Shown: piece after piece, positions 1 through 64,000 of the stretch | Layout: the number at the start of each line of letters is the position of its first letter | How positions within the stretch are numbered: position 1 is the first letter of the stretch | Assembly: GCA_003604975.1 (NCBI GenBank) | Contig: QZIR01000012.1 | Location: 1 to 64,000, forward strand | Source: Desulforudis sp. | Lineage (GTDB): Bacteria; Bacillota; Desulfotomaculia; Desulfotomaculales; Desulforudaceae | Direction: 5' to 3' | DNA: 64,000 bases | The notes under the pieces: model-generated | Seen by the model: only the letters and a program-made list of their open reading frames with translations | Told to the model about the DNA's origin: nothing | Databases searched by the model: none | Made by a program: the position numbers and the translations under genes

Positions 1-27
1 CCCCTACATATTTCTGAAAACATCTAA

Positions 28-69
28 AGGCCGCAACCCCTTTATTTGCAAGGGTTGCAGCCTTTTTTC
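28..69. terminator. bidirectional rho-independent terminator
   Basis: A hairpin with arms GCAACCC (33-39) and GGGTTGC (52-58) extends outward through AAGGC/GCCTT pairing, with one mismatch on the plus strand that becomes a G-T wobble on the minus strand. On the plus strand it is followed by a run of six T. It lies downstream of the minus-strand rpe stop and probably also ends a plus-strand gene to the left of the window. Confidence 0.75.
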
Positions 70-119
70 TGTTCTTTTGCTGTCAAAGTCAGGATTATAA
101 CCCGACCGTGTAGAACCGG

Positions 120-800
120 TCAATCACTTTTGTTAAAGAAATCACTTTCATTTGCTTTTTCACGCAGTATCTGTACCGCCCTTCCCGGATCGGGAGCACC
201 AAAGACAGCCGATCCGGCAACCAGGACATTCGCCCCCGCTTCCACCGTCCGCCGTATGTTTTCTGCGCAAATCCCCCCATCCACTTCGATGTCCAGGTCC
301 ATCTGCCTCTCGTTAAGCAGGCCGCGCAGACTTGTGATCTTCGATACGACCTCCTCGATAAACCTCTGTCCACCGAATCCTGGATTCACGGTCATCAACA
401 GGATCTGGTCCAGAAGCGGCAGGACATATTCGATTTCACCCAAAGGAGTTGCCGGGTTCAAGGCCAGGCCACAGCGTACTCCCCGCTCCCGGATCAACCG
501 CAAGGTTCGGTCGAGATGCCTTGTCGCCTCTACATGCACGGTCAGCATGTCCGCCCCGGCCTTGACAAAGTCGTCCACATAACGGTCCGGATGCTCAATC
601 ATCAGGTGGACATCGAAAAACAGGCTGGTATACGGTCGTAAACCCGCGACTACCAATGGCCCGATCGTTATGTTTGGCACAAAGTGACCGTCCATAACGT
701 CAATGTGCAGGTAGTCGGCGCCCCCCTGCTGAACCCGCTGAACATCCTCGGCCAGCCTGGAGAAGTCGGCGGAAAGGATGGACGGGGCGATTTTGATCAT
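120..800 (-). CDS. rpe: ribulose-phosphate 3-epimerase
   Basis: Interconverts D-ribulose 5-phosphate and D-xylulose 5-phosphate in the cytosolic pentose phosphate pathway. The 226-residue protein has the family start IAPSILSADF, the metal-binding HIDVMDGHFVPN segment near residue 33, MTVNPGFGGQ near 136 and EVDGGI near 173, as expected for this TIM-barrel enzyme. Length is normal. It is the last gene of the visible minus-strand run and starts 4 bases after rsgA ends, so the two are probably co-transcribed. The rsgA-rpe pairing downstream of prkC/stp is common in Firmicutes. Confidence 0.97.
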   Translation of the reverse strand: MIKIAPSILSADFSRLAEDVQRVQQGGADYLHIDVMDGHFVPNITIGPLVVAGLRPYTSLFFDVHLMIEHPDRYVDDFVKAGADMLTVHVEATRHLDRTLRLIRERGVRCGLALNPATPLGEIEYVLPLLDQILLMTVNPGFGGQRFIEEVVSKITSLRGLLNERQMDLDIEVDGGICAENIRRTVEAGANVLVAGSAVFGAPDPGRAVQILREKANESDFFNKSD

Positions 801-803
801 TTG

Positions 804-1673
804 CTAATATCTCCTCTCAGCGGCAATGACTTCGTGTAAGAAGCCGATATAATTTCGGTAGCGAAATTCGGCAATGGTGTTATTGGCTACCGCGTTTTTA
901 ACCGCGCAGTCCGGCTCCTGGTCGTGCAGGCAGCTGTGAAAGCGACAACGCCCGCGTAAGTCGCGCATCTCCGGGAAAAGATCGGCCAGCATCTCACGGG
1001 AAATGTCCGGGAGCCTGAGGCTGGAAAAACCCGGCGCATCGGCCACCCAGCTTTGCTGATCCAGCCGGAGCAGCTCCACGTGGCGGGTTACGTGCCGGCC
1101 GCGTTTCAGTTTACGGCTGACCGTCCCCGTACGTAGCTCAAGTCCCGGGATGAGCCGGTTGATCAGGCTGGATTTACCGACCCCCGATTGTCCGGCGAAA
1201 ACCGAGATCCGGGCCCGCAACACATCGCCCAACCTTTCGATCCCGTCCCCGGCGACGGCGCTGGTCAACAGCACCCCGTAACTAATGCCACGGTATACCT
1301 GTAGCCATTCCGGGTTCGCCCCGCCGGCCAGGTCGGTCTTATTCAGGCAAATCCGGGTTACGATTTCGGACGCCTCGCTCAGCACCAGCATCCGGTCAAC
1401 CAGGTTGAGTACCGGTTCGGGATCGTGGAAGGCAACGACGATGATGATCTGGTCTACATTGGCAATGGCCGGGCGATGCAGGAGACTGGTCCGCGGCAGC
1501 ACATCCTCGACGACCCCCCTGCCTTCCTGGATCGCGCTAAACCGCACGCGGTCCCCTACCACCACAGCGCCCTCGGCTTTGAGCCGGCCCCGGAGGGTAC
1601 ACTGAATGACAAGAGATCCGTCCTGAACGAAGCAATAGCCCCCGTAGGCCTTTACTACCAAGCCTTCACCCAT
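804..1673 (-). CDS. rsgA: ribosome small-subunit-dependent GTPase A
   Basis: Late-acting 30S ribosome assembly GTPase. The GTPase motifs are circularly permuted as in the family: the G4 motif NKTD is at about residue 111 and precedes the P-loop GQSGVGKSS at about 161-169. An N-terminal OB-fold comes first and a C-terminal zinc knuckle (Cys-rich, CRFHSCLHDQEPDC) near residue 242 completes the three-domain layout. The 289-residue length is typical. The gene sits between prkC and rpe with gaps of 11 and 3 bases, in one operon. Confidence 0.96.
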   Translation of the reverse strand: MGEGLVVKAYGGYCFVQDGSLVIQCTLRGRLKAEGAVVVGDRVRFSAIQEGRGVVEDVLPRTSLLHRPAIANVDQIIIVVAFHDPEPVLNLVDRMLVLSEASEIVTRICLNKTDLAGGANPEWLQVYRGISYGVLLTSAVAGDGIERLGDVLRARISVFAGQSGVGKSSLINRLIPGLELRTGTVSRKLKRGRHVTRHVELLRLDQQSWVADAPGFSSLRLPDISREMLADLFPEMRDLRGRCRFHSCLHDQEPDCAVKNAVANNTIAEFRYRNYIGFLHEVIAAERRY

Positions 1674-1684
1674 AAAAAACGCCC

Positions 1685-3493
1685 TTAGTCAACAGTCTTC
1701 TTGTCGACCAGATTATCGTCGATATAGACTTTGATGACCGTACGACCGGTGTACAGGATTTCCTTGGAGACCCGCTCACCGGGCTGGTGCACGCCCACAT
1801 AGGCATCGGACTCCCCGTTGGCGTCACGGACCACGATATGCAGGACGTGGGTCTGACCGTCGTTGGGCATGGTCACGTAAACCACCTGACGGGCAGCCGT
1901 TTGCCCCGGCCCCGGTCCCGCGCTTAAGGTCAGCTTTACCTTCACCCCGTCCTGCACCTGGGCTGCAGGTGCCGGATCCTGGGCAATCACCCGGCCCTCG
2001 GGTTCGGCGTAGCTTCCCTCTCTCGATACGTCCTCGTCCAGCTCCAGACCTGCCGCCACAATCTCCCGGCGGGCCTCGTTAAGCGTCAGGCCGGTCAGGT
2101 CGGGCATCTGGCCCAGAGAAGCCGGACCCTTGCTCACAAAGAGCTTCACGGGTATTCCGCGTGGGTGCGTGGAATTGGCCGCGGGCAACTGGCGCAACAC
2201 CGTTCCCGCCGGGATCACCTCGTCGGCCAGATCCTCTCGCTCACCCAGAGCGAAACCGTTCCGCTGAAGCGACTCCTGGGCGTCGGCCAGCGGTTGGCCG
2301 GTTACATCGGGAATGCGGATCATCTCTTGCCCCTGACTGACCGTCAGGAAAACCATGCGTTTCTTCTTAACCTTAGTATTCGGTTCAATATCCTGGTCCA
2401 TTACGAAACCTTTTTCGATGTCATCGCTGAAGTCCAGAGAGATCGAGGTCTTCAAACCGCGAGCTTCAAGCACCGCCTCGGCCTCCTCGATGGACAATCC
2501 CCGCACCTCAGGAACCACGACATCCGGCACATACATATATGAACGCAGGCCAAAGAACCCCCCGACCAGCATCGCCAGGAAAACCAAGGCTACCCCGGCA
2601 AAAAGGGCCGGATTCCAGCGCCACCGCGACACCCGAACCGGAGTGTACTCCCGGGTCATGTCCTCTTCCTGTTTTCCATCGGGCAGGGTCATGCGCAAAT
2701 CGATGGAGAAATCACGGGCGCTCCGGTAGCGGTCGACCTTCTTCTTGGCCATCGCCTTCTGGACAATGCGCTCCAGTTCGCGGCTTAGTCCCGAATTCAG
2801 CTCCCGCACCGACTGGGGAGTATCCTGGATGTGCTTCAGGGCTACAGTTACCGGGTTGGAGCCGCTAAAAGGAACCCGACCGGTAAGCAGTTCATACAGG
2901 ACCACTCCCAGTGCGTAGATGTCGGTCTGGGCATCGGCGGTGTCACCGCGGGCCTGTTCGGGGGAGATGTAGTGGACCGACCCGACCAGGGTTTTAGTCT
3001 GGGCCAGGGTCGTACCCGAAGCCTCCCGGGCAATCCCGAAATCGGCCAGCTTGGCCTGGCCATCGGTCGTGATGAGGATGTTGTGCGGTTTAACATCCCG
3101 GTGGATAATCTGCTGTTGATGGGCGTGGGCCAAGGCCTCGGCCACCTGGCGGACGATGGAAACCGCTTGAACCGGCTCAAAACGGCCCTCTCGCTTGATC
3201 TTGGTCTTCAGATTCTCACCGTCAACGTACTCCATCACCAGATAGTGTACGTCTCCCTCCCCGCCCACATCGAACACGTTGACAATATTGCGGTGGGACA
3301 GGCTGGCAACCGACTGCGCCTCCCGGTGAAAACGGGATACGAACTCTTCGTCCGCGCTGAATTCAGAGCGCAGGATCTTAACCGTTACCGGCCGCTGCAG
3401 CAGGGTGTCTCGGCCCTTATACACAACGGCCATGCCGCCTTCGCCCAAATGCTCAACTATTTCATAACGGTTGCCCAAGATCTTACCGATCAT
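1685..3493 (-). CDS. prkC: PASTA-domain Ser/Thr protein kinase (PrkC type)
   Basis: Membrane-anchored Hanks-type kinase that senses peptidoglycan fragments or lipid II and phosphorylates cytoplasmic proteins. The kinase domain covers about residues 10-270, with the glycine loop GEGGMAVV at 17-24, Lys39, HRD at 131-133 and DFG at 151-153. One membrane segment lies around 295-315. Three PASTA domains follow (about 320-388, 390-457 and 458-525), each beginning with a VPxV/IPDV/MPDL-type strand, and then a C-terminal beta-rich extracellular region of about 75 residues. Its start overlaps the stop of the cognate phosphatase gene by 4 bases, which suggests translational coupling. Confidence 0.96.
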   Translation of the reverse strand: MIGKILGNRYEIVEHLGEGGMAVVYKGRDTLLQRPVTVKILRSEFSADEEFVSRFHREAQSVASLSHRNIVNVFDVGGEGDVHYLVMEYVDGENLKTKIKREGRFEPVQAVSIVRQVAEALAHAHQQQIIHRDVKPHNILITTDGQAKLADFGIAREASGTTLAQTKTLVGSVHYISPEQARGDTADAQTDIYALGVVLYELLTGRVPFSGSNPVTVALKHIQDTPQSVRELNSGLSRELERIVQKAMAKKKVDRYRSARDFSIDLRMTLPDGKQEEDMTREYTPVRVSRWRWNPALFAGVALVFLAMLVGGFFGLRSYMYVPDVVVPEVRGLSIEEAEAVLEARGLKTSISLDFSDDIEKGFVMDQDIEPNTKVKKKRMVFLTVSQGQEMIRIPDVTGQPLADAQESLQRNGFALGEREDLADEVIPAGTVLRQLPAANSTHPRGIPVKLFVSKGPASLGQMPDLTGLTLNEARREIVAAGLELDEDVSREGSYAEPEGRVIAQDPAPAAQVQDGVKVKLTLSAGPGPGQTAARQVVYVTMPNDGQTHVLHIVVRDANGESDAYVGVHQPGERVSKEILYTGRTVIKVYIDDNLVDKKTVD

Positions 3494-4221
3494 AACGTCT
3501 CAAACACCACCAAGATCAGGGTTATGTTATCCTTGCCCCCACGTTCTAAAGCACAAGCCACGAGTTCCTTCACGGAATCGGCCGGTTGCGGATCCGCCGT
3601 CACCGCCTGCGCGATCTCTTCGTCTTGAACTAATCCAGTTAATCCGTCAGTACAAAGCAGGATCCGGTCCCCGTTATTGAGGGTAAAGTCCCGAACGTCC
3701 ACCTGCACCCCTCCCTCGGTTCCCAGGGCGCGGCTCAGCATATTGCGATAGGGATGGGTTCCCGCCTCTTCGTCCGTTAACTTCCCCTGGTTAATCAGTT
3801 CTTGCACCACCGAATGGTCCTCGGTAAGCCTTGTGGCTTTGCCGTCGCGGATCAGGTAAATCCGGCTGTCACCGACGTGGGCAAACACCATCCCATCGGT
3901 CTGCAGGACACAGGCGGTCAGCGTCGTCCCCATTCCTCTATGGGTTTCACTTCGACACGATTCGTCAAATACCTGGTTGTTGGCCGCAATCACCGCCCGG
4001 TAAAGGGCCCTGGCCGTCGGCTCCCCCTCCCCGAGCAGCCTGATGTACTCAGCCTCCAGCGTGCCAAGGGCCAGCCGGCTGGCCACTTCACCCGCCTTGT
4101 GCCCGCCCATCCCGTCGGCCACGGCAAACAACCGGTACTCTTCATTCACACAAAAAGCATCCTCGTTGTTAGCCCTGACCAGTCCGATGTTCGACGTCGC
4201 ATCCCATTTCATCGGTACCAC
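3490..4221 (-). CDS. stp: PP2C-type Ser/Thr phosphatase (Stp/PrpC)
   Basis: Metal-dependent phosphatase that reverses PrkC phosphorylation. PP2C signatures are present: NEDAF near residue 19, the VADGMGGHKAG block near 34-45, the GTTL turn near 96, HVGDSRIYL near 115 and the late CTDGLT and DNIT motifs that bring the metal-binding aspartates. The 243-residue length is typical for bacterial single-domain PP2C. It overlaps prkC by 4 bases and rlmN by 13 bases, so the three are tightly packed in one transcript. Confidence 0.95.
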   Translation of the reverse strand: MVPMKWDATSNIGLVRANNEDAFCVNEEYRLFAVADGMGGHKAGEVASRLALGTLEAEYIRLLGEGEPTARALYRAVIAANNQVFDESCRSETHRGMGTTLTACVLQTDGMVFAHVGDSRIYLIRDGKATRLTEDHSVVQELINQGKLTDEEAGTHPYRNMLSRALGTEGGVQVDVRDFTLNNGDRILLCTDGLTGLVQDEEIAQAVTADPQPADSVKELVACALERGGKDNITLILVVFETL

Positions 4222-5303
4222 TCACTCCCCCTACTGTGCCGGTGATGCCGGTGCCGTGAAGACGCGGCCCTCTGCGAGGACGCGACCGTACGCAGTTGTC
4301 CGCAGGCCGCGTTGATATCGGCACCCATTTCCCGGCGAACCGTAACCGGGATTCCCTTCAACTCCAGTACTTCCTGAAAGCGCCTGACGGTAACCGGGTC
4401 TGGTGGTGTTGAGCCGCGTTCGGGAACGTAGTTAACCGGAATCAGGTTTACGTGGCAGTTCAGTCCCCGGAGCAACTCGGTCAGCGCATTCGCCTGCCCC
4501 GGAGCATCATTTAAGCCCTGAATCAGGGCGTATTCAAAGGTTACCCGGCGACCGGTCCGTAGGGTGTACTCCCCACAGGCCCGAATCAGCTGTGCCAACG
4601 GGTACCGCCGGTTCACCGGAACGATTCGGTTTCGCAGGTCATCGTTTGGAGCATGCAGGGACACGGCGAGCGTAACCCCCAGCCCGCTGTTGGCCAACCG
4701 TCCAATCTCCGGCACCAATCCGCAGGTCGACAAGGTGATGCGACGTGTACTAATCCCCAGACCGTAGTCCGCGGTAATGTTCCGGATAAAGACCAGTGTA
4801 TGGTCCAGGTTGTCCAGCGGTTCACCGGTGCCCATAATCACAACCCGCTGCACATCCGCACCCGTACTGCGGCGGATCGCCAAAACCTGATCGTAAATCT
4901 CACCGGGAGTCAGGTTGCGTACCCAACCCCCCAACGAAGAAGCACAGAAAACACAACCCATCCGGCACCCCACCTGCGTGGAGACACAGGCCGATGAACC
5001 GTAATCGTGCCGCATCAGCACACTTTCCACAGTGTTGCCGTCCGAAAGGCCGAAAAGGTATTTTTCGGTCTCGCCTTCGTTCGAAACCAGCCGCTTGATC
5101 TGCCGCAACCGGCCAAGAGTGTACTGCCTGTCCAAGTCGGTCCTCAGACTTGCCGGCAGGTTGCTCATGTCGTCAAACGAGGCGACGTCTTTCTGGAACA
5201 CCCATTCCGCCAGCTGGCGCGCACGATACTGTGGCTGGCCCAGGTCCGCGACCAGATCCTGGAGCCCTTCGAGTGAGAGGTCCTTTAAATTGAGTTTCGT
5301 CAG
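4209..5303 (-). CDS. rlmN: 23S rRNA (adenine-2503-C2) / tRNA methyltransferase RlmN
   Basis: Radical-SAM enzyme that methylates A2503 of 23S rRNA and A37 of some tRNAs. The radical SAM CxxxCxxC cluster is seen as GCRMGCVFCAS, and the C-terminal catalytic Cys is in AACGQL. The first in-frame GTG (5201) would remove the conserved N-terminal helical region. The reading frame continues upstream through residues matching the family (KLNLKDLSLEGLQDL), and the frame is closed by a TAG at 5330. No ATG, GTG or TTG is available there, so a CTG at 5303-5301 is the likely start, 7 bases after a GGAAGGG ribosome-binding site. Confidence 0.93.
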   Translation of the reverse strand: MTKLNLKDLSLEGLQDLVADLGQPQYRARQLAEWVFQKDVASFDDMSNLPASLRTDLDRQYTLGRLRQIKRLVSNEGETEKYLFGLSDGNTVESVLMRHDYGSSACVSTQVGCRMGCVFCASSLGGWVRNLTPGEIYDQVLAIRRSTGADVQRVVIMGTGEPLDNLDHTLVFIRNITADYGLGISTRRITLSTCGLVPEIGRLANSGLGVTLAVSLHAPNDDLRNRIVPVNRRYPLAQLIRACGEYTLRTGRRVTFEYALIQGLNDAPGQANALTELLRGLNCHVNLIPVNYVPERGSTPPDPVTVRRFQEVLELKGIPVTVRREMGADINAACGQLRTVASSQRAASSRHRHHRHSRGSEWYR

Positions 5304-5327
5304 GTTAGTTCCCTTCCATCCGATCCT

Positions 5328-5454
5328 CTAGGAGACCGCTGCAAAACGGCGCCTGGCTTTGTCAGGCTCGCCGGCCGGTGCTCACGTACCACCCAGTACA
5401 CTCCGCCGCCGTCCGGCTTCGCCTTCCGCGCCATACTTGTTTTTCGCGGCCTCC
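5328..5454 (-). repeat. dispersed intergenic repeat A, copy 1
   Basis: About 125 bp between rsmB and rlmN. Read on the minus strand it runs from GGAGGCCG through AGTATGGCG, GTACGTGAGCAC and GAGCCTGACAAAGCCA to AGCGGTCTCCTAG. It aligns along its full length with 33534-33660 at roughly three-quarters identity, and fragments of its distal end recur at 23531-23558 and 11833-11862. No open reading frame of note. It resembles a small non-autonomous intergenic element. Confidence 0.8.
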
Positions 5455-5508
5455 CGGGCTTCTGTCAAACACTGCCGGTGGCACCGGCAAGTGCTCTTCG
5501 TTCCCTCG

Positions 5509-6888
5509 TCACATGTGTCTCTTGCGCATCCGGGCGATAAAGAACCCGTCCATCCCGTGTACGTGTGGCATCAGCTGGATGTAACCGCGGCTCAAGCCGG
5601 CATCCCCGAGCGCGCCCGGAAGAAACGGCCTGAGATCCTCGAGAACAAAATCAGGATTCCTGGTCAGAAAGTGTTCCACCTGGTTCTGGTTTTCTTCCCG
5701 CGTGATCGTACAGGTACTGTAAACCAGGATGCCGCCCGGGCGCACGCACTGAGCAGCGCTCTGCAGGATCTCGTCCTGGAGCTTGATCAGCCCCGCTATC
5801 TGCCCCGGCTCCTTCCGCCAGCGGGCATCCGGGCGCCGCCGCAGGACGCCCAGCCCCGAACATGGGGCATCTACCAACACGTAATCGGCCCACCCCGACA
5901 TGTCCCCGGGCAGGTCACGGGCGTCCAGGAGCATGGCCTCAACACAGGTAATCCCCAGCCGGACACAGTTATCCCGGACCAGGTCCAGCTTGTGAGGGTG
6001 AAGGTCCAGGGCCCGCACTGAACCCTCGTTGCCCATCACTTGGGCCAGGTGCGTCGTCTTACCGCCAGGCGCGCTGCAGGCGTCGACAACCCTCGTCCCG
6101 TGTGCGGGATTCACGGCATGCGCTACGAGCATCGAGCTCTCGTCCTGAATCTGAAAAAGGCCCTTCCTAAAGCTCTGTAGGATACGCAGGGACAGAAAGC
6201 CCGTGATTTCCAGTCCCTCGGGTGCAAGCCGGGTCGGGCGGACGGTCAGACCTTCCTGCTCCAGAACCGCCTTCAGTTCCTCGCGACTGACCCGCAGGGT
6301 ATTGGTACGAATACTGTTCGGCGGCGTGTTGTTGTTGGCCCTGCACAGGGCCACGGTTTCCTCCACACCGAATTCCTTCAGCCAGCGTTCCACCATCCAG
6401 GTCGGATGTGAATAGCGGAGACTGATGTGGCTGACCAGGTCTTCCTCCGGATCCGGAAAGGCAAGCTCGTCCTTCTTCCTCACAATGTTGCGCAGCACAC
6501 CATTGACAAACCTGACCGCACCAGGGGTACCGAACTTCTTTGTCAATTCCACGGCCTCATTACAGGCCGCCGCCGGGGGGACCCTGTCCATGTAAAAGAT
6601 CTGGTAGGCGCCCGTGCGCAGGATATTCCTGACCCAGACCGACTGGGCACCAAGCGGTTTCTGCAAGAACCGGGAGATGATCCAGTCCAGAGTATTCAGG
6701 GTTCTGAGCGTACCGTAGGCCAGTTCAGTGGTAAAAGCACGGTCCAGCTTTTCCGGCTGGTATTCCTCAAGCGCCTTGTTCAGGGCCAGATTGGCGTAAG
6801 CGCCGTCTGATTCAACAGCCTTCAGAATGTGCAGGGCGATCTCTCTCGCCGGGATCTTCGACAACGATCCATTCCCCTCTTTATTCAC
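5509..6888 (-). CDS. rsmB: 16S rRNA (cytosine-967-C5) methyltransferase RsmB
   Basis: SAM-dependent m5C methyltransferase acting on 16S rRNA C967. The N-terminal NusB-like RNA-binding domain covers about residues 10-150. The Rossmann methyltransferase domain follows, with DACSAPGGKTTHL near 275, DAPCSGLG near 348 and the catalytic Cys in YSTCT near 398. At 459 residues it has the usual length. It starts 5 bases after fmt ends, matching the conserved def-fmt-rsmB order. The downstream junction to rlmN is interrupted by repeat A. Confidence 0.96.
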   Translation of the reverse strand: MNKEGNGSLSKIPAREIALHILKAVESDGAYANLALNKALEEYQPEKLDRAFTTELAYGTLRTLNTLDWIISRFLQKPLGAQSVWVRNILRTGAYQIFYMDRVPPAAACNEAVELTKKFGTPGAVRFVNGVLRNIVRKKDELAFPDPEEDLVSHISLRYSHPTWMVERWLKEFGVEETVALCRANNNTPPNSIRTNTLRVSREELKAVLEQEGLTVRPTRLAPEGLEITGFLSLRILQSFRKGLFQIQDESSMLVAHAVNPAHGTRVVDACSAPGGKTTHLAQVMGNEGSVRALDLHPHKLDLVRDNCVRLGITCVEAMLLDARDLPGDMSGWADYVLVDAPCSGLGVLRRRPDARWRKEPGQIAGLIKLQDEILQSAAQCVRPGGILVYSTCTITREENQNQVEHFLTRNPDFVLEDLRPFLPGALGDAGLSRGYIQLMPHVHGMDGFFIARMRKRHM

Positions 6889-6893
6889 TTAAA

Positions 6894-7829
6894 CTACTCG
6901 AATAAGGTGCCTGGGGGAAGCCGCCGGCCTCTCAAGAAGGCATCAACCGGCATGCGTCTTCCGCCGGCCTGCTGCAGCTCGCTAATCGCTACACGGTCCT
7001 TCCCCGCCTGTACTATTATACCGTATTCGGGATCAATCGATAGCACCGTACCGGGTCTCGTACCATTTAACTCAGAGGGCACGACCTCGACCCGCCAGAT
7101 TTTAACGGTTTCATTGCCGATCCGCGTGCATGCTCCGGGCCAGGGATCCATTCCGCGCACATGGTTACGGATATCCTCGGCGGGACGGTCCCACTGGATG
7201 ATTTCGTCGTCCCTGGTCAGCATGGGCGCATAGGTAGCCAGGGCATGCTCCTGCCGTTCGCGGGGGGCCACCCCCCGCCGCACCTGGTCCAGGGTCTCGA
7301 CCAAGAGCTCTGCGCCCACAACCGCCAGGCGTTCGTGCAGAGTGCCCACGGTGTCATTCCGTTCGATAGGCACCGGGGTACGTAGGATCATGTCCCCGGT
7401 ATCCATCCCTTCGTCCATATACATCGTGGTGACCCCGGTAATTTCTTCACCGTCAATGATGGCACGGTGGATTGGCGCCGCTCCACGGTACCGCGGGAGT
7501 AGCGAGGCATGCACATTAATACAGCCGTGTACGGGGATTTCCAGTGTCGTCCGGGACAAAATCTGGCCAAAGGCTACAACCACAATCACTTCGGGCGCCA
7601 GTTCCCGGAGCAGGTCGTTGAAGGCGGGGTCGCGGACGCGCCCGGGTTGCCACACTTCGATCCCGGAACGGACTGCGAACTCCTTCACCGGGGACGCCGC
7701 CAGCTTTCTCCCTCGGCCACGGGGGCGGTCAGGTTGCGTGACCACCCGGGTCACGGGGAAATCGGCGTCCAACATCGCCCGCAGCGAGACCACCGCAAAT
7801 TCGGGGGTGCCCATAAATACGATGCGCAT
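6894..7829 (-). CDS. fmt: methionyl-tRNA formyltransferase
   Basis: Formylates initiator Met-tRNA using 10-formyl-THF. The 311-residue protein begins MRIVFMGTPEFA. The N-terminal formyltransferase domain carries the HASLLPRYRGAAPI loop near residue 108 with catalytic Asn and His, and Asp near 144 in MYMDEGMDTGD. A C-terminal OB-fold tRNA-binding domain follows from about 205. It lies between def (9-base gap) and rsmB (4-base gap) in a standard initiator-tRNA maturation operon. Confidence 0.97.
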   Translation of the reverse strand: MRIVFMGTPEFAVVSLRAMLDADFPVTRVVTQPDRPRGRGRKLAASPVKEFAVRSGIEVWQPGRVRDPAFNDLLRELAPEVIVVVAFGQILSRTTLEIPVHGCINVHASLLPRYRGAAPIHRAIIDGEEITGVTTMYMDEGMDTGDMILRTPVPIERNDTVGTLHERLAVVGAELLVETLDQVRRGVAPRERQEHALATYAPMLTRDDEIIQWDRPAEDIRNHVRGMDPWPGACTRIGNETVKIWRVEVVPSELNGTRPGTVLSIDPEYGIIVQAGKDRVAISELQQAGGRRMPVDAFLRGRRLPPGTLFE

Positions 7830-7838
7830 TTTCGCTGC

Positions 7839-8291
7839 TTAGTCCCTGTAGATCTTGATGGCGCGGTCGATGAAGACGATTCCGTCCAAATGGTCGATCT
7901 CATGCTGCAAGGCACGGGCCAGAAAACCCTCAGCGGAGATAAACACTTCCTCGCCCTTCAGGTTGAATCCGCGTACCTTGACGGAAACGGCCCGTTCCAC
8001 TTCACCCCATATGTCGGGAAAACTGAGGCAGCCTTCTTTGCCCCGCTCCCGCCCTTCGGATTTCGTAATCTCCGGGTTGATCAACACAATCAGGCCGTCC
8101 CCTAGATCGACCACCACCGCTCTCTTCGAGATCCCGATCTGTGGCGCGGCTAACCCGATACCACCTGAAGCGTACATGGTGTCCGCCATGTTTTCTATCA
8201 AACGCTGAATGTTCGGCGTGATCTTGGTGATTTCCTTTGCTTTCTCCCGCAAGACTGGTTCGGGATAGGTCACAATCTGATAAACCGCCAA
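7839..8291 (-). CDS. def: peptide deformylase
   Basis: Iron or zinc hydrolase that removes the formyl group from nascent proteins. The three signature motifs are present: GIGLAAPQIG, EGCLSFPD (metal Cys) and HEIDHLDG (metal His pair). The start is taken as TTG at 8291 because the family begins with AVYQIVTYP-like residues and a GGGAGG site lies 7 bases upstream. An ATG two codons earlier (8297) sits almost on the ribosome-binding site. Translation from 8360 would run through the heptad repeat and is unlikely. Confidence 0.95.
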   Translation of the reverse strand: MAVYQIVTYPEPVLREKAKEITKITPNIQRLIENMADTMYASGGIGLAAPQIGISKRAVVVDLGDGLIVLINPEITKSEGRERGKEGCLSFPDIWGEVERAVSVKVRGFNLKGEEVFISAEGFLARALQHEIDHLDGIVFIDRAIKIYRD

Positions 8292-8304
8292 AGTCATTCC
8301 TCCC

Positions 8305-8358
8305 AATTGAGAAGTGCGAGGTGGGATGTTGGAAGTAACCTCACACCTCCGACTTCCC
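8305..8358. repeat. heptanucleotide-periodic palindrome, copy 1
   Basis: Purine-rich 7-base units (GAGAAGT, GCGAGGT, GGGATGT, TGGAAGT) are followed by pyrimidine-rich complements (AACCTCA, CACCTCC, GACTTCC), so the block can fold back on itself. It lies between priA and def. The same architecture recurs at 23467-23522, and a one-armed version at 16494-16535. Confidence 0.7.
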
Positions 8359-8373
8359 ATTTGCGTTCTCCTC

Positions 8374-10599
8374 TTAATTTATATATTCCGGGTCGATGTC
8401 TATGCTAACCGTAACCCGCTGACGGGACAGGCGCTCAAACCGTTCCAGCGCGTCACGCAGCAGATTGCGTAGTATCCGGGCCTGGGGCGCCTTCAATACC
8501 AAGTGCCACCGGTACTGGTCCTTGATCCGGGACACGGGCGCCGGGGCCGGACCCATAATCTGGACGCGATCACCGGAGGATGGCATCAGGTTCCGCTTGA
8601 ACACACGGGACGACTCCCGCACCTCGTTTTCGTCCAAACCCCGGACTACGACGCGGGCCAAGGAACTGAACGGCGGGTACTGCAGTTTGCGGCGCATATT
8701 CATCTCCCGAATGAAGAACTGTTCGTAGTTGTGTTCTACAGCCGCTAAGATGGAATAGTGTTCAGGACAGTACGTCTGGACCACTACCTCCCCTTTCAGG
8801 TCTCCTCTCCCGGCCCGGCCGGCTACCTGGGTGATCAGCTGAAAAGTACGCTCGGCGGCCCGGAAATCCGGCAGCAGCAGGCTCGTATCCGCGCTGATCA
8901 CTCCCACCAGGGTGACCCCGGGGATGTCCAGTCCCTTGGCGACCATCTGAGTGCCGATCATGATATCGGCCTGCCCGCTGGTAAAGGTATGCAGGATGCG
9001 TTCATGGGCATTCTTGCGGGTGACAGTATCGCTGTCCATGCGCACCACCCTCGCCCCGGGGAAGAGCCGCTCGACCTCTTCCTCCACCTTCTGCGTTCCG
9101 GTTCCCAGGGTGGTCAGGTAGGAACTACGGCAGGATGGACACTGTGCGGGTAGCCAGGACTGGTGGTTACAGTAATGACAACGGAGCAGACCGTCGCGAT
9201 GGTGGGTTAGGCTGATCGCACAGTGTGGACAGCGCATCACCAAACCGCACTCCCGGCACAAGACCACGGAGCTGTAACCCCGCCGGTTAAGGAAGAGGAT
9301 TACCTGTTCCTTTTGGGCCAGCTTCTCGCTAATTCTTCCCACCAGGTAGCGGCTGAACACCCGCCGATTACCGGCCCGGTACTCGTCCCGCAAATCGACC
9401 AGCGTAACCCTGGGCATCGGCCGGTTTTCTACGCGGTGATCCAGCTTGAGCAGGCCGGCCCCGCCCTTGATCGTCCGGGCAAACGTCTTCAGGGAAGGCG
9501 TAGCCGTTCCCAGCACAACCACGGCATTCTGCATGGTGGCGCGGGCAAAGGCCACATCACGGGTATGGTACTTTGGGTCTTCTTCCTGCTTGTAGGACGG
9601 CTCGTGCTCCTCGTCTACGATGATCAATCCGAGGTCAGGCAGGGGTGCAAATACCGCGGACCGTGCCCCCAGCACCACGGGAGCCTTACCATCGTAAATG
9701 CGCCGCCATTCGTCGTATCGCTCGCCGCTGCCCAGTCGTGAGTGGAGAACAGCGACCTGGTCGCCGAACCGTTCCCTGAACTGCTTCACCATCTGACCGG
9801 TCAGTGCAATTTCGGGTACCAGTACCAGTGCCTGGCGCCCCCGACTGAGTACGCTGACCACAGACCGGATATAAACCTCGGTCTTACCACTGCCGGTTAC
9901 CCCGTGTACTAAAAAGACCTGTCGTTCTCCGGACTCCAACCCGTTGGTAATCGCCTCCAGGGCGGTGAGTTGCTCCTTGGTAAGAACCGGCAACCCGGCT
10001 TTTGACGCTATCCCAGCCCTGCCCGTGGCCGGGTAAGGCCTGCGGGTCACGGCACGGCGGGCCAGGGTGAGCACCCCTTTCCCGATCAGGGCGTTTACCA
10101 CGTGGAGTGATACCCCGGCTCGGGCGGCCAGCTGGCTACGCGTCAGCCCCGGGAATTCCCGGGCCACCCGCCAGGCCACAGCCTGCTTAGGGGCTCTTTC
10201 CAGGAGCCGCCCCTCACCCTCTACCGGAGAGTCGGCCGGGTAGACCTGATCAGCAAAACGCGCCGATCCGGAACGGCTCGGCGCAGCGATGGCACGCAGC
10301 GCCCTGGCCATTGTGCATAGACATCGCTGGGAAAGCCAGCGGGCTAGGGCGTACAGTTCTGGAGTAAAGGCCGGCTGCCCGTCGACCACCGCCAGGATGT
10401 CCTTGGTCGGTGACACCGCGGGCTTGTGTGAAAAGCCCACCACAAAACCGGTCAAACGCTTGCTGCCAAAGGGAACCTGTACCCGTACCCCTTGCTGCAG
10501 GGAGGCACGAAGGTGTGGCGGCACATGGTAGTGAAATATTTTATCGGTGTTGGCCACCGGAAGGTCGACGATGACCTCGGCATAGGCGCGCTCATCCAT
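8374..10599 (-). CDS. priA: primosomal replication-restart helicase PriA
   Basis: 3'-5' superfamily 2 helicase that reloads the replisome at stalled forks. The 741-residue protein has an N-terminal DNA-binding domain (about 1-110), Walker A GVTGSGKTEVYI near 231, the DEEH Walker B in VDEEHEPSYKQE, and a cluster of eight Cys in CxxC pairs (CRECGL, CPHC, CHYC, CPSC) that bind two zincs around 450-490. Helicase motifs IV-VI follow (QVAGRAGRGD). The start overlaps the coaBC stop by 8 bases. Confidence 0.97.
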   Translation of the reverse strand: MDERAYAEVIVDLPVANTDKIFHYHVPPHLRASLQQGVRVQVPFGSKRLTGFVVGFSHKPAVSPTKDILAVVDGQPAFTPELYALARWLSQRCLCTMARALRAIAAPSRSGSARFADQVYPADSPVEGEGRLLERAPKQAVAWRVAREFPGLTRSQLAARAGVSLHVVNALIGKGVLTLARRAVTRRPYPATGRAGIASKAGLPVLTKEQLTALEAITNGLESGERQVFLVHGVTGSGKTEVYIRSVVSVLSRGRQALVLVPEIALTGQMVKQFRERFGDQVAVLHSRLGSGERYDEWRRIYDGKAPVVLGARSAVFAPLPDLGLIIVDEEHEPSYKQEEDPKYHTRDVAFARATMQNAVVVLGTATPSLKTFARTIKGGAGLLKLDHRVENRPMPRVTLVDLRDEYRAGNRRVFSRYLVGRISEKLAQKEQVILFLNRRGYSSVVLCRECGLVMRCPHCAISLTHHRDGLLRCHYCNHQSWLPAQCPSCRSSYLTTLGTGTQKVEEEVERLFPGARVVRMDSDTVTRKNAHERILHTFTSGQADIMIGTQMVAKGLDIPGVTLVGVISADTSLLLPDFRAAERTFQLITQVAGRAGRGDLKGEVVVQTYCPEHYSILAAVEHNYEQFFIREMNMRRKLQYPPFSSLARVVVRGLDENEVRESSRVFKRNLMPSSGDRVQIMGPAPAPVSRIKDQYRWHLVLKAPQARILRNLLRDALERFERLSRQRVTVSIDIDPEYIN

Positions 10600-11803
10600 T
10601 GTCCGCCCCAGCCTTCCGAAGCTCCCGTACCTCGTCCAGGATACGGTGGGCCAGTGCCAGCTTTTCCATTAGCGGGAGGGAAACCGTACGGCCGTCAGGA
10701 TAGGCAAATACGGCAATGTTGGTATCGACATCAAACCCGGCCCCCAGTTTGGTCACATCATTGGCGACGATTAAGTCGGCCCCCTTCTTCTGGGCCTTGA
10801 GCACAGCACGCGCCTCCAGCTGCTCCGTTTCCGCTGCAAAACCGACGATGATCCGACGCCCCTTACGCCTTCCCAGTTCGGCTAGGATATCCCGGTTTGG
10901 CTCCAGGATTAGCGTCAGGTTGGCCGCGCGTTTCTTGAGTTTGCCGCCGGCCTGTGTCTGTGGTCGGTAGTCGGCTACAGCCGCCGCCTTGACCGCCACG
11001 TCACACCACTCAAAGTGTTGATTCACGGCCAGGTGCATCTCTTCGGCGGTCTCAACAGGAACCACCTTGACCCCTGGTGGCGGACTGAGTGCACTGGGTC
11101 CGCTGACCAAGACCACGTACGCTCCCCGGTCGACCGCCGCCCGCGCCACGGCGTAACCCATTTTCCCCGAGCTGCGGTTTGAGATGTAGCGCACCGGGTC
11201 CAGTGGTTCTCTGGTCGGTCCCGCCGTTATCAGGATCCTCACTCCGGCCAAATCCCGGGGCACGCCACAGAGGAGGCTTTCCAACTTGGCAACAATCTCA
11301 TCGGTCGGAGCCAAGCGACCGGGACCCTCCTCGCCGCAGGCCAGGCGACCGGAACATGGCTCTACAAAATGATAACCCAGTGCGCTCAGCGTCCGGATGT
11401 TGCGCTGAACTACCGGGTTTCTGTACATGGTCGTATTCATTGCCGGACATAACAAAACAGACCTATCAAAGGCCAAGACTATTGTGCTCAACAGGTCGTC
11501 CCCGATTCCGGCCGCCATCTTGCCGATCAGGTTGGCGGTCGCCGGGGCGATCAACATCGCCTCACCCCAGCGAGCCACTTCAATATGGGCCACCCCGCCG
11601 GACCGGGGGGTGAACATATCCGATGCTACTTCGTGACGGGTGATGGTCTGCAGGGTTAAAGGGGTAATAAACTCGCGCGCCGCCCGGGTCATGATGACCT
11701 GTACCTCGGCCCCCCGCTTAACCAGAGTTCCGGCGATCTCAGCGGCCTTGTAGGCGGCGATGCCCCCCGCGACACCCAGGATCACCCGTCTACCGGCCAA
11801 CAT
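10592..11803 (-). CDS. coaBC: bifunctional phosphopantothenoylcysteine decarboxylase/synthetase
   Basis: Two steps of coenzyme A synthesis. The N-terminal flavoprotein CoaC half shows GGIAAYKAAE, the PAMNTTMY loop and the SGRLACGEEGPGR substrate clamp with its Cys. The C-terminal CoaB half shows ITAGPTREPLDPVRYISN, then SSGKMGYA and the nucleotide-binding KAAAVADYRP. ATG at 11803 gives the family start MLAGRRVILGV. Upstream GTG 11818 and ATG 11815 remain possible. It overlaps priA and follows rpoZ/gmk in a conserved gmk-rpoZ-coaBC-priA-def order. Confidence 0.96.
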   Translation of the reverse strand: MLAGRRVILGVAGGIAAYKAAEIAGTLVKRGAEVQVIMTRAAREFITPLTLQTITRHEVASDMFTPRSGGVAHIEVARWGEAMLIAPATANLIGKMAAGIGDDLLSTIVLAFDRSVLLCPAMNTTMYRNPVVQRNIRTLSALGYHFVEPCSGRLACGEEGPGRLAPTDEIVAKLESLLCGVPRDLAGVRILITAGPTREPLDPVRYISNRSSGKMGYAVARAAVDRGAYVVLVSGPSALSPPPGVKVVPVETAEEMHLAVNQHFEWCDVAVKAAAVADYRPQTQAGGKLKKRAANLTLILEPNRDILAELGRRKGRRIIVGFAAETEQLEARAVLKAQKKGADLIVANDVTKLGAGFDVDTNIAVFAYPDGRTVSLPLMEKLALAHRILDEVRELRKAGADNG

Positions 11804-11832
11804 CAAAGTTACCATCACCCTCTACTTACTCA

Positions 11833-11862
11833 AGAGACCGCTGCCAGGCTTGGCCTGTGTTG
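11833..11862. repeat. fragment of intergenic repeat A
   Basis: The short gap between rpoZ and coaBC contains GAGACCGCTG followed by CAGGCTTGGCCTG, resembling the distal end of repeat A copy 1 on the plus strand. It looks like an eroded remnant. The match is short, so the assignment is tentative. Confidence 0.4.
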
Positions 11863-11899
11863 CAGCGCACTCCTCGGTATGACAAGATTTCGCAGAGGG

Positions 11900-12109
11900 T
11901 TACTTGATACCCTCTTTGGTCGGCTGAAAACGGATTCGTTCGGCCGCTATCTCCTTCAGGGCCCGGGTGACGGGCTTGCCCGTTTCCGAAGTGATCCCTT
12001 CAGTGTCCTTTTCCATTAACGTACGGGCTCTTTTCGCGGCCACGACAACCAAGGTGTAGCGGCTGTCAGCCTTCTTCATCAGTTCATCCAGAGAAGGACG
12101 ATTCATCAT
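11900..12109 (-). CDS. rpoZ: RNA polymerase omega subunit
   Basis: Small subunit that stabilises the beta-prime subunit of RNA polymerase. The product begins MNRPSLDELM and continues DSRYTLVVVAAKRAR, the conserved omega core, followed by KPVTRALKEIAA. Three consecutive ATGs (12112, 12109, 12106) lie 4-10 bases after an AGGGGGA site; the middle one has the best spacing. A longer reading from 12196 would overlap gmk and is not family-like. At about 69 residues it has the usual Firmicutes length. Confidence 0.93.
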   Translation of the reverse strand: MMNRPSLDELMKKADSRYTLVVVAAKRARTLMEKDTEGITSETGKPVTRALKEIAAERIRFQPTKEGIK

Positions 12110-12147
12110 CATTTGATCCCCCTGCATCGAAGCCAGGACCGGAACCT

Positions 12148-12747
12148 CTAAGTGTACGGGTTCGAGTCCAGAAGTTGAAAACGTTTCGTGCGACATTTCT
12201 CAGCCACTATTACTGCAACTATTTTTTCCACCGCAGCTTCCACGCGATCGTTAATCACGACGTAATCATACGAGGGAAATGATCTAAGCTCCCGGTGCGC
12301 CCAGTCCAGACGCTGCCCAATTCGTTCATCCGTGTCGGTCCCTCTCTTTCGGAGCCGCCTCTCCAGTTCCGTAAACGAGGGTGGACTCAGGAAGACCAGT
12401 ACCGCCTCCGGCATCTGTTCCCGGATCTGCAGAGCTCCCTGGACGTCAATTTCCAGAATGACATCCCGGCCCTGATTCAGGATGCGGTCTACCGGCTCGC
12501 GGGGGGTACCATAGAAATCGCCGTAAACATCGGCCCATTCCAGCATTTCCCTGCGGGCGATCCTTTCCTGAAACTCCGTGCGCGTAATGAAATAGTAGTG
12601 CACGTGGTCGATCTCGCCGGCTCGCGCCTGGCGGGTCGTGGCTGAAACAGAGAGGTGGACATCAGGCAACGATTTAATCAGGGCCCGGCAGACGGTGCCC
12701 TTACCCGCGCCTGAGGGACCGGATATTACTACGAGGATGCCCCGCAC
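12148..12747 (-). CDS. gmk: guanylate kinase
   Basis: Phosphorylates GMP to GDP with ATP. The 199-residue protein has the P-loop SGPSGAGKGTV at about 9-19, the GMP-binding segment SVSATTRQARAGE near 34-46 with YYF shortly after, and EIDVQGALQ near 100. Normal length. It lies between remA and rpoZ, the typical remA-gmk-rpoZ order of Firmicutes. Confidence 0.97.
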   Translation of the reverse strand: MRGILVVISGPSGAGKGTVCRALIKSLPDVHLSVSATTRQARAGEIDHVHYYFITRTEFQERIARREMLEWADVYGDFYGTPREPVDRILNQGRDVILEIDVQGALQIREQMPEAVLVFLSPPSFTELERRLRKRGTDTDERIGQRLDWAHRELRSFPSYDYVVINDRVEAAVEKIVAVIVAEKCRTKRFQLLDSNPYT

Positions 12748-12765
12748 AAGCCGACCCTCCCGTGC

Positions 12766-13035
12766 CTATTCATCCGTTTGCTGGCTTTGCTCCACCTTAC
12801 TGACCAAACGGTGTGCCACGGTCTCCGGCTGGACGGCCGAAAGAATAACGTGATCGGAGTCGGTGATGATCACGGCCCTTGTACGGCGGCCGTAAGTGGC
12901 GTCAATCAACATCCCCCGGTCACGAGCCTCGGTAATGATCCGCTTGATGGGCGCCGATTCGGGGCTGACAATAGCCACAATGCGGTTAGCCGACACGATG
13001 TTCCCAAACCCGATGTTGATCAGTCTGATATCCAT
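12766..13035 (-). CDS. remA: RemA-family extracellular matrix regulator (DUF370)
   Basis: A short DNA-binding protein known in Bacillus as an activator of matrix and osmoprotection genes. The 89-residue product begins [19 protein letters not shown], continues with SAPIKRI near residue 26 and [14 protein letters not shown] near 49, all typical of the family. It lies directly between yicC and gmk, as in most Firmicutes. The function in this organism is inferred from family membership. Confidence 0.95.
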
Positions 13036-13050
13036 TAGTAAGATCCTCCC

Positions 13051-13932
13051 TTACTCAATGTTCTGGATCTGCTCCCGTGTCTTCTCCAGTTCACTCTTAA
13101 ACTCAACGACCAGCGCCATAATTACCTCGTCCTGAGCCTTGGAACCGATAGTATTGATCTCCCGGAACATCTCCTGCGCCAGAAAGTCCAGGCGACGCCC
13201 TACGGGTTCTCCCGACCCGTTCAAACAGGCACGCACCTGGGCGAAATGGCTGTCTAGGCGAACGAGTTCCTCGGCAATATCACAGCGTTCAGCAAAGTAG
13301 GCGACCTCCTGGGCCAGGCGAACACGGTCAATATCAATATCCCGAATAAGTTCCTGGATGCGCTGGGTCAGTCGCGCCTGATAGGCATTCACCACCTCGG
13401 GAGCACGTTCACGGATACCGGTAGAAAGAGTCCCCAGACGATCCAGCCTTGCCTCAAGGTCTGAGCGGAGTGACGCGCCTTCGGCCTCCCGCATCCCCAC
13501 GAGGTCGTCACAGGCCGCTGTCAGGGCCTGCTCCAGGGCTGGCCACCATTCTTCGGGGTTGTCCCTGGTCTCCTCGGGGCTAAAAACTTCCGGCTGAGCA
13601 ATAATATGCTCAACGCTAATTTGCCCAGACAACCCCAGATCCTTCTGGATGTCGGTTATTGCCCCATAATAAGCTAGGGCCAGCTTTTTGTCAACTTTTA
13701 CCGTTCGATTCCGCTCGGTACCGTCCTCAATCGTTAAATAAACATCGACGCGACCGCGGGGGACGTAGGACTGGATGCGCCGCCGCATGCGGTCCTCCAG
13801 CACGATCAAAAAACGGGGCAGCCTCAGGACCACCTCGCTGTAACGGTGGTTCACCGCCCTCAATTCAATGGTAAACTTCTTGTTCCCGGTCAGCGCTTCT
13901 CCCCGGCCGTAGCCGGTCATACTCTTTAGCAA
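13051..13932 (-). CDS. yicC: YicC-family endoribonuclease
   Basis: Member of the YicC/YloC family, reported as RNA endonucleases. The 293-residue protein begins MLKSMTGYGRGE and has the conserved N-terminal half (ELRAVNHRYSEV) and the C-terminal DUF1732 part ending in GRRLDFLAQEMFREINT and IGSKA. It is the first gene of the remA-gmk-rpoZ run. Confidence 0.93.
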   Translation of the reverse strand: MLKSMTGYGRGEALTGNKKFTIELRAVNHRYSEVVLRLPRFLIVLEDRMRRRIQSYVPRGRVDVYLTIEDGTERNRTVKVDKKLALAYYGAITDIQKDLGLSGQISVEHIIAQPEVFSPEETRDNPEEWWPALEQALTAACDDLVGMREAEGASLRSDLEARLDRLGTLSTGIRERAPEVVNAYQARLTQRIQELIRDIDIDRVRLAQEVAYFAERCDIAEELVRLDSHFAQVRACLNGSGEPVGRRLDFLAQEMFREINTIGSKAQDEVIMALVVEFKSELEKTREQIQNIE

Positions 13933-14014
13933 TCGAAAACCTCCAACTCCACACCATAAGGTTCTAGCAAAAAAATGAAATCCCTTCCGATTTTGGTTTT
14001 AGTTCATCAAACCT

Positions 14015-15208
14015 TTACCGAAGTTCCTTCAATACCGCCTCGATCCGGTCCAGCCCCTCCCGGATAGTCTCCCGATCAGTGGCGTAAGACAGCCTGATGT
14101 AGTCATCGTCACCGAAAGCGATCCCGGGGATCAGGGCTACCTGCCTTTCTTCCAGTAACAATCTGGCCAGATCTGTACCGCTCTTCATTTCGGTGCCGCG
14201 GTACTGCTTGCCCCAGAATGCTCCCACGTGCGGGAACACGTAGAAAGCCCCGCCCGGACGGGAACACTGGACCCCGTCAATCGCGGTGAGCCTCTCCAGA
14301 ATATACTCTCTCCGTTCGGCAAACTTACGCAGCATTTCTTGCAGTGCTTCCTGGTCACCCGCCAGCGCCGATACCGCTGCCGCCTGTGCAATCGAAGTCG
14401 GGTTCGAGGTGCTGTGGCTCTGCAGGTCGGTCATGGCCTTAGTGACGCGCAAGGGGGCTGCTGCGTACCCGATGCGCCATCCGGTCATGGCGTAGGCCTT
14501 GGAAACACCGTTGATGACTACGGTACGCTTTTTGAGTTTCGGGTCGAGCGAGGCGATACTGACGTGTTCCTCACCGTCATAGACCAGCTTTTCGTATATC
14601 TCGTCTGAAATCACGCCGATGCCGCTGGTCAGAATAACATCGGCCAACCCTTCCAGTTCCCGGCGACTGTACACGGCCCCGGTGGGGTTGGAGGGGCTGT
14701 TCAGGACGAGCAGCCTGCTTCGCGGCGTGATCGCGCCTCTCAGTTGATCCGGTGTAAGCTTGAACCCGTTCTCCAGGGTGGTTTTCACCAGCACCGGACG
14801 GGCGCCGCACAGCTTGATTTGTTCGAGATAGCTTACCCAGTAGGGTTCCGGCAGAACAACCTCGTCACCCTCCTGGCACAGTACCTGAAAGGCGTTGTAG
14901 AGCGAATGCTTGGCCCCGACCGAGACGATGATTTCCTCGGGCTTGTAGCTCAGCCCATTCTCGTCCTGCAGTTTCTTGGCAATCACCCTTCTAAGCTCTA
15001 TTATGCCACTTACAGCGGTATACTTGGTCATTCCGGCCTGCAACGCGGATACCGCTACTTCCTTGATGTGCTCCGGGGTGTCAAAGTCCGGTTCCCCGAC
15101 ACCAAAGTTGATTACATTGGCGCCTGCCGCCTTCATTTCCTTGGCCCGGGTGTCAATCGTCAGTGTCGGAGATGGGCTGATCCCCCGGGCCCGTCTCGCC
15201 AGTTCCAA
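14015..15208 (-). CDS. class I pyridoxal-phosphate aminotransferase (aspartate aminotransferase type)
   Basis: Transfers amino groups between aspartate or a related amino acid and 2-oxoglutarate. The fold type I signatures are GVGEPDFDTP near residue 37, NSPSNPTGAVYS near 170, the PLP lysine in NGVSKAYAMTGWRIGY near 235 and the C-terminal Arg in RLSYATD. The 397-residue length fits the AspC Ib subgroup. It lies just upstream of dapL on the same strand, so a role in supplying aspartate or in an adjacent transamination is plausible. The exact substrate cannot be fixed from sequence. Confidence 0.9.
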   Translation of the reverse strand: MELARRARGISPSPTLTIDTRAKEMKAAGANVINFGVGEPDFDTPEHIKEVAVSALQAGMTKYTAVSGIIELRRVIAKKLQDENGLSYKPEEIIVSVGAKHSLYNAFQVLCQEGDEVVLPEPYWVSYLEQIKLCGARPVLVKTTLENGFKLTPDQLRGAITPRSRLLVLNSPSNPTGAVYSRRELEGLADVILTSGIGVISDEIYEKLVYDGEEHVSIASLDPKLKKRTVVINGVSKAYAMTGWRIGYAAAPLRVTKAMTDLQSHSTSNPTSIAQAAAVSALAGDQEALQEMLRKFAERREYILERLTAIDGVQCSRPGGAFYVFPHVGAFWGKQYRGTEMKSGTDLARLLLEERQVALIPGIAFGDDDYIRLSYATDRETIREGLDRIEAVLKELR

Positions 15209-15266
15209 GCCTGACTACCTCCTGCTCAAAAAATGTACTTGCATCTAGGTCTGATCTAGGATTGCA

Positions 15267-16433
15267 CTACTTTAAGGCACTCCGGATGCGTTCCATGGCC
15301 TCGTTGAGGCGCTGTTCGGAAAGGGTCAGGGAGATCCGGAAGTAACCCTCGCCCCCGGCGCCGTACCCGGTTCCGGGCGTGATCACCACGCCGGCATTCT
15401 CCAGCACCAGCTCCGCAAAACTGGCCGAAGTGTGCCCGGCCGGTACCGGCGCCCAGATGTAAAAGGTAGCCTTGGGTTTCTCCAGGTTCCAGCCGATTTC
15501 GTTCAAAGTATTTACCACCAGGTTGCGCCGCGCCTGGTAGATGGCACACAGCTCGGTAGGATCACCCTGCGGGTCGGTCAGGGCGCGGATGGCGGCATAC
15601 TGTACGGCCTGGAAGACCCCGGAGTCGATGTTCGTCTTGAGTCGTCCGAGCGCCTGCACCGCGTCGGCGTTGCCGACCGCCCAGCCGACACGCCAGCCGG
15701 TCATATTGTAGGCTTTGGAAACAGAATGGAACTCGATACCCACTTCCCTGGCCCCCGGCGTCTCTAGAAAACTCGGCGGTTTGTAACCTTCGTAGGCGAT
15801 CTCGGAATAGGCCGCGTCGTGACAGACCAGGATCTCGTACTTCCGGGCGAAGGCCACGACCTCTTCAAAAAAGGCGAGGTCGGCAGTGGCGGCGGTTGGG
15901 TTGTTCGGGTAGTTAATGAACAGGATCTTGGCCTTCTGAGCCACGTCTTTGGGAACCGTGCCAAAATCCGGTTTATAGCCGCGGTCCGGCGTCACCGCCA
16001 GCGAATAGGGTATTCCACCGGCCAGGATGGTGCCCTGTCCGTAGACGGGGTATCCGGGATCCGGGACCAGCACCACATCGCCGGGATTACAGTAGCACCA
16101 GGGGATGTGGGCGATGCCTTCCTTAGAGCCAATCAGGGAGACGACTTCCCGTTTCGGGTCCAGTTCAACGCCAAACCGGCGGTTATACCAAGAGGCCACC
16201 GCTTCCCGGTAACTAAGCATCCCGGCGGATGACGGGTACTGGTGGTTGGGCGGATTGTAGAGTTCCTTCACCGCTTCATCGATGATGAACTTCGGCGTAG
16301 GCAGGTCCGGATCACCGATACCCAGGCTGATCACGTCAACCCCGTTCGCTCTCTTCTGCTCGATCAGCTGTTCGATACGGGCAAACAGGTAGGGTGGCAG
16401 ATTGCGGATCCGTTCTGCTTCCACAAACTTCAT
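15267..16433 (-). CDS. dapL: LL-diaminopimelate aminotransferase
   Basis: Converts tetrahydrodipicolinate directly to LL-2,6-diaminopimelate, the one-step variant of lysine and peptidoglycan precursor synthesis. It starts with [16 protein letters not shown] and carries the family hallmarks [19 protein letters not shown] and the PLP lysine segment [19 protein letters not shown]. The 388-residue length is normal. dapF is directly upstream in the same direction, which strongly supports the assignment over a generic aminotransferase. Confidence 0.95.
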
Positions 16434-16493
16434 AGGTACTCAAACACGCTCCTTATATATGAATTACAGAGCCCTCAACGAGTCCAGATTGAC

Positions 16494-16535
16494 TTCAATC
16501 TCTCACTTCCAACCTCTCACTTCTCACGTCTCATC
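16494..16535. repeat. heptanucleotide-periodic block overlapping the dapF 3' end
   Basis: On the plus strand, 7-base units TCTCACT, TCCAACC, TCTCACT, TCTCACG and TCTCATC run in register from 16501 to 16535. On the coding strand this is the same GAGAAGT/GAGAGGT sequence type as the palindromes at 8305 and 23467. It supplies the last codons and the TGA stop of dapF. Confidence 0.65.
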
Positions 16536-17368
16536 GTGCCCTCAAACACTTCCTCCGCCGGTCCGGTCATATACACGTGGTTGTTCTCGGCCCATTCGAT
16601 GTCCAGCACACCGCCCGGCAGGCAGACCTTAACCCGGCGGTCCGTGCAACGGGCCAGCACCCCGGCCACGGTTACCGCGCAGGCCCCGGTGCCGCAGGCC
16701 ATGGTTGGTCCGGCACCCCGTTCCCAAACCTTGACGTTAACCTGCCCGGGATCCGCCACCGAGACAAACTCCACGTTCGTCCGGGCCGGGAAATCTGGAT
16801 GTTTCTCCACCAACGGACCCAGGCGCTCAAAATCAACCTGGTCCAAATCCGGCAGGAAAATCACGCAGTGCGGATTCCCCATGGAAACCCCCGTGACCGG
16901 TAATACGAGGTCCCCAAGGTCAAGTGGTTCCAGGACGACCTTACCGGCAGGCCCCGCCATCGGAATTTCCGCGCGCTCTAGCCGTGGTTCACCCATATCG
17001 ACCCGTACCCCAGACACCTGGCCATCGACGCCAAGCAGAATTTCAGGCACGATCAGCCCGGCCAGCGTTTCCACGGTGATCGTTGTCTTGTCGACCAACC
17101 TGCGTTCAAAAAGGTATTTGGCCACGCAGCGGATCGCGTTGCCGCACATTTCTGGTTCACTGCCGTCTGAATTGAAAATCTGCATCCGGACGTCGCCCTC
17201 GGTTGAAGGAAGAATAAAGACCAGCCCGTCGGCGCCGACACCCATACGTCGGTCGCAGGTGGCCCGGGCCAGCGCTGCCGGATCGGCCGCCCTAAAACCG
17301 TCCAGGGCGTTTACGATTATGAAGTCATTACCCAGCCCGTGCATTTTGGTAAACTGCACGCCGTTCAC
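16517..17368 (-). CDS. dapF: diaminopimelate epimerase
   Basis: Cofactor-independent epimerase converting LL- to meso-diaminopimelate. The two catalytic cysteines are visible in EMCGNAIRC and [10 protein letters not shown]. The N-terminal signature [12 protein letters not shown] is intact. The 283-residue length is standard. The last residues (MRREK) and the stop codon are encoded by the heptanucleotide repeat block, so the C terminus appears to have been extended or replaced by the repeat. Its start overlaps the downstream end of the peptidase gene by 4 bases. Confidence 0.96.
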
Positions 17369-18492
17369 TCCTTGTTCAGGCCCGCCAGGCGGATGATCTC
17401 CAGGACGTGCCGGGTCGTATTGACTAAGTCTTCAATTAAGAGATACTCTTCTGTGCTGTGTACCTTGCGCATCCCGGTCGAAATGTTCACCGTGGGGATG
17501 CCGTGTTCGTTCAGGACGTTCGCGTCGCTGCCCCCGCCGGTCTGCTCGATGGCGGCGACCAGTCCCACATTGGCCGCTGCTTTTAGGGCCATCCGCACCG
17601 GTCGGGTGTCGGGTTCTAACGCAAAAGAGGAATAGATCTGCTCTACTTCAATCTTGATCTGCGCCCCGGCCGCTTCCACCCGCTCGGTCATCATCCGGCA
17701 GATGTGCTCGGTCAGGGAACGCCGCTTGTTATTGTCGAGGCTCCTGGTCTCGCCCTCGAGATGCACCCGCTCCGGGATAATGTTGGTGGCCTGACCGCCC
17801 CGGATCACCCCGATGTTTGCTGTTGTCTCCTCATCAATACGACCCAGGGGCAGGTCGGCAATCGCCCTGGCAGCGGCCTGGATCGCGTTAACCCCGTCCT
17901 CCGGGTTGATGCCGGCGTGGGCCGCACGCCCGACCACGGTGGCGACAATACGGTCCTGTGACGGCGCCCGCGTGATGACTTTTCCGGGTGTACCGTCACT
18001 GTCCAGCACGAAACCCATCACGGACTCCAATCTGCCGAAATCGATCTCCTTGATGCCCAGCAGGCCGATCTCCTCGGACACGGTAAAAACAAGTTCCAGC
18101 TTGGGGTGAGGCAGCCCCTGCTCCTTCAAAACCGTGACCGCTTCCAGCACGGCGGCCATGCCGGCCTTATCGTCGGCGCCAAGGATGGTGTCGCCCCCGC
18201 TACGGATAGCATGGCCTTCCACACGCGGTTTGACCCCGTTTCCCGGTTCGACGGTATCCATATGCGTACAGAAAAGCAGCGTTGGGCCGGGAACAGTGCC
18301 GGGCAAGCGGGCGACGATATTCCCGGCGGTACCGTTGATCACGTTTCCGGCTCCGTCTTCGGTATACTCAAGACCGAGATCACCTAACCGTACGGCCAGG
18401 TGATCGACGACACCCCGTTCCCGGCGGGAGACGCTGTCGATGCCGGCCAGAGTCATAAAGGTGTCCACAAGACGTCGCCTGTTAATCATCAA
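17365..18492 (-). CDS. M20-family PepT-like peptidase
   Basis: Zinc aminopeptidase of the tripeptidase T-like branch of M20/M42. Metal ligands are visible in FCTHMDTV near residue 75, [11 protein letters not shown] near 105, and SEEIGLLG with the general base Glu near 140; a late [10 protein letters not shown] motif near 322 and a terminal His in KVHSTEEY follow. The 375-residue length fits. It overlaps dapF by 4 bases and is probably co-transcribed. Substrate unknown. Confidence 0.88.
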
Positions 18493-18508
18493 CCCGTCTC
18501 CTCCCGAC

Positions 18509-19075
18509 TTAACCGTAGGCGGCTTTCTCGCGGCGATAGGCCAGACCCAGGGCCGCTCCGCGTTCCAGGGCGGCCTTGTTCATCGGAATCAGCTTGTGCC
18601 GGCGAGCGGGCAGTACCTTCTCCAGGGCGGCCACCGCCGCCTCGGTGTTGACCGCACCGCTGTAACCAATAAACACGCCCAGCACCACGTTGGCCGCGAT
18701 GCGGACATTTCCCAATTCCTCGGCAATCTCGTTAGCGGGAACAGCCAGGAAACCCAAGTCACTACGCCTGGAAACCCGGTGCACCAGGGAACTGTTCGTC
18801 AGGATAATCCCCCCTGGCAGTACCGTTTTTTCAAATTTCTCCAGCGAAGGATGGTTCATTACAATCAGGGCGGTCGGTTCGGTGACAAGCGGAGAGCTGA
18901 TCTCCGTGTCCGAAACGGTCACCCCGCAGTTAGCGGTCCCGCCGCGCATCTCCGGACCATAGGAGGGGATCCAGGCGACGTGTTTGCCCTCCATCATCCC
19001 GGCGTAGGCCAGCAACTGGCCGGTGGACATAATCCCCTGCCCCCCGAACCCTGCTATAAGTACCTGTTCAATCAT
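18509..19075 (-). CDS. korC: 2-oxoacid:ferredoxin oxidoreductase, gamma subunit
   Basis: Gamma subunit of a four-subunit ferredoxin-dependent 2-oxoacid oxidoreductase. It begins [20 protein letters not shown] and contains [12 protein letters not shown] near residue 45, the typical KorC/VorC signature. The start is set at ATG 19075, preceded by GGGAGGCAGG. It overlaps the beta subunit gene by 8 bases. Confidence 0.92.
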
Positions 19076-19826
19076 TGTCCTGCCTCCCCGTACCAGGTGT
19101 ACAGAATTCACCCAGGGGGTAATAAGGAATCATTTTCGTCTCCAGCCACTTGAGCGCCTCCACAGGAGTCATTCCCCAGTTCGTGGGGCAGGTCGAAAGC
19201 ACCTCAACGAGACTGAATCCGAGTCCCTGCAGCTGTATTTCGAAGGCCTTCCGGATCGCCTTTCGCGCCCGCGCTACGTGCACCGGACTGTGCACCGAGA
19301 CCCGGGCCACGTAGACAGCCCCCTCTACGGTACTAAGCATCTCCGCAACACGCAACGGGAATCCGTTGGCCCGGACATCCCGGCCAAAAGGAGTGGTGGT
19401 TGTCTTTTGACCGATCAGCGTGGTGGGAGCCATCTGCCCTCCGGTCATTCCGAAAATGGCGTTGTTCACGAATATTGTGGAGATCAACTCCCCGCGGGCC
19501 GCTGCGTGTACAATCTCCGCGGTGCCGATCGCGGCCAGATCCCCGTCCCCCTGATAGGTAAACACAAACCGGTCCGGATGGACCCGTTTGATTCCGGTCG
19601 CCACAGCGGGCGCGCGGCCGTGCGCGGCCTGGACCATATCGCAGTTAAAGTACTCGTAGACAAAGACGGAACAACCCACGGGGCCAACCCCGACAGTCTG
19701 CTCACGGACCCCCAACTCGTCAACGACCTCGGCCACGAGCCGGTGGATAATCCCGTGCGTACACCCCGGGCAATAGTGAAAGGGCTTATCCGTCAAAGCC
19801 CGGGGACGTTCAAATACGGTCGCCAC
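19068..19826 (-). CDS. korB: 2-oxoacid:ferredoxin oxidoreductase, beta subunit
   Basis: Thiamine-diphosphate-binding beta subunit. The 252-residue protein has [15 protein letters not shown] near residue 16, [12 protein letters not shown] near 69 and the ThDP motif from GDGDLAAIG near 92 to [11 protein letters not shown] near 121. It transfers electrons from oxidative decarboxylation to ferredoxin together with the alpha, gamma and delta subunits encoded beside it. Substrate (2-oxoglutarate versus branched-chain 2-oxoacids) is not certain. Confidence 0.93.
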
Positions 19827-20889
19827 CGTCAGTCACCTCCGACGTCTGCTTTAGTCTCTCCATTACCTCGCGGACGGTAGGCACGACCCCGCCCGGACGG
19901 CCGTAGAAATGCACCGGCCGCCGGCCGTTGACCGCCAACCGGACGTCTTCCAGCATCTGGCCCAGGTTTAGTTCAACCACCAGAAATCTCTTGGCCGCAA
20001 ACTTGATGACCTTTTCAAAGGCCTGGTCCGGGAATGGCCAGAGGGTGACCGGTCGAATCACCCCGGCCCGGATCCCCTCGTCACGTGCCCGGTCGGCAAC
20101 CGCCTTGACCACCCGGGCGAGGGTCCCAAAGGCCACCAGAATCACTTCGGCATCGTTAACAAGGTATTCTTCCCACCGCTGTTCGTTCTGCCTGATCTTG
20201 TTGTATTTATTGGCGAGCCGCAGGTTGGCGGCCTCGTTCTCCTCGGGTACGATACACATCGAATTGACAATATTGCGGGTGGTCCGCCCCTGGGTGCCGG
20301 TAACGGCCCACGGTTTGGACGGGATCGAGGATATCCCCTCCCCGTCTAGGTCGACCGGCTCCATCATCTGGCCCAGGATGCCGTCCCCCAGGACCATCAC
20401 CGGGTTCCGGTACTGGTCGGCCAGCTCAAAAGCCGTCTCCATCAGCTCGATAATCTCCTGTACGGACGCCGGAGCCAGAACCATTACCCGGTAGTCTCCG
20501 TGCCCGCCGCCCTTGACGGCCTGGTAATAGTCGGCCTGGGCCGGGGCGATGTTGCCCAGGCCGGGACCGCCCCGCATCACGTTCACCACGACGCACGGCA
20601 GTTCTGATCCTACGAGATAGGACAGCCCTTCCTGCATTAGGCTAATTCCGGGGCTGGATGAGGACGTCAGCACCCGGGCGCCGGCCGCCGCGGCTCCGTA
20701 CGCCATATTGATCGAGGCGGTCTCACTTTCGGCCTGCAGGAAGACCCCCCCGCACTCGGGCAGGCGCTTGGCCAGGTAGTGGGGCACCTCCGACTGCGGG
20801 GTGATCGGGTAGCCGAAGAAGTGCCGACACCCGGCCCGGATGGCTCCTTCGCCAAAGGCCTCGTTTCCTTTCATTAATGTCCTGGGCAT
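19810..20889 (-). CDS. korA: 2-oxoacid:ferredoxin oxidoreductase, alpha subunit
   Basis: Alpha subunit, about 359 residues, beginning [16 protein letters not shown] and containing the [14 protein letters not shown] pyrimidine-binding segment, [15 protein letters not shown] and a C-terminal transketolase-like domain. The chosen ATG at 20889 matches the family; a longer reading from 20997 lies inside the delta subunit gene. Overlap with korD is 16 bases. The order on the coding strand is delta, alpha, beta, gamma. Confidence 0.93.
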
Positions 20890-21137
20890 ACGTTCGGCAC
20901 CTCCGTTTCGCCGGTCACGTTTTCCTGCGGGCAGTCCCTTTCCACCCTGATCACCACGTCGGGGCAGATCAGAGCGCATCGGGAGCACCCGATACACTTC
21001 TCCAAGTCCGTCACCGTAGCGGGATGAAAGCCCATAGCATTGATCCGCTTATTCAGGACGATGATTTCTTTGGGACAGAACTCAACACAAAGGGAGCAGC
21101 CCTTGCAGCGTTCTTCATCAAACATTACCAGTGCCAA
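20874..21137 (-). CDS. korD: 2-oxoacid:ferredoxin oxidoreductase, delta (2x[4Fe-4S] ferredoxin) subunit
   Basis: An 87-residue ferredoxin subunit with two CxxCxxCxxxC clusters: CKGCSLCVEFCP near residue 14 and CIGCSRCALICP near 48. It passes electrons from the catalytic subunits to soluble ferredoxin. First gene of the kor run, 23 bases after the upstream ATPase gene. Confidence 0.93.
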   Translation of the reverse strand: MALVMFDEERCKGCSLCVEFCPKEIIVLNKRINAMGFHPATVTDLEKCIGCSRCALICPDVVIRVERDCPQENVTGETEVPNVCPGH

Positions 21138-21160
21138 GCCGTTTTCCTCCTGTCCCCCGT

Positions 21161-21868
21161 CTATTCCTCGCTTCTTTCCCAGGGCGGAAGCATAAACCGT
21201 TGTAGCGGCAAAACGGGAACCCCCGGCAGAAGCTCCTGTACGCCGGTCGCCAAGTCCTGACGCGCCGCGGCAAAAGCGATCCCACAGCCGAGTTCGCTGG
21301 CCGCCTTCAAAACCAGATTGTGACCCTCGGCCACCATCGCCGGTTCGGTTTCCGATCCCAAATTTGCGTTATTCACCAGGTAGTCAATTGACACCCGGGC
21401 CGCTCGCTCGATGTCCCGCACCATTTTGATGACCTTTTCCACCGTGTTTGTGCGCGGGCGAAAGGAGTTGACGACAAAAAAGGCGGCGCTGTCACCGACC
21501 GGAAGATGCGGTCGGAACCGGCCGAGCACGGTGGACCCCACATCGTCACCGCCTACGTCAAACACACCCCAGCGTTCCACATCAGCAAACACCCCGTATA
21601 TGGCTGGTGAGAGCGCGGGAACATCGGCCTGTAAGAGCTCGCCGGCCGGGCAGACCACTTCGAGCCCGGCCAGGGATTCCAGCCGTTGCTTCACGTAACG
21701 GGTACGGTAGTAGGGGTTAATGACGTCAAGGTCAACCAACGCCACCCAGCGCCCGGCGCCAGCTAGGCCCAGGGCAAAGTTGATTGCCAGCTCCGTCTTT
21801 CCACTACCGAGATTTCCGACAAAGATACTAATCCTGCGCACGGGCGGAAAATTAGCCATTAACCTCAA
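21161..21868 (-). CDS. SIMIBI-like P-loop ATPase/GTPase
   Basis: A 235-residue nucleotide-binding protein with Walker A GNLGSGKTE near residue 18, a LVDLDVINPYY segment near 44 that resembles the switch I/A-prime region of CobQ/ParA-type ATPases, and DVGGDD near 100 as a Walker B or switch II equivalent. The family name is not certain; CbiA/CobQ-like annotation is usual. It sits between the GT4 gene and korD on the same strand, and a role in cofactor or cluster delivery to the oxidoreductase is only a guess. ATG 21859 is an alternative start. Confidence 0.75.
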   Translation of the reverse strand: MRLMANFPPVRRISIFVGNLGSGKTELAINFALGLAGAGRWVALVDLDVINPYYRTRYVKQRLESLAGLEVVCPAGELLQADVPALSPAIYGVFADVERWGVFDVGGDDVGSTVLGRFRPHLPVGDSAAFFVVNSFRPRTNTVEKVIKMVRDIERAARVSIDYLVNNANLGSETEPAMVAEGHNLVLKAASELGCGIAFAAARQDLATGVQELLPGVPVLPLQRFMLPPWERSEE

Positions 21869-21876
21869 TTCCTTCG

Positions 21877-22722
21877 CTACTTTTCGGTAAATTCCTCTCT
21901 TTTTCGGCCAAGGCGGTCCAGAAATTGCAGTACACGGTTGCGGGAGATGATTTCGGTGAGCGAGTAACGTTCGGTGAGGAGGTGAAAACCAATCAGGAAG
22001 ACCAGTACCCCGACCTTGGCCGGCAGATCCAGCACCCAGACGGCGGTAAGGCCCAGGGAGGCGCCGAGGATATTCGAACCGCTGTCCCCCATCATGGCCC
22101 TAGCCCTGAGGTCAAAGGGGAAATAGGCCAGCACGGCCCCGGTCATTACCGCAGTTAAAACCAGCAGGGGATTGGCCCAAGCCATCGCCAAGAGCAGTGC
22201 CGCAGCCACCAGGTACCCCTTGGCCGCCCGCCCGGGGCGAAGGTCCAACAGGTTCAGGGCGTTGGCCGCAAGGGCGATGATCAGGGTGTTAACCATGATG
22301 TGGTTCAGCGGAGCGGTCGTCAGGCTTGCCAGGAAGGCCACCATCAGGCCGCCAAGGGCCTTGAGCGCACCGGTGGTCAACTCCCCACGCAGCAGCTGGC
22401 GAAAGTGTCCCTTCAGCCCGGTCGACCGGCGTGAACCAAAGGCGTCGTCGATAAGACCGAGGATGGCCATACTCCCGATTACAAAAAGAAACACCAGCAT
22501 ATGAGTACGGTACGGCTCGAGATCGGCAACCAGGTAGGTGATACTGAGTACGAAGAGGGGCACCAAAAAAAACAGCAGGCCTACCGCCACCGGAATCTGT
22601 ACACCACGGTAGTTGGGCCGGACAAACCCGGAGCGCGTGATCATTTCCATGAGAAAGGGGAGGATTACAAGCGCGGTAATCAAACCCAGCACGAGAAACA
22701 AGATATTGTGCACCGTGGTCAC
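21877..22722 (-). CDS. GT4-family membrane glycosyl-1-phosphate transferase (MraY/WecA-like)
   Basis: Integral membrane protein of 281 residues with about eight to ten hydrophobic segments. It contains the catalytic loop IDDAFGSRR near residue 90, the NALNLLD motif near 154 and the GDSGSN motif near 210 typical of enzymes that move a sugar-1-phosphate from a UDP-sugar to a lipid carrier. The gene overlaps the GT2 gene by 4 bases and lies with steA/steB, so an envelope or sporulation glycan role is inferred. Confidence 0.85.
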   Translation of the reverse strand: MTTVHNILFLVLGLITALVILPFLMEMITRSGFVRPNYRGVQIPVAVGLLFFLVPLFVLSITYLVADLEPYRTHMLVFLFVIGSMAILGLIDDAFGSRRSTGLKGHFRQLLRGELTTGALKALGGLMVAFLASLTTAPLNHIMVNTLIIALAANALNLLDLRPGRAAKGYLVAAALLLAMAWANPLLVLTAVMTGAVLAYFPFDLRARAMMGDSGSNILGASLGLTAVWVLDLPAKVGVLVFLIGFHLLTERYSLTEIISRNRVLQFLDRLGRKREEFTEK

Positions 22723-23423
22723 CTTACCATTCGACTGTGGTTTTTTCCATAGTACTTAACATAGCACTTTAACAGGGTGAAGGCAATATCCCAAAACTGC
22801 CTCCCCCTGTGCAAAAAACCCCTGACGTCTCTCCCGGTTTCTTTATGGGTCATTTCGACGGGGACCTCGATCAACCGGTAGCCAAAACGGGCGGCGTCCA
22901 CCGTCATGCCAACCTCAACCCCGTAGCCCCCGGCGAGCGGGACCAGCTTTTCCAGGGCCTCCCGGCGTAGCGCCCGCTGCCCGGAAATGGGACTCTGCAT
23001 CTCCAGCCCGGTGAAGTAGCGGATGCCGTTACGGGCCAGGCCCTTGACCAGGCCAAAACCGCCCTTGCGCCGGGCCCGGGGAAAGCGGGCGATGGAGACG
23101 TCAGCCTCCCCGGCCAGGATCGGCAACACCAGCTTACGCGCCTGGGCGGCACTCACCCCGAGGTCGGCATCCAGCAGCACCACCACCTCGCCTATTGCCT
23201 GGCGGATGCCGTAATTAAGCGCCGCTCCCTTACCGCTGTTGCGCGGCAATGAAAACACACGAGCGCCGGCGGCGCGGGCCGCCTCCGCCGTCCCGTCCCC
23301 TGAATGGTCGTCTACGACCAGTACCTCGTCGACCTCGGGAATGGAAAGGGCCGCCCTGACGGTGGCCTCAATGGTATCAGCCTCGTTGTAGGCCGGGATC
23401 ACGATACTGACTCTCTGGGTCAT
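22719..23423 (-). CDS. family 2 glycosyltransferase
   Basis: Begins MTQRVSIVIPAYNEADTIE, with the GT-A signatures VVDDHSGDGT near residue 36 and LLDADLGV near 84. The 234-residue enzyme lacks obvious membrane helices and is likely cytosolic or peripheral, working with the membrane GT4 enzyme encoded immediately downstream. ATG 23423 is preceded by GGAGAAG. Sugar specificity cannot be read. Confidence 0.9.
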   Translation of the reverse strand: MTQRVSIVIPAYNEADTIEATVRAALSIPEVDEVLVVDDHSGDGTAEAARAAGARVFSLPRNSGKGAALNYGIRQAIGEVVVLLDADLGVSAAQARKLVLPILAGEADVSIARFPRARRKGGFGLVKGLARNGIRYFTGLEMQSPISGQRALRREALEKLVPLAGGYGVEVGMTVDAARFGYRLIEVPVEMTHKETGRDVRGFLHRGRQFWDIAFTLLKCYVKYYGKNHSRMVR

Positions 23424-23466
23424 ACTATCTTCTCCATTGATACTTTCTCGGGCACGTATGGGCATA

Positions 23467-23522
23467 TGAGAAGTGAGAGGTGCGAAGTTGGATCTCTCAC
23501 CTCTAACTTCACACTTCTCACA
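23467..23522. repeat. heptanucleotide-periodic palindrome, copy 2
   Basis: Eight exact-length 7-base units: TGAGAAG, TGAGAGG, TGCGAAG, TTGGATC, then TCTCACC, TCTAACT, TCACACT, TCTCACA. The purine-rich half can pair with the pyrimidine-rich half. It lies between the GT2 gene and steB, next to a fragment of repeat A. Confidence 0.75.
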
Positions 23523-23530
23523 TCCCTTTT

Positions 23531-23558
23531 GCCAGGCGAAGTTTATCAGCGTTCTCCT
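23531..23558 (+). repeat. fragment of intergenic repeat A
   Basis: GCCAGGCGAAGTTTATCAG followed by CGTTCTCCT matches the distal end of repeat A copy 2 (33633-33660) with few differences. Only the last 28 bases of the element remain. It lies 6 bases beyond the steB stop. Confidence 0.65.
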
Positions 23559-23564
23559 CTTATG

Positions 23565-24434
23565 TTAGTGGTCGAAGGCGGGCAGTAGCCTCTGCGCCGT
23601 CTCCTTTACCCCATAGTGCCCTTCCCGCCCGGCCATCGCCATGATTAACGAGAACTGCCCGGCCGCGGTGTCGATGTTGTCGACCGTAGCTCGGCACTTG
23701 CGCTGGTACTCCTTAATATAGGACCCGACGGAGACGCTCTCCTCCACACCGAACGTGGAGATCCCCCGGGCCGTAAAGTACTCCAACATCGGCAGGTCTA
23801 CCTCGGACACCGGAAGAATCTCCCGGTCGTGGCTGCCGCCCATGAAAATCACGGCGTCCACGGGCGCCCCGTATTCACCGGTAACCGTCAGAAAGTCCTC
23901 GTGAATCATATAGTCCGTGAATTCAGTCGGTCCCGCTAACACCATCTCGGCCGTGGTGGTGGCAAGTTTTTTTACCAGCTGCTTGTCCGGCATGTCCACC
24001 CACTGCGCGTGAGCCAGGACTTCAGCCTTGTGGCCGGTGACAGCAAAGTTGTTGTTCACCGTGGTCAGCGACTGAACCTCAACACCCGCCAACTCCAGCA
24101 GCGGCCGCAGATCCTGCTCATGCGGGTAGGTACTGGTCTCAATAATCGCCACCTTCATACCATCTAGCCGTCCGGCTACCAGGTAGGGCAGAAAATCCCG
24201 GGAGACCTGCCGCTGGAAAACGTTCTCGTTCTCCAGGGCCGCCAGTTGTACCCGGACTTCCTCATTCTCTTGGCGTAGCTGGGTCAGGTGCTGTTCCAGC
24301 CGTTCGGCAATCTGGTCCTGTCTGTCGGTGAAAACGGTCTCGTCCAGCATCGTGCTTCCGATAAGCATACCAATCCCCAGAGCGAGGAAGACGGCGACAA
24401 GCGAAGCGATATGATAGCGAAAGTCAATTATCAT
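23565..24434 (-). CDS. steB: MctB/SteB-family envelope protein
   Basis: Begins MIIDFRYHIASLVAVFLALGIG, a short cytoplasmic start and single membrane helix typical of the MctB/SteB (DUF3186) family. A coiled-coil follows at about 35-72 (QDQIAERLEQ, LRQENEEV), then an extracytoplasmic domain. In Corynebacterium SteA/SteB act in envelope integrity and division. Here it lies 11 bases after steA, supporting SteB rather than a copper channel. 289 residues. Confidence 0.85.
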   Translation of the reverse strand: MIIDFRYHIASLVAVFLALGIGMLIGSTMLDETVFTDRQDQIAERLEQHLTQLRQENEEVRVQLAALENENVFQRQVSRDFLPYLVAGRLDGMKVAIIETSTYPHEQDLRPLLELAGVEVQSLTTVNNNFAVTGHKAEVLAHAQWVDMPDKQLVKKLATTTAEMVLAGPTEFTDYMIHEDFLTVTGEYGAPVDAVIFMGGSHDREILPVSEVDLPMLEYFTARGISTFGVEESVSVGSYIKEYQRKCRATVDNIDTAAGQFSLIMAMAGREGHYGVKETAQRLLPAFDH

Positions 24435-24445
24435 TTAGAATTCCC

Positions 24446-25573
24446 TCAAATCCCCAGAAATACGCGCAGTTGAATGTACATCAGCTTTACAATCTCCCTG
24501 GTCGCCGGGGTTAGGCCCACCACCGCGGCCACCGGCAGCAACGCCGCGAGGACAATCTTGGCGATATGCCTGGACTGAACAGGGGCGTTGTACAGCTGCG
24601 AAACGCCCTTGGCATCCACCAGGAGCGAACCAACCTTCAGGCGGACGAGAAAGGTACTCGCCATCCCCTTTCGGCCCTTCTCCAGAAAATCCAGCATGTT
24701 GGAATGGGTTCCCACGGCTACGATTAAGTCCGCGCCATTCTCGTAAGCCAGTAGCATAGCGATATCCTCTGATGTCCCCGGAGCCGGGAAGGTCTTGGCC
24801 TCCAGCCCCAGTTCCCGGACTCTATCCAGACCTGGCGCACGGCCGTCCTGGTAGGCGTGGACGATGATCTCCCCGGCATCCTTTAGGGCTTCGTCGCTCA
24901 CGCTGTCCATGTCCCCGATGACGATGTCCGGTTTCAGGCCGAATTCCCGGAGGGCGTCGGCGCCGCCGTCCACCCCGACCAGGACCGGCTTGACCTCACG
25001 AATATAAGAATGAATGGTTCGGAGGTCCTCGCGGTAGTTGTTCCCGCGCACCACAATCAGGGCGTGCCGGTTCTTAAAGGGCGTTTTGATCTCCGGATAC
25101 TGGATCTGGCTCCCTGAAACCAAACTGATCTCCTGCCGGGCGTAGGTCAGAGTATTGTCCACGAACCGGGCCAACACCTCGTCCATCCGGGCGCGGGCCA
25201 GTTCGACCTTCTCGTTGATAATCTCGCTGTCCAGGATCGTGCCCTGCGCGACAATCTCTCCATCTTTATAGACGCGGCAACCGACGATATCGATTTCATC
25301 GTTTTCCTGAATCCGCTCTAACACGTCGAGCCCCACGTTATCGATAACCAGGATACCGGCTTCCAGCAAAATACCCGGACCACTGTTGGGGTAGTCTTTG
25401 CTCATCGATTCCAGGCAATTGATGACTACGCGCACTCTTGTCGCCACAAGCGCCTCGGCGGCCAGCTTATCGATACCGTCATGCGCAATGACAGCGATGT
25501 CTTGAGGTTCGAGCCTTTTAACCAGGTTTTTAGTCCGCCGGTCGACCCTGGAGCGCCCCTTGATGATGGTCAT
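24446..25573 (-). CDS. steA: cytokinetic-ring protein SteA homologue
   Basis: A 375-residue protein with the thiamine-pyrophosphokinase-like core (VGVDGGADAL near residue 198, DIVIGDMDSVSD near 214, APGTSEDIA near 264) followed by a C-terminal hydrophobic helix near 335-360. This matches the SteA family known in Actinobacteria and widespread in sporulating Clostridia. It is paired with steB and located next to spo0A and spoIVB. A sigma-A-type promoter lies directly upstream. Confidence 0.85.
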   Translation of the reverse strand: MTIIKGRSRVDRRTKNLVKRLEPQDIAVIAHDGIDKLAAEALVATRVRVVINCLESMSKDYPNSGPGILLEAGILVIDNVGLDVLERIQENDEIDIVGCRVYKDGEIVAQGTILDSEIINEKVELARARMDEVLARFVDNTLTYARQEISLVSGSQIQYPEIKTPFKNRHALIVVRGNNYREDLRTIHSYIREVKPVLVGVDGGADALREFGLKPDIVIGDMDSVSDEALKDAGEIIVHAYQDGRAPGLDRVRELGLEAKTFPAPGTSEDIAMLLAYENGADLIVAVGTHSNMLDFLEKGRKGMASTFLVRLKVGSLLVDAKGVSQLYNAPVQSRHIAKIVLAALLPVAAVVGLTPATREIVKLMYIQLRVFLGI

Positions 25574-25610
25574 GGTACCAAACCTTCCTGATCTTCAATT
25601 CACCCTCACC

Positions 25611-25639
25611 AGTATAGTATGTTTAAAAAGGCTCGGCAA
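25611..25639 (-). promoter_or_regulatory. sigma-A-type promoter upstream of steA
   Basis: On the minus strand, TTGCCG (25639-25634) and TATACT (25616-25611) are separated by exactly 17 bases, about 38 bases before the steA start. It lies downstream of the spo0A terminator, so steA-steB-GT2-GT4 can form their own transcription unit. Confidence 0.55.
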
Positions 25640-25668
25640 TAATGGTTAATTGTGCTTGGCATTTAGCG

Positions 25669-25713
25669 TAACACTAAAGCCTGGCTATTTGCCGTGCCAG
25701 GCTTTTTGTGTTA
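25669..25713. terminator. hairpin terminator after spo0A
   Basis: Ten-base perfect arms AAAGCCTGGC (25676-25685) and GCCAGGCTTT (25696-25705), with an outer TAACAC/GTGTTA pair. It lies between the spo0A stop and the steA promoter and should end the spoIVB/spo0A transcript. It has T residues on both sides and could work in both directions. Confidence 0.75.
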
Positions 25714-25775
25714 GCACATAGTAATTAGAATTATGAGGTTTGTTTTAGACGAGCCAAGCGTTCCGGAAACACCAT

Positions 25776-26546
25776 TTAACTGACTTTGGTTTCGATTCTA
25801 AGCTTATCGGCAATCATGGCGATGAACTCTGAATTGGTGGGCTTGCCTCTCTCCAAGTTGATCGTGTAACCAAAGAACTTATTCATCATTTCAACGTTAC
25901 CACGGTCCCAGGCCAACTCAATGGCGTGGCGGATGGCCCGCTCTACACGACTGGGGGTGGTATGAAACTTTTGGGCAATCATCGGGTAGAGTTCTTTAGT
26001 TACCGCCCCGAGTAGATTAATCTCGTCGATCACCATCAGAATCGCGTCACGCAGGTAATGGTAACCCTTAATATGGGCCGGAACACCCATCTCATGAATA
26101 ATATTCGTAACCAATACATCCAGGTTCTTTTCTTTTACCGCCGATACATACGGGGTGACACTTACCCCGCCGGCCAGTTGCCGTACCCTGGTAGCGAGCA
26201 CTGAGAAGTCGAATGGCTTTAGGATATAGTAATCCGCACCAAGATCTACCGCACGCTGGGTCATATTCTGTTGTCCAAAGGCCGTTAACAGGATTATTTT
26301 GGGCCGATGGTTTATGTATCCGGAGGCCATCTTCTCCAGCACCCCGATCCCGTCCAAATGCGGCATAATTACATCCAGTACGACCACGTCCGGACGGTGC
26401 TGTTCAATATGTTCGATAGCCTCCAGACCGTTATAGGCTACACCAACCAGTTCAAAGTCGTTTTGACTTTGTATGAACTCTTTTAAGGTTTCACAAAACT
26501 CCCGGTTATCATCGGCAATTAAAAGCCTTATCTCTTCCCTTAGCAT
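25776..26546 (-). CDS. spo0A: sporulation master response regulator Spo0A
   Basis: Response regulator that commits the cell to sporulation when phosphorylated. The receiver domain spans about residues 1-125 with IADDNREF, phospho-acceptor Asp in [13 protein letters not shown] near 57 and Lys in YILKPFD near 109. The C-terminal Spo0A DNA-binding domain starts near 145 and contains [19 protein letters not shown] and [19 protein letters not shown] at 26546 gives the family N terminus, although the GGAGGG site is rather far upstream. It lies downstream of spoIVB as in Bacillus and Clostridia. Confidence 0.97.
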
Positions 26547-26593
26547 TTTGAATATCCGCCCTCCAATTCTAATTAGACTCCCCATTGTTTTAA

Positions 26594-26619
26594 GCTTCGA
26601 CGGAAGGTAATGATTTCCT
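26594..26619 (-). promoter_or_regulatory. predicted sigma-H promoter of spo0A
   Basis: On the minus strand AGGAAAT (26619-26613) is followed after 11 bases by GTCGAAG (26601-26595), close to the sigma-H consensus (AGGAWWW, 11-12 bases, RnnGAAT). The -10 region also resembles a Spo0A box. In Bacillus spo0A has a sigma-H promoter with 0A boxes, which supports this reading, but the call rests on motif similarity only. Confidence 0.5.
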
Positions 26620-26672
26620 GCTGAGGGCAGAAAGAAATTTGGTGATTACATTAATTTCTAGTGTTTTACACG

Positions 26673-28037
26673 TTATACGACAATTCGACATAGATAATGC
26701 TGTTTTGGTGTCGATTGACCAATATTACTGGCCTGCTCATGAACAATACTTGTATTCAGAAGACCGCACTCACGGAGCATCCATTCGACCGGTACACCGT
26801 AGCCGCGTGCTGGATTATTCACGAAAACATGGGTCACGGCACCAATCAAAAAACCATTTTGAATAATTGGACTACCGCTCATGCCCTGGATGATTCCACC
26901 TGATTTTTCGAGTAATCTTTGGTCCACAATACAAATAACCAGACCTTTACCATCGTGCACAGACTCGGGACGAATCTTTTCGATGATCAGGTCAAAGGCT
27001 TCCACACGCTGACCGTCAATAACGGTCAACATTTTGGCCGGACCAACTCTGGTCTGGTTGAGCAGGGCCACCGGGATTGGCCGTCCGAAGAGCGGGTTTT
27101 GCAGAGGCTCATCCAGGACCCCGAAGATACCGCAGCTACTGTTGTTATTGATGTTGCCGGACAACATCTGGTCGTCCGCAAAGCTGCCCAATTTCTCACC
27201 CGGCTGGCCGCGCCGGCCAGGTCGGATCCCCTGGATGTCGGCGAGTACAATCTTGCCGTCGGCCAATTCAATGGGACGCATGGTCTGGCTGTCCGTAATC
27301 ATATGGCCCAGGGCGCCATAGCAACCCGATTCCGGTTCGTAGAAGGTCAACGTTCCCACGCCGGCCGCACCGTCGCGAATCATAATGCCGATACGGTACC
27401 GTCCTGTTTCCTGACAATAGAGTGGCTTTAATTTGGTCCGGAAGGTCCGGTGATTTCGTTTAACCGTCAAAACGACTTCTTTGTGGTTGCGTCCGAGTTC
27501 CTCAATGGTCTCGCGAACCTGGGCCTCGCTGGAGACTGAACGACCGTTAATCTGGGTAATCAGGTCACCGGGCATGATCCCGGCCCGGCGGGCGGGATTG
27601 GACTCCCGACCGGATTCCTCAAAGACCGGCGCCTCGCCGACAACCATTACCCCGGAACTGTTCAGCATGACCCCGATAGACTGGCCCCCGGGAATTACCT
27701 TGATCTCAGGTACCGCGGTTACCGTAACGTGGCGAAGCGGAATGATTCCAAACAACTTAATACTGACATTAAACTCTCCGGTGGACTGAACGATGGGCGC
27801 CACCCCGGGACGGACTACCTTTAAAGCATTAGGCCGGTCCGCTTGAATGATAAGCGTTTTGAGCAGGCTTGGTGGAATATTCAGGGATAGATCCAGAGAA
27901 TCGCCGACCAGCACGTGTTGGCGGGGCTGCAGGCCGTAAATACTACGCGACACAGGGCTGGAACAGGCAAAAACGAGCAAAATTGCAAAAAAAATGGCAC
28001 CTAGGCGTCGTATTCTGGTTATTTCTATCCGAGGCAC
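26673..28037 (-). CDS. spoIVB: SpoIVB serine peptidase
   Basis: Forespore-secreted S55-family protease that triggers pro-sigma-K processing. The 454-residue protein has an N-terminal signal or anchor helix (about 13-27), a PDZ domain around 120-210 with ARRAGIMPGDLI, the catalytic His in GALGHMITD near 240 and the catalytic Ser in QGMSGSPII near 388. The GTG start is preceded by GGGGGGAG. The C-terminal tail runs about 40 residues past the usual end. Adjacent spo0A is the conserved neighbour. Confidence 0.95.
   Translation of the reverse strand: MPRIEITRIRRLGAIFFAILLVFACSSPVSRSIYGLQPRQHVLVGDSLDLSLNIPPSLLKTLIIQADRPNALKVVRPGVAPIVQSTGEFNVSIKLFGIIPLRHVTVTAVPEIKVIPGGQSIGVMLNSSGVMVVGEAPVFEESGRESNPARRAGIMPGDLITQINGRSVSSEAQVRETIEELGRNHKEVVLTVKRNHRTFRTKLKPLYCQETGRYRIGIMIRDGAAGVGTLTFYEPESGCYGALGHMITDSQTMRPIELADGKIVLADIQGIRPGRRGQPGEKLGSFADDQMLSGNINNNSSCGIFGVLDEPLQNPLFGRPIPVALLNQTRVGPAKMLTVIDGQRVEAFDLIIEKIRPESVHDGKGLVICIVDQRLLEKSGGIIQGMSGSPIIQNGFLIGAVTHVFVNNPARGYGVPVEWMLRECGLLNTSIVHEQASNIGQSTPKQHYLCRIVV
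26684..26690 (-). promoter_or_regulatory. candidate Spo0A box
   Basis: TGTCGAA on the minus strand matches the 0A-box consensus exactly. It lies inside the 3' end of spoIVB, about 140 bases upstream of the spo0A start, consistent with autoregulation. A 7-base motif can occur by chance. Confidence 0.35.
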
Positions 28038-28111
28038 TCTCTCTCCCCCCTTTATGAACTCAGAGTGCCCCGGGCATATTTGGTTTATGACAGGTAAATA
28101 CTAATCGTTCT

Positions 28112-28539
28112 GGAACCCTAGATGTATCAAGGCTTCGGAGCTGGACGCCCAAGGAACGCGACAAATATGGGCGACTGCTGGCTTACGTCTGGGAGGAACC
28201 GACCACAGATGACCGGTCTACGGTAAAGAAGCATACGTTCAAGGCCTGGCTGCTGATCGGCGGCTATGCGCAGGTTATAACGATTCCGCGCAATGTAAAA
28301 TACGCAGACTTATTTCTTGAGCTTCAGCGCGAAGCCAGGGAAGCGGAAAAAGGTTTGTGGGGCACAGCGGCAGCGTCGGAGCCTACGGCAAATATTGTAG
28401 GCAACTCCAGGACAAAGAAGCTCTACCTGCCGGACTGCCAGTGGCGCAGAGGATAAGCCCGCAGAACAGGGTGGAACTCAGAAGCTTGGAGGAAGCGATC
28501 AGGCAGGGGTATGAGCCGTGCAAGGTGTGTGACCCATAG
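28112..28539 (+). pseudogene. broken staphylococcal-nuclease-like gene
   Basis: The plus strand encodes the second half of a thermonuclease-type protein: ERDKYGRLLAYVW is followed by LLIGGYAQVITIP, LFLELQREAREAEKGLWG and then a C-terminal metal-binding segment like that of Ada/SNase fusions. The frame closes at CQWRRG, but the next frame continues with ISPQNRVELRSLEEA and GYEPCKVCDP up to 28539. One lost base near 28442-28450 (TGGCGCAG instead of TGGGCGCAG) explains this. The N-terminal signal peptide and first nuclease strands are missing. Confidence 0.75.
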
Positions 28540-28723
28540 CCTGTGCGTGGAATCAGAGTATGTCCTACGCCTGCTGTTGGACATATGGACAAGCAAATAA
28601 ATAAAGAAAAAGGTCCTTGGCAAGGGTTTTCCAAAGCAGTATAACATTCTGTTATAAGCAGGCCTAAGGAAAGTTCTCGAGGCGTCTTGAGAAGTTCGCC
28701 CGTAAACAGAGATCTCGTAAAAC

Positions 28724-29590
28724 CTAGGAAACCTCTTCGGTGAGTTCCACCTTCCCGGCTACGACTACCGGCTTTCTGTCTTTCTTCGCGGATGTGGATG
28801 CAAGGCTGGCCATGCTGATAAGGTCGCTTACGGTGCAGATTTCGTTCCCTGCCTGGCGCCCAGGGTGTCGCCGTCCACCTGCCACACCGGCGGACCCCGT
28901 CACCTTGACGCCACGCGGCCAACTTTCCGTCCTGAGCGCGGTGACCATGCGCAGCGCGAGCTGTTTTGCTTCGTCCAAGGGCCTGGCGGTTACAACGGCG
29001 AACTCGTCGCCTGCATAACGGCAGAGGCAGTCCACATCGTCTGTCATTAAGCCTCTCAAGGTCTTCGCCACCAGCATCAGGATTTCATCACCGAAAACGT
29101 GCCCGTACTCTTTGTCGATAACGCCAAAATCATCGAGGTCAAGGAAAATGACGGTGATCTCTTCGCCTTGCTTGAGTAACTCTGCCGCTTTTCTCTGCAG
29201 CAACCCCGCCCGCTCAAGGCCTGTCAGGCTGTCGACGTGTTTACCGAGTTCGGCGTAAAGGCGTGACTTCGTCACGATACCCACCGGAGAGTCTCGCTCC
29301 ACTAAAACCAGACGTTCGATACCGTGTTGCTCCAAGAGTTCCTTCGCTTCCCAAAGAGAACTCTCCGGCGTAACGGTTACCACGTCCATCCTCATGACAT
29401 CGGCCACCAGCCGGTTGGGGTGGGCACCTCTCACATCCCGGGAAGTAACGATGCCAACAAGCCGCTCGTCCTCCACGACCGGCAAACTCCCGATTTTCAT
29501 CCGGTCCATCAGCTCAACCGCATCCCGGACGGACCAGTCAGAAGAAATGGTCACGAGCGGCTGACTCATTATGTCTTGCACGCGCATCAA
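28724..29590 (-). CDS. tandem CBS plus GGDEF-domain protein
   Basis: Two CBS motifs occupy about residues 1-120 (VQDIMSQPLVTI, VADVMRMDVVTV, GIVTKSRL), which usually bind adenine nucleotides. A GGDEF domain follows (about 125-255) with DSLTGL, FLDLDDFGVID and the active-site signature RYAGDEF. The first Gly of GGDEF is Ala. AGDEF enzymes can be active, so cyclic-di-GMP synthesis is possible but unproven. The C terminus (about 35 residues) is basic. It overlaps the upstream 124-residue gene by 4 bases. Confidence 0.85.
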   Translation of the reverse strand: MMRVQDIMSQPLVTISSDWSVRDAVELMDRMKIGSLPVVEDERLVGIVTSRDVRGAHPNRLVADVMRMDVVTVTPESSLWEAKELLEQHGIERLVLVERDSPVGIVTKSRLYAELGKHVDSLTGLERAGLLQRKAAELLKQGEEITVIFLDLDDFGVIDKEYGHVFGDEILMLVAKTLRGLMTDDVDCLCRYAGDEFAVVTARPLDEAKQLALRMVTALRTESWPRGVKVTGSAGVAGGRRHPGRQAGNEICTVSDLISMASLASTSAKKDRKPVVVAGKVELTEEVS

Positions 29591-29961
29591 AGTTCCACCG
29601 CCCGGGACACATGGATAACAACGCTGACATGCACCTTGACAATGGTGTTCTCGGTCGCCACCCTCTCCCCTTCTTCCAGGATGATCGGCAAGAGTTTCTC
29701 CCTGGGAAGGAGTTTAAGCAAAGATTTCTTTAGGACCACGGCGTCGAACAACGGATGCTCCAGGCGGATAATTTCATACTGCTCCGGCGAAAGCGCCTCC
29801 ACCATCCTCCTTACGGCTTCCGGGCCGATCGGTGCTTTTCTTCCCGTCAGGAGCACGTCCTGCATAGGCGGGAACTCAAATTCCGACAGTCTTAGGATTA
29901 TCTCGCCCTTTCTAGTCGGCTCCGGAAAACGGGCTTGCCCGGCTTCCTTCTCGCCCATCAC
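29587..29961 (-). CDS. hypothetical protein
   Basis: A 124-residue protein that I do not recognise. It is soluble and leucine/glutamate rich, with EIILRLSEFEFPP near residue 19, DVLLTGRKAP near 35, and a hydrophobic C terminus IVKVHVSVVIHVSR. Its stop overlaps the CBS-GGDEF start by 4 bases, implying translational coupling and a shared signalling role. ATG start; no cofactor motif seen. Confidence 0.6.
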   Translation of the reverse strand: MMGEKEAGQARFPEPTRKGEIILRLSEFEFPPMQDVLLTGRKAPIGPEAVRRMVEALSPEQYEIIRLEHPLFDAVVLKKSLLKLLPREKLLPIILEEGERVATENTIVKVHVSVVIHVSRAVEL

Positions 29962-30109
29962 CTTAACCCCCTATTGTGAAACCAGCATTTGACAAGAGAC
30001 AGAAACAAGAGCGCTGCCTCGTGCTTAAATCAGGAGTATTTACCCATCCCGTAAACACTTAAACGTTTCTGACATCTCCTATCCTTGACAGAATCTGCGA
30101 TCTGTTTTT

Positions 30110-30306
30110 TTACCGCCCCCTTCGATGAAACTGGCCGGCGAGCTCCCATCCCTTGCTTACTCCCCTGGGGTCGCAAATGTTCAGGTAATTCGGTAAGAGT
30201 TCGCCGCGACCGATAAGCATTCCTGCCAGAAGCATGCCGCCTTTTTTTTAACGTGCTTTTGCAAAAGCACCTGCAGGTGCGCCGGCACCACAACTGTTAC
30301 TACCAT
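30110..30306 (-). pseudogene. possible small gene broken at an A8 tract
   Basis: The 420-base gap between ligA and the hypothetical gene holds an ATG (30306) followed by MVVTVVVPAHLQVLLQKH, then a run of eight A on the minus strand (30249-30242). Reading on in the next frame after one extra A gives GGMLLAGMLIGRGELLPN and a coherent 65-residue protein to TAA 30110. I do not recognise the product. It may be a one-base deletion pseudogene, a slippage-dependent gene, or not a gene. The rest of 29962-30383 shows nothing I can name. Confidence 0.3.
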
Positions 30307-30383
30307 GCTTTCATGATCAGAATCCAGAATGGTCCAGGGCAGGGCCTAGTAATATCAAGGGTTCTGAAATAGTTCGTTAGCTG

Positions 30384-32414
<2,031 letters not shown>

Positions 32415-32452
32415 TTATCATTGCCTGTCAACCAGAAAAGTTCCAAAGCATT

Positions 32453-32478
32453 ATATGGGGCTGGGTTTACCCCTCAAG
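32453..32478. repeat. possible end fragment of repeat B
   Basis: GGGGCTGGGTTTACCCC followed by TCAAGTGCT resembles the terminal segment of the inverted-repeat element seen at 37465 and 38942. It lies just past the amj stop; a GGGGGTAAA motif at about 33464-33472, on the other side of amj, may be the opposite end of the same degenerate element. Confidence 0.4.
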
Positions 32479-32481
32479 TGC

Positions 32482-33354
32482 TTATACGATGAGTTGCGCC
32501 ACGAAGCGGATCAGGAGCGCCGCAGGCACAAACAACAGCTGCGCCAGCACCGTCCCGGCTAAGCGGCTTACCGCCAGCCAGAAGACCATCATCTGGACAT
32601 CGCGCTCCGGCCTGACGCCCCGAATGGCCTGGTCGGTGATCCGCGCCGCCGTCGGATCCACAACGGTCGCCAGCAGCACTGTAGCGAACCCGTTGACGAT
32701 CGCCGAAAGCAATACCGCCGTGGAGCGGTAGTCTGGGAAAAGCGCCCCGGCGTAAAGCGCGGACAGCACTCCGGTGGTGTAGATCCCGGTCACCACGACG
32801 TTGAACACCAGGAACCCCTTCGGCAGCCCGATCCGTTCATGCGCCGTGCGGCGAATTTCGGACATGCTGGGCACCTGAACATAGTCCATCGCCCTGCGGA
32901 GTCGCCGGGGCGAGAACAGGATCAACAGGACCAGCCGCGGCACCGAGCCGATCTCGTCAAAGATCAAGATTAGCCGGGAGAACACGCGGACAAAGGTGGG
33001 GATCATCAGGGCCCCGATTATCGTCCCCAGAGTCGCCGCCAGGATCACCAGGCGGATGTCCTCGGCCAGCAGGCCTAACTGGACCTGGTAGGCCGGTGTG
33101 TCCACGAATTCGTTTAGACGGCCGGGCACGGCCACCCCGCCGAGGGCAGTGTTAATCGACCGCTCGACGATGGCCGACAGCAGTGGCGCCTGGATCATGT
33201 TCGCGGTGCTGGAAATTAGAAAAATAACGTTAAAGAGTGAAATTGCCGTGGCCAAGCGCTGGGTCCTGACGCCCGAGAGCCGGACACTGTAGATCAGGGT
33301 GTTGATCAGGTGAATCACGCTCGTAAGCGCGATAACAATCAGTAAGCGGGTCAT
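32482..33354 (-). CDS. amj: lipid II flippase, Amj family
   Basis: Alternate lipid II flippase (DUF2837) that moves the peptidoglycan precursor across the membrane. The roughly 290-residue protein is strongly hydrophobic with about six membrane segments and begins MTRLLIVIALTSVIHL, with the family stretch YSVRLSGVRTQRLATAIS near residue 22. ATG 33354 fits the family; an upstream TTG at 33366 is possible. It sits between pcrA and ligA. Confidence 0.9.
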   Translation of the reverse strand: MTRLLIVIALTSVIHLINTLIYSVRLSGVRTQRLATAISLFNVIFLISSTANMIQAPLLSAIVERSINTALGGVAVPGRLNEFVDTPAYQVQLGLLAEDIRLVILAATLGTIIGALMIPTFVRVFSRLILIFDEIGSVPRLVLLILFSPRRLRRAMDYVQVPSMSEIRRTAHERIGLPKGFLVFNVVVTGIYTTGVLSALYAGALFPDYRSTAVLLSAIVNGFATVLLATVVDPTAARITDQAIRGVRPERDVQMMVFWLAVSRLAGTVLAQLLFVPAALLIRFVAQLIV

Positions 33355-33533
33355 CTGCCATCCCAAACGTTCTGTGCCGGTACGCTTCTCTCGTGCCTGC
33401 CTTCAGCGAACACGTACGTGACAGTGGAATCAGTCTATGGACATACTACTATTTTAACCCAGGAGACCCGGGGGTAAATCTCTAAGAAAGCCCTGCAGAT
33501 CTCTTATATGTTCCACCAGAACTATACAAGCAT

Positions 33534-33660
33534 GGAGGCCGTTCAGAAACGAGTATGGCGAGGAAGGCGAAGTCGCACAGGGGCGGAGCGTACTTAGAAC
33601 GTACGTGAGCACTGGGCGACAAGCCTGACAAAGCCAAGCGAAGTTTATCAACGGTCTCCT
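33534..33660 (+). repeat. dispersed intergenic repeat A, copy 2
   Basis: From GGAGGCCG through GAGTATGGCG, GTACGTGAGCAC and AAGCCTGACAAAGCCA to AACGGTCTCCTA. It aligns end to end with repeat A copy 1 (5328-5454, opposite strand). Its last bases overlap the pcrA stop codon. The 290-base gap between pcrA and amj holds this element and no gene. Confidence 0.8.
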
Positions 33661-35788
33661 ACGCCTCGCCGGCCTTCTCCAACGGAGCATACATCAGCAG
33701 CAGGGTCTTGACACCCTTCCCGGGGAAGGCTACCGTGATCCGGGCGTCGTCACCCTCGCCTTCCAGCATCACGACCGTGCCCTGTCCCCACTTGCGATGC
33801 CAGACCTTCTCGCCCACCTTAAAGCTCCCAACCACCGGGGTAGCGGGCTCCGGCGTCAACACGCTCTTTTCGGCGGCATGGCCCTCAATCAGATCCCCCG
33901 GAATCTCGGCCAAAAACCGCGACGGCTGGTTGTATACCGTATTTCCGTAAAGCGTACGCCTGGTTGCATAAGTCAAGTGAAGCCGTTCCTCAGCCCGGGT
34001 GACCCCAACGTAACAGAGACGGCGCTCCTCTTCCAGCTGGGTTGGTTCCGAAAAAGCGCGTGAATGCGGGAATACCCCCTCTTCCATACCTGACAGGAAG
34101 ACCGCCGGGAATTCCAGCCCCTTAGCGCTGTGCAGCGTCATCAGGGTCACCTGGTCCGAACGGTCATCCAGGCTGTCCAGATCGGTAAACAGAGCGATCT
34201 CCCCCATGAACTCGTCCAGGGTGCCTCCCGTGCCGCCATCGAAGGCACGAGTTACGGAGAGGAACTCGTCCAGGTTCTCCAGACGCGTCTGGGCTTCCAC
34301 CGTCTTCTCGGCCAGCAGTTCCTGACGATAGCCCGTGCTCTCCAGCACGTCCCGGACCAGTTCCGTAACGCTACCCTCGTGGGTGCGCCACAGTTGAAAC
34401 AGTTCACCCAGGTTGATCATCTCGCGCCGGGCCTTCGGCGAGATCAGGTCGATCTCACCGGCCCGCAGCAGGGCCTCCGTGGGGGTGATCCCGGTTTCCT
34501 GCACGTACGCAAAAAACCGCTGCAGGGATGACTTCCCGATGCCGCGCCGTGGGGTGTTGATAATCCGCGAGAGGCTGATCGTGTCCGCGGGATTGACGAT
34601 CGCCCGCAGGTACGCCATTGTGTCCTTGATCTCCTTACGCTCGTAGAAACGGGTCCCGCCGACGATGGTGTAGGCGATGCCGTTCTGCAGCAAGACTTCT
34701 TCAAGGATGCGGGACTGAGCGTTCGTCCGGTATAGGACGGCTATCCCGCGGTAGGGGATATCTTCATCGCGGTGGAGCCTGCGGATCCGTTCGGCCACGA
34801 ACCGGGCCTCCAAGATCTCGTCCGCAGCCCTGAACAGGGTGATCGGCGTTCCAAGGCCCTTCATGGAAACCAGCCTTTTCTCCTTGCGCTCGGTGTTGTG
34901 CCGGATAATGCTGTTGGCCGCATCCAGGATGGTGGTCGTGGAACGGTAGTTCTGCTCTAGCGTGATCACCTTGGCATCGGGGTGATCCCGCTCAAAATTC
35001 AGGATATTGTTAATGTCTGCGCCGCGCCAGCCGTAGATGCCCTGGTCAGGGTCACCCACCACTGTAAGATTGCGGTGTTTCGCCGCCAGGTGGTGAATCC
35101 ACATGTACTGGACGTGGTTAGTGTCCTGGTACTCGTCCACGAGAACGTGCTGGAAACGCTCCTGATAGTACGCCAGTACGTCCGGCTGTTCCTGAAAGAG
35201 GCGCACCGTAAGCATCAACAGGTCGTCAAAATCCAGGGCGTTGTTCCGTTCCAGCATCTCCTGGTAAGCCCGGTAGACACTGACCACCTTCTCCTCAAAA
35301 TACCCGTCAGCGGTCCGAGCGTAAGCTTCAGGCGTAACCAACAGGTTCTTCTGCCAGGAAATCGCGCCTAAAAAGGTGTTCGGCGGGTATCGCTTCGGGT
35401 CCAGGAAGAGCTCCTTAAGGCACTCCTTGACCACGGTCTGCTGGTCGCCTTCATCGTAAATCCCGAAATTACGGTTGTAACCCAGGAGTTCGATATGCCG
35501 GCGCAGGATACGCAGGCAGGCCGCATGAAAGGTGGACACCCAAAGGGCGGGAGCGGCGGCGGACGCCAAACGCCCGATCCGGTCGCGCATCTCGCGGGCG
35601 GCCTTATTCGTGAAGGTTATGGCCAGGATTTGGCGCGGATCGACCCCGCGGTGTTCCACCAGGTGGGCCACACGGTAGGTCAAAACCCTGGTCTTGCCGC
35701 TGCCGGCGCCGGCCAGCACTAATAGCGGTCCGGAACCGAACTTCACGGCGGTCGCCTGGGCGGGATTCAACTGATCGGCAAAATCCAT
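33659..35788 (-). CDS. pcrA: ATP-dependent DNA helicase PcrA (UvrD/Rep family)
   Basis: 3'-5' superfamily 1 helicase for repair and replication restart. The 709-residue protein has motif I AGAGSGKTRVLTYR near residue 27, motif II DEYQDTN near 220, QNYRST near 280, TLHSAKGLEF near 560 and GVTRAEERLHL near 607. A C-terminal Tudor-like segment (GEKVWHRKWGQGTV, near 663) is the RNA-polymerase-binding domain typical of PcrA. The stop codon overlaps repeat A. Confidence 0.97.
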   Translation of the reverse strand: MDFADQLNPAQATAVKFGSGPLLVLAGAGSGKTRVLTYRVAHLVEHRGVDPRQILAITFTNKAAREMRDRIGRLASAAAPALWVSTFHAACLRILRRHIELLGYNRNFGIYDEGDQQTVVKECLKELFLDPKRYPPNTFLGAISWQKNLLVTPEAYARTADGYFEEKVVSVYRAYQEMLERNNALDFDDLLMLTVRLFQEQPDVLAYYQERFQHVLVDEYQDTNHVQYMWIHHLAAKHRNLTVVGDPDQGIYGWRGADINNILNFERDHPDAKVITLEQNYRSTTTILDAANSIIRHNTERKEKRLVSMKGLGTPITLFRAADEILEARFVAERIRRLHRDEDIPYRGIAVLYRTNAQSRILEEVLLQNGIAYTIVGGTRFYERKEIKDTMAYLRAIVNPADTISLSRIINTPRRGIGKSSLQRFFAYVQETGITPTEALLRAGEIDLISPKARREMINLGELFQLWRTHEGSVTELVRDVLESTGYRQELLAEKTVEAQTRLENLDEFLSVTRAFDGGTGGTLDEFMGEIALFTDLDSLDDRSDQVTLMTLHSAKGLEFPAVFLSGMEEGVFPHSRAFSEPTQLEEERRLCYVGVTRAEERLHLTYATRRTLYGNTVYNQPSRFLAEIPGDLIEGHAAEKSVLTPEPATPVVGSFKVGEKVWHRKWGQGTVVMLEGEGDDARITVAFPGKGVKTLLLMYAPLEKAGEA

Positions 35789-35805
35789 CGTTTCCTCCGT
35801 ATTGC

Positions 35806-35829
35806 AAAAAACCGCGGGTCGGTCCGCGG
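35806..35829 (-). terminator. terminator of the his operon
   Basis: On the minus strand, arms CCGCGG (35829-35824) and CCGCGG (35817-35812) flank a 6-base loop and are followed by six T (35811-35806). It lies 14 bases past the hisIE stop and just upstream of pcrA. Confidence 0.85.
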
Positions 35830-35842
35830 CTTCTCCGGTACG

Positions 35843-36580
35843 TTACTTGCGTCGGTCCTGCAGCTCGTTCAGCACGTCCTGCAGGTCGATGTTCTTCTCG
35901 CACATCATCACCAGGATGTGATAGATCAGGTCCGAAACCTCAAACACAATCTCGCTGCGGTTATTGTTTTTGGCGCTGATGATCACCTCGGCGGTCTCCT
36001 CGCCGACTTTCTTCAGGATCTTGTCAATACCCTTATCAAACAGGTAGCTCGTGTAAGCGCCGGGTGGACGCATCTGTTTACGTGCCTGGATGATCTGGAA
36101 CAGTTCATCCAGTACGCCGCACGTCGCCGACGTCAGGTCACATTCCCTGCGTACCGGCTTCACCTCGTTGGTCGCCGCTTCTTCTTTCGGGGCCATCTTC
36201 CCGTACACCTGGTTAGGATCAAAAGCCAGTTCGCCAACGATCGCCACCCCACCCTTGGGATTGATCTTGTAGTGGAAGCAGCTGTAATATCCCTCATGAC
36301 AGCAGGCGTTGGTCTGCTCCACCCTAATCAGCAGGGCATCGGCATCACAGTCGTAGAAGATCTCATCCACCTTCTGTACGTGTCCGGAAGTTTCACCCTT
36401 GTGCCAGAGCTTCTGCCGACTCCGGCTCCAGAACCAGGTCTCACCGCTGGAGAGCGTTTTCTCGAAGGCGGTCGCATTCATATAGGCCAGCATCAGCACG
36501 GTTCCCGTACGTACGTCCTGAATAATGGCCGGCACCAGGCCGTCCGGCCCAAACTTGATCTTGTCTACGTTAAAAGCCAC
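35843..36580 (-). CDS. hisIE: bifunctional phosphoribosyl-AMP cyclohydrolase / phosphoribosyl-ATP pyrophosphatase
   Basis: Steps 2 and 3 of histidine synthesis fused in one 245-residue protein. The HisI domain (about 1-120) shows [23 protein letters not shown] and the metal-binding DCDADALLI with [12 protein letters not shown]. The HisE domain (about 150-245) shows [17 protein letters not shown] and [11 protein letters not shown] 36580 is 7 bases after AGGGGG and begins the family-like [10 protein letters not shown]. Last gene of the his operon. Confidence 0.96.
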
Positions 36581-36664
36581 AACTCTACCCCCTGTCCCCA
36601 AACCGTAAGTGATTTAACTAAGACTCTATCAAAGATGAGGGCAAAAGTCACCCATTTCAGGCTC

Positions 36665-37423
36665 TTACAGTCTTACCGGAATTGCCCTTTCCTTGAGGAA
36701 CTCCTTGACCTCGCGTACTGAATACTCACCAAAATGGAAGATGGAGGCCGCCAGCGCGGCGCTGGCCCCGCCCTCGGTCAGGCCCTCGGCGATGTGTTCC
36801 ATCGTGCCGACCCCGCCCGAGGCGATCACCGGAATCCGCACCGCATCGCTTACCGCCCGGGTGAGCGGGAGGTCATAGCCGTCCTTGGTACCGTCCCGGT
36901 CCATGCTGGTAAGCAGGATTTCACCGGCGCCCAGTTCCTCCACCCGCCGGGCCCACTCCAGGCAGTCCACACCGGTGGGGGTGCGTCCGCCATGGACGTA
37001 CACTTCCCAGCGTCCAGGGCCGACCTGCTTGGCGTCAATGGCCACCACGATGCACTGGCTGCCGAATTTCTCGGCGGATTCAGCAATCAGGTTCGGGTTC
37101 TTCACGGCGGCGGTATTCATCCCGATCTTGTCGGCCCCCGCCGAAAGGATGGTTCGGATGTCATCCACGGAGCGGATACCGCCGCCCACACAAAACGGGA
37201 TGAACACTTTCTCGGCGGTCCGCCGCACCATGTCCACAACGATGTCCCGCTGCTCATGCGAGGCTGTAATATCCAGGAAGACCACCTCGTCGGCGCCCTC
37301 CCGGTCGTACATCGCGGCCAACTCAACCGGGTCACCGGCGTCACGCAGGTTGACGAAGTTTACACCTTTAACCACCCGGCCCTTGTTCACGTCAAGGCAG
37401 GGAATAATCCGCTTGGCAAGCAC
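36665..37423 (-). CDS. hisF: imidazole glycerol phosphate synthase, cyclase subunit
   Basis: TIM-barrel cyclase partner of HisH that makes IGP and AICAR. Shows [16 protein letters not shown] with catalytic Asp near residue 11, [10 protein letters not shown] near 81, [14 protein letters not shown] near 125 with the second catalytic Asp, and [14 protein letters not shown] at 37423 gives the typical MLAKRIIPC start with good spacing from GAAGGA; ATGs at 37432 and 37429 are alternatives. Confidence 0.96.
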
Positions 37424-37464
37424 TGGCATCATCCTTCAATACTTTTTTCCTTCAAATTACTCAA

Positions 37465-37556
37465 GGCAGGTCCGGGTTTACCCCCGGACTCAGGTGCTCC
37501 GCTTCGACCTTTAAGATCCGCAATTCGCCGGGTGGCAAACCCCAGACCCGCCTCAG
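37465..37556. repeat. repeat B, internally deleted copy
   Basis: About 92 bp between hisA and hisF. One end is GGTCCGGGTTTACCCCCGG, then GGTGCTCCGCTTCGACC; the other end is AATTCGCCGGGTGGC then AAACCCCAGACCCGCCT. Both ends match those of the 248-bp copy at 38942-39189, including the segment just inside the tip, while the middle is missing. Confidence 0.75.
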
Positions 37557-37576
37557 CGCTGAATTAGTCTTAGGGC

Positions 37577-38293
37577 CTAAATCCCCAGGGCTTCGGCAAG
37601 CGTAAAGCTGCCGGCGTAAAAGGCCTTGCCCACGATCGCCGCCTCTACCCCAATCGGCTCCAATTCCTTCAGGCGGCACAGGTCTTCCAGGCTTGACACC
37701 CCACCGGAGGCAATCACCTTCAGCCCGGTGTGGCGGCAGACTTCTTCGATGGCTTCGAAGTTTGGCCCCTCAAGCGTTCCGTCCCGCCGGATGTCGGTAA
37801 ACACCACCCGCCGGACACCGATACCCTCGGCCTCGCGCAGGAAATCCAGGCCGTCACGGGCCGCCGTCTCCTTCCAGCCGCTTACGCAGACCTTGCCGTC
37901 CTTACAGTCCAGGCCGAGCACAATCCGCTCCCCATACTTCGTCACCGCCTGGCGTAGAAGACCGGGATCGGTCACAGCCGCCGTCCCCAGCACCACCCGG
38001 CTCACGCCCACAGCCAGGTACTCTTCAATCGTTTCTGTGTTCCGGATACCGCCGCCCAGCTGTACCGGGATGCCGATAGCAGAAGTAATCGCCTGTACCA
38101 CAGCCTTATTCTGCGGTGATCCACCGAAGGCCCCGTCCAGGTCCACGACGTGCAGCATCTTGGCGCCCTGCGCCTCCCAGCTCCGGGCTACGGCCATGGG
38201 GTCGTTGCTGTAAACCGTCTCCATATCAGCCCGTCCCTGAAACAGGCGCACGCATCGGCCCTGGCGCAGGTCAATGGCCGGAAGAATCAGCAT
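37577..38293 (-). CDS. hisA: ProFAR isomerase (phosphoribosylformimino-AICAR-P isomerase)
   Basis: Isomerises ProFAR to PRFAR in histidine synthesis. Starts MLILPAIDLRQGRCVRL with catalytic Asp8, has VQLGGGIRN near residue 77, VVLGTAAV near 98, VVFTDIRRDGTLEGPN near 125 with the second catalytic Asp, and ASGGVSSLED. ATG 38293 overlaps the end of hisH by 7 bases. Length about 238 residues, normal. Confidence 0.96.
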   Translation of the reverse strand: MLILPAIDLRQGRCVRLFQGRADMETVYSNDPMAVARSWEAQGAKMLHVVDLDGAFGGSPQNKAVVQAITSAIGIPVQLGGGIRNTETIEEYLAVGVSRVVLGTAAVTDPGLLRQAVTKYGERIVLGLDCKDGKVCVSGWKETAARDGLDFLREAEGIGVRRVVFTDIRRDGTLEGPNFEAIEEVCRHTGLKVIASGGVSSLEDLCRLKELEPIGVEAAIVGKAFYAGSFTLAEALGI

Positions 38294-38910
38294 TTTGCCA
38301 CCCACTTACCAAAGTTGTTGAGGATGTTTAACCCGAGTTTACTACTCTTCTCGGGGTGAAACTGGATTCCGAAGACGTTCTCACGCCCCACAACGGAGGC
38401 AAACCGGATCCCGTACTCGGTCTCCGCCACGATCACCTCCGGCGTGGACGGGGCCACGAAGTACGAGTGTACAAAATAGAACCGTGCGCCTTCCGTTACC
38501 CCGTCCAGGAGCGGTACCGGCTGCCGGATTTCAATCTCGTTCCAACCCATGTGCGGCACGATCAGGCCGGGCGGCAACCGGCGGACTGTTCCCGGAAACA
38601 CCCCCAGCCCCGTGGTCAAGCCAAACTCCTCGCTGTGCTCAAACAGCAACTGCTGGCCGAGGCAAATCCCCAGGAAAGGCTTGCCCTCGTCGATGGCCCG
38701 GTAAATGGCGTCCACCATCCCGGCCTCGCGCAGGTTGCGCATGGCGTCGGCAAAGGCTCCGACGCCGGGTAGGATCACCCCGTCCGCCCGGTCCACCCCT
38801 TCCGGGTCGCCGACAATCTCGGCCTGCCAGCCGACTGTCTCCAGGCCCTTCTGCACGCTGCGCAGGTTGCCCATCCCATAGTCAATAATGGCGATATACA
38901 AGTTTGTCAC
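38287..38910 (-). CDS. hisH: imidazole glycerol phosphate synthase, glutaminase subunit
   Basis: Class I glutamine amidotransferase that feeds ammonia to HisF. Triad residues are Cys in FLGICLGQQ near residue 81, and His and Glu in FGIQFHPEKS near 186. Begins YIAIIDYGMGNLRSVQKG. 207 residues, normal length. Separated from hisB by the long copy of repeat B. Confidence 0.96.
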   Translation of the reverse strand: MTNLYIAIIDYGMGNLRSVQKGLETVGWQAEIVGDPEGVDRADGVILPGVGAFADAMRNLREAGMVDAIYRAIDEGKPFLGICLGQQLLFEHSEEFGLTTGLGVFPGTVRRLPPGLIVPHMGWNEIEIRQPVPLLDGVTEGARFYFVHSYFVAPSTPEVIVAETEYGIRFASVVGRENVFGIQFHPEKSSKLGLNILNNFGKWVAKC

Positions 38911-38941
38911 CTATCCAGTCGTAGTAATGCAAGGGTACAGG

Positions 38942-39189
38942 CGGGACTGGGTTTACCTAACCGGCGACTTGCGTAGCTTCAGGAAACCGTTCTTAACGAC
39001 GGTGAGGCTTGCGTGGCCGTCGACGAGGACGTTCGCGGGCGCTTCCGCTTCAAAACTGATCCAGACCGCGACAGCGTCCACTCGGCAAAAGGCGGCCGCG
39101 AACAATCCACAGGAGACGTAGCCACGCACCGAACCTAGTTTAGAACGGTCGAAGCGGAGCACCGGAGCCGGGGGGTAAACCCAGTGCCG
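38942..39189. repeat. repeat B, long copy with inverted ends
   Basis: About 248 bp between hisB and hisH. Left tip CGGGACTGGGTTTACC, right tip GGTAAACCCAGTGCCG: nearly perfect 14-15 base inverted repeats. A minus-strand frame of 69 codons starting MLRFDRSKLGSVRGY fills most of it but resembles no family I know. The shortened copy at 37465 lacks this frame. It looks like a small non-autonomous mobile element. Confidence 0.7.
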
Positions 39190-39206
39190 TATGGTTCTAT
39201 AGCGAC

Positions 39207-39791
39207 TCAGTTTATAACCCCTTTGGTGGACGGAATTCCCTTCCCCTGGTTGACCGCCACGGCGTCACCCAGCGCCCGGCCCAGGCCCTTGAACACCGCC
39301 TCGATGATGTGGTGAGTATTCCGGCCAGCCAGCACGCGCACGTGCAGGTTAAAGCGGCCATTCATCGCCAGGGCCTGCAGGAACTCCGGCACCAGTTCGG
39401 TCTCAAAGCCTCCGAGGCGCTCTGTCCGCAGCTGCCCGTCAAAGACCATGAAACCGCGCCCGCTGAGGTCGATGGCTACCAGTACTAGGGCCTCGTCCAT
39501 CGGGATCAGCGCATGCCCGAACCGGCGGATGTCTTCCTTGGTCCCGAGAGCCCGGACCAGCGCCTCACCCAGGCAGATACCGATGTCTTCAACGGTATGG
39601 TGGGCATCTACCTGAAGATCCCCCTGGGCGTCTAAGGTCAGGTCAAACCCGCTGAACTTAGCCATCAGGGTTAACATGTGCTCCATGAAGGGTACTCCGG
39701 TATCCAGGCGGCAGCCACCGGTCCCATCCACGTCCAGGGTTAGCCTGATGTCGGTCTCCCCGGTTTGTCGCTGAATCTCCGCCTTGCGCAT
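39207..39791 (-). CDS. hisB: imidazoleglycerol-phosphate dehydratase
   Basis: Manganese-dependent dehydratase converting IGP to imidazole-acetol phosphate. Shows GVPFMEHML near residue 35, DAHHTVEDIGICLGEAL near 60 and GRNTHHIIEAVFKGLGRAL near 158, the paired HHxxE metal motifs. ATG 39791 begins MRKAEIQRQTGETD. About 194 residues: the monofunctional bacterial form, without the phosphatase domain of enterobacterial HisB. Confidence 0.96.
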   Translation of the reverse strand: MRKAEIQRQTGETDIRLTLDVDGTGGCRLDTGVPFMEHMLTLMAKFSGFDLTLDAQGDLQVDAHHTVEDIGICLGEALVRALGTKEDIRRFGHALIPMDEALVLVAIDLSGRGFMVFDGQLRTERLGGFETELVPEFLQALAMNGRFNLHVRVLAGRNTHHIIEAVFKGLGRALGDAVAVNQGKGIPSTKGVIN

Positions 39792-39902
39792 ACATCTGCA
39801 CCTCCATAAGGTTCGGCTTCTCAATACACACAGCCTTTTTCCCAAATTTTATCGAGTTATTAAAAATATTAAAGGTTTGACCCCAAGGCTTCGACCGAAA
39901 AC

Positions 39903-40982
39903 TTAAAAACTTAAGCCTGACCCCAGTACTTCTTCCAAGGATTCGAGAAACTTGGTGTTTTCCTCCGGTCGCCCGAACGACACCCGTAGGCAGCGCTCCA
40001 GTCCGGGACCGCCCAGGTCGCGGATCAGCACCCCGCGGGCCAGCAGTCCCTGGTAGACAGTCTGTGCGTCAAGCGGCGTCCAGAACAGGACATAGTTCGC
40101 TTCGGTCGGGTAGGCCTCGACCCCGGGGAGCAGGCGCAGCCGCTCATACAAGGCGGCGCCATCCCGCATCAGCACCTCGATCTGCGGTGCAAACAAAGAC
40201 CGGTTCTCCAGGACCGTTCTGGCGGCAAGCTGTGCAAAAGCGTCGACGTTGAAGGGCTGTTTCACCCGCCACACAGCGTCAATCACGTCCGGATGCGCCA
40301 GCATGTAGCCCACCCGTAGTCCGGCCAGGCCGAAGGCCTTGGAAAAGGTACGCAGCACCACCAGGTTCGGATAACGCCCAAGCAGCGAAACGCTACTTTT
40401 ACCGCAGAACTCGAAGTAGGCCTCATCAAGGACCACGATCCCGTCGAACCCGGTCAGAACCTGCTCGACGGTCTCCGGCGGGATGGTGTTGCCCGACGGA
40501 TTGTTGGGGGAGCACAGCACCATTACCTTCGCCGGGACCTCCTGCGCAGCCTGGAGCAACCGTTCCGGATCCACAGCGAAATCTGGATCCCGGTTCACCG
40601 CCACCGGCTCCGCACCGGCGATCACCGTATGAATCCGGTACATCCCGAAAGTCGGCGTGGCGATCAACACCCGCCCGCCAACCGCGAAAGTCAGAAACAG
40701 GTTCAGGATCAGTTCATCCGAACCGTTTCCCACAAAGACATTCTCCGCAGACAAACCGGTGTAGGCGGCGATGGCCTCGCGCAGTTCCCGGGCCTCGGCG
40801 TCGGGATAACGCACAAAGGTCTGGCCGTCCACCCGCTCGAAAATGCCGGTGAGCAACTCGGGTGGAAAATCATAAGGATTCTCGTTGGCGTCCAGTTTCA
40901 CAACCCCGGTGTGAACCGGAACGTGGTAGGGCACCAAGTCCCGCAATACCGGCCGCACCAGCCCGGCAATATCATTCTTCAT
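39903..40982 (-). CDS. hisC: histidinol-phosphate aminotransferase
   Basis: PLP enzyme converting imidazole-acetol phosphate to histidinol phosphate. Begins MKNDIAGLVRPVLRDL, with KLDANENPYDFPP near residue 29, SPNNPSGNTIP near 157 and the PLP lysine in LRTFSKAFGLAGLRVGY near 218. ATG 40982 overlaps the hisD stop by 11 bases; a longer reading frame upstream only runs through hisD in another frame. Confidence 0.96.
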   Translation of the reverse strand: MKNDIAGLVRPVLRDLVPYHVPVHTGVVKLDANENPYDFPPELLTGIFERVDGQTFVRYPDAEARELREAIAAYTGLSAENVFVGNGSDELILNLFLTFAVGGRVLIATPTFGMYRIHTVIAGAEPVAVNRDPDFAVDPERLLQAAQEVPAKVMVLCSPNNPSGNTIPPETVEQVLTGFDGIVVLDEAYFEFCGKSSVSLLGRYPNLVVLRTFSKAFGLAGLRVGYMLAHPDVIDAVWRVKQPFNVDAFAQLAARTVLENRSLFAPQIEVLMRDGAALYERLRLLPGVEAYPTEANYVLFWTPLDAQTVYQGLLARGVLIRDLGGPGLERCLRVSFGRPEENTKFLESLEEVLGSGLSF

Positions 40983-42270
40983 CGTTAATTCCTTCCTCCA
41001 GGCGCAGTTGAATGGCCCGGGCGTGGGCCGAAAGTCCCTCCACCTCCGCCAGGTGCACCGCCGCCGGGCCGATCCGGGCGATCCCGTGCCGGTAACAGGA
41101 TACGACGTTAATCCGCTTAATAAAAGCGTCCACCCCGAGTGCGGAAAAGAAGCGGGCGGTACCCCCCGTGGGGAGGACGTGGTTGGGACCGGATACGTAA
41201 TCGCCCAGGGACACCGGGGCGTAGGGACCCAGAAACACAGTGCCGGCGTTCTTGATCCGGCCGAGCCATTCAAAGGGGTCCCGCACCATCAGCTCCAAGT
41301 GCTCCGGGGCATAACGGTTGGCCAGACCCACGGCTTCGTCCAGGTCGCGCGTGATCACGATCATCGCCCCGTCCTTCAGGGCCTGGTCCAGCAACTCGCG
41401 CCGCCCGAGTGTGGCGAGCTGTCTTTTGACCTCATCCCGTACCAAACCCGCGAGTTCCCAACTTGGCGTCAGGAGCACGGCCTGGGCGCGGATATCGTGT
41501 TCAGCCTGGGAGAGGATGTCGGCGGCCACGTAAACCGGATTGGCCTCACCATCGGCGATGATCAGCACCTCGGACGGCCCGGCCAGCATGTCGATGTCCA
41601 CCTGGCCGAAGACCTGCTGTTTGGCCAGCGTCACGTAAATGTTCCCCGGCCCGGTAATCTTGTCGACCTTGCGGATGGTTTCCGTGCCGTAGGCCAGCGC
41701 GGCGATCGCCTGAGCTCCGCCGACACGGTAGATCTCCGTGATTCCCGCTTCGGCGGCCGCCACCAGCGTATACGGGCTGATCCTGCCCCCCGCCGAAGGT
41801 GGCGTCACCATTACAATCTCTTTGACCCTAGCAACCGCAGCCGGGACACCGTTCATCAGGACAGATGAGGGGTAAGTCGCCGTCCCGCCGGGCACATAGA
41901 CCCCGACCCGTTCCACGGGCCTGATCACCTGGCCCAAGTAGCCCCCGTCCTCCGCATCAAGCCAGGACGGCGGGAGCTGCTTGCGGTGAAAATCGTAGAT
42001 CCGATCTTTGGCCAGGCGGATCGCGGCGAGGAACTCGTCCCCCACCATCCGGTAGGCGGCCTTGATTTCCTCTTCACTCACCCGCAGATCGGCGGGCTGG
42101 ACCGGCGTCCGGTCAAAGCGCTCGGTAAACGTGCACAGGGCCTCGTCACCGCGCTCCCGCACCGCCGACACAATCTCGTCGACCTGGATCACGATTTCCT
42201 CCGGCGCCGTAAAGTCCCTTTTGATCAACCTGAGGAGTTCGGGGTTGCCGGCTTCGATGGTTCTTATCAA
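40972..42270 (-). CDS. hisD: histidinol dehydrogenase
   Basis: Zinc and NAD enzyme for the last two steps of histidine synthesis. Shows PGGTATYPSSVLMN near residue 128, GGAQAIAALAYGTETI near 197, KITGPGNIYV, AGPSEVLIIAD near 258, AEHDIRAQAVLL, and ASNHVLPTGG-type zinc site as GPNHVLPTGGTARF near 356. 432 residues, normal. It is the first visible gene of the operon; hisG and hisZ, which commonly precede it in related genomes, are not in the 200 bases upstream. Confidence 0.96.
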   Translation of the reverse strand: MIRTIEAGNPELLRLIKRDFTAPEEIVIQVDEIVSAVRERGDEALCTFTERFDRTPVQPADLRVSEEEIKAAYRMVGDEFLAAIRLAKDRIYDFHRKQLPPSWLDAEDGGYLGQVIRPVERVGVYVPGGTATYPSSVLMNGVPAAVARVKEIVMVTPPSAGGRISPYTLVAAAEAGITEIYRVGGAQAIAALAYGTETIRKVDKITGPGNIYVTLAKQQVFGQVDIDMLAGPSEVLIIADGEANPVYVAADILSQAEHDIRAQAVLLTPSWELAGLVRDEVKRQLATLGRRELLDQALKDGAMIVITRDLDEAVGLANRYAPEHLELMVRDPFEWLGRIKNAGTVFLGPYAPVSLGDYVSGPNHVLPTGGTARFFSALGVDAFIKRINVVSCYRHGIARIGPAAVHLAEVEGLSAHARAIQLRLEEGINDEE

Positions 42271-42514
42271 TGAAGAACTTCCTTTCGCTCAAAGGGAAAA
42301 GTGGATTTCCTGATCACCTGTGGGGACTCAATAATAAGATTATAATACTTTCCTTTAAAACAAAAAACCCCGCAATGACAAGAATGTCCATCCCTAAAGT
42401 CCGTTCACCTGCAATACTGACCGGGCTGCCGGAAAGAATAGCATTGAATTGATCGAATCAACACCGGGCGAAAGAACCGGAATGCATGGCCCTACTCAGA
42501 TAGGATGATGCGGT

Positions 42515-43000
42515 GTGGCGGAAGCTATAAGCTCCGGGGACAGCAGGCTCAAAAAGGGGCGACCGTTGGGGTTCTTTGAAAAGTACCTGACCCTGTGGGT
42601 ACTGCTCAGTATGGCCGTCGGCATCGGCCTGGGGGCGCTTCTGCCCCAGACCGCGGAAGTTCTTAACGCGATGTCTATCGCCCAGGTCAACATCCCGATC
42701 GCCTTCCTGCTGTTCGGAATGATGTACCCGATTATGGTACAGATCGATTTCAGCGAGATTGTCCAGGCCTTCCGGAACCCCAAACCGGTAGCGCTTACGC
42801 TGATCATTAACTGGGGTGTAAAACCCTTTACCATGCTCTTTTTCGCCTGGCTGTTCTTTCACGTTATCTGGGCTCCGTTCTTCACATTCGAAGAAGCCTC
42901 TTCATATATCGCCGGCCTGATCCTGCTCGGAATCGCCCCGTGTACGGCCATGGTCCTGGTCTTTATGGGCGCCTTTGTCAATCCCGTGCGGAGCGTGTTT
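42515..43000 (+). pseudogene. truncated ACR3-type arsenite permease (copy 1)
   Basis: The plus-strand frame starts GTG 42515 and encodes the N-terminal part of an ACR3 pump: [39 protein letters not shown] and the substrate-site Cys in GIAPCTAMVLVF. Homology stops shortly after residue 155, and the frame continues to 43066 only as the antisense of the FmdE gene. It is about four-fifths identical in DNA to the start of the second remnant at 51709. The junction with fmdE (roughly 42960-43010) is a rearrangement point. Confidence 0.8.
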
Positions 43001-43621
43001 TATGGTTCCGACACGAAAGCCCTTCTCTTCAATGAAGTACCCGTCTCCGGCACAGGGACGGCATAAGGCCTTTCCTTCACGGTAAACCTCACACCCGTCC
43101 CGTACCACAATGCCGCAGTGGGTACAGACCGTCTTGGATCGCGTCGGTCCCGGCATCATCGTGGACGTAAGCGGAACTTCCACCCGGTACACATTGAACA
43201 ACAGCGCTTCGCTCATAAATGGGTAAGCCCGCAATTCCCGTGCATACGGTTGGGAAATGTCCGGAAACATTCAGGCCGCCAACTCACGCGAATCCTCCCG
43301 GGCCACCACCCGAACCGCTTTACTGGTCGCCAGGTTTACAAAGGTAGCCGCCATGATTCCATAGTCCCGGTACTTGAGTGAACGACGACCGAGACGGCAG
43401 TTGGTGACCGTCTGGACGGCGTCCGCGGCACAACGATCCATCTCCACAAAAACAATAAGCTTCTTTAGCTGATGCAATTCGTCGGGGTTTTCGAGACCGA
43501 TGAGTTTTAGGCCCAGCAGGGCCATACGCACACCGATTATCTGGCCGGGGCAAAGGTGGCCGTGTTCGGCGGCGGAGCGGTTGAGCAGGGTAGTGAAGGA
43601 GCGTCCGCCAGTAGCTGTCAA
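42998..43621 (-). pseudogene. FmdE-family protein interrupted by an in-frame TGA
   Basis: TTG 43621, 8 bases after AGGAGG, starts a protein with the FmdE core: [15 protein letters not shown] near residue 19, [17 protein letters not shown] near 54 and [12 protein letters not shown]. At 43273-43271 a TGA interrupts the frame between SRELAA and MFPDISQPYAREL; the same frame continues to the zinc finger CTHCGIVVRDG and LCRPCAGDGYF. The TGA could derive from CGA (Arg). No SECIS-like hairpin follows, so a nonsense mutation is more likely than selenocysteine. The 3' end abuts the ACR3 remnant. Confidence 0.75.
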
Positions 43622-43793
43622 TAGCGCACACCTCCTGATTATAGGAATAAGAATGGTGCATAAACATATTTGGATATCTTCACCTATCCAGCGACAAAAC
43701 GGGACTTGTCTGGACCGCCACCCCCTCTTTCTCCGGTAATTGATAGTCTATTAACTAATAATACCACAATCGTGCCAATTTTTGAACAATAAG

Positions 43794-44189
43794 CTACTGT
43801 TCGATGCTAGGAATCCCTTTCTCCCGTCCTTCCAAACGGCGACAGCGTTCACATCCCAAACTATGGTCTTCAGGCTCGACCAAACCTTCCACGGGTTTAA
43901 CGCACCGATCGGCAAAACGCTGGTGATCCCGTAGGAAGTTCTCACGCTCAATGGCGTAAAAAACCCACTTCCCCTCACGCCGATCCCGAATCAATCCCGC
44001 CTGCCGTAAAATCCTCAGGTGGTGAGAAACTGCGGATTGGCTCATGTTAAGAGCATATACCAGTTCACAGACACACTTTTCACCACCGGACAGCAACTGA
44101 ATGATCCGTAACCTGGTTTCGTCCGAGAGAGCCTTAAGGTATTCCACCATCGCCCGCAAGGCTGCCACCCCTATTCTATGTATCGACAC
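43794..44189 (-). CDS. arsR: ArsR-family arsenic-responsive repressor
   Basis: Winged-helix repressor of the SmtB/ArsR family. LKALSDETRLRIIQLL is followed by the arsenite-binding CVCEL motif (Cys39 and Cys41 from the GTG at 44189) in helix 3, and the recognition helix SQSAVSHHLRILRQAGLI. Extra Cys residues lie in the C terminus (DRCVKPV, GCERCRRL). It is divergent from the ACR3 pump across a 293-base control region. An ATG at 44150 is an alternative start. Confidence 0.93.
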   Translation of the reverse strand: MSIHRIGVAALRAMVEYLKALSDETRLRIIQLLSGGEKCVCELVYALNMSQSAVSHHLRILRQAGLIRDRREGKWVFYAIERENFLRDHQRFADRCVKPVEGLVEPEDHSLGCERCRRLEGREKGIPSIEQ

Positions 44190-44208
44190 ACTCTAATATG
44201 TTTGATTC

Positions 44209-44237
44209 ATTATACGGTTCCTGTTGCCCAGCGTCAA
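44209..44237 (-). promoter_or_regulatory. sigma-A promoter of arsR
   Basis: On the minus strand TTGACG (44237-44232) and TATAAT (44214-44209) are exactly 17 bases apart, 20 bases before the first possible arsR start. Strong match to consensus. The adjoining ATCAAACATATTAGA stretch could be part of the operator. Confidence 0.65.
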
Positions 44238-44402
44238 ACTCATACAGCGGAGATCCCGCCGTTCAGTCCCGTGGCCGGTAATGCTGGGCGTGAGCAATAC
44301 AACCCCGCCATTTGACAGTCAGCCGTACTGTGCCCTTTTCATTTTCTTTTCGCTGACTAAATGGTAGATTGACAATCAAGAGGTCTTAGCTTATGATCGT
44401 GT

Positions 44403-44418
44403 TATAATATTTAAATAT
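44403..44418 (+). promoter_or_regulatory. -10 box with overlapping ArsR-type operator for the ACR3 gene
   Basis: TATAAT (44403-44408) merges into the perfect 12-base palindrome ATATTTAAATAT (44407-44418), an AT-rich dyad as used by ArsR/SmtB repressors. No good -35 box was found at the right distance. A second dyad, GACAGCC/GGCTGTC, follows at about 44432-44450 in the leader. Confidence 0.5.
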
Positions 44419-44482
44419 GTTGAACTAGCATTGACAGCCTATCCGGCTGTCCGTTTTAGAAAGATAGTGGGAGGAATGACTA

Positions 44483-45586
44483 GTGCAAGCGATTCTCAAA
44501 AGACTTCAGGACTTCCGGCTGCTGCCCGTATTCGTACTGGTCAGCATGGGTGTGGGCATTCTGATCGGGAAGCAGTACGGGATCTCAGAGTTCCAACTCA
44601 CCCCGCCGATCGACGCCCTGGCCCAAATCGCCCGCGGCGAATATGTGTGGACTCTGCCCAACTTCCTGGCGCTGGGCGTGGTTATCGGACTGTTTCTAAT
44701 GATCTACCCGGCCATGACCAAGATCCGCTTCGAGGATCTCGGCAAGGCCGTCCGTTCACCGAAGCAGTTGCTACTCGTGATGTTTTTCAACTACGCCGTC
44801 GCCCCCTTCTTTATGTTCTTGTTGGCAAAGCTGTTCCTGTCCAACCACCCGGACTTATACGTCGGTCTCATCATCTACGGGTTAGCCCCCTGTATTGCGA
44901 TGGTCATCGTGTTCACCTTCCTAGCGCTGGGTAACAACGCCCTGGCCATCGTGCTGGTGGCAATCAATTCGATCATCCAGATGCTCTTGATCCCGGTGTA
45001 CGCCAAGCTCCTATTGGGTGATGTCCAGTTTGACGTGCTGGTCGTCGGCTACAGCGTGCTGCTGTACCTAGGCCTGCCCCTGCTGGCCGGTTTCCTCACG
45101 CGGCGGATCGGGGTGGGCCGTATGGGCGAGGAAGGGTTTGAACGGTTCCGGCCCTACCTAGACTCCCTATCCATTATCGGCCTGCTCTTCACCCTGATCG
45201 TGATGTTCGCCCTGAAAGGCGACCTGATTCTGGAGTCGCCCCAGATCATCCTGCTCATGGCTGTACCGATGACCATTTTCTTCTGGGTGATGTTCGGGGT
45301 CGTTTACCTTACCTGCTGGAAGCTCGGCTTTACCTATGAAGACTCCGTGGCCGCCGGTTTCAACAGCACCGGCCGCGACTTTGAGATCGCCATCGCCATC
45401 GCCATCACCGCCTTCAACCCGGTCGTGGCCTTGGCCACTGTGGTCGGCCCGCTGATCGAGGTACCGGTGATGCTGGCTCTGGTCTGGTTTGCCCGCGCCA
45501 CCCGTGACAAGCTTTTCCCGGGACGGCACGTGGGATCACAGGTCAAGCTACAGCCCGAATCAAGCAGGGAAATCGCTTCTTCCTAG
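44483..45586 (+). CDS. acr3: ACR3-family arsenite efflux pump
   Basis: Ten-helix membrane permease of the bile acid/arsenite family that expels As(III). The 367-residue protein keeps the key residues: the Cys in YGLAPCIAMVIVF near residue 137 and the Glu in NSTGRDFEIAIAIA near 303. GTG 44483 lies 8 bases after GGGAGGA. It is the only intact ACR3 gene of three here. Its divergent neighbour is arsR, and arsA and arsD converge on it from the right, consistent with an ATPase-assisted pump. Confidence 0.93.
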   Translation: MQAILKRLQDFRLLPVFVLVSMGVGILIGKQYGISEFQLTPPIDALAQIARGEYVWTLPNFLALGVVIGLFLMIYPAMTKIRFEDLGKAVRSPKQLLLVMFFNYAVAPFFMFLLAKLFLSNHPDLYVGLIIYGLAPCIAMVIVFTFLALGNNALAIVLVAINSIIQMLLIPVYAKLLLGDVQFDVLVVGYSVLLYLGLPLLAGFLTRRIGVGRMGEEGFERFRPYLDSLSIIGLLFTLIVMFALKGDLILESPQIILLMAVPMTIFFWVMFGVVYLTCWKLGFTYEDSVAAGFNSTGRDFEIAIAIAITAFNPVVALATVVGPLIEVPVMLALVWFARATRDKLFPGRHVGSQVKLQPESSREIASS

Positions 45587-45608
45587 ACGTCCTTGGCGCA
45601 CGATTGTA

Positions 45609-45639
45609 AACCCGGCTCTCGAGGAGAGCCGGGTTTTTT
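45609..45639. terminator. strong bidirectional terminator between acr3 and arsA
   Basis: Twelve-base perfect arms AACCCGGCTCTC (45609-45620) and GAGAGCCGGGTT (45624-45635) around a 3-base loop, followed on the plus strand by six T. It sits between convergent acr3 and arsA. Confidence 0.9.
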
Positions 45640-45654
45640 GGGTTATTTATCGGG

Positions 45655-47535
45655 CTACAGCCGATTCCAGTCCGTGAGGACTTCCGCACCCGGAGGCTTG
45701 GCCCGGTCCGGCGGGCCGAAACGGGCATCATCCCGCAGGGCTGTGGAAAACAGCTCTTCGAGACCGTGCCTTCCCAAAGGCGCTTCGATCTGCCAGGGAA
45801 TGTACACCGTTTTTGGAGCCAGTTCATCAATGACCTTGGTCAGCCACGGGCCCTCAGCCCGGGCCAGGCTCGTGAGGACGGGGTCGCTGGCCTGAACCCC
45901 GGTCCAGGTCTGGTTGATAATCCACCAGGCCGGTTCGATCTCGGCCCGGCGCAGGTCATCCTGCAGTCGGGAGGCCTCTAAAACCGGTGTGGCCTGGGCA
46001 AGTGTCACCACCAGGACGTGGGTCAGCTCGGGATCCCGCAGACGGGGCAGGAGCATCCGGACTTCCTCCGGTACGCCGCCGGTGTTCCGTTCTACCTCCC
46101 GGTGGTAGGCCTGGGTCGCATCCAGCAGGAGCAGGGTGTGTCCCGTCGGTGCGGTGTCCAAAACCACAAAGCCTTCGTCCACCTTGGCCACCGCCCGCGC
46201 GAAGGCCCGGAAAACAGCGATTTCTTCGGTGCAGGGAGAGGCCAGGTCTTCGGCCAGGAGTGCCCGGCCTTCCTCGTCCAACTCCGCCCCGGCCGTACGC
46301 ATGACCTCGTCACGGTAAGCCGTGACCTCGGCCGCCGGATCAATATGGCTGACCGACAGCCGTTCTTCTTCACCCCGTTGAGCGCCCGCCAGGGTAATTT
46401 CCAGGTGTGCCGTGGGATCGGTGGTGGAAAGGTGTACACGGTGCCCCTGCTCCGCCAGGGCCAGCGCCATCGCCGCGGCGACGGTTGTCTTACCGACCCC
46501 GCCCTTGCCCATCACCAGGACCACGCCCTTCTCACGCGCGCCCAGATCCGCCAGTATGGCATCCAATCCCTGCGGAGCGTTGATGCTGCCTGCTTCTTCT
46601 TCGGCGTAGGCAGGGGCTTTCGGACTCTGTCCCGGCCCGAGGTGAGTAACATCCGATCGGCCCTCCCGGATCTGCTCGGCCAGAATGCGCAGGCCGGCCA
46701 ATCCCACCGGCAGTACCGGCAGCAGCGGTACCACCAGGCGCGGGAACCCCCTGATCGCCGCCGGTATATGGTCCAGGGCTTCCTGCTGCCGCTCCTTGAA
46801 GGCTTGAGCCACACGGTCTTCTCCGGTGGTCGTCAGGACACCGTTAATCACCAGTCGCTGGTTGGTGAGGCCCAGTTCCTGCAGTTCCTTTCCTGCTCTG
46901 GCCGCCTCCGCCAAGGCCGAAGGCTCGGCTCTCGTCACCAGAAAGAGAGTGGTAAAGCCGATGTCACTCAAGCTCGACACCGCATTCTCATACTTCTGCC
47001 GTTCTTCCCCCAACCCGGACACAGGCCCGATACAGGACGCGCCGTGCACATTGTCACCCAGGAAACCGGACCAGGCTTTGGGCAGGGCGAGCAAGCGTAG
47101 CGTATGACCGGTGGGTGCCGTATCGAAGACAACATGGTCGTAGTCGGACTCACCATCCGTATCACACAAGAGACTGGTGAAGAGGGAGAAGGTCGCGATC
47201 TCCAGCGTACATGAGCCGGAAAGCTGCTCTTCCATAGACGCGACTACCTCTTTCGGCATCGTTTCGCGATAGGGGCCGATGACCTTCTCGCGGTATTCCC
47301 TGGCGGCCTCTTCGGGATCCAGGTTAAGCGCCCATAAGCCGTCAACTCCGGCTATTGCCGTCGGCTGTTGACCGATTTCGGTTTCAAAGACATCATTCAG
47401 GTTCGATGCCGGATCGGTGCTCACCAAAAGGACTCTCTTACCTGCATCGGCCAGGTTCATCGCCATTGCACAAGCCACGGATGTTTTCCCAACGCCGCCC
47501 TTGCCCGTGAAAAACAGGTAGCGTGTAGCGTCCAA
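45655..47535 (-). CDS. arsA: arsenite-stimulated pump ATPase ArsA
   Basis: Cytosolic ATPase that energises ArsB/ACR3 arsenite export. Two homologous halves are seen: P-loops GKGGVGKTS (11-19) and GKGGVGKTT (343-351), and DTAPTGHTL signature sequences near 138 and 462. Three cysteines in the metalloid-site contexts are kept: Cys109 (SGSCTLEIA), Cys168 (GASCIGP) and Cys435 (SPCTEEIA). The 626-residue length is slightly above E. coli ArsA. It starts 6 bases after arsD ends. Confidence 0.95.
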   Translation of the reverse strand: MDATRYLFFTGKGGVGKTSVACAMAMNLADAGKRVLLVSTDPASNLNDVFETEIGQQPTAIAGVDGLWALNLDPEEAAREYREKVIGPYRETMPKEVVASMEEQLSGSCTLEIATFSLFTSLLCDTDGESDYDHVVFDTAPTGHTLRLLALPKAWSGFLGDNVHGASCIGPVSGLGEERQKYENAVSSLSDIGFTTLFLVTRAEPSALAEAARAGKELQELGLTNQRLVINGVLTTTGEDRVAQAFKERQQEALDHIPAAIRGFPRLVVPLLPVLPVGLAGLRILAEQIREGRSDVTHLGPGQSPKAPAYAEEEAGSINAPQGLDAILADLGAREKGVVLVMGKGGVGKTTVAAAMALALAEQGHRVHLSTTDPTAHLEITLAGAQRGEEERLSVSHIDPAAEVTAYRDEVMRTAGAELDEEGRALLAEDLASPCTEEIAVFRAFARAVAKVDEGFVVLDTAPTGHTLLLLDATQAYHREVERNTGGVPEEVRMLLPRLRDPELTHVLVVTLAQATPVLEASRLQDDLRRAEIEPAWWIINQTWTGVQASDPVLTSLARAEGPWLTKVIDELAPKTVYIPWQIEAPLGRHGLEELFSTALRDDARFGPPDRAKPPGAEVLTDWNRL

Positions 47536-47541
47536 CGAACC

Positions 47542-47844
47542 TCACTCCTTGCTCCATGCTTCAAACTCATCACTAGTCGGGTAGCGCCCGGTCAGGCGTA
47601 CCTCGTTGTCCACCAGAACCACCGGCAGGACGTCCGCACCCTTTTCATTCAGGAGCCTCTGCACCTCTTTCTCAGCAACAAAGGCCTGTGGCTCCTGGGA
47701 GAGGTTATACCGTTTGACCTTCACACCCTGGTTGCCCAGTCGCTGCAAATCCGCAGCCACCCTCATCAGCTCCCGGTTCGGACTCGGGCCGCAAAGCCCC
47801 GTACTGCAGCACATCGCGGGATCAAAGATGGCAATGTTCTTCAT
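47542..47844 (-). CDS. arsD: arsenic metallochaperone ArsD
   Basis: Delivers As(III) to ArsA and has weak repressor activity. The 100-residue protein begins MKNIAIFDPAMCCSTGLCG with the vicinal Cys pair and third Cys needed for metalloid binding, then RVAADLQRL and DVLPVVLVDNEVRLTGRYP. The C-terminal Cys pairs of some ArsD proteins are absent. ATG 47844 lies 8 bases after GGGGGGA. Directly upstream of arsA. Confidence 0.94.
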   Translation of the reverse strand: MKNIAIFDPAMCCSTGLCGPSPNRELMRVAADLQRLGNQGVKVKRYNLSQEPQAFVAEKEVQRLLNEKGADVLPVVLVDNEVRLTGRYPTSDEFEAWSKE

Positions 47845-47913
47845 CACTCAAATCCCCCCATAAGCTTGGTTGGACTTATTGTCTATTTCACAGGGATTGA
47901 ATATACGCAGCCC

Positions 47914-48188
47914 TTACCAGTCTCGGTCCAACTCCGTAACCGTGACGTAAACACGCGGTGAAATGCCGGCGTTTTCAAGGGCTTTCCGGGCAAAGCCAAT
48001 CCCACACCCGTCGATGGCCACGCACTTCTTTGCCTTCCTGGAAGCCTCAACAAACGAAGGTAAGTGAGCCCCCACTCCGATAAGGCAGTACATCCTCTCC
48101 TGACTCAGGGTATCTAGGGTTTTGGCAGCATCTTTTTGCTCTGATACTTGACTGATAGTTCCACAGAAACAAGGACGTCAGTAATCAC
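47914..48188 (-). pseudogene. frameshifted DGC-domain (putative zinc-binding) protein
   Basis: A GTG at 48188 behind AAGGGAG starts MITDVLVS; one base is missing around 48163, after which the next frame reads CGTISQVSEQKDA, MYCLIGVGAHLPSF and CVAIDGCGIGFARKALE to TAA 47914. The DGC domain signature IDGC is present, but the usual second Cys before ARK is Phe. The product would be about 91 residues. An intact DGC paralogue lies at 50961. No normal start codon exists in the main frame. Confidence 0.65.
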
Positions 48189-48252
48189 ACCGGCTCCCTT
48201 TTCCGGGCGTTCGTATGGGATAATCCCTACTCAGCAACGAATAGCGACCCGC

Positions 48253-48714
48253 TTAGGGCCGATCCTTGCTGACCCCATCGAAGAAACGCTTCAGGTTCTC
48301 CGGCAGCTCCTGCAAACTGTCTCTTTCCGGAGGTGGCTGGATAGATCCCCCGTAGACCTCCCGCAGGATGGCATCCATGATCATGGCCTTTGGCGGCACG
48401 CTGTATTCCTTGCCCTGGTAGACCCAGACGCGGCAATCCACGTCCTCGCCGCAAAGGTCCCCGCAGGACTCGCACAGACTCTCCTTCACGTCAAGCTGGA
48501 TGTCGCGGCCGTTGATCCGGATCGTGGGTGAACTGACAAACCTCTGCTCCAGGGCCTGTTCGGCGGTTTGGATGTGAATGCTGCGTACCTTAACCTCCAC
48601 GCCGGTGGCTGCTAGAAGGCGGGCCACTTCGGTCACAGCCTCTTTCAGACTGTTCTCGGTCCCCTGGCAGCGTGTGCACACGCTCAGGTCAACATATAGG
48701 AACTCGATGTCCAG
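48253..48714 (-). CDS. DUF2703-family Cys-rich protein
   Basis: A thioredoxin-like-fold protein common in arsenic gene clusters. Conserved parts are EFLYVDLSVCTRCQGT with a CxxC, FVSSPTIRINGRDIQL near residue 60 and the Cys-rich ESLCESCGDLCGEDVDC near 79. The first GTG (48681) would cut through the conserved N-terminal strand. Upstream the frame stays open only to the TAA at 48750, with no ATG, GTG or TTG. CTG 48714 giving MDIEFLYVDL is the best fit. Function unknown; a metalloid-binding or redox role is inferred. Confidence 0.8.
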   Translation of the reverse strand: MDIEFLYVDLSVCTRCQGTENSLKEAVTEVARLLAATGVEVKVRSIHIQTAEQALEQRFVSSPTIRINGRDIQLDVKESLCESCGDLCGEDVDCRVWVYQGKEYSVPPKAMIMDAILREVYGGSIQPPPERDSLQELPENLKRFFDGVSKDRP

Positions 48715-48747
48715 GCGCCTGGTCCCGATCCCACTTTCGGTACTGGG

Positions 48748-49128
48748 TTAGGAAGCTCCCAGCGGGGATGGGCAGCAACCCTGGCCCTCTTCGGCAGTAT
48801 TGCCCGTGCAGCTGCACCCACATGTGTCAACTCGCTTAGGTTCCACGCTATCTCCTCCTTGTTGGTTGTCTCTGGAAGCCATGTACTCCCTTAGGTTCCG
48901 TATCACTTCTTCGTCCGTGGGTATGCGACCGCATATGCTGTCGTTGGTGTAGACGATCTTGTGGCCCACAGTCACTTCGTAGATCTTGTTGTGTCCCTCA
49001 ACCAGTTCCGTTTTTAGCCCGATTTCTCTGATGGCAGCCGCCAGACCGGCGGCGTGTCGGAGATAGCCTCACTCCACGCAGTAGGTTATCTGCACCGGTG
49101 GCAGTCCATTGAATCCGTGTAATCCCAT
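48748..49128 (-). CDS. Rdx/SelW-like selenoprotein with Cys-rich tail
   Basis: ATG 49128, preceded by AAGGAG with 7-base spacing, opens MGLHGFNGLPPVQITYCVE, then an in-frame TGA at 49071-49069 (codon 20), then GYLRHAAGLAAAIREIGL and EGHNKIYEVTVGHKIVY to TAA 48748. This is the Rdx fold: a beta strand ending in YCxxU, a helix, and the IYEV...P...EEVI pattern. The TGA replaces the second Cys of the CxxC motif, giving Cys17-x-x-Sec20. A SECIS-like hairpin follows. The C-terminal 30 residues add CGCSC and GCC. Read as 126 residues including Sec. It lies in the arsenic operon before DUF2703 and arsD/arsA. Confidence 0.85.
49037..49053 (-). promoter_or_regulatory. bacterial SECIS hairpin
   Basis: On the minus strand GCCGCC (49053-49048), loop GGTCT (49047-49043), GGCGGC (49042-49037). 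The loop starts 21 bases after the TGA. The GGUCU apical loop and the distance match the fdhF-type SelB recognition element (about 18 bases in E. coli fdhF). Confidence 0.8.
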
Positions 49129-49228
49129 ACTGTTCTCCTTCCCTTCTTAGGCCTTTTCCCAAACTCCCCCATGTTGAATCCTTTCCTTTTTTTCTAATCA
49201 ATCAGAAACCGCTTGGTGAGCGTACCCT

Positions 49229-50149
49229 CTACAGCGAAGCCTGCACGAACTGGAACAGGTATCCGGCGCCAATGGCAACAGTGAGCACGGTGATCACAAA
49301 GGCCGCCACTAGCCGCCGCCGGAAGATGGCGGAGAGTAGCAGCAGTTCCGGAATACTGGCCCCGGCCCCGCCGATGATCAGGGCGATCACCGCACCGATG
49401 CCCATCCCTTTGCTAATCAGCACGGAGCTGACCGGAATAATCGTCTCCGCCCGGATGTACATGGGGATTCCGATCACGGCCGCCAGCGGAATGGCCAGCG
49501 GGTTGTCTGCGCCGGCCACCCGCACCACGAAGTCCTGAGGGACGAAACCGTAGATCAGGGCACCGACGGCGGCACCCAGCAGAAGGTACACGAACACCTG
49601 CCGGAAGAGGGCTTTTGCTCCTCCAAAAGCTCTCCGGAAACGCTCACGGGTGGTGTCTTTAGTGCTGTCCGATGAAGCCCCCCCGCCGCAGCATCCCCCC
49701 TGGATTTCCACGCCCTTGTATTCACATGCAAACCCAAGCCGCTCCCAGATCATCCCGCTCAGTACCGCTGCGGTGAACACGACCGCGATGTAGACAACGG
49801 TGGTCTTGATACCCAGCAGGACGAAGAGGAGTGCGACGATCACGGGGTTTAACAGCGGCGAGGCGATCAGAAAGGACATCGTCACCCCGAACGGCGCACC
49901 CCCGTTCAGGAGCCCGACCAGGATCGGAATCGTGGAACAGGAACAGAATGGGGTGACCATCCCAAAGGCAGCGCCAAGCACATTACCCACGCCTCTGCGC
50001 TGGCGTTCAAGAATAGTCCTGATCCTTTCCGGCGGGACATATTCCTGAAGCAGCCCAACCAGGAAGCTGATACCGATAAAAAGTACGGTCAATTCGGCCA
50101 TGATGATCAGGAAAAAGGTCAAGGTATCGATCAGATAGGCGGTTTCCAT
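49229..50149 (-). CDS. PF03773 permease (ArsP/SO_0444-like)
   Basis: Membrane permease with about eight helices. GMVTPFCSCSTIPILVG near residue 85 carries the conserved Cys cluster; a cytoplasmic loop has GGCCGGG near 155 and the second half shows GIPMYIRAETIIPV. Related ArsP proteins export trivalent organoarsenicals and other members export metals. ATG 50149 is chosen over 50179. It follows the padR gene by 48 bases and precedes the selenoprotein gene. Confidence 0.88.
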   Translation of the reverse strand: METAYLIDTLTFFLIIMAELTVLFIGISFLVGLLQEYVPPERIRTILERQRRGVGNVLGAAFGMVTPFCSCSTIPILVGLLNGGAPFGVTMSFLIASPLLNPVIVALLFVLLGIKTTVVYIAVVFTAAVLSGMIWERLGFACEYKGVEIQGGCCGGGASSDSTKDTTRERFRRAFGGAKALFRQVFVYLLLGAAVGALIYGFVPQDFVVRVAGADNPLAIPLAAVIGIPMYIRAETIIPVSSVLISKGMGIGAVIALIIGGAGASIPELLLLSAIFRRRLVAAFVITVLTVAIGAGYLFQFVQASL

Positions 50150-50197
50150 AAGCCTGCTCACTCTCCCAACATAGAACAACAGCTGCCAGTGGGCTGC

Positions 50198-50563
50198 TTA
50201 TCTCCCCTCTTGCGGTACCTGAACCGCCTTCAGGATGTAACCGGTCACCTCCTGCCAGGCGTCAACCGCTACCTCAAAGGCCTCACGGCCCCTGGCGGTG
50301 AGGGTATAGACCTTCCGTTCACGACCGTTGACGATTTCCGTGGAGGCGGTAACATAACCGCCGTCCTCGAACTCACGGAGAACGGGGTAAATCGTCCCCT
50401 CGGTGGGAGTACAGCAGCCCTTCGTGACAGAGGCCACGGTCTGGGCGATTTCGTACCCGTGCATTGATTCGCGGTACAATACCCGCAAAATAAAAAACTT
50501 GGAGAGGCTCATTTTGATAATACCGTTCCAATACTCACGGTTGGTGTAGTCCACGCGGCTCAA
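50198..50563 (-). CDS. PadR-family transcriptional regulator with Cys pair
   Basis: Winged-helix regulator. Shows REYWNGIIKMSLSKFFILR, SMHGYEIAQTVA and EGTIYPVLREFEDGGYV, the PadR DNA-binding core. A KGCCTPTEG stretch places two adjacent Cys at the start of the recognition helix, suitable for metalloid sensing. TTG 50563 lies 6 bases after AGGGGGG. It precedes the permease and selenoprotein genes and may control them; this is inference. Confidence 0.85.
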   Translation of the reverse strand: MSRVDYTNREYWNGIIKMSLSKFFILRVLYRESMHGYEIAQTVASVTKGCCTPTEGTIYPVLREFEDGGYVTASTEIVNGRERKVYTLTARGREAFEVAVDAWQEVTGYILKAVQVPQEGR

Positions 50564-50666
50564 CCATATCCCCCCTCTATGCATTGATGGGCAAGGTATA
50601 GTTGCATTATGTGGCGGGCTTCCTGGGACTGTCAACCAGGGAAGGTTAGATACCTGCGGTCATAGA

Positions 50667-50923
50667 TTATTGTGCTTGGGATGGTTGCGTCTCTAGTTTC
50701 AGATACGCGAGGTATTCTTCCCACAGTTTTAAGCGCTCCTTAGCCTCCTCAATGTCGAGCTTCTCGATGGCATATCCGGTGTGGGCAATAAGATAGTCTC
50801 CCTCATACACCTCTCCCACCAGCATAGTGTTCACAGAACGGGTGACACCGAAGACCCGGACTACCGCCCCTGACTATTCTTCTTGTCCACCTCGATCACG
50901 CGCCCGGGTACAGCTACGCACAT
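50667..50923 (-). pseudogene. frameshifted HypC/HupF-like gene
   Basis: ATG 50923 behind AAGGAGG starts MCVAVPGRVIEVDKKN, the HypC hallmark with Cys2. The frame stops at TAG a few codons later, but the next frame reads VVRVFGVTRSVNTMLVGEV and GDYLIAHTGYAIEKLD to TAA 50667. A run of four G (CAGGGGCGG) where five would keep the frame explains the break. No other hydrogenase maturation gene is in the window. Confidence 0.8.
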
Positions 50924-50960
50924 CCCAACAACCTCCTTCGGCAAGTTCGAATTTGATTTA

Positions 50961-51338
50961 TTACCCGGAGAGTCCGCCCAACACCCTGTCGGCCACCCTC
51001 CGCGCGAACTCGGGATCAAAATCCCGGTCCTTTTTCTTCTCTACGGCGAAATCCTGGACGACCTCTACGCTCAGATCCGGTTCCCGGCCGGTACGCTCCC
51101 GGACAATGGCACTGGCACACCTCACGGCGCACCCGTCAATCACCACCACGGCCTGCGCCTCCTGAATACGCTTGATGGGTTTGTCCCGCCCAAGAGCCAG
51201 GGCCGGCAGACAGATCAGGTGTGATCCGGCCACACCCGCCACGACCAAGTCACCCGCGGCTGCGGTAACCGCGCCGGTATTGGAGGCACCGGAACAGGTG
51301 GCAAGAACTACCTGGGCAACACCCTCTTTTTGGGCCAT
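50961..51338 (-). CDS. DGC-domain putative zinc-binding protein
   Basis: About 125 residues. TCSGASNTGAVTAAAG near residue 14 and VVVIDGCAVRCASAIV near 67 are the DGC family motifs with their four Cys. Family members occur in arsenic and other metal clusters, function unknown. It is the first gene of the minus-strand run leading to arsA and has a clear upstream promoter. ATG 51347 is an alternative start. Confidence 0.85.
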   Translation of the reverse strand: MAQKEGVAQVVLATCSGASNTGAVTAAAGDLVVAGVAGSHLICLPALALGRDKPIKRIQEAQAVVVIDGCAVRCASAIVRERTGREPDLSVEVVQDFAVEKKKDRDFDPEFARRVADRVLGGLSG

Positions 51339-51453
51339 ACTCCTCATTCCCCTTCCGTTTGGCCATCTGTAACACGGTTACTATAGGTTTAATTCGCCTG
51401 GTCTTACCCACCGCTCAAGCTTTATTAGGATTTTACAATATAGCATTAGACTG

Positions 51454-51483
51454 ATTATATATGCTCCGTCCCGTAGTAGTCAA
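51454..51483 (-). promoter_or_regulatory. sigma-A promoter for the DGC-padR-permease-selenoprotein-arsDA run
   Basis: Minus strand TTGACT (51483-51478) and TATAAT (51459-51454), spacer 18 bases. It lies about 115 bases upstream of the DGC gene. The remaining part of the 350-base gap 51348-51708 shows no gene. Confidence 0.6.
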
Positions 51484-51708
51484 TGATAATGAACTAGAAA
51501 ACAACTAGCAACGAGACTGCTCCGGGAGTTAGTGCCCACTGCCAATTGCCTCCGCATATGGCCGATTCAGATTGTTCCACCATCAAAGGAACGGCATCCC
51601 AGCTATACAATGATCTTTTGCGGAAACACTAAGCAATGTGGTCGGCCAACCGGCTCACCGGCACAAGGCCGGGAGGCGCGTTACTACTTTTGGTAGAGGA
51701 TGATAGTT

Positions 51709-52418
51709 ATGGCGAAAGCAGTGGACTCCGGGGAAGGCCAGCTCGAAAAGGCGCGGCCGTTGGGGTTCTTTCAGAAATACCTGACCCTGTGGGTGCTCCT
51801 CAGTATGGCGGTGGGCATCGGGTTGGGCGCCCTTTTCCCAAGAACGGCTGAACTGCTGAATGCAATGTCGATTGCCCAGGTGAACATCCCCATCGCCTTC
51901 CTGCTCTTCGGCATGATGTACCCGATTATGGTGCAGATCGACTTCAGCGAAGTCGTCCAGGCCTTCCGGAATCCAAAGGCGATGTCATTCTGGCGCAGCC
52001 CCTGCTGATCGGGATGATCGCCGTCCCCCTGATCATCCAGACCCTGGTTATTTTCACCATTACCTACATTGCCGCCAGATTAATCGGGCTTTATTATGAG
52101 GATGCTGCTCCGAGCGCCCTGATCGGGGCCTCGAACCACTTTGAGGTCGCCATCGCCACCGCCGCCACCCTGTTTGGGCTGGCCTCCGGAGCCGCTCTGG
52201 CCACTGTGGTCGGGGTGCTGATCGAAGTCCCCCTGATGCTCATCCTGGTCCGGATCTGTCTGCGCACCATGAACCGCTTCCCGCGCAAGGTTGCCGCCTC
52301 CGCAAGCCCCCGTAGCGGGGCGCTGACACCAAGGCCCACCCAGGCCTTCTGCCGTCCCGGCTTATCACCCGCCCGCGAGCCCGCCGGCGATCCAGAAGAT
52401 CCAGAGCGCGAGGACTAG
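51709..52418 (+). pseudogene. ACR3-type permease with internal deletion (copy 2)
   Basis: ATG 51709 starts a frame with LGFFQKYLTLWVLLSMAVG and [16 protein letters not shown]; after AFRNPK the sequence jumps directly to [19 protein letters not shown] in another frame and continues with [19 protein letters not shown] and [12 protein letters not shown]. About 130-150 central codons, including the substrate Cys, are gone and the frame is shifted (first stop 52006-52008). The 3' end overlaps the convergent ccdA-like gene. Confidence 0.85.
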
Positions 52419-53051
52419 GAGAACCAGTCCGCTGACCCTTTGCAGGACCCCGCTCCAGGCCTCCAGGCGGTCCCAGTGCCGCAGTACGCCGGCAAACGAA
52501 CCCGCCAGGAGGATCGGCAGGCTTCGCCCTAAACCGAAGGCCAACATCAGTAGAAAGCCCAGCGCCGGCTCACCCTGCATGGCTACCCAGGCCAGGATGG
52601 CCATTGTCACCGGGGCGGTACACGGGGAAGAGGCGAAGGCAAAGGGTACGCCCATGATGAAGGCACCCAGGCCGCCCTTCGCGGTCAGCCGAGGTGTCAC
52701 GGACGGCAGGCTGGGAAGCCTGATCAGTTGCGTCAGGTGCAAGCCAAGCAGCAGGAGGATTCCACCGGTGATGTAGTACAGGACGGCGCTTTCCGTGAAC
52801 AGACCGCCGAACCAGCCCGCCGCGGCCCCGGAAAACCCCAACGTGAACGACAGGCCCAGAATGAAATATAACGACAGGAGAATGCCGTGCCATCTCCCCT
52901 TTTCAGTGGAACCACCCACATAACCGACCAAAAAAAGAGCTGCCGGTACGGTACAGGGACTGATGGCACTAACTACGCCCCCGGCGAACACCAGCACCAG
53001 AATCCCGAGTGAAACCTGGTCCAGCAGCACAAGAACTTCAAATATCTCCAA
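52365..53051 (-). CDS. CcdA/DsbD-like thiol-redox membrane protein
   Basis: A 228-residue protein with six membrane segments and the paired Cys-Pro motifs [12 protein letters not shown] near residue 30 and [12 protein letters not shown] near 140, as in CcdA. These carry electrons from cytosolic thioredoxin across the membrane. It lies downstream of the small thioredoxin-fold genes of the same strand, which could be partners. It converges with and overlaps the ACR3 remnant by 54 bases. Confidence 0.85.
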
Positions 53052-53261
53052 GATGACTTACCCCAAACGGTCGAATTAGTGCCGGTGCCCCGGCGCCTGT
53101 TCCCGGATTATTCGGTCACGGGTTAAGTAGTCGAATAGGGCAGACGGTCGGGACACTCTAATTATATGATCCGGTCAGATAACCAGTCAAACAATGATCG
53201 TCTGCATGACAGCCTGCCCCAGCCGCTCCCGGTATCGTAGTGATACTCTATGCTAAGTAAA

Positions 53262-53301
53262 ATACCCGCAGTCCTCCAGCTTGGAGCGGGAATGCGGGTA
53301 T
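53262..53301 (-). terminator. terminator after the permease-thioredoxin genes
   Basis: Nine-base arms ATACCCGCA (53262-53270) and TGCGGGTAT (53293-53301) with an inner CTCCAGCTTGGAG hairpin. On the minus strand it is followed by a short T stretch. It lies 35 bases past the stop of the 179-residue thioredoxin-fold gene. The surrounding gap 53052-53336 shows no gene. Confidence 0.65.
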
Positions 53302-53336
53302 GATGAAACAAATACAGCGACTTCAAGCTCGCCGAA

Positions 53337-53876
53337 TCAGGTGTTGGCCTCCTCTTCAATCCACTGCTTAAGCTGCCTTTTCGTTGGTACCTTCCCGGCC
53401 ATCTTCACCTCACCGTTGATGATCAGGCCAGGTGTAACCACGACATTGTACTCCGCAATCTCGTTGACGTCCTCGATCTTCTCCAGGTCCGCCGCCACGT
53501 TCATCTCTTCCAGGAGATTGCGAATGTCCTTCTCCAGCTGACGGCAGCGATGGCAGCCCGGTCCCAGCACCTTGATCTCCACCAGCCCGGGAATACCTTC
53601 GTAAGGAAGTTGCTCTACGGGCAACCCCATCCGGACCTTGTAGAAGCGTACGAGGTCCCTGGCATACTCGTCTTGCGCGGCATCAGGGACGTAGTTTATG
53701 GCCCTGACCCGGTCCAATATCTCCCGGGCTAGATCCGTATCGGAAGTCAGGCCCATCTTCGCTACCGCCTCGACGGTTTCATCCATTCCGGCGATGCCGA
53801 CCTTTACCCCGCCAATCTTCACCTGGGTAATCTTCTCTTTCTCTTTCCCGTCTTTTCCAAACAGTTTCTTTAGCAA
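53337..53876 (-). CDS. two-domain thioredoxin-fold protein
   Basis: The C-terminal half (about 98-179) is a TM0996/MTH895-type small redox protein with VLGPGCHRCRQLEKD and VVVTPGLIINGEVK. The N-terminal half (about 1-95) begins MLKKLFGKDGKEKEK and has a helical domain with GIAGMDETVEAVAK of unknown role. It may reduce or bind metalloids for the upstream permease. It begins 59 bases after the neighbouring 80-residue paralogue. Confidence 0.85.
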   Translation of the reverse strand: MLKKLFGKDGKEKEKITQVKIGGVKVGIAGMDETVEAVAKMGLTSDTDLAREILDRVRAINYVPDAAQDEYARDLVRFYKVRMGLPVEQLPYEGIPGLVEIKVLGPGCHRCRQLEKDIRNLLEEMNVAADLEKIEDVNEIAEYNVVVTPGLIINGEVKMAGKVPTKRQLKQWIEEEANT

Positions 53877-53935
53877 GGCCTCACCCCCTCATGAAAGATC
53901 ATCCACCGTCCGGCAAATCGCCACCATCCCCAGTC

Positions 53936-54178
53936 TCATACGTGAGCTTCCTCGATCCACCGTACGATCTCTTCACGCTTCGGTACCTTTCCCGAAACCT
54001 TGACCTGGCCATTGATCACCAGTCCCGGTGTCAGGAAGACGCCGTAGTCCGCGAAAGAGTTGATGTCCGTGATGTACTCAATGGTGGTATCGACACCCGT
54101 CTGCTTGACCGCCATCTCTACCTCCGCAAGCACGGTATGACACTTCTTACAACCCGGACCAAAAACCTTGATATCCAT
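53936..54178 (-). CDS. TM0996/MTH895-family small thioredoxin-like protein
   Basis: An 80-residue protein beginning MDIKVFGPGCKKCHTVLAEV with a CxxC redox site, then FLTPGLVINGQVKVSGKVP. It contains the cis-Pro typical of thioredoxin folds. It is found beside PF03773 permeases in many anaerobes. ATG 54178 is preferred over an upstream start at 54190 because the family begins at this strand. Confidence 0.9.
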   Translation of the reverse strand: MDIKVFGPGCKKCHTVLAEVEMAVKQTGVDTTIEYITDINSFADYGVFLTPGLVINGQVKVSGKVPKREEIVRWIEEAHV

Positions 54179-54225
54179 CAAAACAAACAACCTCCTTAAT
54201 GGTGCCAGGCACCTAACTTATTAAC

Positions 54226-55296
54226 TTATGCGAAGAAGTTTCCGAAAATGTACCCCGAGACGGTGGCCATAGCGACTACAAGCAGGATGTATACAGCCGT
54301 CTTCTTCGTTCCCATGACGTTGCGGATGACCAGCATGTTCGGCAGGCTGAGTGCCGGTCCGGCCAAGAGCAGCGCCAACGCCGGTCCCTTACCCATCCCC
54401 AGATCAACAAGCATTTTAACGATGGGCACCTCGGTCAGGGTTGAGAAATACATCAAAGCGCCGACCACCGAGGCAATCAGGTTGGCCAGCAACCCGTTAC
54501 CGCCTACGGAGTAGGCGATCCAGTACTCCGGGATGACCACCTTCAATACTCCGGCGACGAACACCCCGACCAGCAGGATGGGTACAATCAGTTTGACCAG
54601 CGTCCAGGTCTCGATCATCCAGTTCCTGATTTCATCTCGCTCGAACCAGTGGTTCACAACCAGGACAAGGGCACCCAGCAGCAACGCCAGTCCGCCGATC
54701 TTCAGGACCAGCGCGATCTGCATGGTGCCGACCAGCAGGATCGCCACCAGCAGCCCGAAGAAGGCAACCAGCTGGAACGGCGGTTTTCCGTCCTCGGTCA
54801 TCCCCGCGGCGAAGTCACGGGCCGCAGCCTGTTCCCGGGCCGCCTTGGCGGCCTCTTCGCGCCGGAAGAGGAAAGCCATGATCAAGCCGATCACGATCGC
54901 AAAGACAACCGCCCCCAGTGCGCGGCCGGCCCCGATGTCCAGGCCCAGCTTACGGGCCGTAAGCACGATGGCCAGCAGGTTGATCGCCGGACCAGCAAAC
55001 AGGAAGGTCACCGCCGGACCCAGGCCCGCCCCCTTGCGGTAAATGCCCGCGAACAACGGCAGAATGGTACAGGAACACACCACCAGGATCGTTCCGGACA
55101 CGGAGGCCACCCCGTAGGAAAGCGGCTTCGGAGTGGTTGGTCCGATGTAGCGTAGCACAGACCCCGTGGAGACCACGGCGGCGATCCCTCCGGCGATGAA
55201 AAAGGCGGGAACCAGGCAGGTCAACACGTGGGCGGACAGGTATTCCAGGATCTCGTAGTACCCGCCCAGCAGGGGGGCGACCAGAATATCAATCAT
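54226..55296 (-). CDS. PF03773 permease (ArsP-like), large form
   Basis: A 356-residue membrane protein of about ten helices. SGTILVVCSCTILPLFAG near residue 70 carries the CxC site; the second repeat shows STLTEVPIVKMLVDLG and LAGPALSLPNMLVI. A charged cytoplasmic loop (about 145-170) separates the halves. Export of trivalent or organic arsenicals is inferred from context and family. An AT-rich perfect dyad lies 25 bases upstream. Confidence 0.88.
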   Translation of the reverse strand: MIDILVAPLLGGYYEILEYLSAHVLTCLVPAFFIAGGIAAVVSTGSVLRYIGPTTPKPLSYGVASVSGTILVVCSCTILPLFAGIYRKGAGLGPAVTFLFAGPAINLLAIVLTARKLGLDIGAGRALGAVVFAIVIGLIMAFLFRREEAAKAAREQAAARDFAAGMTEDGKPPFQLVAFFGLLVAILLVGTMQIALVLKIGGLALLLGALVLVVNHWFERDEIRNWMIETWTLVKLIVPILLVGVFVAGVLKVVIPEYWIAYSVGGNGLLANLIASVVGALMYFSTLTEVPIVKMLVDLGMGKGPALALLLAGPALSLPNMLVIRNVMGTKKTAVYILLVVAMATVSGYIFGNFFA

Positions 55297-55320
55297 TTGT
55301 CAGGACTCCTCTCTCTACGG

Positions 55321-55344
55321 CTATATTATAATTTAATAATATAG
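55321..55344. promoter_or_regulatory. perfect AT-rich operator dyad upstream of the permease
   Basis: CTATATTA (55321-55328) and TAATATAG (55337-55344) are perfect 8-base inverted repeats around an 8-base AT spacer. Position and composition suit an ArsR/SmtB operator and possibly the -10 region, so the ArsR at 43794 may control both transcripts. Confidence 0.5.
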
Positions 55345-55407
55345 TTGTCGAGCCAATTATACTGCCGGGGGAGCTGGATAGTCAACAGGTAAATTGGGAA
55401 TTCCAAG

Positions 55408-55447
55408 ACTAGTAAAGCCAAGCCTCCTTTCGCCTAGCTTTACTAGT
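55408..55447. repeat. 11-base inverted repeat
   Basis: ACTAGTAAAGC (55408-55418) and GCTTTACTAGT (55437-55447) around an 18-base centre. No T-run follows. It lies in the 324-base gap 55297-55620, which otherwise contains the operator and a terminator but no gene. It may mark the outer edge of the arsenic island. Confidence 0.6.
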
Positions 55448-55564
55448 GCGAGGAACAGTATATTTCCAATGCAGGAGTAGAAAGAAACTTACAAGGCATC
55501 AATTATGAATGAAAACTATACCCATCACGATTAGAAAACACGGCTTTCTAAAGGACTTGTCCTT

Positions 55565-55607
55565 AAAAAAATGCGAAGCCTTCATCGCCAAGGATAAAGG
55601 CTTCGCA
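55565..55607 (-). terminator. terminator after the Cys/Thr-rich protein gene
   Basis: Arms TGCGAAGCCTT (55572-55582) and AAGGCTTCGCA (55597-55607), 11 bases and perfect, with seven T following on the minus strand (55571-55565). It lies 14 bases past the stop codon. Confidence 0.9.
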
Positions 55608-55620
55608 CGTCCTGCCTAGA

Positions 55621-56067
55621 CTAGGGGCAGGTGGTATCGTCGACACAGATGATCGTTTGGGTGCAAAGATTGTCAACGGTAAAGGCCAAGGTAATGTCAC
55701 CGCTGACCAAGGTCGAGGTAGTGGTTATGCTGCCACAGCTGGAAGAAGAGGTAACACTGGGTACTGTCGCGCTGCAGCAGAGGGTGGTTCCGGTCGGCAG
55801 GGTGATGGAACCGCTGTTCCCCATGGCATTGCAGTAATCCTGGAATGTCACTCCCTGATGCGAAAACTGATACTCAAACTGGGCATCGTAAGAAAACGAC
55901 AGCGTCGGGGGGGTAGCACCAAAGTTCACCGCGATGTTGTAAACCGCCACGGCACACTCATCACCTGCGGCTACAGGGGTATTTGCCGGAGTCGTGCAGG
56001 TGGCCGTTGCTGTAAACGAAGAAGCAACGGTTGTAACCTCGTCAACACAAAGCCTTCTAATGGCCAT
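55621..56067 (-). CDS. small Cys-, Ser- and Thr-rich protein, possibly surface exposed
   Basis: A 148-residue protein from ATG 56067 behind AGGAGGG. It begins MAIRRLCVDEVTTV and is rich in Thr and Ser (TATATCTTPANTP, SSSSCGSITTTSTL) with about ten Cys, including a CC pair in GTTLCCSA. Composition suggests beta structure cross-linked by disulfides, as in spore-surface or appendage proteins; no signal peptide is seen. I do not recognise the family. Divergent from three glycosyltransferase genes, it is a candidate target for them. Confidence 0.75.
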   Translation of the reverse strand: MAIRRLCVDEVTTVASSFTATATCTTPANTPVAAGDECAVAVYNIAVNFGATPPTLSFSYDAQFEYQFSHQGVTFQDYCNAMGNSGSITLPTGTTLCCSATVPSVTSSSSCGSITTTSTLVSGDITLAFTVDNLCTQTIICVDDTTCP

Positions 56068-56099
56068 TTTTCTGGTTTCCCTCCTCTTGTTTTTGGTTA

Positions 56100-56127
56100 C
56101 AATATATGGCTTCCTGGCCCGGGTGTG
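56100..56127 (-). promoter_or_regulatory. possible late-sporulation (sigma-K type) promoter
   Basis: On the minus strand an AC-containing -35 (near 56126) is followed after about 16 bases by CATATATTG (56108-56100), resembling the sigma-K -10 CATAnnnTA. It lies just before the Cys/Thr-rich gene. The consensus is loose. Confidence 0.25.
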
Positions 56128-56340
56128 ACTGTAATAGTGAAGTTGGGACAGCCATTTTTTGGTGGCATTTACCAAATCCATTGAACTGCAAGCTTTAAGA
56201 CATCCCCACTGCAGAAGTAACGAACAGCCCTTCTGCTTCATAAGTTGTAGGATCAGGTAATAAACATGCATCGTAATCTTTAATTTTAGGTTACAAAGGG
56301 ATTCCCTTGTCAACCAATCAGTTCACACCGAGGTGTATGC

Positions 56341-58368
56341 ATGCAAATTATGGAAAACACAATCAGCCTTTGCATGATTGTCCGGAATGAGGAAAGGAAT
56401 CTAGACCGCTGTCTGAAAAGCACATACGGCTGGGTGGACGAAATAGTCATCGTTGATACCGGTTCGACGGATACCACCCCGGAGATCGCCAGGGCTTACG
56501 GAGCACTTGTGGTCCATTCCAAGTGGGAGAACGATTTCTCCCGAGCCAGAAATGAAGGCTTGCGTCACGCTACCGGTCACTGGATAGTGGTCCTGGACGC
56601 CGATGAGGAACTGCCTCTGGAAACAGCCCAAAACCTTAAGGTATTGGCCGGTACGCCGGATGTAGAGGCCTGGACCTTTACCCTGGTCAGTCCGGTCAGT
56701 AGCACGGAGAACGGTCCAAGTACCCGGCACCTGAACCTGCGGATGTTTAGAAACCGTCCGGCCTACCGCTTTGAGGGAGCAATTCATGAACAGGTCAAGC
56801 CGGCCATCCTTAGGGAGAACTGCGGAGCCGCAATCAAGCACTCCAACCTAAGCATAATGCATTATGGCTACATCCGTGATTTTGCCGAACGCCGGACCAA
56901 GACACTGCGTAACATTTCTTTATTAAGGGAAGCGCTGGCAAAAAACCCCGCGGACGCCTTTAACAACTATAACCTCGCGGCAAGCTATCATACCCTGGGA
57001 GACCTGGAAAAGGCCCGTGATCACTATGCAGTTGCCTTGAATCACCTGGACCAGGGTACCGGGTTTGCAGCGGTCCTGTACAGGAACTACGGACTTTGCC
57101 TGTATGACCTCGGTGAATACAACACGGTCCTGGATTTGGCGGATAAGGCACTGGCACTCTTCCCTGATTACCCGGACCTGTATTTCTTAAAGGGGCAGGT
57201 TTTCTGGGAGCTGGGGATGCTTCCTCAGGCCAAGGTAAGCTTTTTTAAGTCTACCAGCTTTACCCATACCCCCCCGGACTACACGACCACCGAAGGTGTC
57301 ACCGGATATATGGCCTTTGAGAACCTGGCCGAGATCCACACACGCCAGGGAGACCTTAACGAGGCTGTAGCCTGTATTGTGAAGGCTCTGGCCGGAAAGC
57401 CGTCTTTCCGGCTATTCTCCCGGCTCTGCACTCTGCTGCAGAAACAGAACCAGTCAGGGGCTGAAATTGCCGGTTTCCTTGAACATAAGACCGGGGCTGA
57501 TCGGTGGACCGTCATCCAGCTTCTGTTCTACCTTCAAGAATATGAGGAATGCCTTAACCGTATCGATCGGGAACCTAGTTTTAATTTTGAGATTAGCCTC
57601 CTCAAAGCCAAGTGCCAGATTCGACTTAACCGCTACGCTAAAGCCATCGAGGTATTAGAGGATATTGCTCCTGATTCTCCCCTGGCCGAAGATGCTTTGC
57701 GGCAAATATGTATCGCGACGTGGCTGCAGCATCCCAGGAAGGACGCGGGTGAGCAGATTTCGGGCTTTGACCTCCCGGACAGCCCGGTCGTGGCTGTCTG
57801 TCGGGTAATTAATGCCCTGATTCTCAACGGCAACCATAAACATTTGTTCGATGTTAACCAGATGAAAGGACTACAGAATGAAGCCATGGATATCGCCGTG
57901 GAGGTTCTGACCCTGGGGGATACTGACCTGGCTTTGGCTATCGGAATGATGCTCAGCGGGCCAAACGGTTTGGGGGAAGCCTACTACCTTGTGGGGAGAC
58001 ACGCTCTGGCCCAAGGCCACTACCAAAAGGCAAAACTGCTCCTGGAAAAGGCATTGGATGGCTGTCTGGAGAAAGCAGAGGCCTATTATCTGATCGGAAC
58101 CGCCTGCGCCAAGCTGAATCTCAATAACCGATCCCTACGGTATTATCTTGAAGCCCATCATCGGTCCCCCGGGGAAGAGCGGTACGTGGCAAGTGTACTC
58201 GAACAACTGACAAACCATTGTCTGGCCCTGATTGCCAGTGCAATCAGCCTGGATGATGGAGATCCCGATTTGCGCACGGCTCTGTTTAAACTTACGTCCC
58301 TCAGGAAGAAACTCTACCGGTTAAAGGAGGTTTTGGGATGCCAACCAGAACCCTCAGCCTCTGCATGA
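56341..58368 (+). CDS. SunS-like glycosyltransferase: GT2 plus TPR
   Basis: A 675-residue protein. The GT-A domain covers about residues 1-230 with SLCMIVRNEERNLDRCL, VDTGSTDTTPEIA, the ENDFSRARNEGL segment, the DxD in VLDADEELP, FRNRPAYRFEGAIHEQV and HYGYIRD. TPR-type helices follow (about 230-340, and again 560-650). The layout matches SunS and related enzymes that glycosylate Cys, Ser or Thr in proteins. First of three co-directional glycosyltransferases; it overlaps the next gene by 31 bases. Confidence 0.85.
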   Translation: MQIMENTISLCMIVRNEERNLDRCLKSTYGWVDEIVIVDTGSTDTTPEIARAYGALVVHSKWENDFSRARNEGLRHATGHWIVVLDADEELPLETAQNLKVLAGTPDVEAWTFTLVSPVSSTENGPSTRHLNLRMFRNRPAYRFEGAIHEQVKPAILRENCGAAIKHSNLSIMHYGYIRDFAERRTKTLRNISLLREALAKNPADAFNNYNLAASYHTLGDLEKARDHYAVALNHLDQGTGFAAVLYRNYGLCLYDLGEYNTVLDLADKALALFPDYPDLYFLKGQVFWELGMLPQAKVSFFKSTSFTHTPPDYTTTEGVTGYMAFENLAEIHTRQGDLNEAVACIVKALAGKPSFRLFSRLCTLLQKQNQSGAEIAGFLEHKTGADRWTVIQLLFYLQEYEECLNRIDREPSFNFEISLLKAKCQIRLNRYAKAIEVLEDIAPDSPLAEDALRQICIATWLQHPRKDAGEQISGFDLPDSPVVAVCRVINALILNGNHKHLFDVNQMKGLQNEAMDIAVEVLTLGDTDLALAIGMMLSGPNGLGEAYYLVGRHALAQGHYQKAKLLLEKALDGCLEKAEAYYLIGTACAKLNLNNRSLRYYLEAHHRSPGEERYVASVLEQLTNHCLALIASAISLDDGDPDLRTALFKLTSLRKKLYRLKEVLGCQPEPSASA

Positions 58369-60692
58369 TCGCCAAAAACGAGGCCGATAGCATTGCCCGG
58401 TGCATTAACAGTGCCAAGGGTTTTGTAGATGAGATTATCGTCGTTGATACGGGGTCAACGGACAATACCAAAGAGATTGCGCGGACCTTGGGGGCAAAGG
58501 TGATCGAGGAAACCTGGAACAACGATTTCAGTGCCGCCCGCAACATCTCCCTGGAGCACGCCACCGGGGATTGGATCCTTTTTCTGGATTGCGATGAAGA
58601 GCTGGACCTCGCAAGCGGTCCGGTATTGAGAGAAGCCATCCAAAGCATTACATACGAAGGCTACTTTGTCCTGGTCACTAACACCACAGAGAACAATCTT
58701 CAGCTAACATCCCCCAGTATTCGCCTGTTTAGAAATCGGAAATCCTTTCGGTTCGAAGGCAGAATACATGAGCAGATCGCTCCCGCCATAATTAAACAAT
58801 ATGGTATTCGGAGTATCGCGAACATCAACGTTACAATTATTCATCACGGCTACGACCCCAACACCAATAACATTAAGGCCAAGATTAACCGGAACCTGGA
58901 AATCTTAAACAGCTATCCGGAAGAGAAAAGGGACGGCTTCTTCCTCTATAACCTGGGCACGGAGTACCTTCGCCTGGGCGAACAGAAGCTGGCCCTGGAA
59001 AACTACCTAAAGGCCCTCGACTTGACCAAACCCGGTCAGGCCTTCGGACCGATCCTTGTAAAACGCACGATTGCCACTCTCATAGCGTTGAACCGGTATC
59101 GGGTGGCCATCGAGCAGTTACAGTACTATCAGACCATCTACACCGACTTTAACGACCTGTTTTACCTCGAGGCCTTCTGTCATTTCAAGTGTGGGTGCTT
59201 TTCCAAGGCTAAGGTCTGCCTGGAGCGGTACTCAAACATGCCCCCGCCTCCCCGGTGGTATCCAACAGAGAACGTTTACTACCTGTCTTCGACCAAAAAC
59301 CTGATGCCCATTTTGGAAACCTCCGTGATAAACAAGGAGTATCCGGGCTTAAGCGTTTGCATTATCGGCCGGGATGAATCGGCACAGACCTATCAATGCC
59401 TGCAAAGCGTCAACGAAATCGCCAGGGAAATCATCTTCGTCGATACGGGCTCGACGGACAGGAGCCCGGCGATAGCCTACCAGATGGGGGCCAAGCTGTA
59501 CAGTTTCCCTTGGAATAACAATTTCGCGGACACCAGGAATTTCGCGGTCAGCCTAGCGGGTGAAGAATGGGTCCTTATCCTCGATGCCGATGAGGTACTG
59601 CCGGACCAGAGCAGAGAAAGGATCGTCGACCTGATTAAGGATGCCAGGCACGATGGCTACCTGCTGCGCGTATGCACCTTTCTTGACCGGAATCTGTCCA
59701 CAACGAACTGCTGTTTCAAGGGATCGTGCCGGTTATTTCGGAAGGACCGGTACCGCTTCCAGGGAGCGGTCCTGGAGGAAATTATCCCTTTCATCCCGGG
59801 GTCTGGTGCTGGCTTAACCGCTGCCGATATCAGCATCCACCACTTGCACTACCTGGCCCCGGATACACATATCGCCCGGAAAAGAGAGTGGAAGCTGGAG
59901 ACAATTAGGGAAGGAATGGCTCACGACCCCCGGCAGCGGGACTACGCCCTGGGCGTGGAATGCTTCTCCAGGCAGGATTTTCAGTCAGCGGCCAGCTACT
60001 TTGCATCCAGTCTCGGGGATACAGAGTGGGCAGGCGTTCCGGATTTCTTCTATTACTTCGGCATGTCCCTGATCAACACCGGGAATCCGGCCCGGACCCT
60101 GACTGTTTTGGAACGGGCCACAATACGATACCCCGACTACACGGATCTGTTTTACCTGCAGGCGATTGCCCATTTCATGCGCGGGAACATCGAGGTCTCC
60201 GAACAGCTTTTCAAGCGTTGCCTGGAGATGGGAGACGCTCCCTGGGAAAAATACCTGGCAACCCCGGGAACAGGACAATACAAGGCAAAGTGTTCCCTCG
60301 GCACCATCTATGCGCAGAAGGGAGATGTTAACCGCGCCCTGGAGATTTTCCTGGAGGCGGTTGGCACTCCCAGTGCTTTTGAACAGGCCATTGAGAGTAT
60401 CGTTTTTATCCGCGATAAGTTGTCCGTCCCCATAGAACGGTTCCTGGAACAGAACGGTCTTTTGAATACCCCCAGTGTCTCGACAGTGTCCAGATGCCTG
60501 GCAAAAATGGGGCGGTATGAGGAAAGCCTGAAGTATCTTGCCCTAGCCGGTGATCTGATTAAAAGCGAAACCCCACCCAGGAACTATGCCGTCATCACCG
60601 AGTCTATTGATCTCCTGCTGACCAGATATCTTTGGCATGCCGTTCAGCCGCTGCCTGAAGACTCACCCTTGAGGAAACTCTCCCTTAACTGA
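58338..60692 (+). CDS. glycosyltransferase with two GT2 domains and TPRs
   Basis: A 784-residue protein with two GT-A domains in tandem. The first (about 1-230) shows LSLCMIAKNEADSIARC, VVDTGSTDNTKEIA, NNDFSAARNISL and LDCDEELD. The second (about 335-560) shows LSVCIIGRDESAQTYQCL, VDTGSTDRSPAIA, NNNFADTRNFAV and LDADEVLPD. TPR segments lie between and after them. GGAGG lies upstream of ATG 58338. Two catalytic domains suggest synthesis of a disaccharide or dual site use. Confidence 0.85.
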   Translation: MPTRTLSLCMIAKNEADSIARCINSAKGFVDEIIVVDTGSTDNTKEIARTLGAKVIEETWNNDFSAARNISLEHATGDWILFLDCDEELDLASGPVLREAIQSITYEGYFVLVTNTTENNLQLTSPSIRLFRNRKSFRFEGRIHEQIAPAIIKQYGIRSIANINVTIIHHGYDPNTNNIKAKINRNLEILNSYPEEKRDGFFLYNLGTEYLRLGEQKLALENYLKALDLTKPGQAFGPILVKRTIATLIALNRYRVAIEQLQYYQTIYTDFNDLFYLEAFCHFKCGCFSKAKVCLERYSNMPPPPRWYPTENVYYLSSTKNLMPILETSVINKEYPGLSVCIIGRDESAQTYQCLQSVNEIAREIIFVDTGSTDRSPAIAYQMGAKLYSFPWNNNFADTRNFAVSLAGEEWVLILDADEVLPDQSRERIVDLIKDARHDGYLLRVCTFLDRNLSTTNCCFKGSCRLFRKDRYRFQGAVLEEIIPFIPGSGAGLTAADISIHHLHYLAPDTHIARKREWKLETIREGMAHDPRQRDYALGVECFSRQDFQSAASYFASSLGDTEWAGVPDFFYYFGMSLINTGNPARTLTVLERATIRYPDYTDLFYLQAIAHFMRGNIEVSEQLFKRCLEMGDAPWEKYLATPGTGQYKAKCSLGTIYAQKGDVNRALEIFLEAVGTPSAFEQAIESIVFIRDKLSVPIERFLEQNGLLNTPSVSTVSRCLAKMGRYEESLKYLALAGDLIKSETPPRNYAVITESIDLLLTRYLWHAVQPLPEDSPLRKLSLN

Positions 60693-60702
60693 GGTGTTAG
60701 AT

Positions 60703-62655
60703 GTGAAAAAGGTCCTCGTTGGAACAACTGTCCGGCAAGATCCCCGGATATTGGAATACTATCTCGATTCCCTGCGCAACCTGAATACCCCCGACTTCAT
60801 TATTGACTACATGTTTATCGACGACAACGACGATCCCCAGGCCTCACACCTGCTGCTGAATTTCCGACCGCTGCGGTCCAAAGTAACGGTTAGAGATAGT
60901 GGTGAACGCCGAGAGCCCTTTCACCGTGACGAAATGCACCACCACTGGAACGAAAACCTAATCTGGCGCGTGGCCCGCAACAAGAACATGCTTATCAATC
61001 ACTGCAAGCAGGAGAGATATGACTACCTCTTTCTTGTGGATTCGGACCTGATTCTGCACCCTGACACGCTGGTCCGCTTAATCGCCATCGGTAAGGACAT
61101 CATCTCCGAAATATTCTGGACAAAATGGCGCCCTAATGCCGTACCCATGCCTCAGGTGTGGCTCTCGGACAGTTATACCATTTGCAAGCTGGCCCGCGGT
61201 GAAAAGATCTCGAATGAGGAGGAGAGACACCGGGTCTTTGAATTCTTCAATATGCTGCACAGGCCCGGTGTATACAGGGTAGGGGGACTGGGTGCCTGTA
61301 CGCTGTTCACCCTGAAGGCCCTGGAGAGCGGGGTTTCCTTTGACGAAATCTACAACTTGTCCTTCATCGGTGAAGACCGGCACCTCTGTATCCGGGCTGT
61401 GGCCCTGGGCTTCGAACTGTTTGTGGACACCTGCTTCCCCGCCTACCATATCTACCGGGAAAGCGATTTAGACGGCGTTCCCGAGTACCTTGAGTCCTTT
61501 CGGAAAATGAGTATGGATTCCAATTCTTCAGAAATTACGTCCATGGTTAAGGAAACCCTGGAGAAACTTGAAAGCATTGACTTCAGACAGAAAACAGACC
61601 TAAATGGTTACCGAAACAGGTTCACGGAACGGGGTTGGAAAGCATTTTTACGCTTCCGCGAAGGCCTTTCAACATCATCCAAAACCAGCATTCTGAGAGC
61701 CGAATTGCCAAGCATTTCCCGGCTTGAATTTAATGATAACCTGGATCAGTGTAATGTAACCATTGAGCTTAACCTTAGGGGTTCGAAAAACGGGGAACGG
61801 GTCGAAGTTACCAGGGAGATCAGGCTCGAAATGATTAACGAAGAAACCTGGAAAATCGACCGGTACGAGTCGGGCCTGGAGCGTGAGGGGTGCCGGGAGT
61901 CCCCCGTGATTAACTCGGTTTTTAACGGGCACCCCCGGGTGGTCAAGGCCTGTCCCCAAAAGATCACGCTGGCCATGCTGGTACGGAACGAAGCGGACCG
62001 TTACCTGCCCGCGGTGCTTCAACAGGCCGCGCAGTACGTGGATGAGGCGGTTATCCTGGATGACGCCAGTACCGATAAGACCGTCGAGGTCTGTCGTGAG
62101 CTGCTGCAAGGAATTCCCTCGTTCATTCACGTCAACCAGTCCCCGGGGTTTGGAAATGAGATCAACCTGCGCCAGCAGCTCTGGGAGCTCGCGGTCCAGA
62201 GTTCAGCCGAATGGATCCTCTGCCTGGATGCGGACGAGGTGTTTGAAGACCGGGTTGTTTCGGAGATCAGAACCTTGGTTAACCAACCCCATATTGACGT
62301 CATCGGCTTCCGGTTATATGACTTCTGGGATATGGAGCATTACCGCGAGGATGAATTCTGGAACGCCCACCTGCGCTATGCTCCGTTCCTGGTCCGGTAC
62401 CAGTCCAAGTTCCCGTATCAGTGGCTGGAGACACCACTGCATTGCGGTCGTTTTCCGCAAAACGTAACCCTGTTGCCCTCGGCCGTGTCGAACCTGAGGC
62501 TAAAACACTTCGGATGGGCTACCACAGAAGACCGGCAGATAAAGTATACCCGCTATAAAGAGGCGGATCCTGACGGGAAGTACGGCATCCTGAAACAGTA
62601 TGAATCCATTCTGGATCCCAAACCAAACCTGATCAAGTGGCGGGAAAACGAATGA
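60703..62655 (+). CDS. dual-domain glycosyltransferase
   Basis: About 650 residues. The N-terminal domain has a GT-A layout: VLVGTTVRQDPRILEYYL, MFIDDNDDPQ, DYLFLVDSDLILHP and the GEDRHLCIRA segment. The C-terminal domain (about 415-650) is a GT2: LAMLVRNEADRYLPAVL, AVILDDASTDKT and LCLDADEVFED. A 120-residue linker separates them. GTG 60703, 6 bases after GAGGTG, is preferred to GTG 60694. It follows the preceding gene by 10 bases. Confidence 0.83.
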   Translation: MKKVLVGTTVRQDPRILEYYLDSLRNLNTPDFIIDYMFIDDNDDPQASHLLLNFRPLRSKVTVRDSGERREPFHRDEMHHHWNENLIWRVARNKNMLINHCKQERYDYLFLVDSDLILHPDTLVRLIAIGKDIISEIFWTKWRPNAVPMPQVWLSDSYTICKLARGEKISNEEERHRVFEFFNMLHRPGVYRVGGLGACTLFTLKALESGVSFDEIYNLSFIGEDRHLCIRAVALGFELFVDTCFPAYHIYRESDLDGVPEYLESFRKMSMDSNSSEITSMVKETLEKLESIDFRQKTDLNGYRNRFTERGWKAFLRFREGLSTSSKTSILRAELPSISRLEFNDNLDQCNVTIELNLRGSKNGERVEVTREIRLEMINEETWKIDRYESGLEREGCRESPVINSVFNGHPRVVKACPQKITLAMLVRNEADRYLPAVLQQAAQYVDEAVILDDASTDKTVEVCRELLQGIPSFIHVNQSPGFGNEINLRQQLWELAVQSSAEWILCLDADEVFEDRVVSEIRTLVNQPHIDVIGFRLYDFWDMEHYREDEFWNAHLRYAPFLVRYQSKFPYQWLETPLHCGRFPQNVTLLPSAVSNLRLKHFGWATTEDRQIKYTRYKEADPDGKYGILKQYESILDPKPNLIKWRENE

Positions 62656-62724
62656 GTTAGTTGGGAGACTTGCAGGCTCGGGGCACTGGATATTTGGGGA
62701 AGTGATTACACCTGGCTTGTATAG

Positions 62725-63150
62725 TCAGGTCACCAGTTCTTCCGCAAGAAGTACGTTTAGTACTCTTTCTGAACAGAATCTGACCAGGAAGTCAATGTTT
62801 AAAAAACATTTAAGAAGTCCGTCGGAAATAACAATATTGGACAGGGTGGCCTTACCGTCAATAACAGACAATCGGCACGTGCTCTGCCGAGCCTCATCCG
62901 GAAAGGCTGCCGACCCGGTTTCCTCAATATGACAATAGTCAAAACCATTTTTGAACCGGTACTCCAGGGAAATTATGTAGTGAAGCTTTACATGCGGATC
63001 CGGTTCGGATACCGCTTCAGCGCTGATAATGGTTACGTGAAACTGGTTACCGAGGTCTGTCGCGGCAAACTTCGGCTTCCCGGAGACAACCGCTGAGAAA
63101 CAGATCGTTTCCTCGGTCACCTCGTTGGCAAAGATCCTTGCGCTCGCCAC
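62725..63150 (-). CDS. hypothetical protein, beta-rich
   Basis: A 141-residue protein from GTG 63150 behind AAGGGGG. Alternating hydrophobic residues (NQFHVTIISAEAV, KLHYIISLEYRF, GKATLSNIVISDGLL) suggest a beta sandwich. No recognised catalytic motif. It converges with the glycosyltransferase genes. A SPOCS-like or coat-associated domain is possible but I cannot support it from motifs. Confidence 0.55.
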   Translation of the reverse strand: MASARIFANEVTEETICFSAVVSGKPKFAATDLGNQFHVTIISAEAVSEPDPHVKLHYIISLEYRFKNGFDYCHIEETGSAAFPDEARQSTCRLSVIDGKATLSNIVISDGLLKCFLNIDFLVRFCSERVLNVLLAEELVT

Positions 63151-63330
63151 ACATCTTGCCCCCTTCCAAGGGTTCGTTACATGGTATGAGCCAAAGGTAG
63201 GGTTTTATGTTATCAACTGTCGGACTGATTAACGCCTTTATTACATCCCCGGCGCACACCGTTCTAGTTGCAGAGCTAGACGTATCTGTGGTAAACCTAT
63301 TAGTGAGAACCGCAAAGGGAGGTCTTGATC

Positions 63331-63426
63331 GTGTCCGGTGAAAAAAGCGGCGTGCTGAAATCGATGCTGAAGAAGATTTTCGGTGACGCGGGAACCCAGA
63401 AACCGCGCGGTGGGGGCGGCTGCTGA
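63331..63426 (+). CDS. 31-residue peptide ending GGGGC
   Basis: GTG 63331 preceded by GGGAGG with 8-base spacing encodes MSGEKSGVLKSMLKKIFG, then a short linker and a C-terminal PRGGGGC before TGA 63424. The N-terminal part is an amphipathic basic helix and the tail is a single Cys after four Gly. A bidirectional terminator follows at 63480. A peptide with one Cys next to SunS-like enzymes could be a glycosylation substrate, but this is speculation. Confidence 0.5.
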   Translation: MSGEKSGVLKSMLKKIFGDAGTQKPRGGGGC

Positions 63427-63479
63427 ACCCCGCGCTCTGTTCCGCGTGACGAGAACAAGAAAAAGGATCGCTAAAGGAA

Positions 63480-63521
63480 AAGAGGTGGAATGGCACGTTG
63501 GCCGTCCCACCTCTTGTTCGT
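63480..63521. terminator. bidirectional terminator
   Basis: Arms AAGAGGTGG (63480-63488) and CCACCTCTT (63507-63515), 9 bases and perfect, followed on the plus strand by TGTTCGTTTT and on the minus strand by TTCCTTTAG. It separates the convergent small peptide gene and the Gmad2-like gene. Confidence 0.75.
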
Positions 63522-63567
63522 TTTGTGCCTCAATTCATCCGGGAAGACTTCCCGAAGCGCTTCCCTA

Positions 63568-63999
63568 TCAGGTGCTCAGCTTGACCGGAAGCTCTACCTG
63601 GTCCACTTTGGAACCGTCCTTGGCACTCTCCTGGAACAATACCAGTTTCGCGATTCCGGCCGGCGGATGCGGGATCTTGACCTCGAAGAAGCCCCAGTCC
63701 GGTCCGCCCGAGGCGGCGGTGGTGAAGCCGTTCTTCAGAACATTCCCGCTGGCGTCCTGCAGCTCGTAGTTCACCGTGCCCTCAAATACGCGTGCGATAC
63801 CGATGACGTAAATCAGGTTGGGAACCGTTCCAAAGGAACTAACCACGATGTTGTCCGAGCGTTCCAAACTGCTAAGGGGCCCTACCCATCCCACAACCTG
63901 GGGGAAATACTCCCCGCCGGCGTCGCGGAACTCAACGTCGCTGAAGGTACCCTTGAGTACCTCCACCGCGTACGGGTAGGTGATGACTTGTGCTACCAT
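63568..63999 (-). CDS. Gmad2-like immunoglobulin-fold protein, possibly partial
   Basis: At least 143 residues. The C-terminal part fits a Gmad2-type (spore germination associated) immunoglobulin-like domain: VFEGTVNYELQDASGNVL, GFFEVKIPHPP and KLVLFQESAKDGS, ending VDQVELPVKL. The ATG at 63999 is at the window edge, so the true start may lie outside. No signal peptide is visible in the available part. Confidence 0.6.
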   Translation of the reverse strand: MVAQVITYPYAVEVLKGTFSDVEFRDAGGEYFPQVVGWVGPLSSLERSDNIVVSSFGTVPNLIYVIGIARVFEGTVNYELQDASGNVLKNGFTTAASGGPDWGFFEVKIPHPPAGIAKLVLFQESAKDGSKVDQVELPVKLST

Positions 64000-64000
64000 C

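Follow-up and report, generated by a model that had tools for sequence, protein, structure and literature searches.

Does a reading frame that runs through an in-frame TGA inside an arsenic operon encode a selenoprotein, and what would a selenol be doing there? The question arises at positions 48748-49128 of a 64,000-nucleotide stretch of a Desulforudis sp. genome (contig QZIR01000012.1, positions 1 to 64,000; assembly GCA_003604975.1), a stretch that we call the window. An initial annotation had proposed at this place an Rdx/SelW-like protein with a CxxU motif. The features discussed below, in the direction of transcription, are the following.

50198-50635, minus strand: PadR-type regulator, first gene of the putative operon (named by eye from the sequence)
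49229-50179, minus strand: ArsP_1-family permease, immediately upstream of the Rdx ORF (PF03773, 185 bits)
49135-49140, minus strand: ribosome-binding site AAGGAG, 6 nt 5' of the ATG (from the sequence)
48748-49128, minus strand: putative Rdx (SelW-like) selenoprotein ORF (PF10262, 29.2 bits; predicted fold; SelW-related best solved structures)
49069-49071, minus strand: TGA, codon 20, read as selenocysteine in CVEU (from the translation and the conservation in homologues)
49037-49053, minus strand: SECIS-like hairpin GCCGCC-GGUCU-GGCGGC (folding and covariation)
48751-48873, minus strand: Cys-rich segment (CGCSC...GCC), first part of an Rdx-DUF2703 linker, predicted to be disordered (linkers of relatives, pLDDT)
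48748-48750, minus strand: TAA between the Rdx and DUF2703 halves (sequence, comparison with fusions)
48253-48747, minus strand: DUF2703 half, open from the TAA onward (122 bits)
47914-48190, minus strand: DGC-domain gene between DUF2703 and ArsD, its 5' part out of frame (PF08859, 44.7 bits over the 3' part)
47542-47847, minus strand: ArsD metallochaperone (132.6 bits, cut-off 90)
45655-47535, minus strand: ArsA arsenical pump ATPase, last gene (770.7 bits, cut-off 650)

The frame runs from 49128 down to 48748 and gives a protein of 126 amino acids with one Sec (U20), translated as MGLHGFNGLPPVQITYCVE-U-GYLRHAAGLAAAI...CGCSCTGNTAEEGQGCCPSPLGAS, then TAA. Read on the forward strand, 48748-49128 holds no such protein, and that reading was discarded. 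The initial annotation had described a normal ATG with a strong ribosome-binding site, a frame open through one TGA to a TAA, an Rdx-type fold and a TGA placed in the redox motif, and all of this was confirmed, the sole in-frame TGA lying at 49071-49069 within C17-V-E-U20 and the TAA at 48750-48748. Its expectation that ordinary gene callers would leave a 75-residue piece was also borne out, as table 11 without recoding merely yields a 75-aa ORF with a GTG start (48975-48748, minus strand). The profile search that it had suggested placed the recoded protein above the gathering score of Pfam PF10262 Rdx (29.2 bits against 22.6), the relatives scoring 32-59 bits. The predicted fold is SelW-like (E-H-E-E-E-H, with a pLDDT of about 95 over residues 11-80), and the top Foldseek matches of the model were the SelW-related structures 2oka, 2fa8, 2obk and 3dex (TM 0.74-0.83 by target). 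The best NCBIfam matches, NF041051 (SelT/SelW/SelH family (seleno)protein, 43.1 bits, cut-off 88) and TIGR02174 (23.6 bits, cut-off 34.2), both fell short, so that the models used by NCBI would leave the protein unnamed; some relatives do reach the TIGR02174 cut-off.

The genome is equipped to insert selenocysteine. Its machinery is complete (selA 613 bits, selB 363, selD 398, and a tRNA-Sec of 74 bits with anticodon tca), so the search for selA, selB, selC and selD advised by the initial annotation found all four, and selD itself reads GGGUAAKIG through an in-frame TGA, which makes it a selenoprotein gene too. A search of GTDB genomes that allowed any residue at the Sec position gave 20 loci of the subfamily; adding the window and three more loci from Bacillota (L099, L100 and L102) makes 24 distinct members. 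The codon at the Sec position is TGA in 23 of the 24, the window included, and CGA in one, with no Cys form at all, and the conserved TGA spans at least five phyla, going by record titles. The lone CGA (Arg; L035, 10025-10027) occurs where the hairpin is kept, in a genome bearing selA, and represents either a recent loss of Sec or a sequence error. A chance TGA in a Cys gene was rejected, because homologues from several phyla have the TGA at the same position. Absent Sec machinery together with homologues lacking Cys or Sec at position 20 had been named beforehand as the finding that would speak against a selenoprotein; the machinery is complete and the TGA conserved.

A bSECIS hairpin is expected some 16-37 nt from the UGA, with a G opening the apical loop. 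The hairpin of the window begins 15 nt past the TGA and its GGUCU loop 21 nt past it, and it agrees with this expectation in distance and in the loop G. In an ungapped alignment of 21 subfamily members, its columns were paired in 85.7% of cells vs. at most 59.9% when the pattern was slid, and nine two-sided (compensatory) changes were spread over four of the seven pairs; for four of the five measures the observed values were matched by only 0 to 5 of 500 shuffles, counts that are weakened by the relatedness of the sequences and by coding constraint on the same columns. Folded against shuffles, the 22-nt hairpin element had a z of -2.42. The 45-nt stretch after the TGA had no excess stability (z -0.50), and for the SECIS claim we therefore rely on the hairpin itself and the covariation. 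Judged from these sequence features, the window gene is very likely a selenoprotein gene with the UGA of codon 20 read as Sec, and we infer that Sec is inserted in vivo.

The end of the frame needs another interpretation than the one first given. The CGCSC and GCC cysteines had been taken for an added metalloid-binding tail of a stand-alone Rdx protein; we replace this by the linker of an Rdx-DUF2703 fusion cut by the TAA, because what follows the TAA in frame aligns with the second, DUF2703 part of such fusions and lacks its own start codon. Fusions of Rdx, linker and DUF2703 without the TAA are found at L033, L035, L036, L010/L041, L013/L044, L040, L050, L099, L100 and L102 (both domains confirmed by Pfam in L033, L036, L040, L044 and L050), and at L014/L046 the Rdx frame continues toward DUF2703 without a stop up to the contig end. 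The relatives often have CC- or CCC-rich linkers at the corresponding place; the pLDDT is 49-58 over the Cys-rich segment of the window, and the predicted structure of the fusion is of low confidence (pLDDT 66). Past the TAA the window frame continues ...GTRRLDIEFLYVDLSVCTRCQG..., the full DUF2703 model covering 48714-48367 on the minus strand (132.7 bits), and its first ATG, GTG or TTG is at 48681, inside the domain. A DUF2703 half without its own start codon implies either that the window copy is truncated or that the TAA is an error. The simplest reading is one fusion gene broken by a TAA, which is either a genuine nonsense mutation or an error; in the window the gene is probably truncated and may be non-functional. 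If the TAA is no sequencing error, this copy would yield just the Rdx half and its linker, the stop lying 3' of the linker cysteines. Stand-alone Rdx members exist (L037, L038, L042, L045, L048 and L049), and a free Rdx protein is therefore viable in principle.

Some further details of these frames were noted. Within the linker of the window there is an AAGGAGG followed by an in-frame GTG at 48846-48844 (together 48844-48860), a possible start for a linker-DUF2703 protein; as the start of a separate protein of this kind it was rejected, for translation from this GTG would stay in frame and run into the TAA as well. The Thermincola-type fusions L033, L036, L050, L099 and L100 end in ...CTUS, ...CUS, ...GUS or ...CTUK and then a stop, which is either a second Sec or a TGA stop closely trailed by another stop. 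At L037 (9881-10225) a second in-frame TGA lies 5' of the Rdx domain (PTSGUCDMKIVRV), and this member may contain two Sec residues and have an additional metal-binding segment at its N-terminus.

The subfamily is distinct from ordinary SelW. In a tree of 76 columns, the branch parting its 24 members from 15 ordinary SelW-like selenoproteins of the same taxonomic order had a support of 100/100, and the profile scores were 84-134 bits for the subfamily vs. at most 49 for ordinary SelW. Where ordinary SelW has PSSGGVF, the subfamily has an EGHxGI loop. All complete members except L045 and L051 have an extra Cys (C66 in the window) before the Pro after strand 4, and a His (His46 in the window) is missing in L045 and L102. 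Unlike ordinary SelW, the subfamily forms its own clade with its own loop and Cys, and it has arsenic or mercury neighbours and fusions to DUF2703, HgcA or HgcB. What it shares with SelW-like selenoproteins (PF10262) is the fold, the domain length, CxxU at the end of strand 1 and the dominance of the Sec form (PMC1794560, PMC2398784, PMC13188914).

The location in an arsenic operon, with an ArsP_1 permease upstream and ArsD and ArsA downstream, stands as originally described. PadR, ArsP, Rdx, DUF2703, DGC, ArsD and ArsA are all on the minus strand and closely spaced, as members of one operon would be, between a promoter-like TTGACA-18-CATAAT before PadR (50635-50606) and a terminator-like stem of 13 pairs after ArsA (45608-45636). 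For the permease (49229-50179) the nearest NCBIfam models were SaoE (119.6 bits, cut-off 325) and SO_0444 (112.1), both below cut-off. Other parts of the island are disturbed: the DGC-domain gene (47914-48190) and a HypC-like gene (50667-50934) are frameshifted, pointing to decay or assembly errors, and two Acr3-like frames are broken by frame changes (42515-43270 and 51700-52418) next to an Acr3 that is intact (44483-45586). The region 53337-55296 contains a further ArsP_1-type permease (54226-55296) and two thioredoxin-like proteins, apparently another arsenical export unit. Plasmids, phages and viral contigs were searched for the window feature and gave no match, and an origin from a mobile element was discarded on these grounds.

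The neighbourhoods of the relatives extend the association. They were scanned by tblastn (1e-8 or stricter) with ArsP, Acr3, ArsA, ArsD, ArsM, ArsG and HgcA as queries, and arsenic or mercury genes were found near 13 of the 20 subfamily loci vs. none of the 15 ordinary SelW loci, where mostly 10 kb of flank was scanned (Fisher p 6e-5). As three query proteins came from subfamily loci, we also give the value for window-derived query proteins only, p = 5e-4. No arsenic or mercury gene was found in the scanned flanks of the remaining seven (L042, L045, L048, L049 and L051 among them), four being on contigs shorter than 9 kb; the neighbours of L042 and L049 are housekeeping genes. Arsenic may thus not be the only substrate. 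Within the order of the window, arsenic genes occur at L037, L038, L044, L046 and L052 and none at L041, a 7 kb contig. A PadR homologue stands beside ArsP in L038, L040, L044 and L052; the gene order of L044 is that of the window (PadR-ArsP-Rdx-DUF2703), and L040 has PadR and ArsP beside Rdx-DUF2703. Elsewhere the arrangements are ArsR-Rdx-ArsM (L034; ArsM 341 bits, cut-off 263) and ArsP, Rdx, ArsF, ArsG and Acr3 (L047). Two loci lead to mercury. In a Desulfobacteria MAG (L043, 8236-10339), HgcA (471 bits) is followed by an HgcB fused to a CVEU Rdx (HgcB 118 bits, cut-off 99), and in a FCB group MAG (L039, 9968-10758) a CVEU Rdx with a Cys-rich linker is fused N-terminally to an HgcA (220 bits) cut by the contig end, with an ArsR-like gene just upstream.

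A selenol is a strong ligand of soft metals and a nucleophile. In its usual form the protein consists of an N-terminal Rdx domain (CxxU), a flexible Cys-rich linker and DUF2703, thioredoxin-like and with a CxxC. The selenol/thiol pair, aided by the subfamily-specific Cys66 and His46, would capture or reduce a soft metal(loid), most likely trivalent inorganic or methylated arsenic. A site made up of the CxxU and the added Cys and His could accept As(III), methylarsenite or Hg(II). Ligand or electrons would be handed on by the cysteines of the linker and by the CxxC of DUF2703, and the operon's own exporters, ArsP or the pump driven by ArsD/ArsA, would carry the load out. The computation itself gives the family, the conservation of the TGA, the Sec machinery, the hairpin, the fusions and the gene neighbourhood; the substrate and the direction of the relay we infer. 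For the whole reading taken jointly, i.e., a UGA read as Sec, an Rdx subfamily tied to arsenic and mercury, the fusion architecture and a selenol/thiol metalloid relay to ArsP or ArsD/ArsA, we would give a probability of roughly 0.68. The selenol-dependent arsenic step of the initial annotation survives as something suggested by neighbourhood and fusion only; among the relatives there are also signs of a connection with mercury and with methylated metal(loid)s.

Tentatively, and at somewhat less than even odds, we see in this Sec-dependent SelW subfamily a dedicated soft-metal(loid) carrier. Its CxxU, Cys and His would take up As(III), methylarsenite or Hg(II), and the recipient would be an exporter, ArsP or Acr3, or a methylating enzyme, ArsM or HgcAB, in some cases on the same polypeptide. 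The main rival is a reductase, in which electrons would pass from the DUF2703 CxxC to the Rdx CxxU and reduce arsenate or methylarsenate(V), the pumps exporting the trivalent form. CxxU and CxxC in one chain do resemble a two-step electron relay, the source genome has neither a PF03960-type ArsC nor a TIGR02691 match above cut-off, and a DUF2703 gene of a Rhodococcus ars cluster, induced by As(V), has been proposed to encode the thioredoxin partner of ArsC (PMC6514093). However, the HgcA and HgcB fusions and neighbours like ArsM fit ligand handling or methylation better, and many relatives adjoin export genes with no known need for a reduction. Moreover, SelW-like proteins are not known to have As(V) reductase activity. 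We find this role rather unlikely.

Rdx/SelW proteins are generally regarded as thiol redox proteins, and some members of the subfamily are away from arsenic genes, so that a general repair or antioxidant oxidoreductase, guarding the ars products under metalloid stress and leaving arsenic itself untouched, also has to be considered. It is hard to reconcile with the ordinary SelW of related genomes, beside arsenic genes in 0 of 15 cases, and with the extra Cys and His of the subfamily and its direct fusions to metal(loid) proteins, and we regard it as improbable. More remote still is a decayed gene, with the TGA arisen from a Cys codon by nonsense mutation as the island degenerates. The broken frames nearby (the TAA after the linker, the DGC and HypC-like genes, the Acr3 fragments) would agree with it, but TGA in 23 of 24 members and Cys in none, an intact hairpin and complete Sec machinery largely refute it for the TGA; the downstream TAA may well be decay.

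SelW-like CxxU selenoproteins are themselves long established (PMC1794560, PMC2398784, PMC9312934, PMC13188914), and the use of CxxU by Rdx/SelW, as the initial annotation had stated, is found in standard lists (PMC1794560, PMC9312934, PMC13188914). The word "overlooked" therefore applies to less than was first meant by it: the family is known, and only the window gene and its subfamily seem to be unlisted. DUF2703 (PF10865), the second domain, is known from genes in ars clusters (PMC6514093), and the window copy scores 61.3 bits against the DF family (seleno)protein model NF049942 (cut-off 70). Unlike known DUF2703, that of the subfamily keeps Cys in its CxxC and is joined to a Sec-containing Rdx. 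A further parallel is the Sao system and the neighbourhoods of Haft and colleagues (refs 63 and 64 in PMC13188914), which have in common with our loci several selenoproteins around a permease, an organometal theme and an HgcB with Sec; SaoE is also the closest NCBIfam model of the window permease. The selenoproteins named in this 2026 review (PMC13188914) include HgcB, the DF family and the Sao proteins; its table of the Sao/Haft families has neither a SelW-like protein nor an Rdx-DUF2703 fusion, and no such fusion occurs in the passages covered. The literature searched contained no link between SelW/Rdx and ars operons, in line with the original impression that the arsenic link is undescribed, and the novelty of this link is provisional.

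Few selenoproteins are as widespread as the SelW-like ones, and a Sec-only branch of them in arsenic operons, fused to DUF2703, HgcA or HgcB, presents a testable class of substrates: As(III), methylarsenicals and Hg(II). If the reading is true, the first domain would be missing from the annotation of many ars loci, because the UGA hides the Rdx part and the NCBIfam models stay below their cut-offs; and if the carrier role is true as well, this would be the first substrate assigned to any SelW-like protein.
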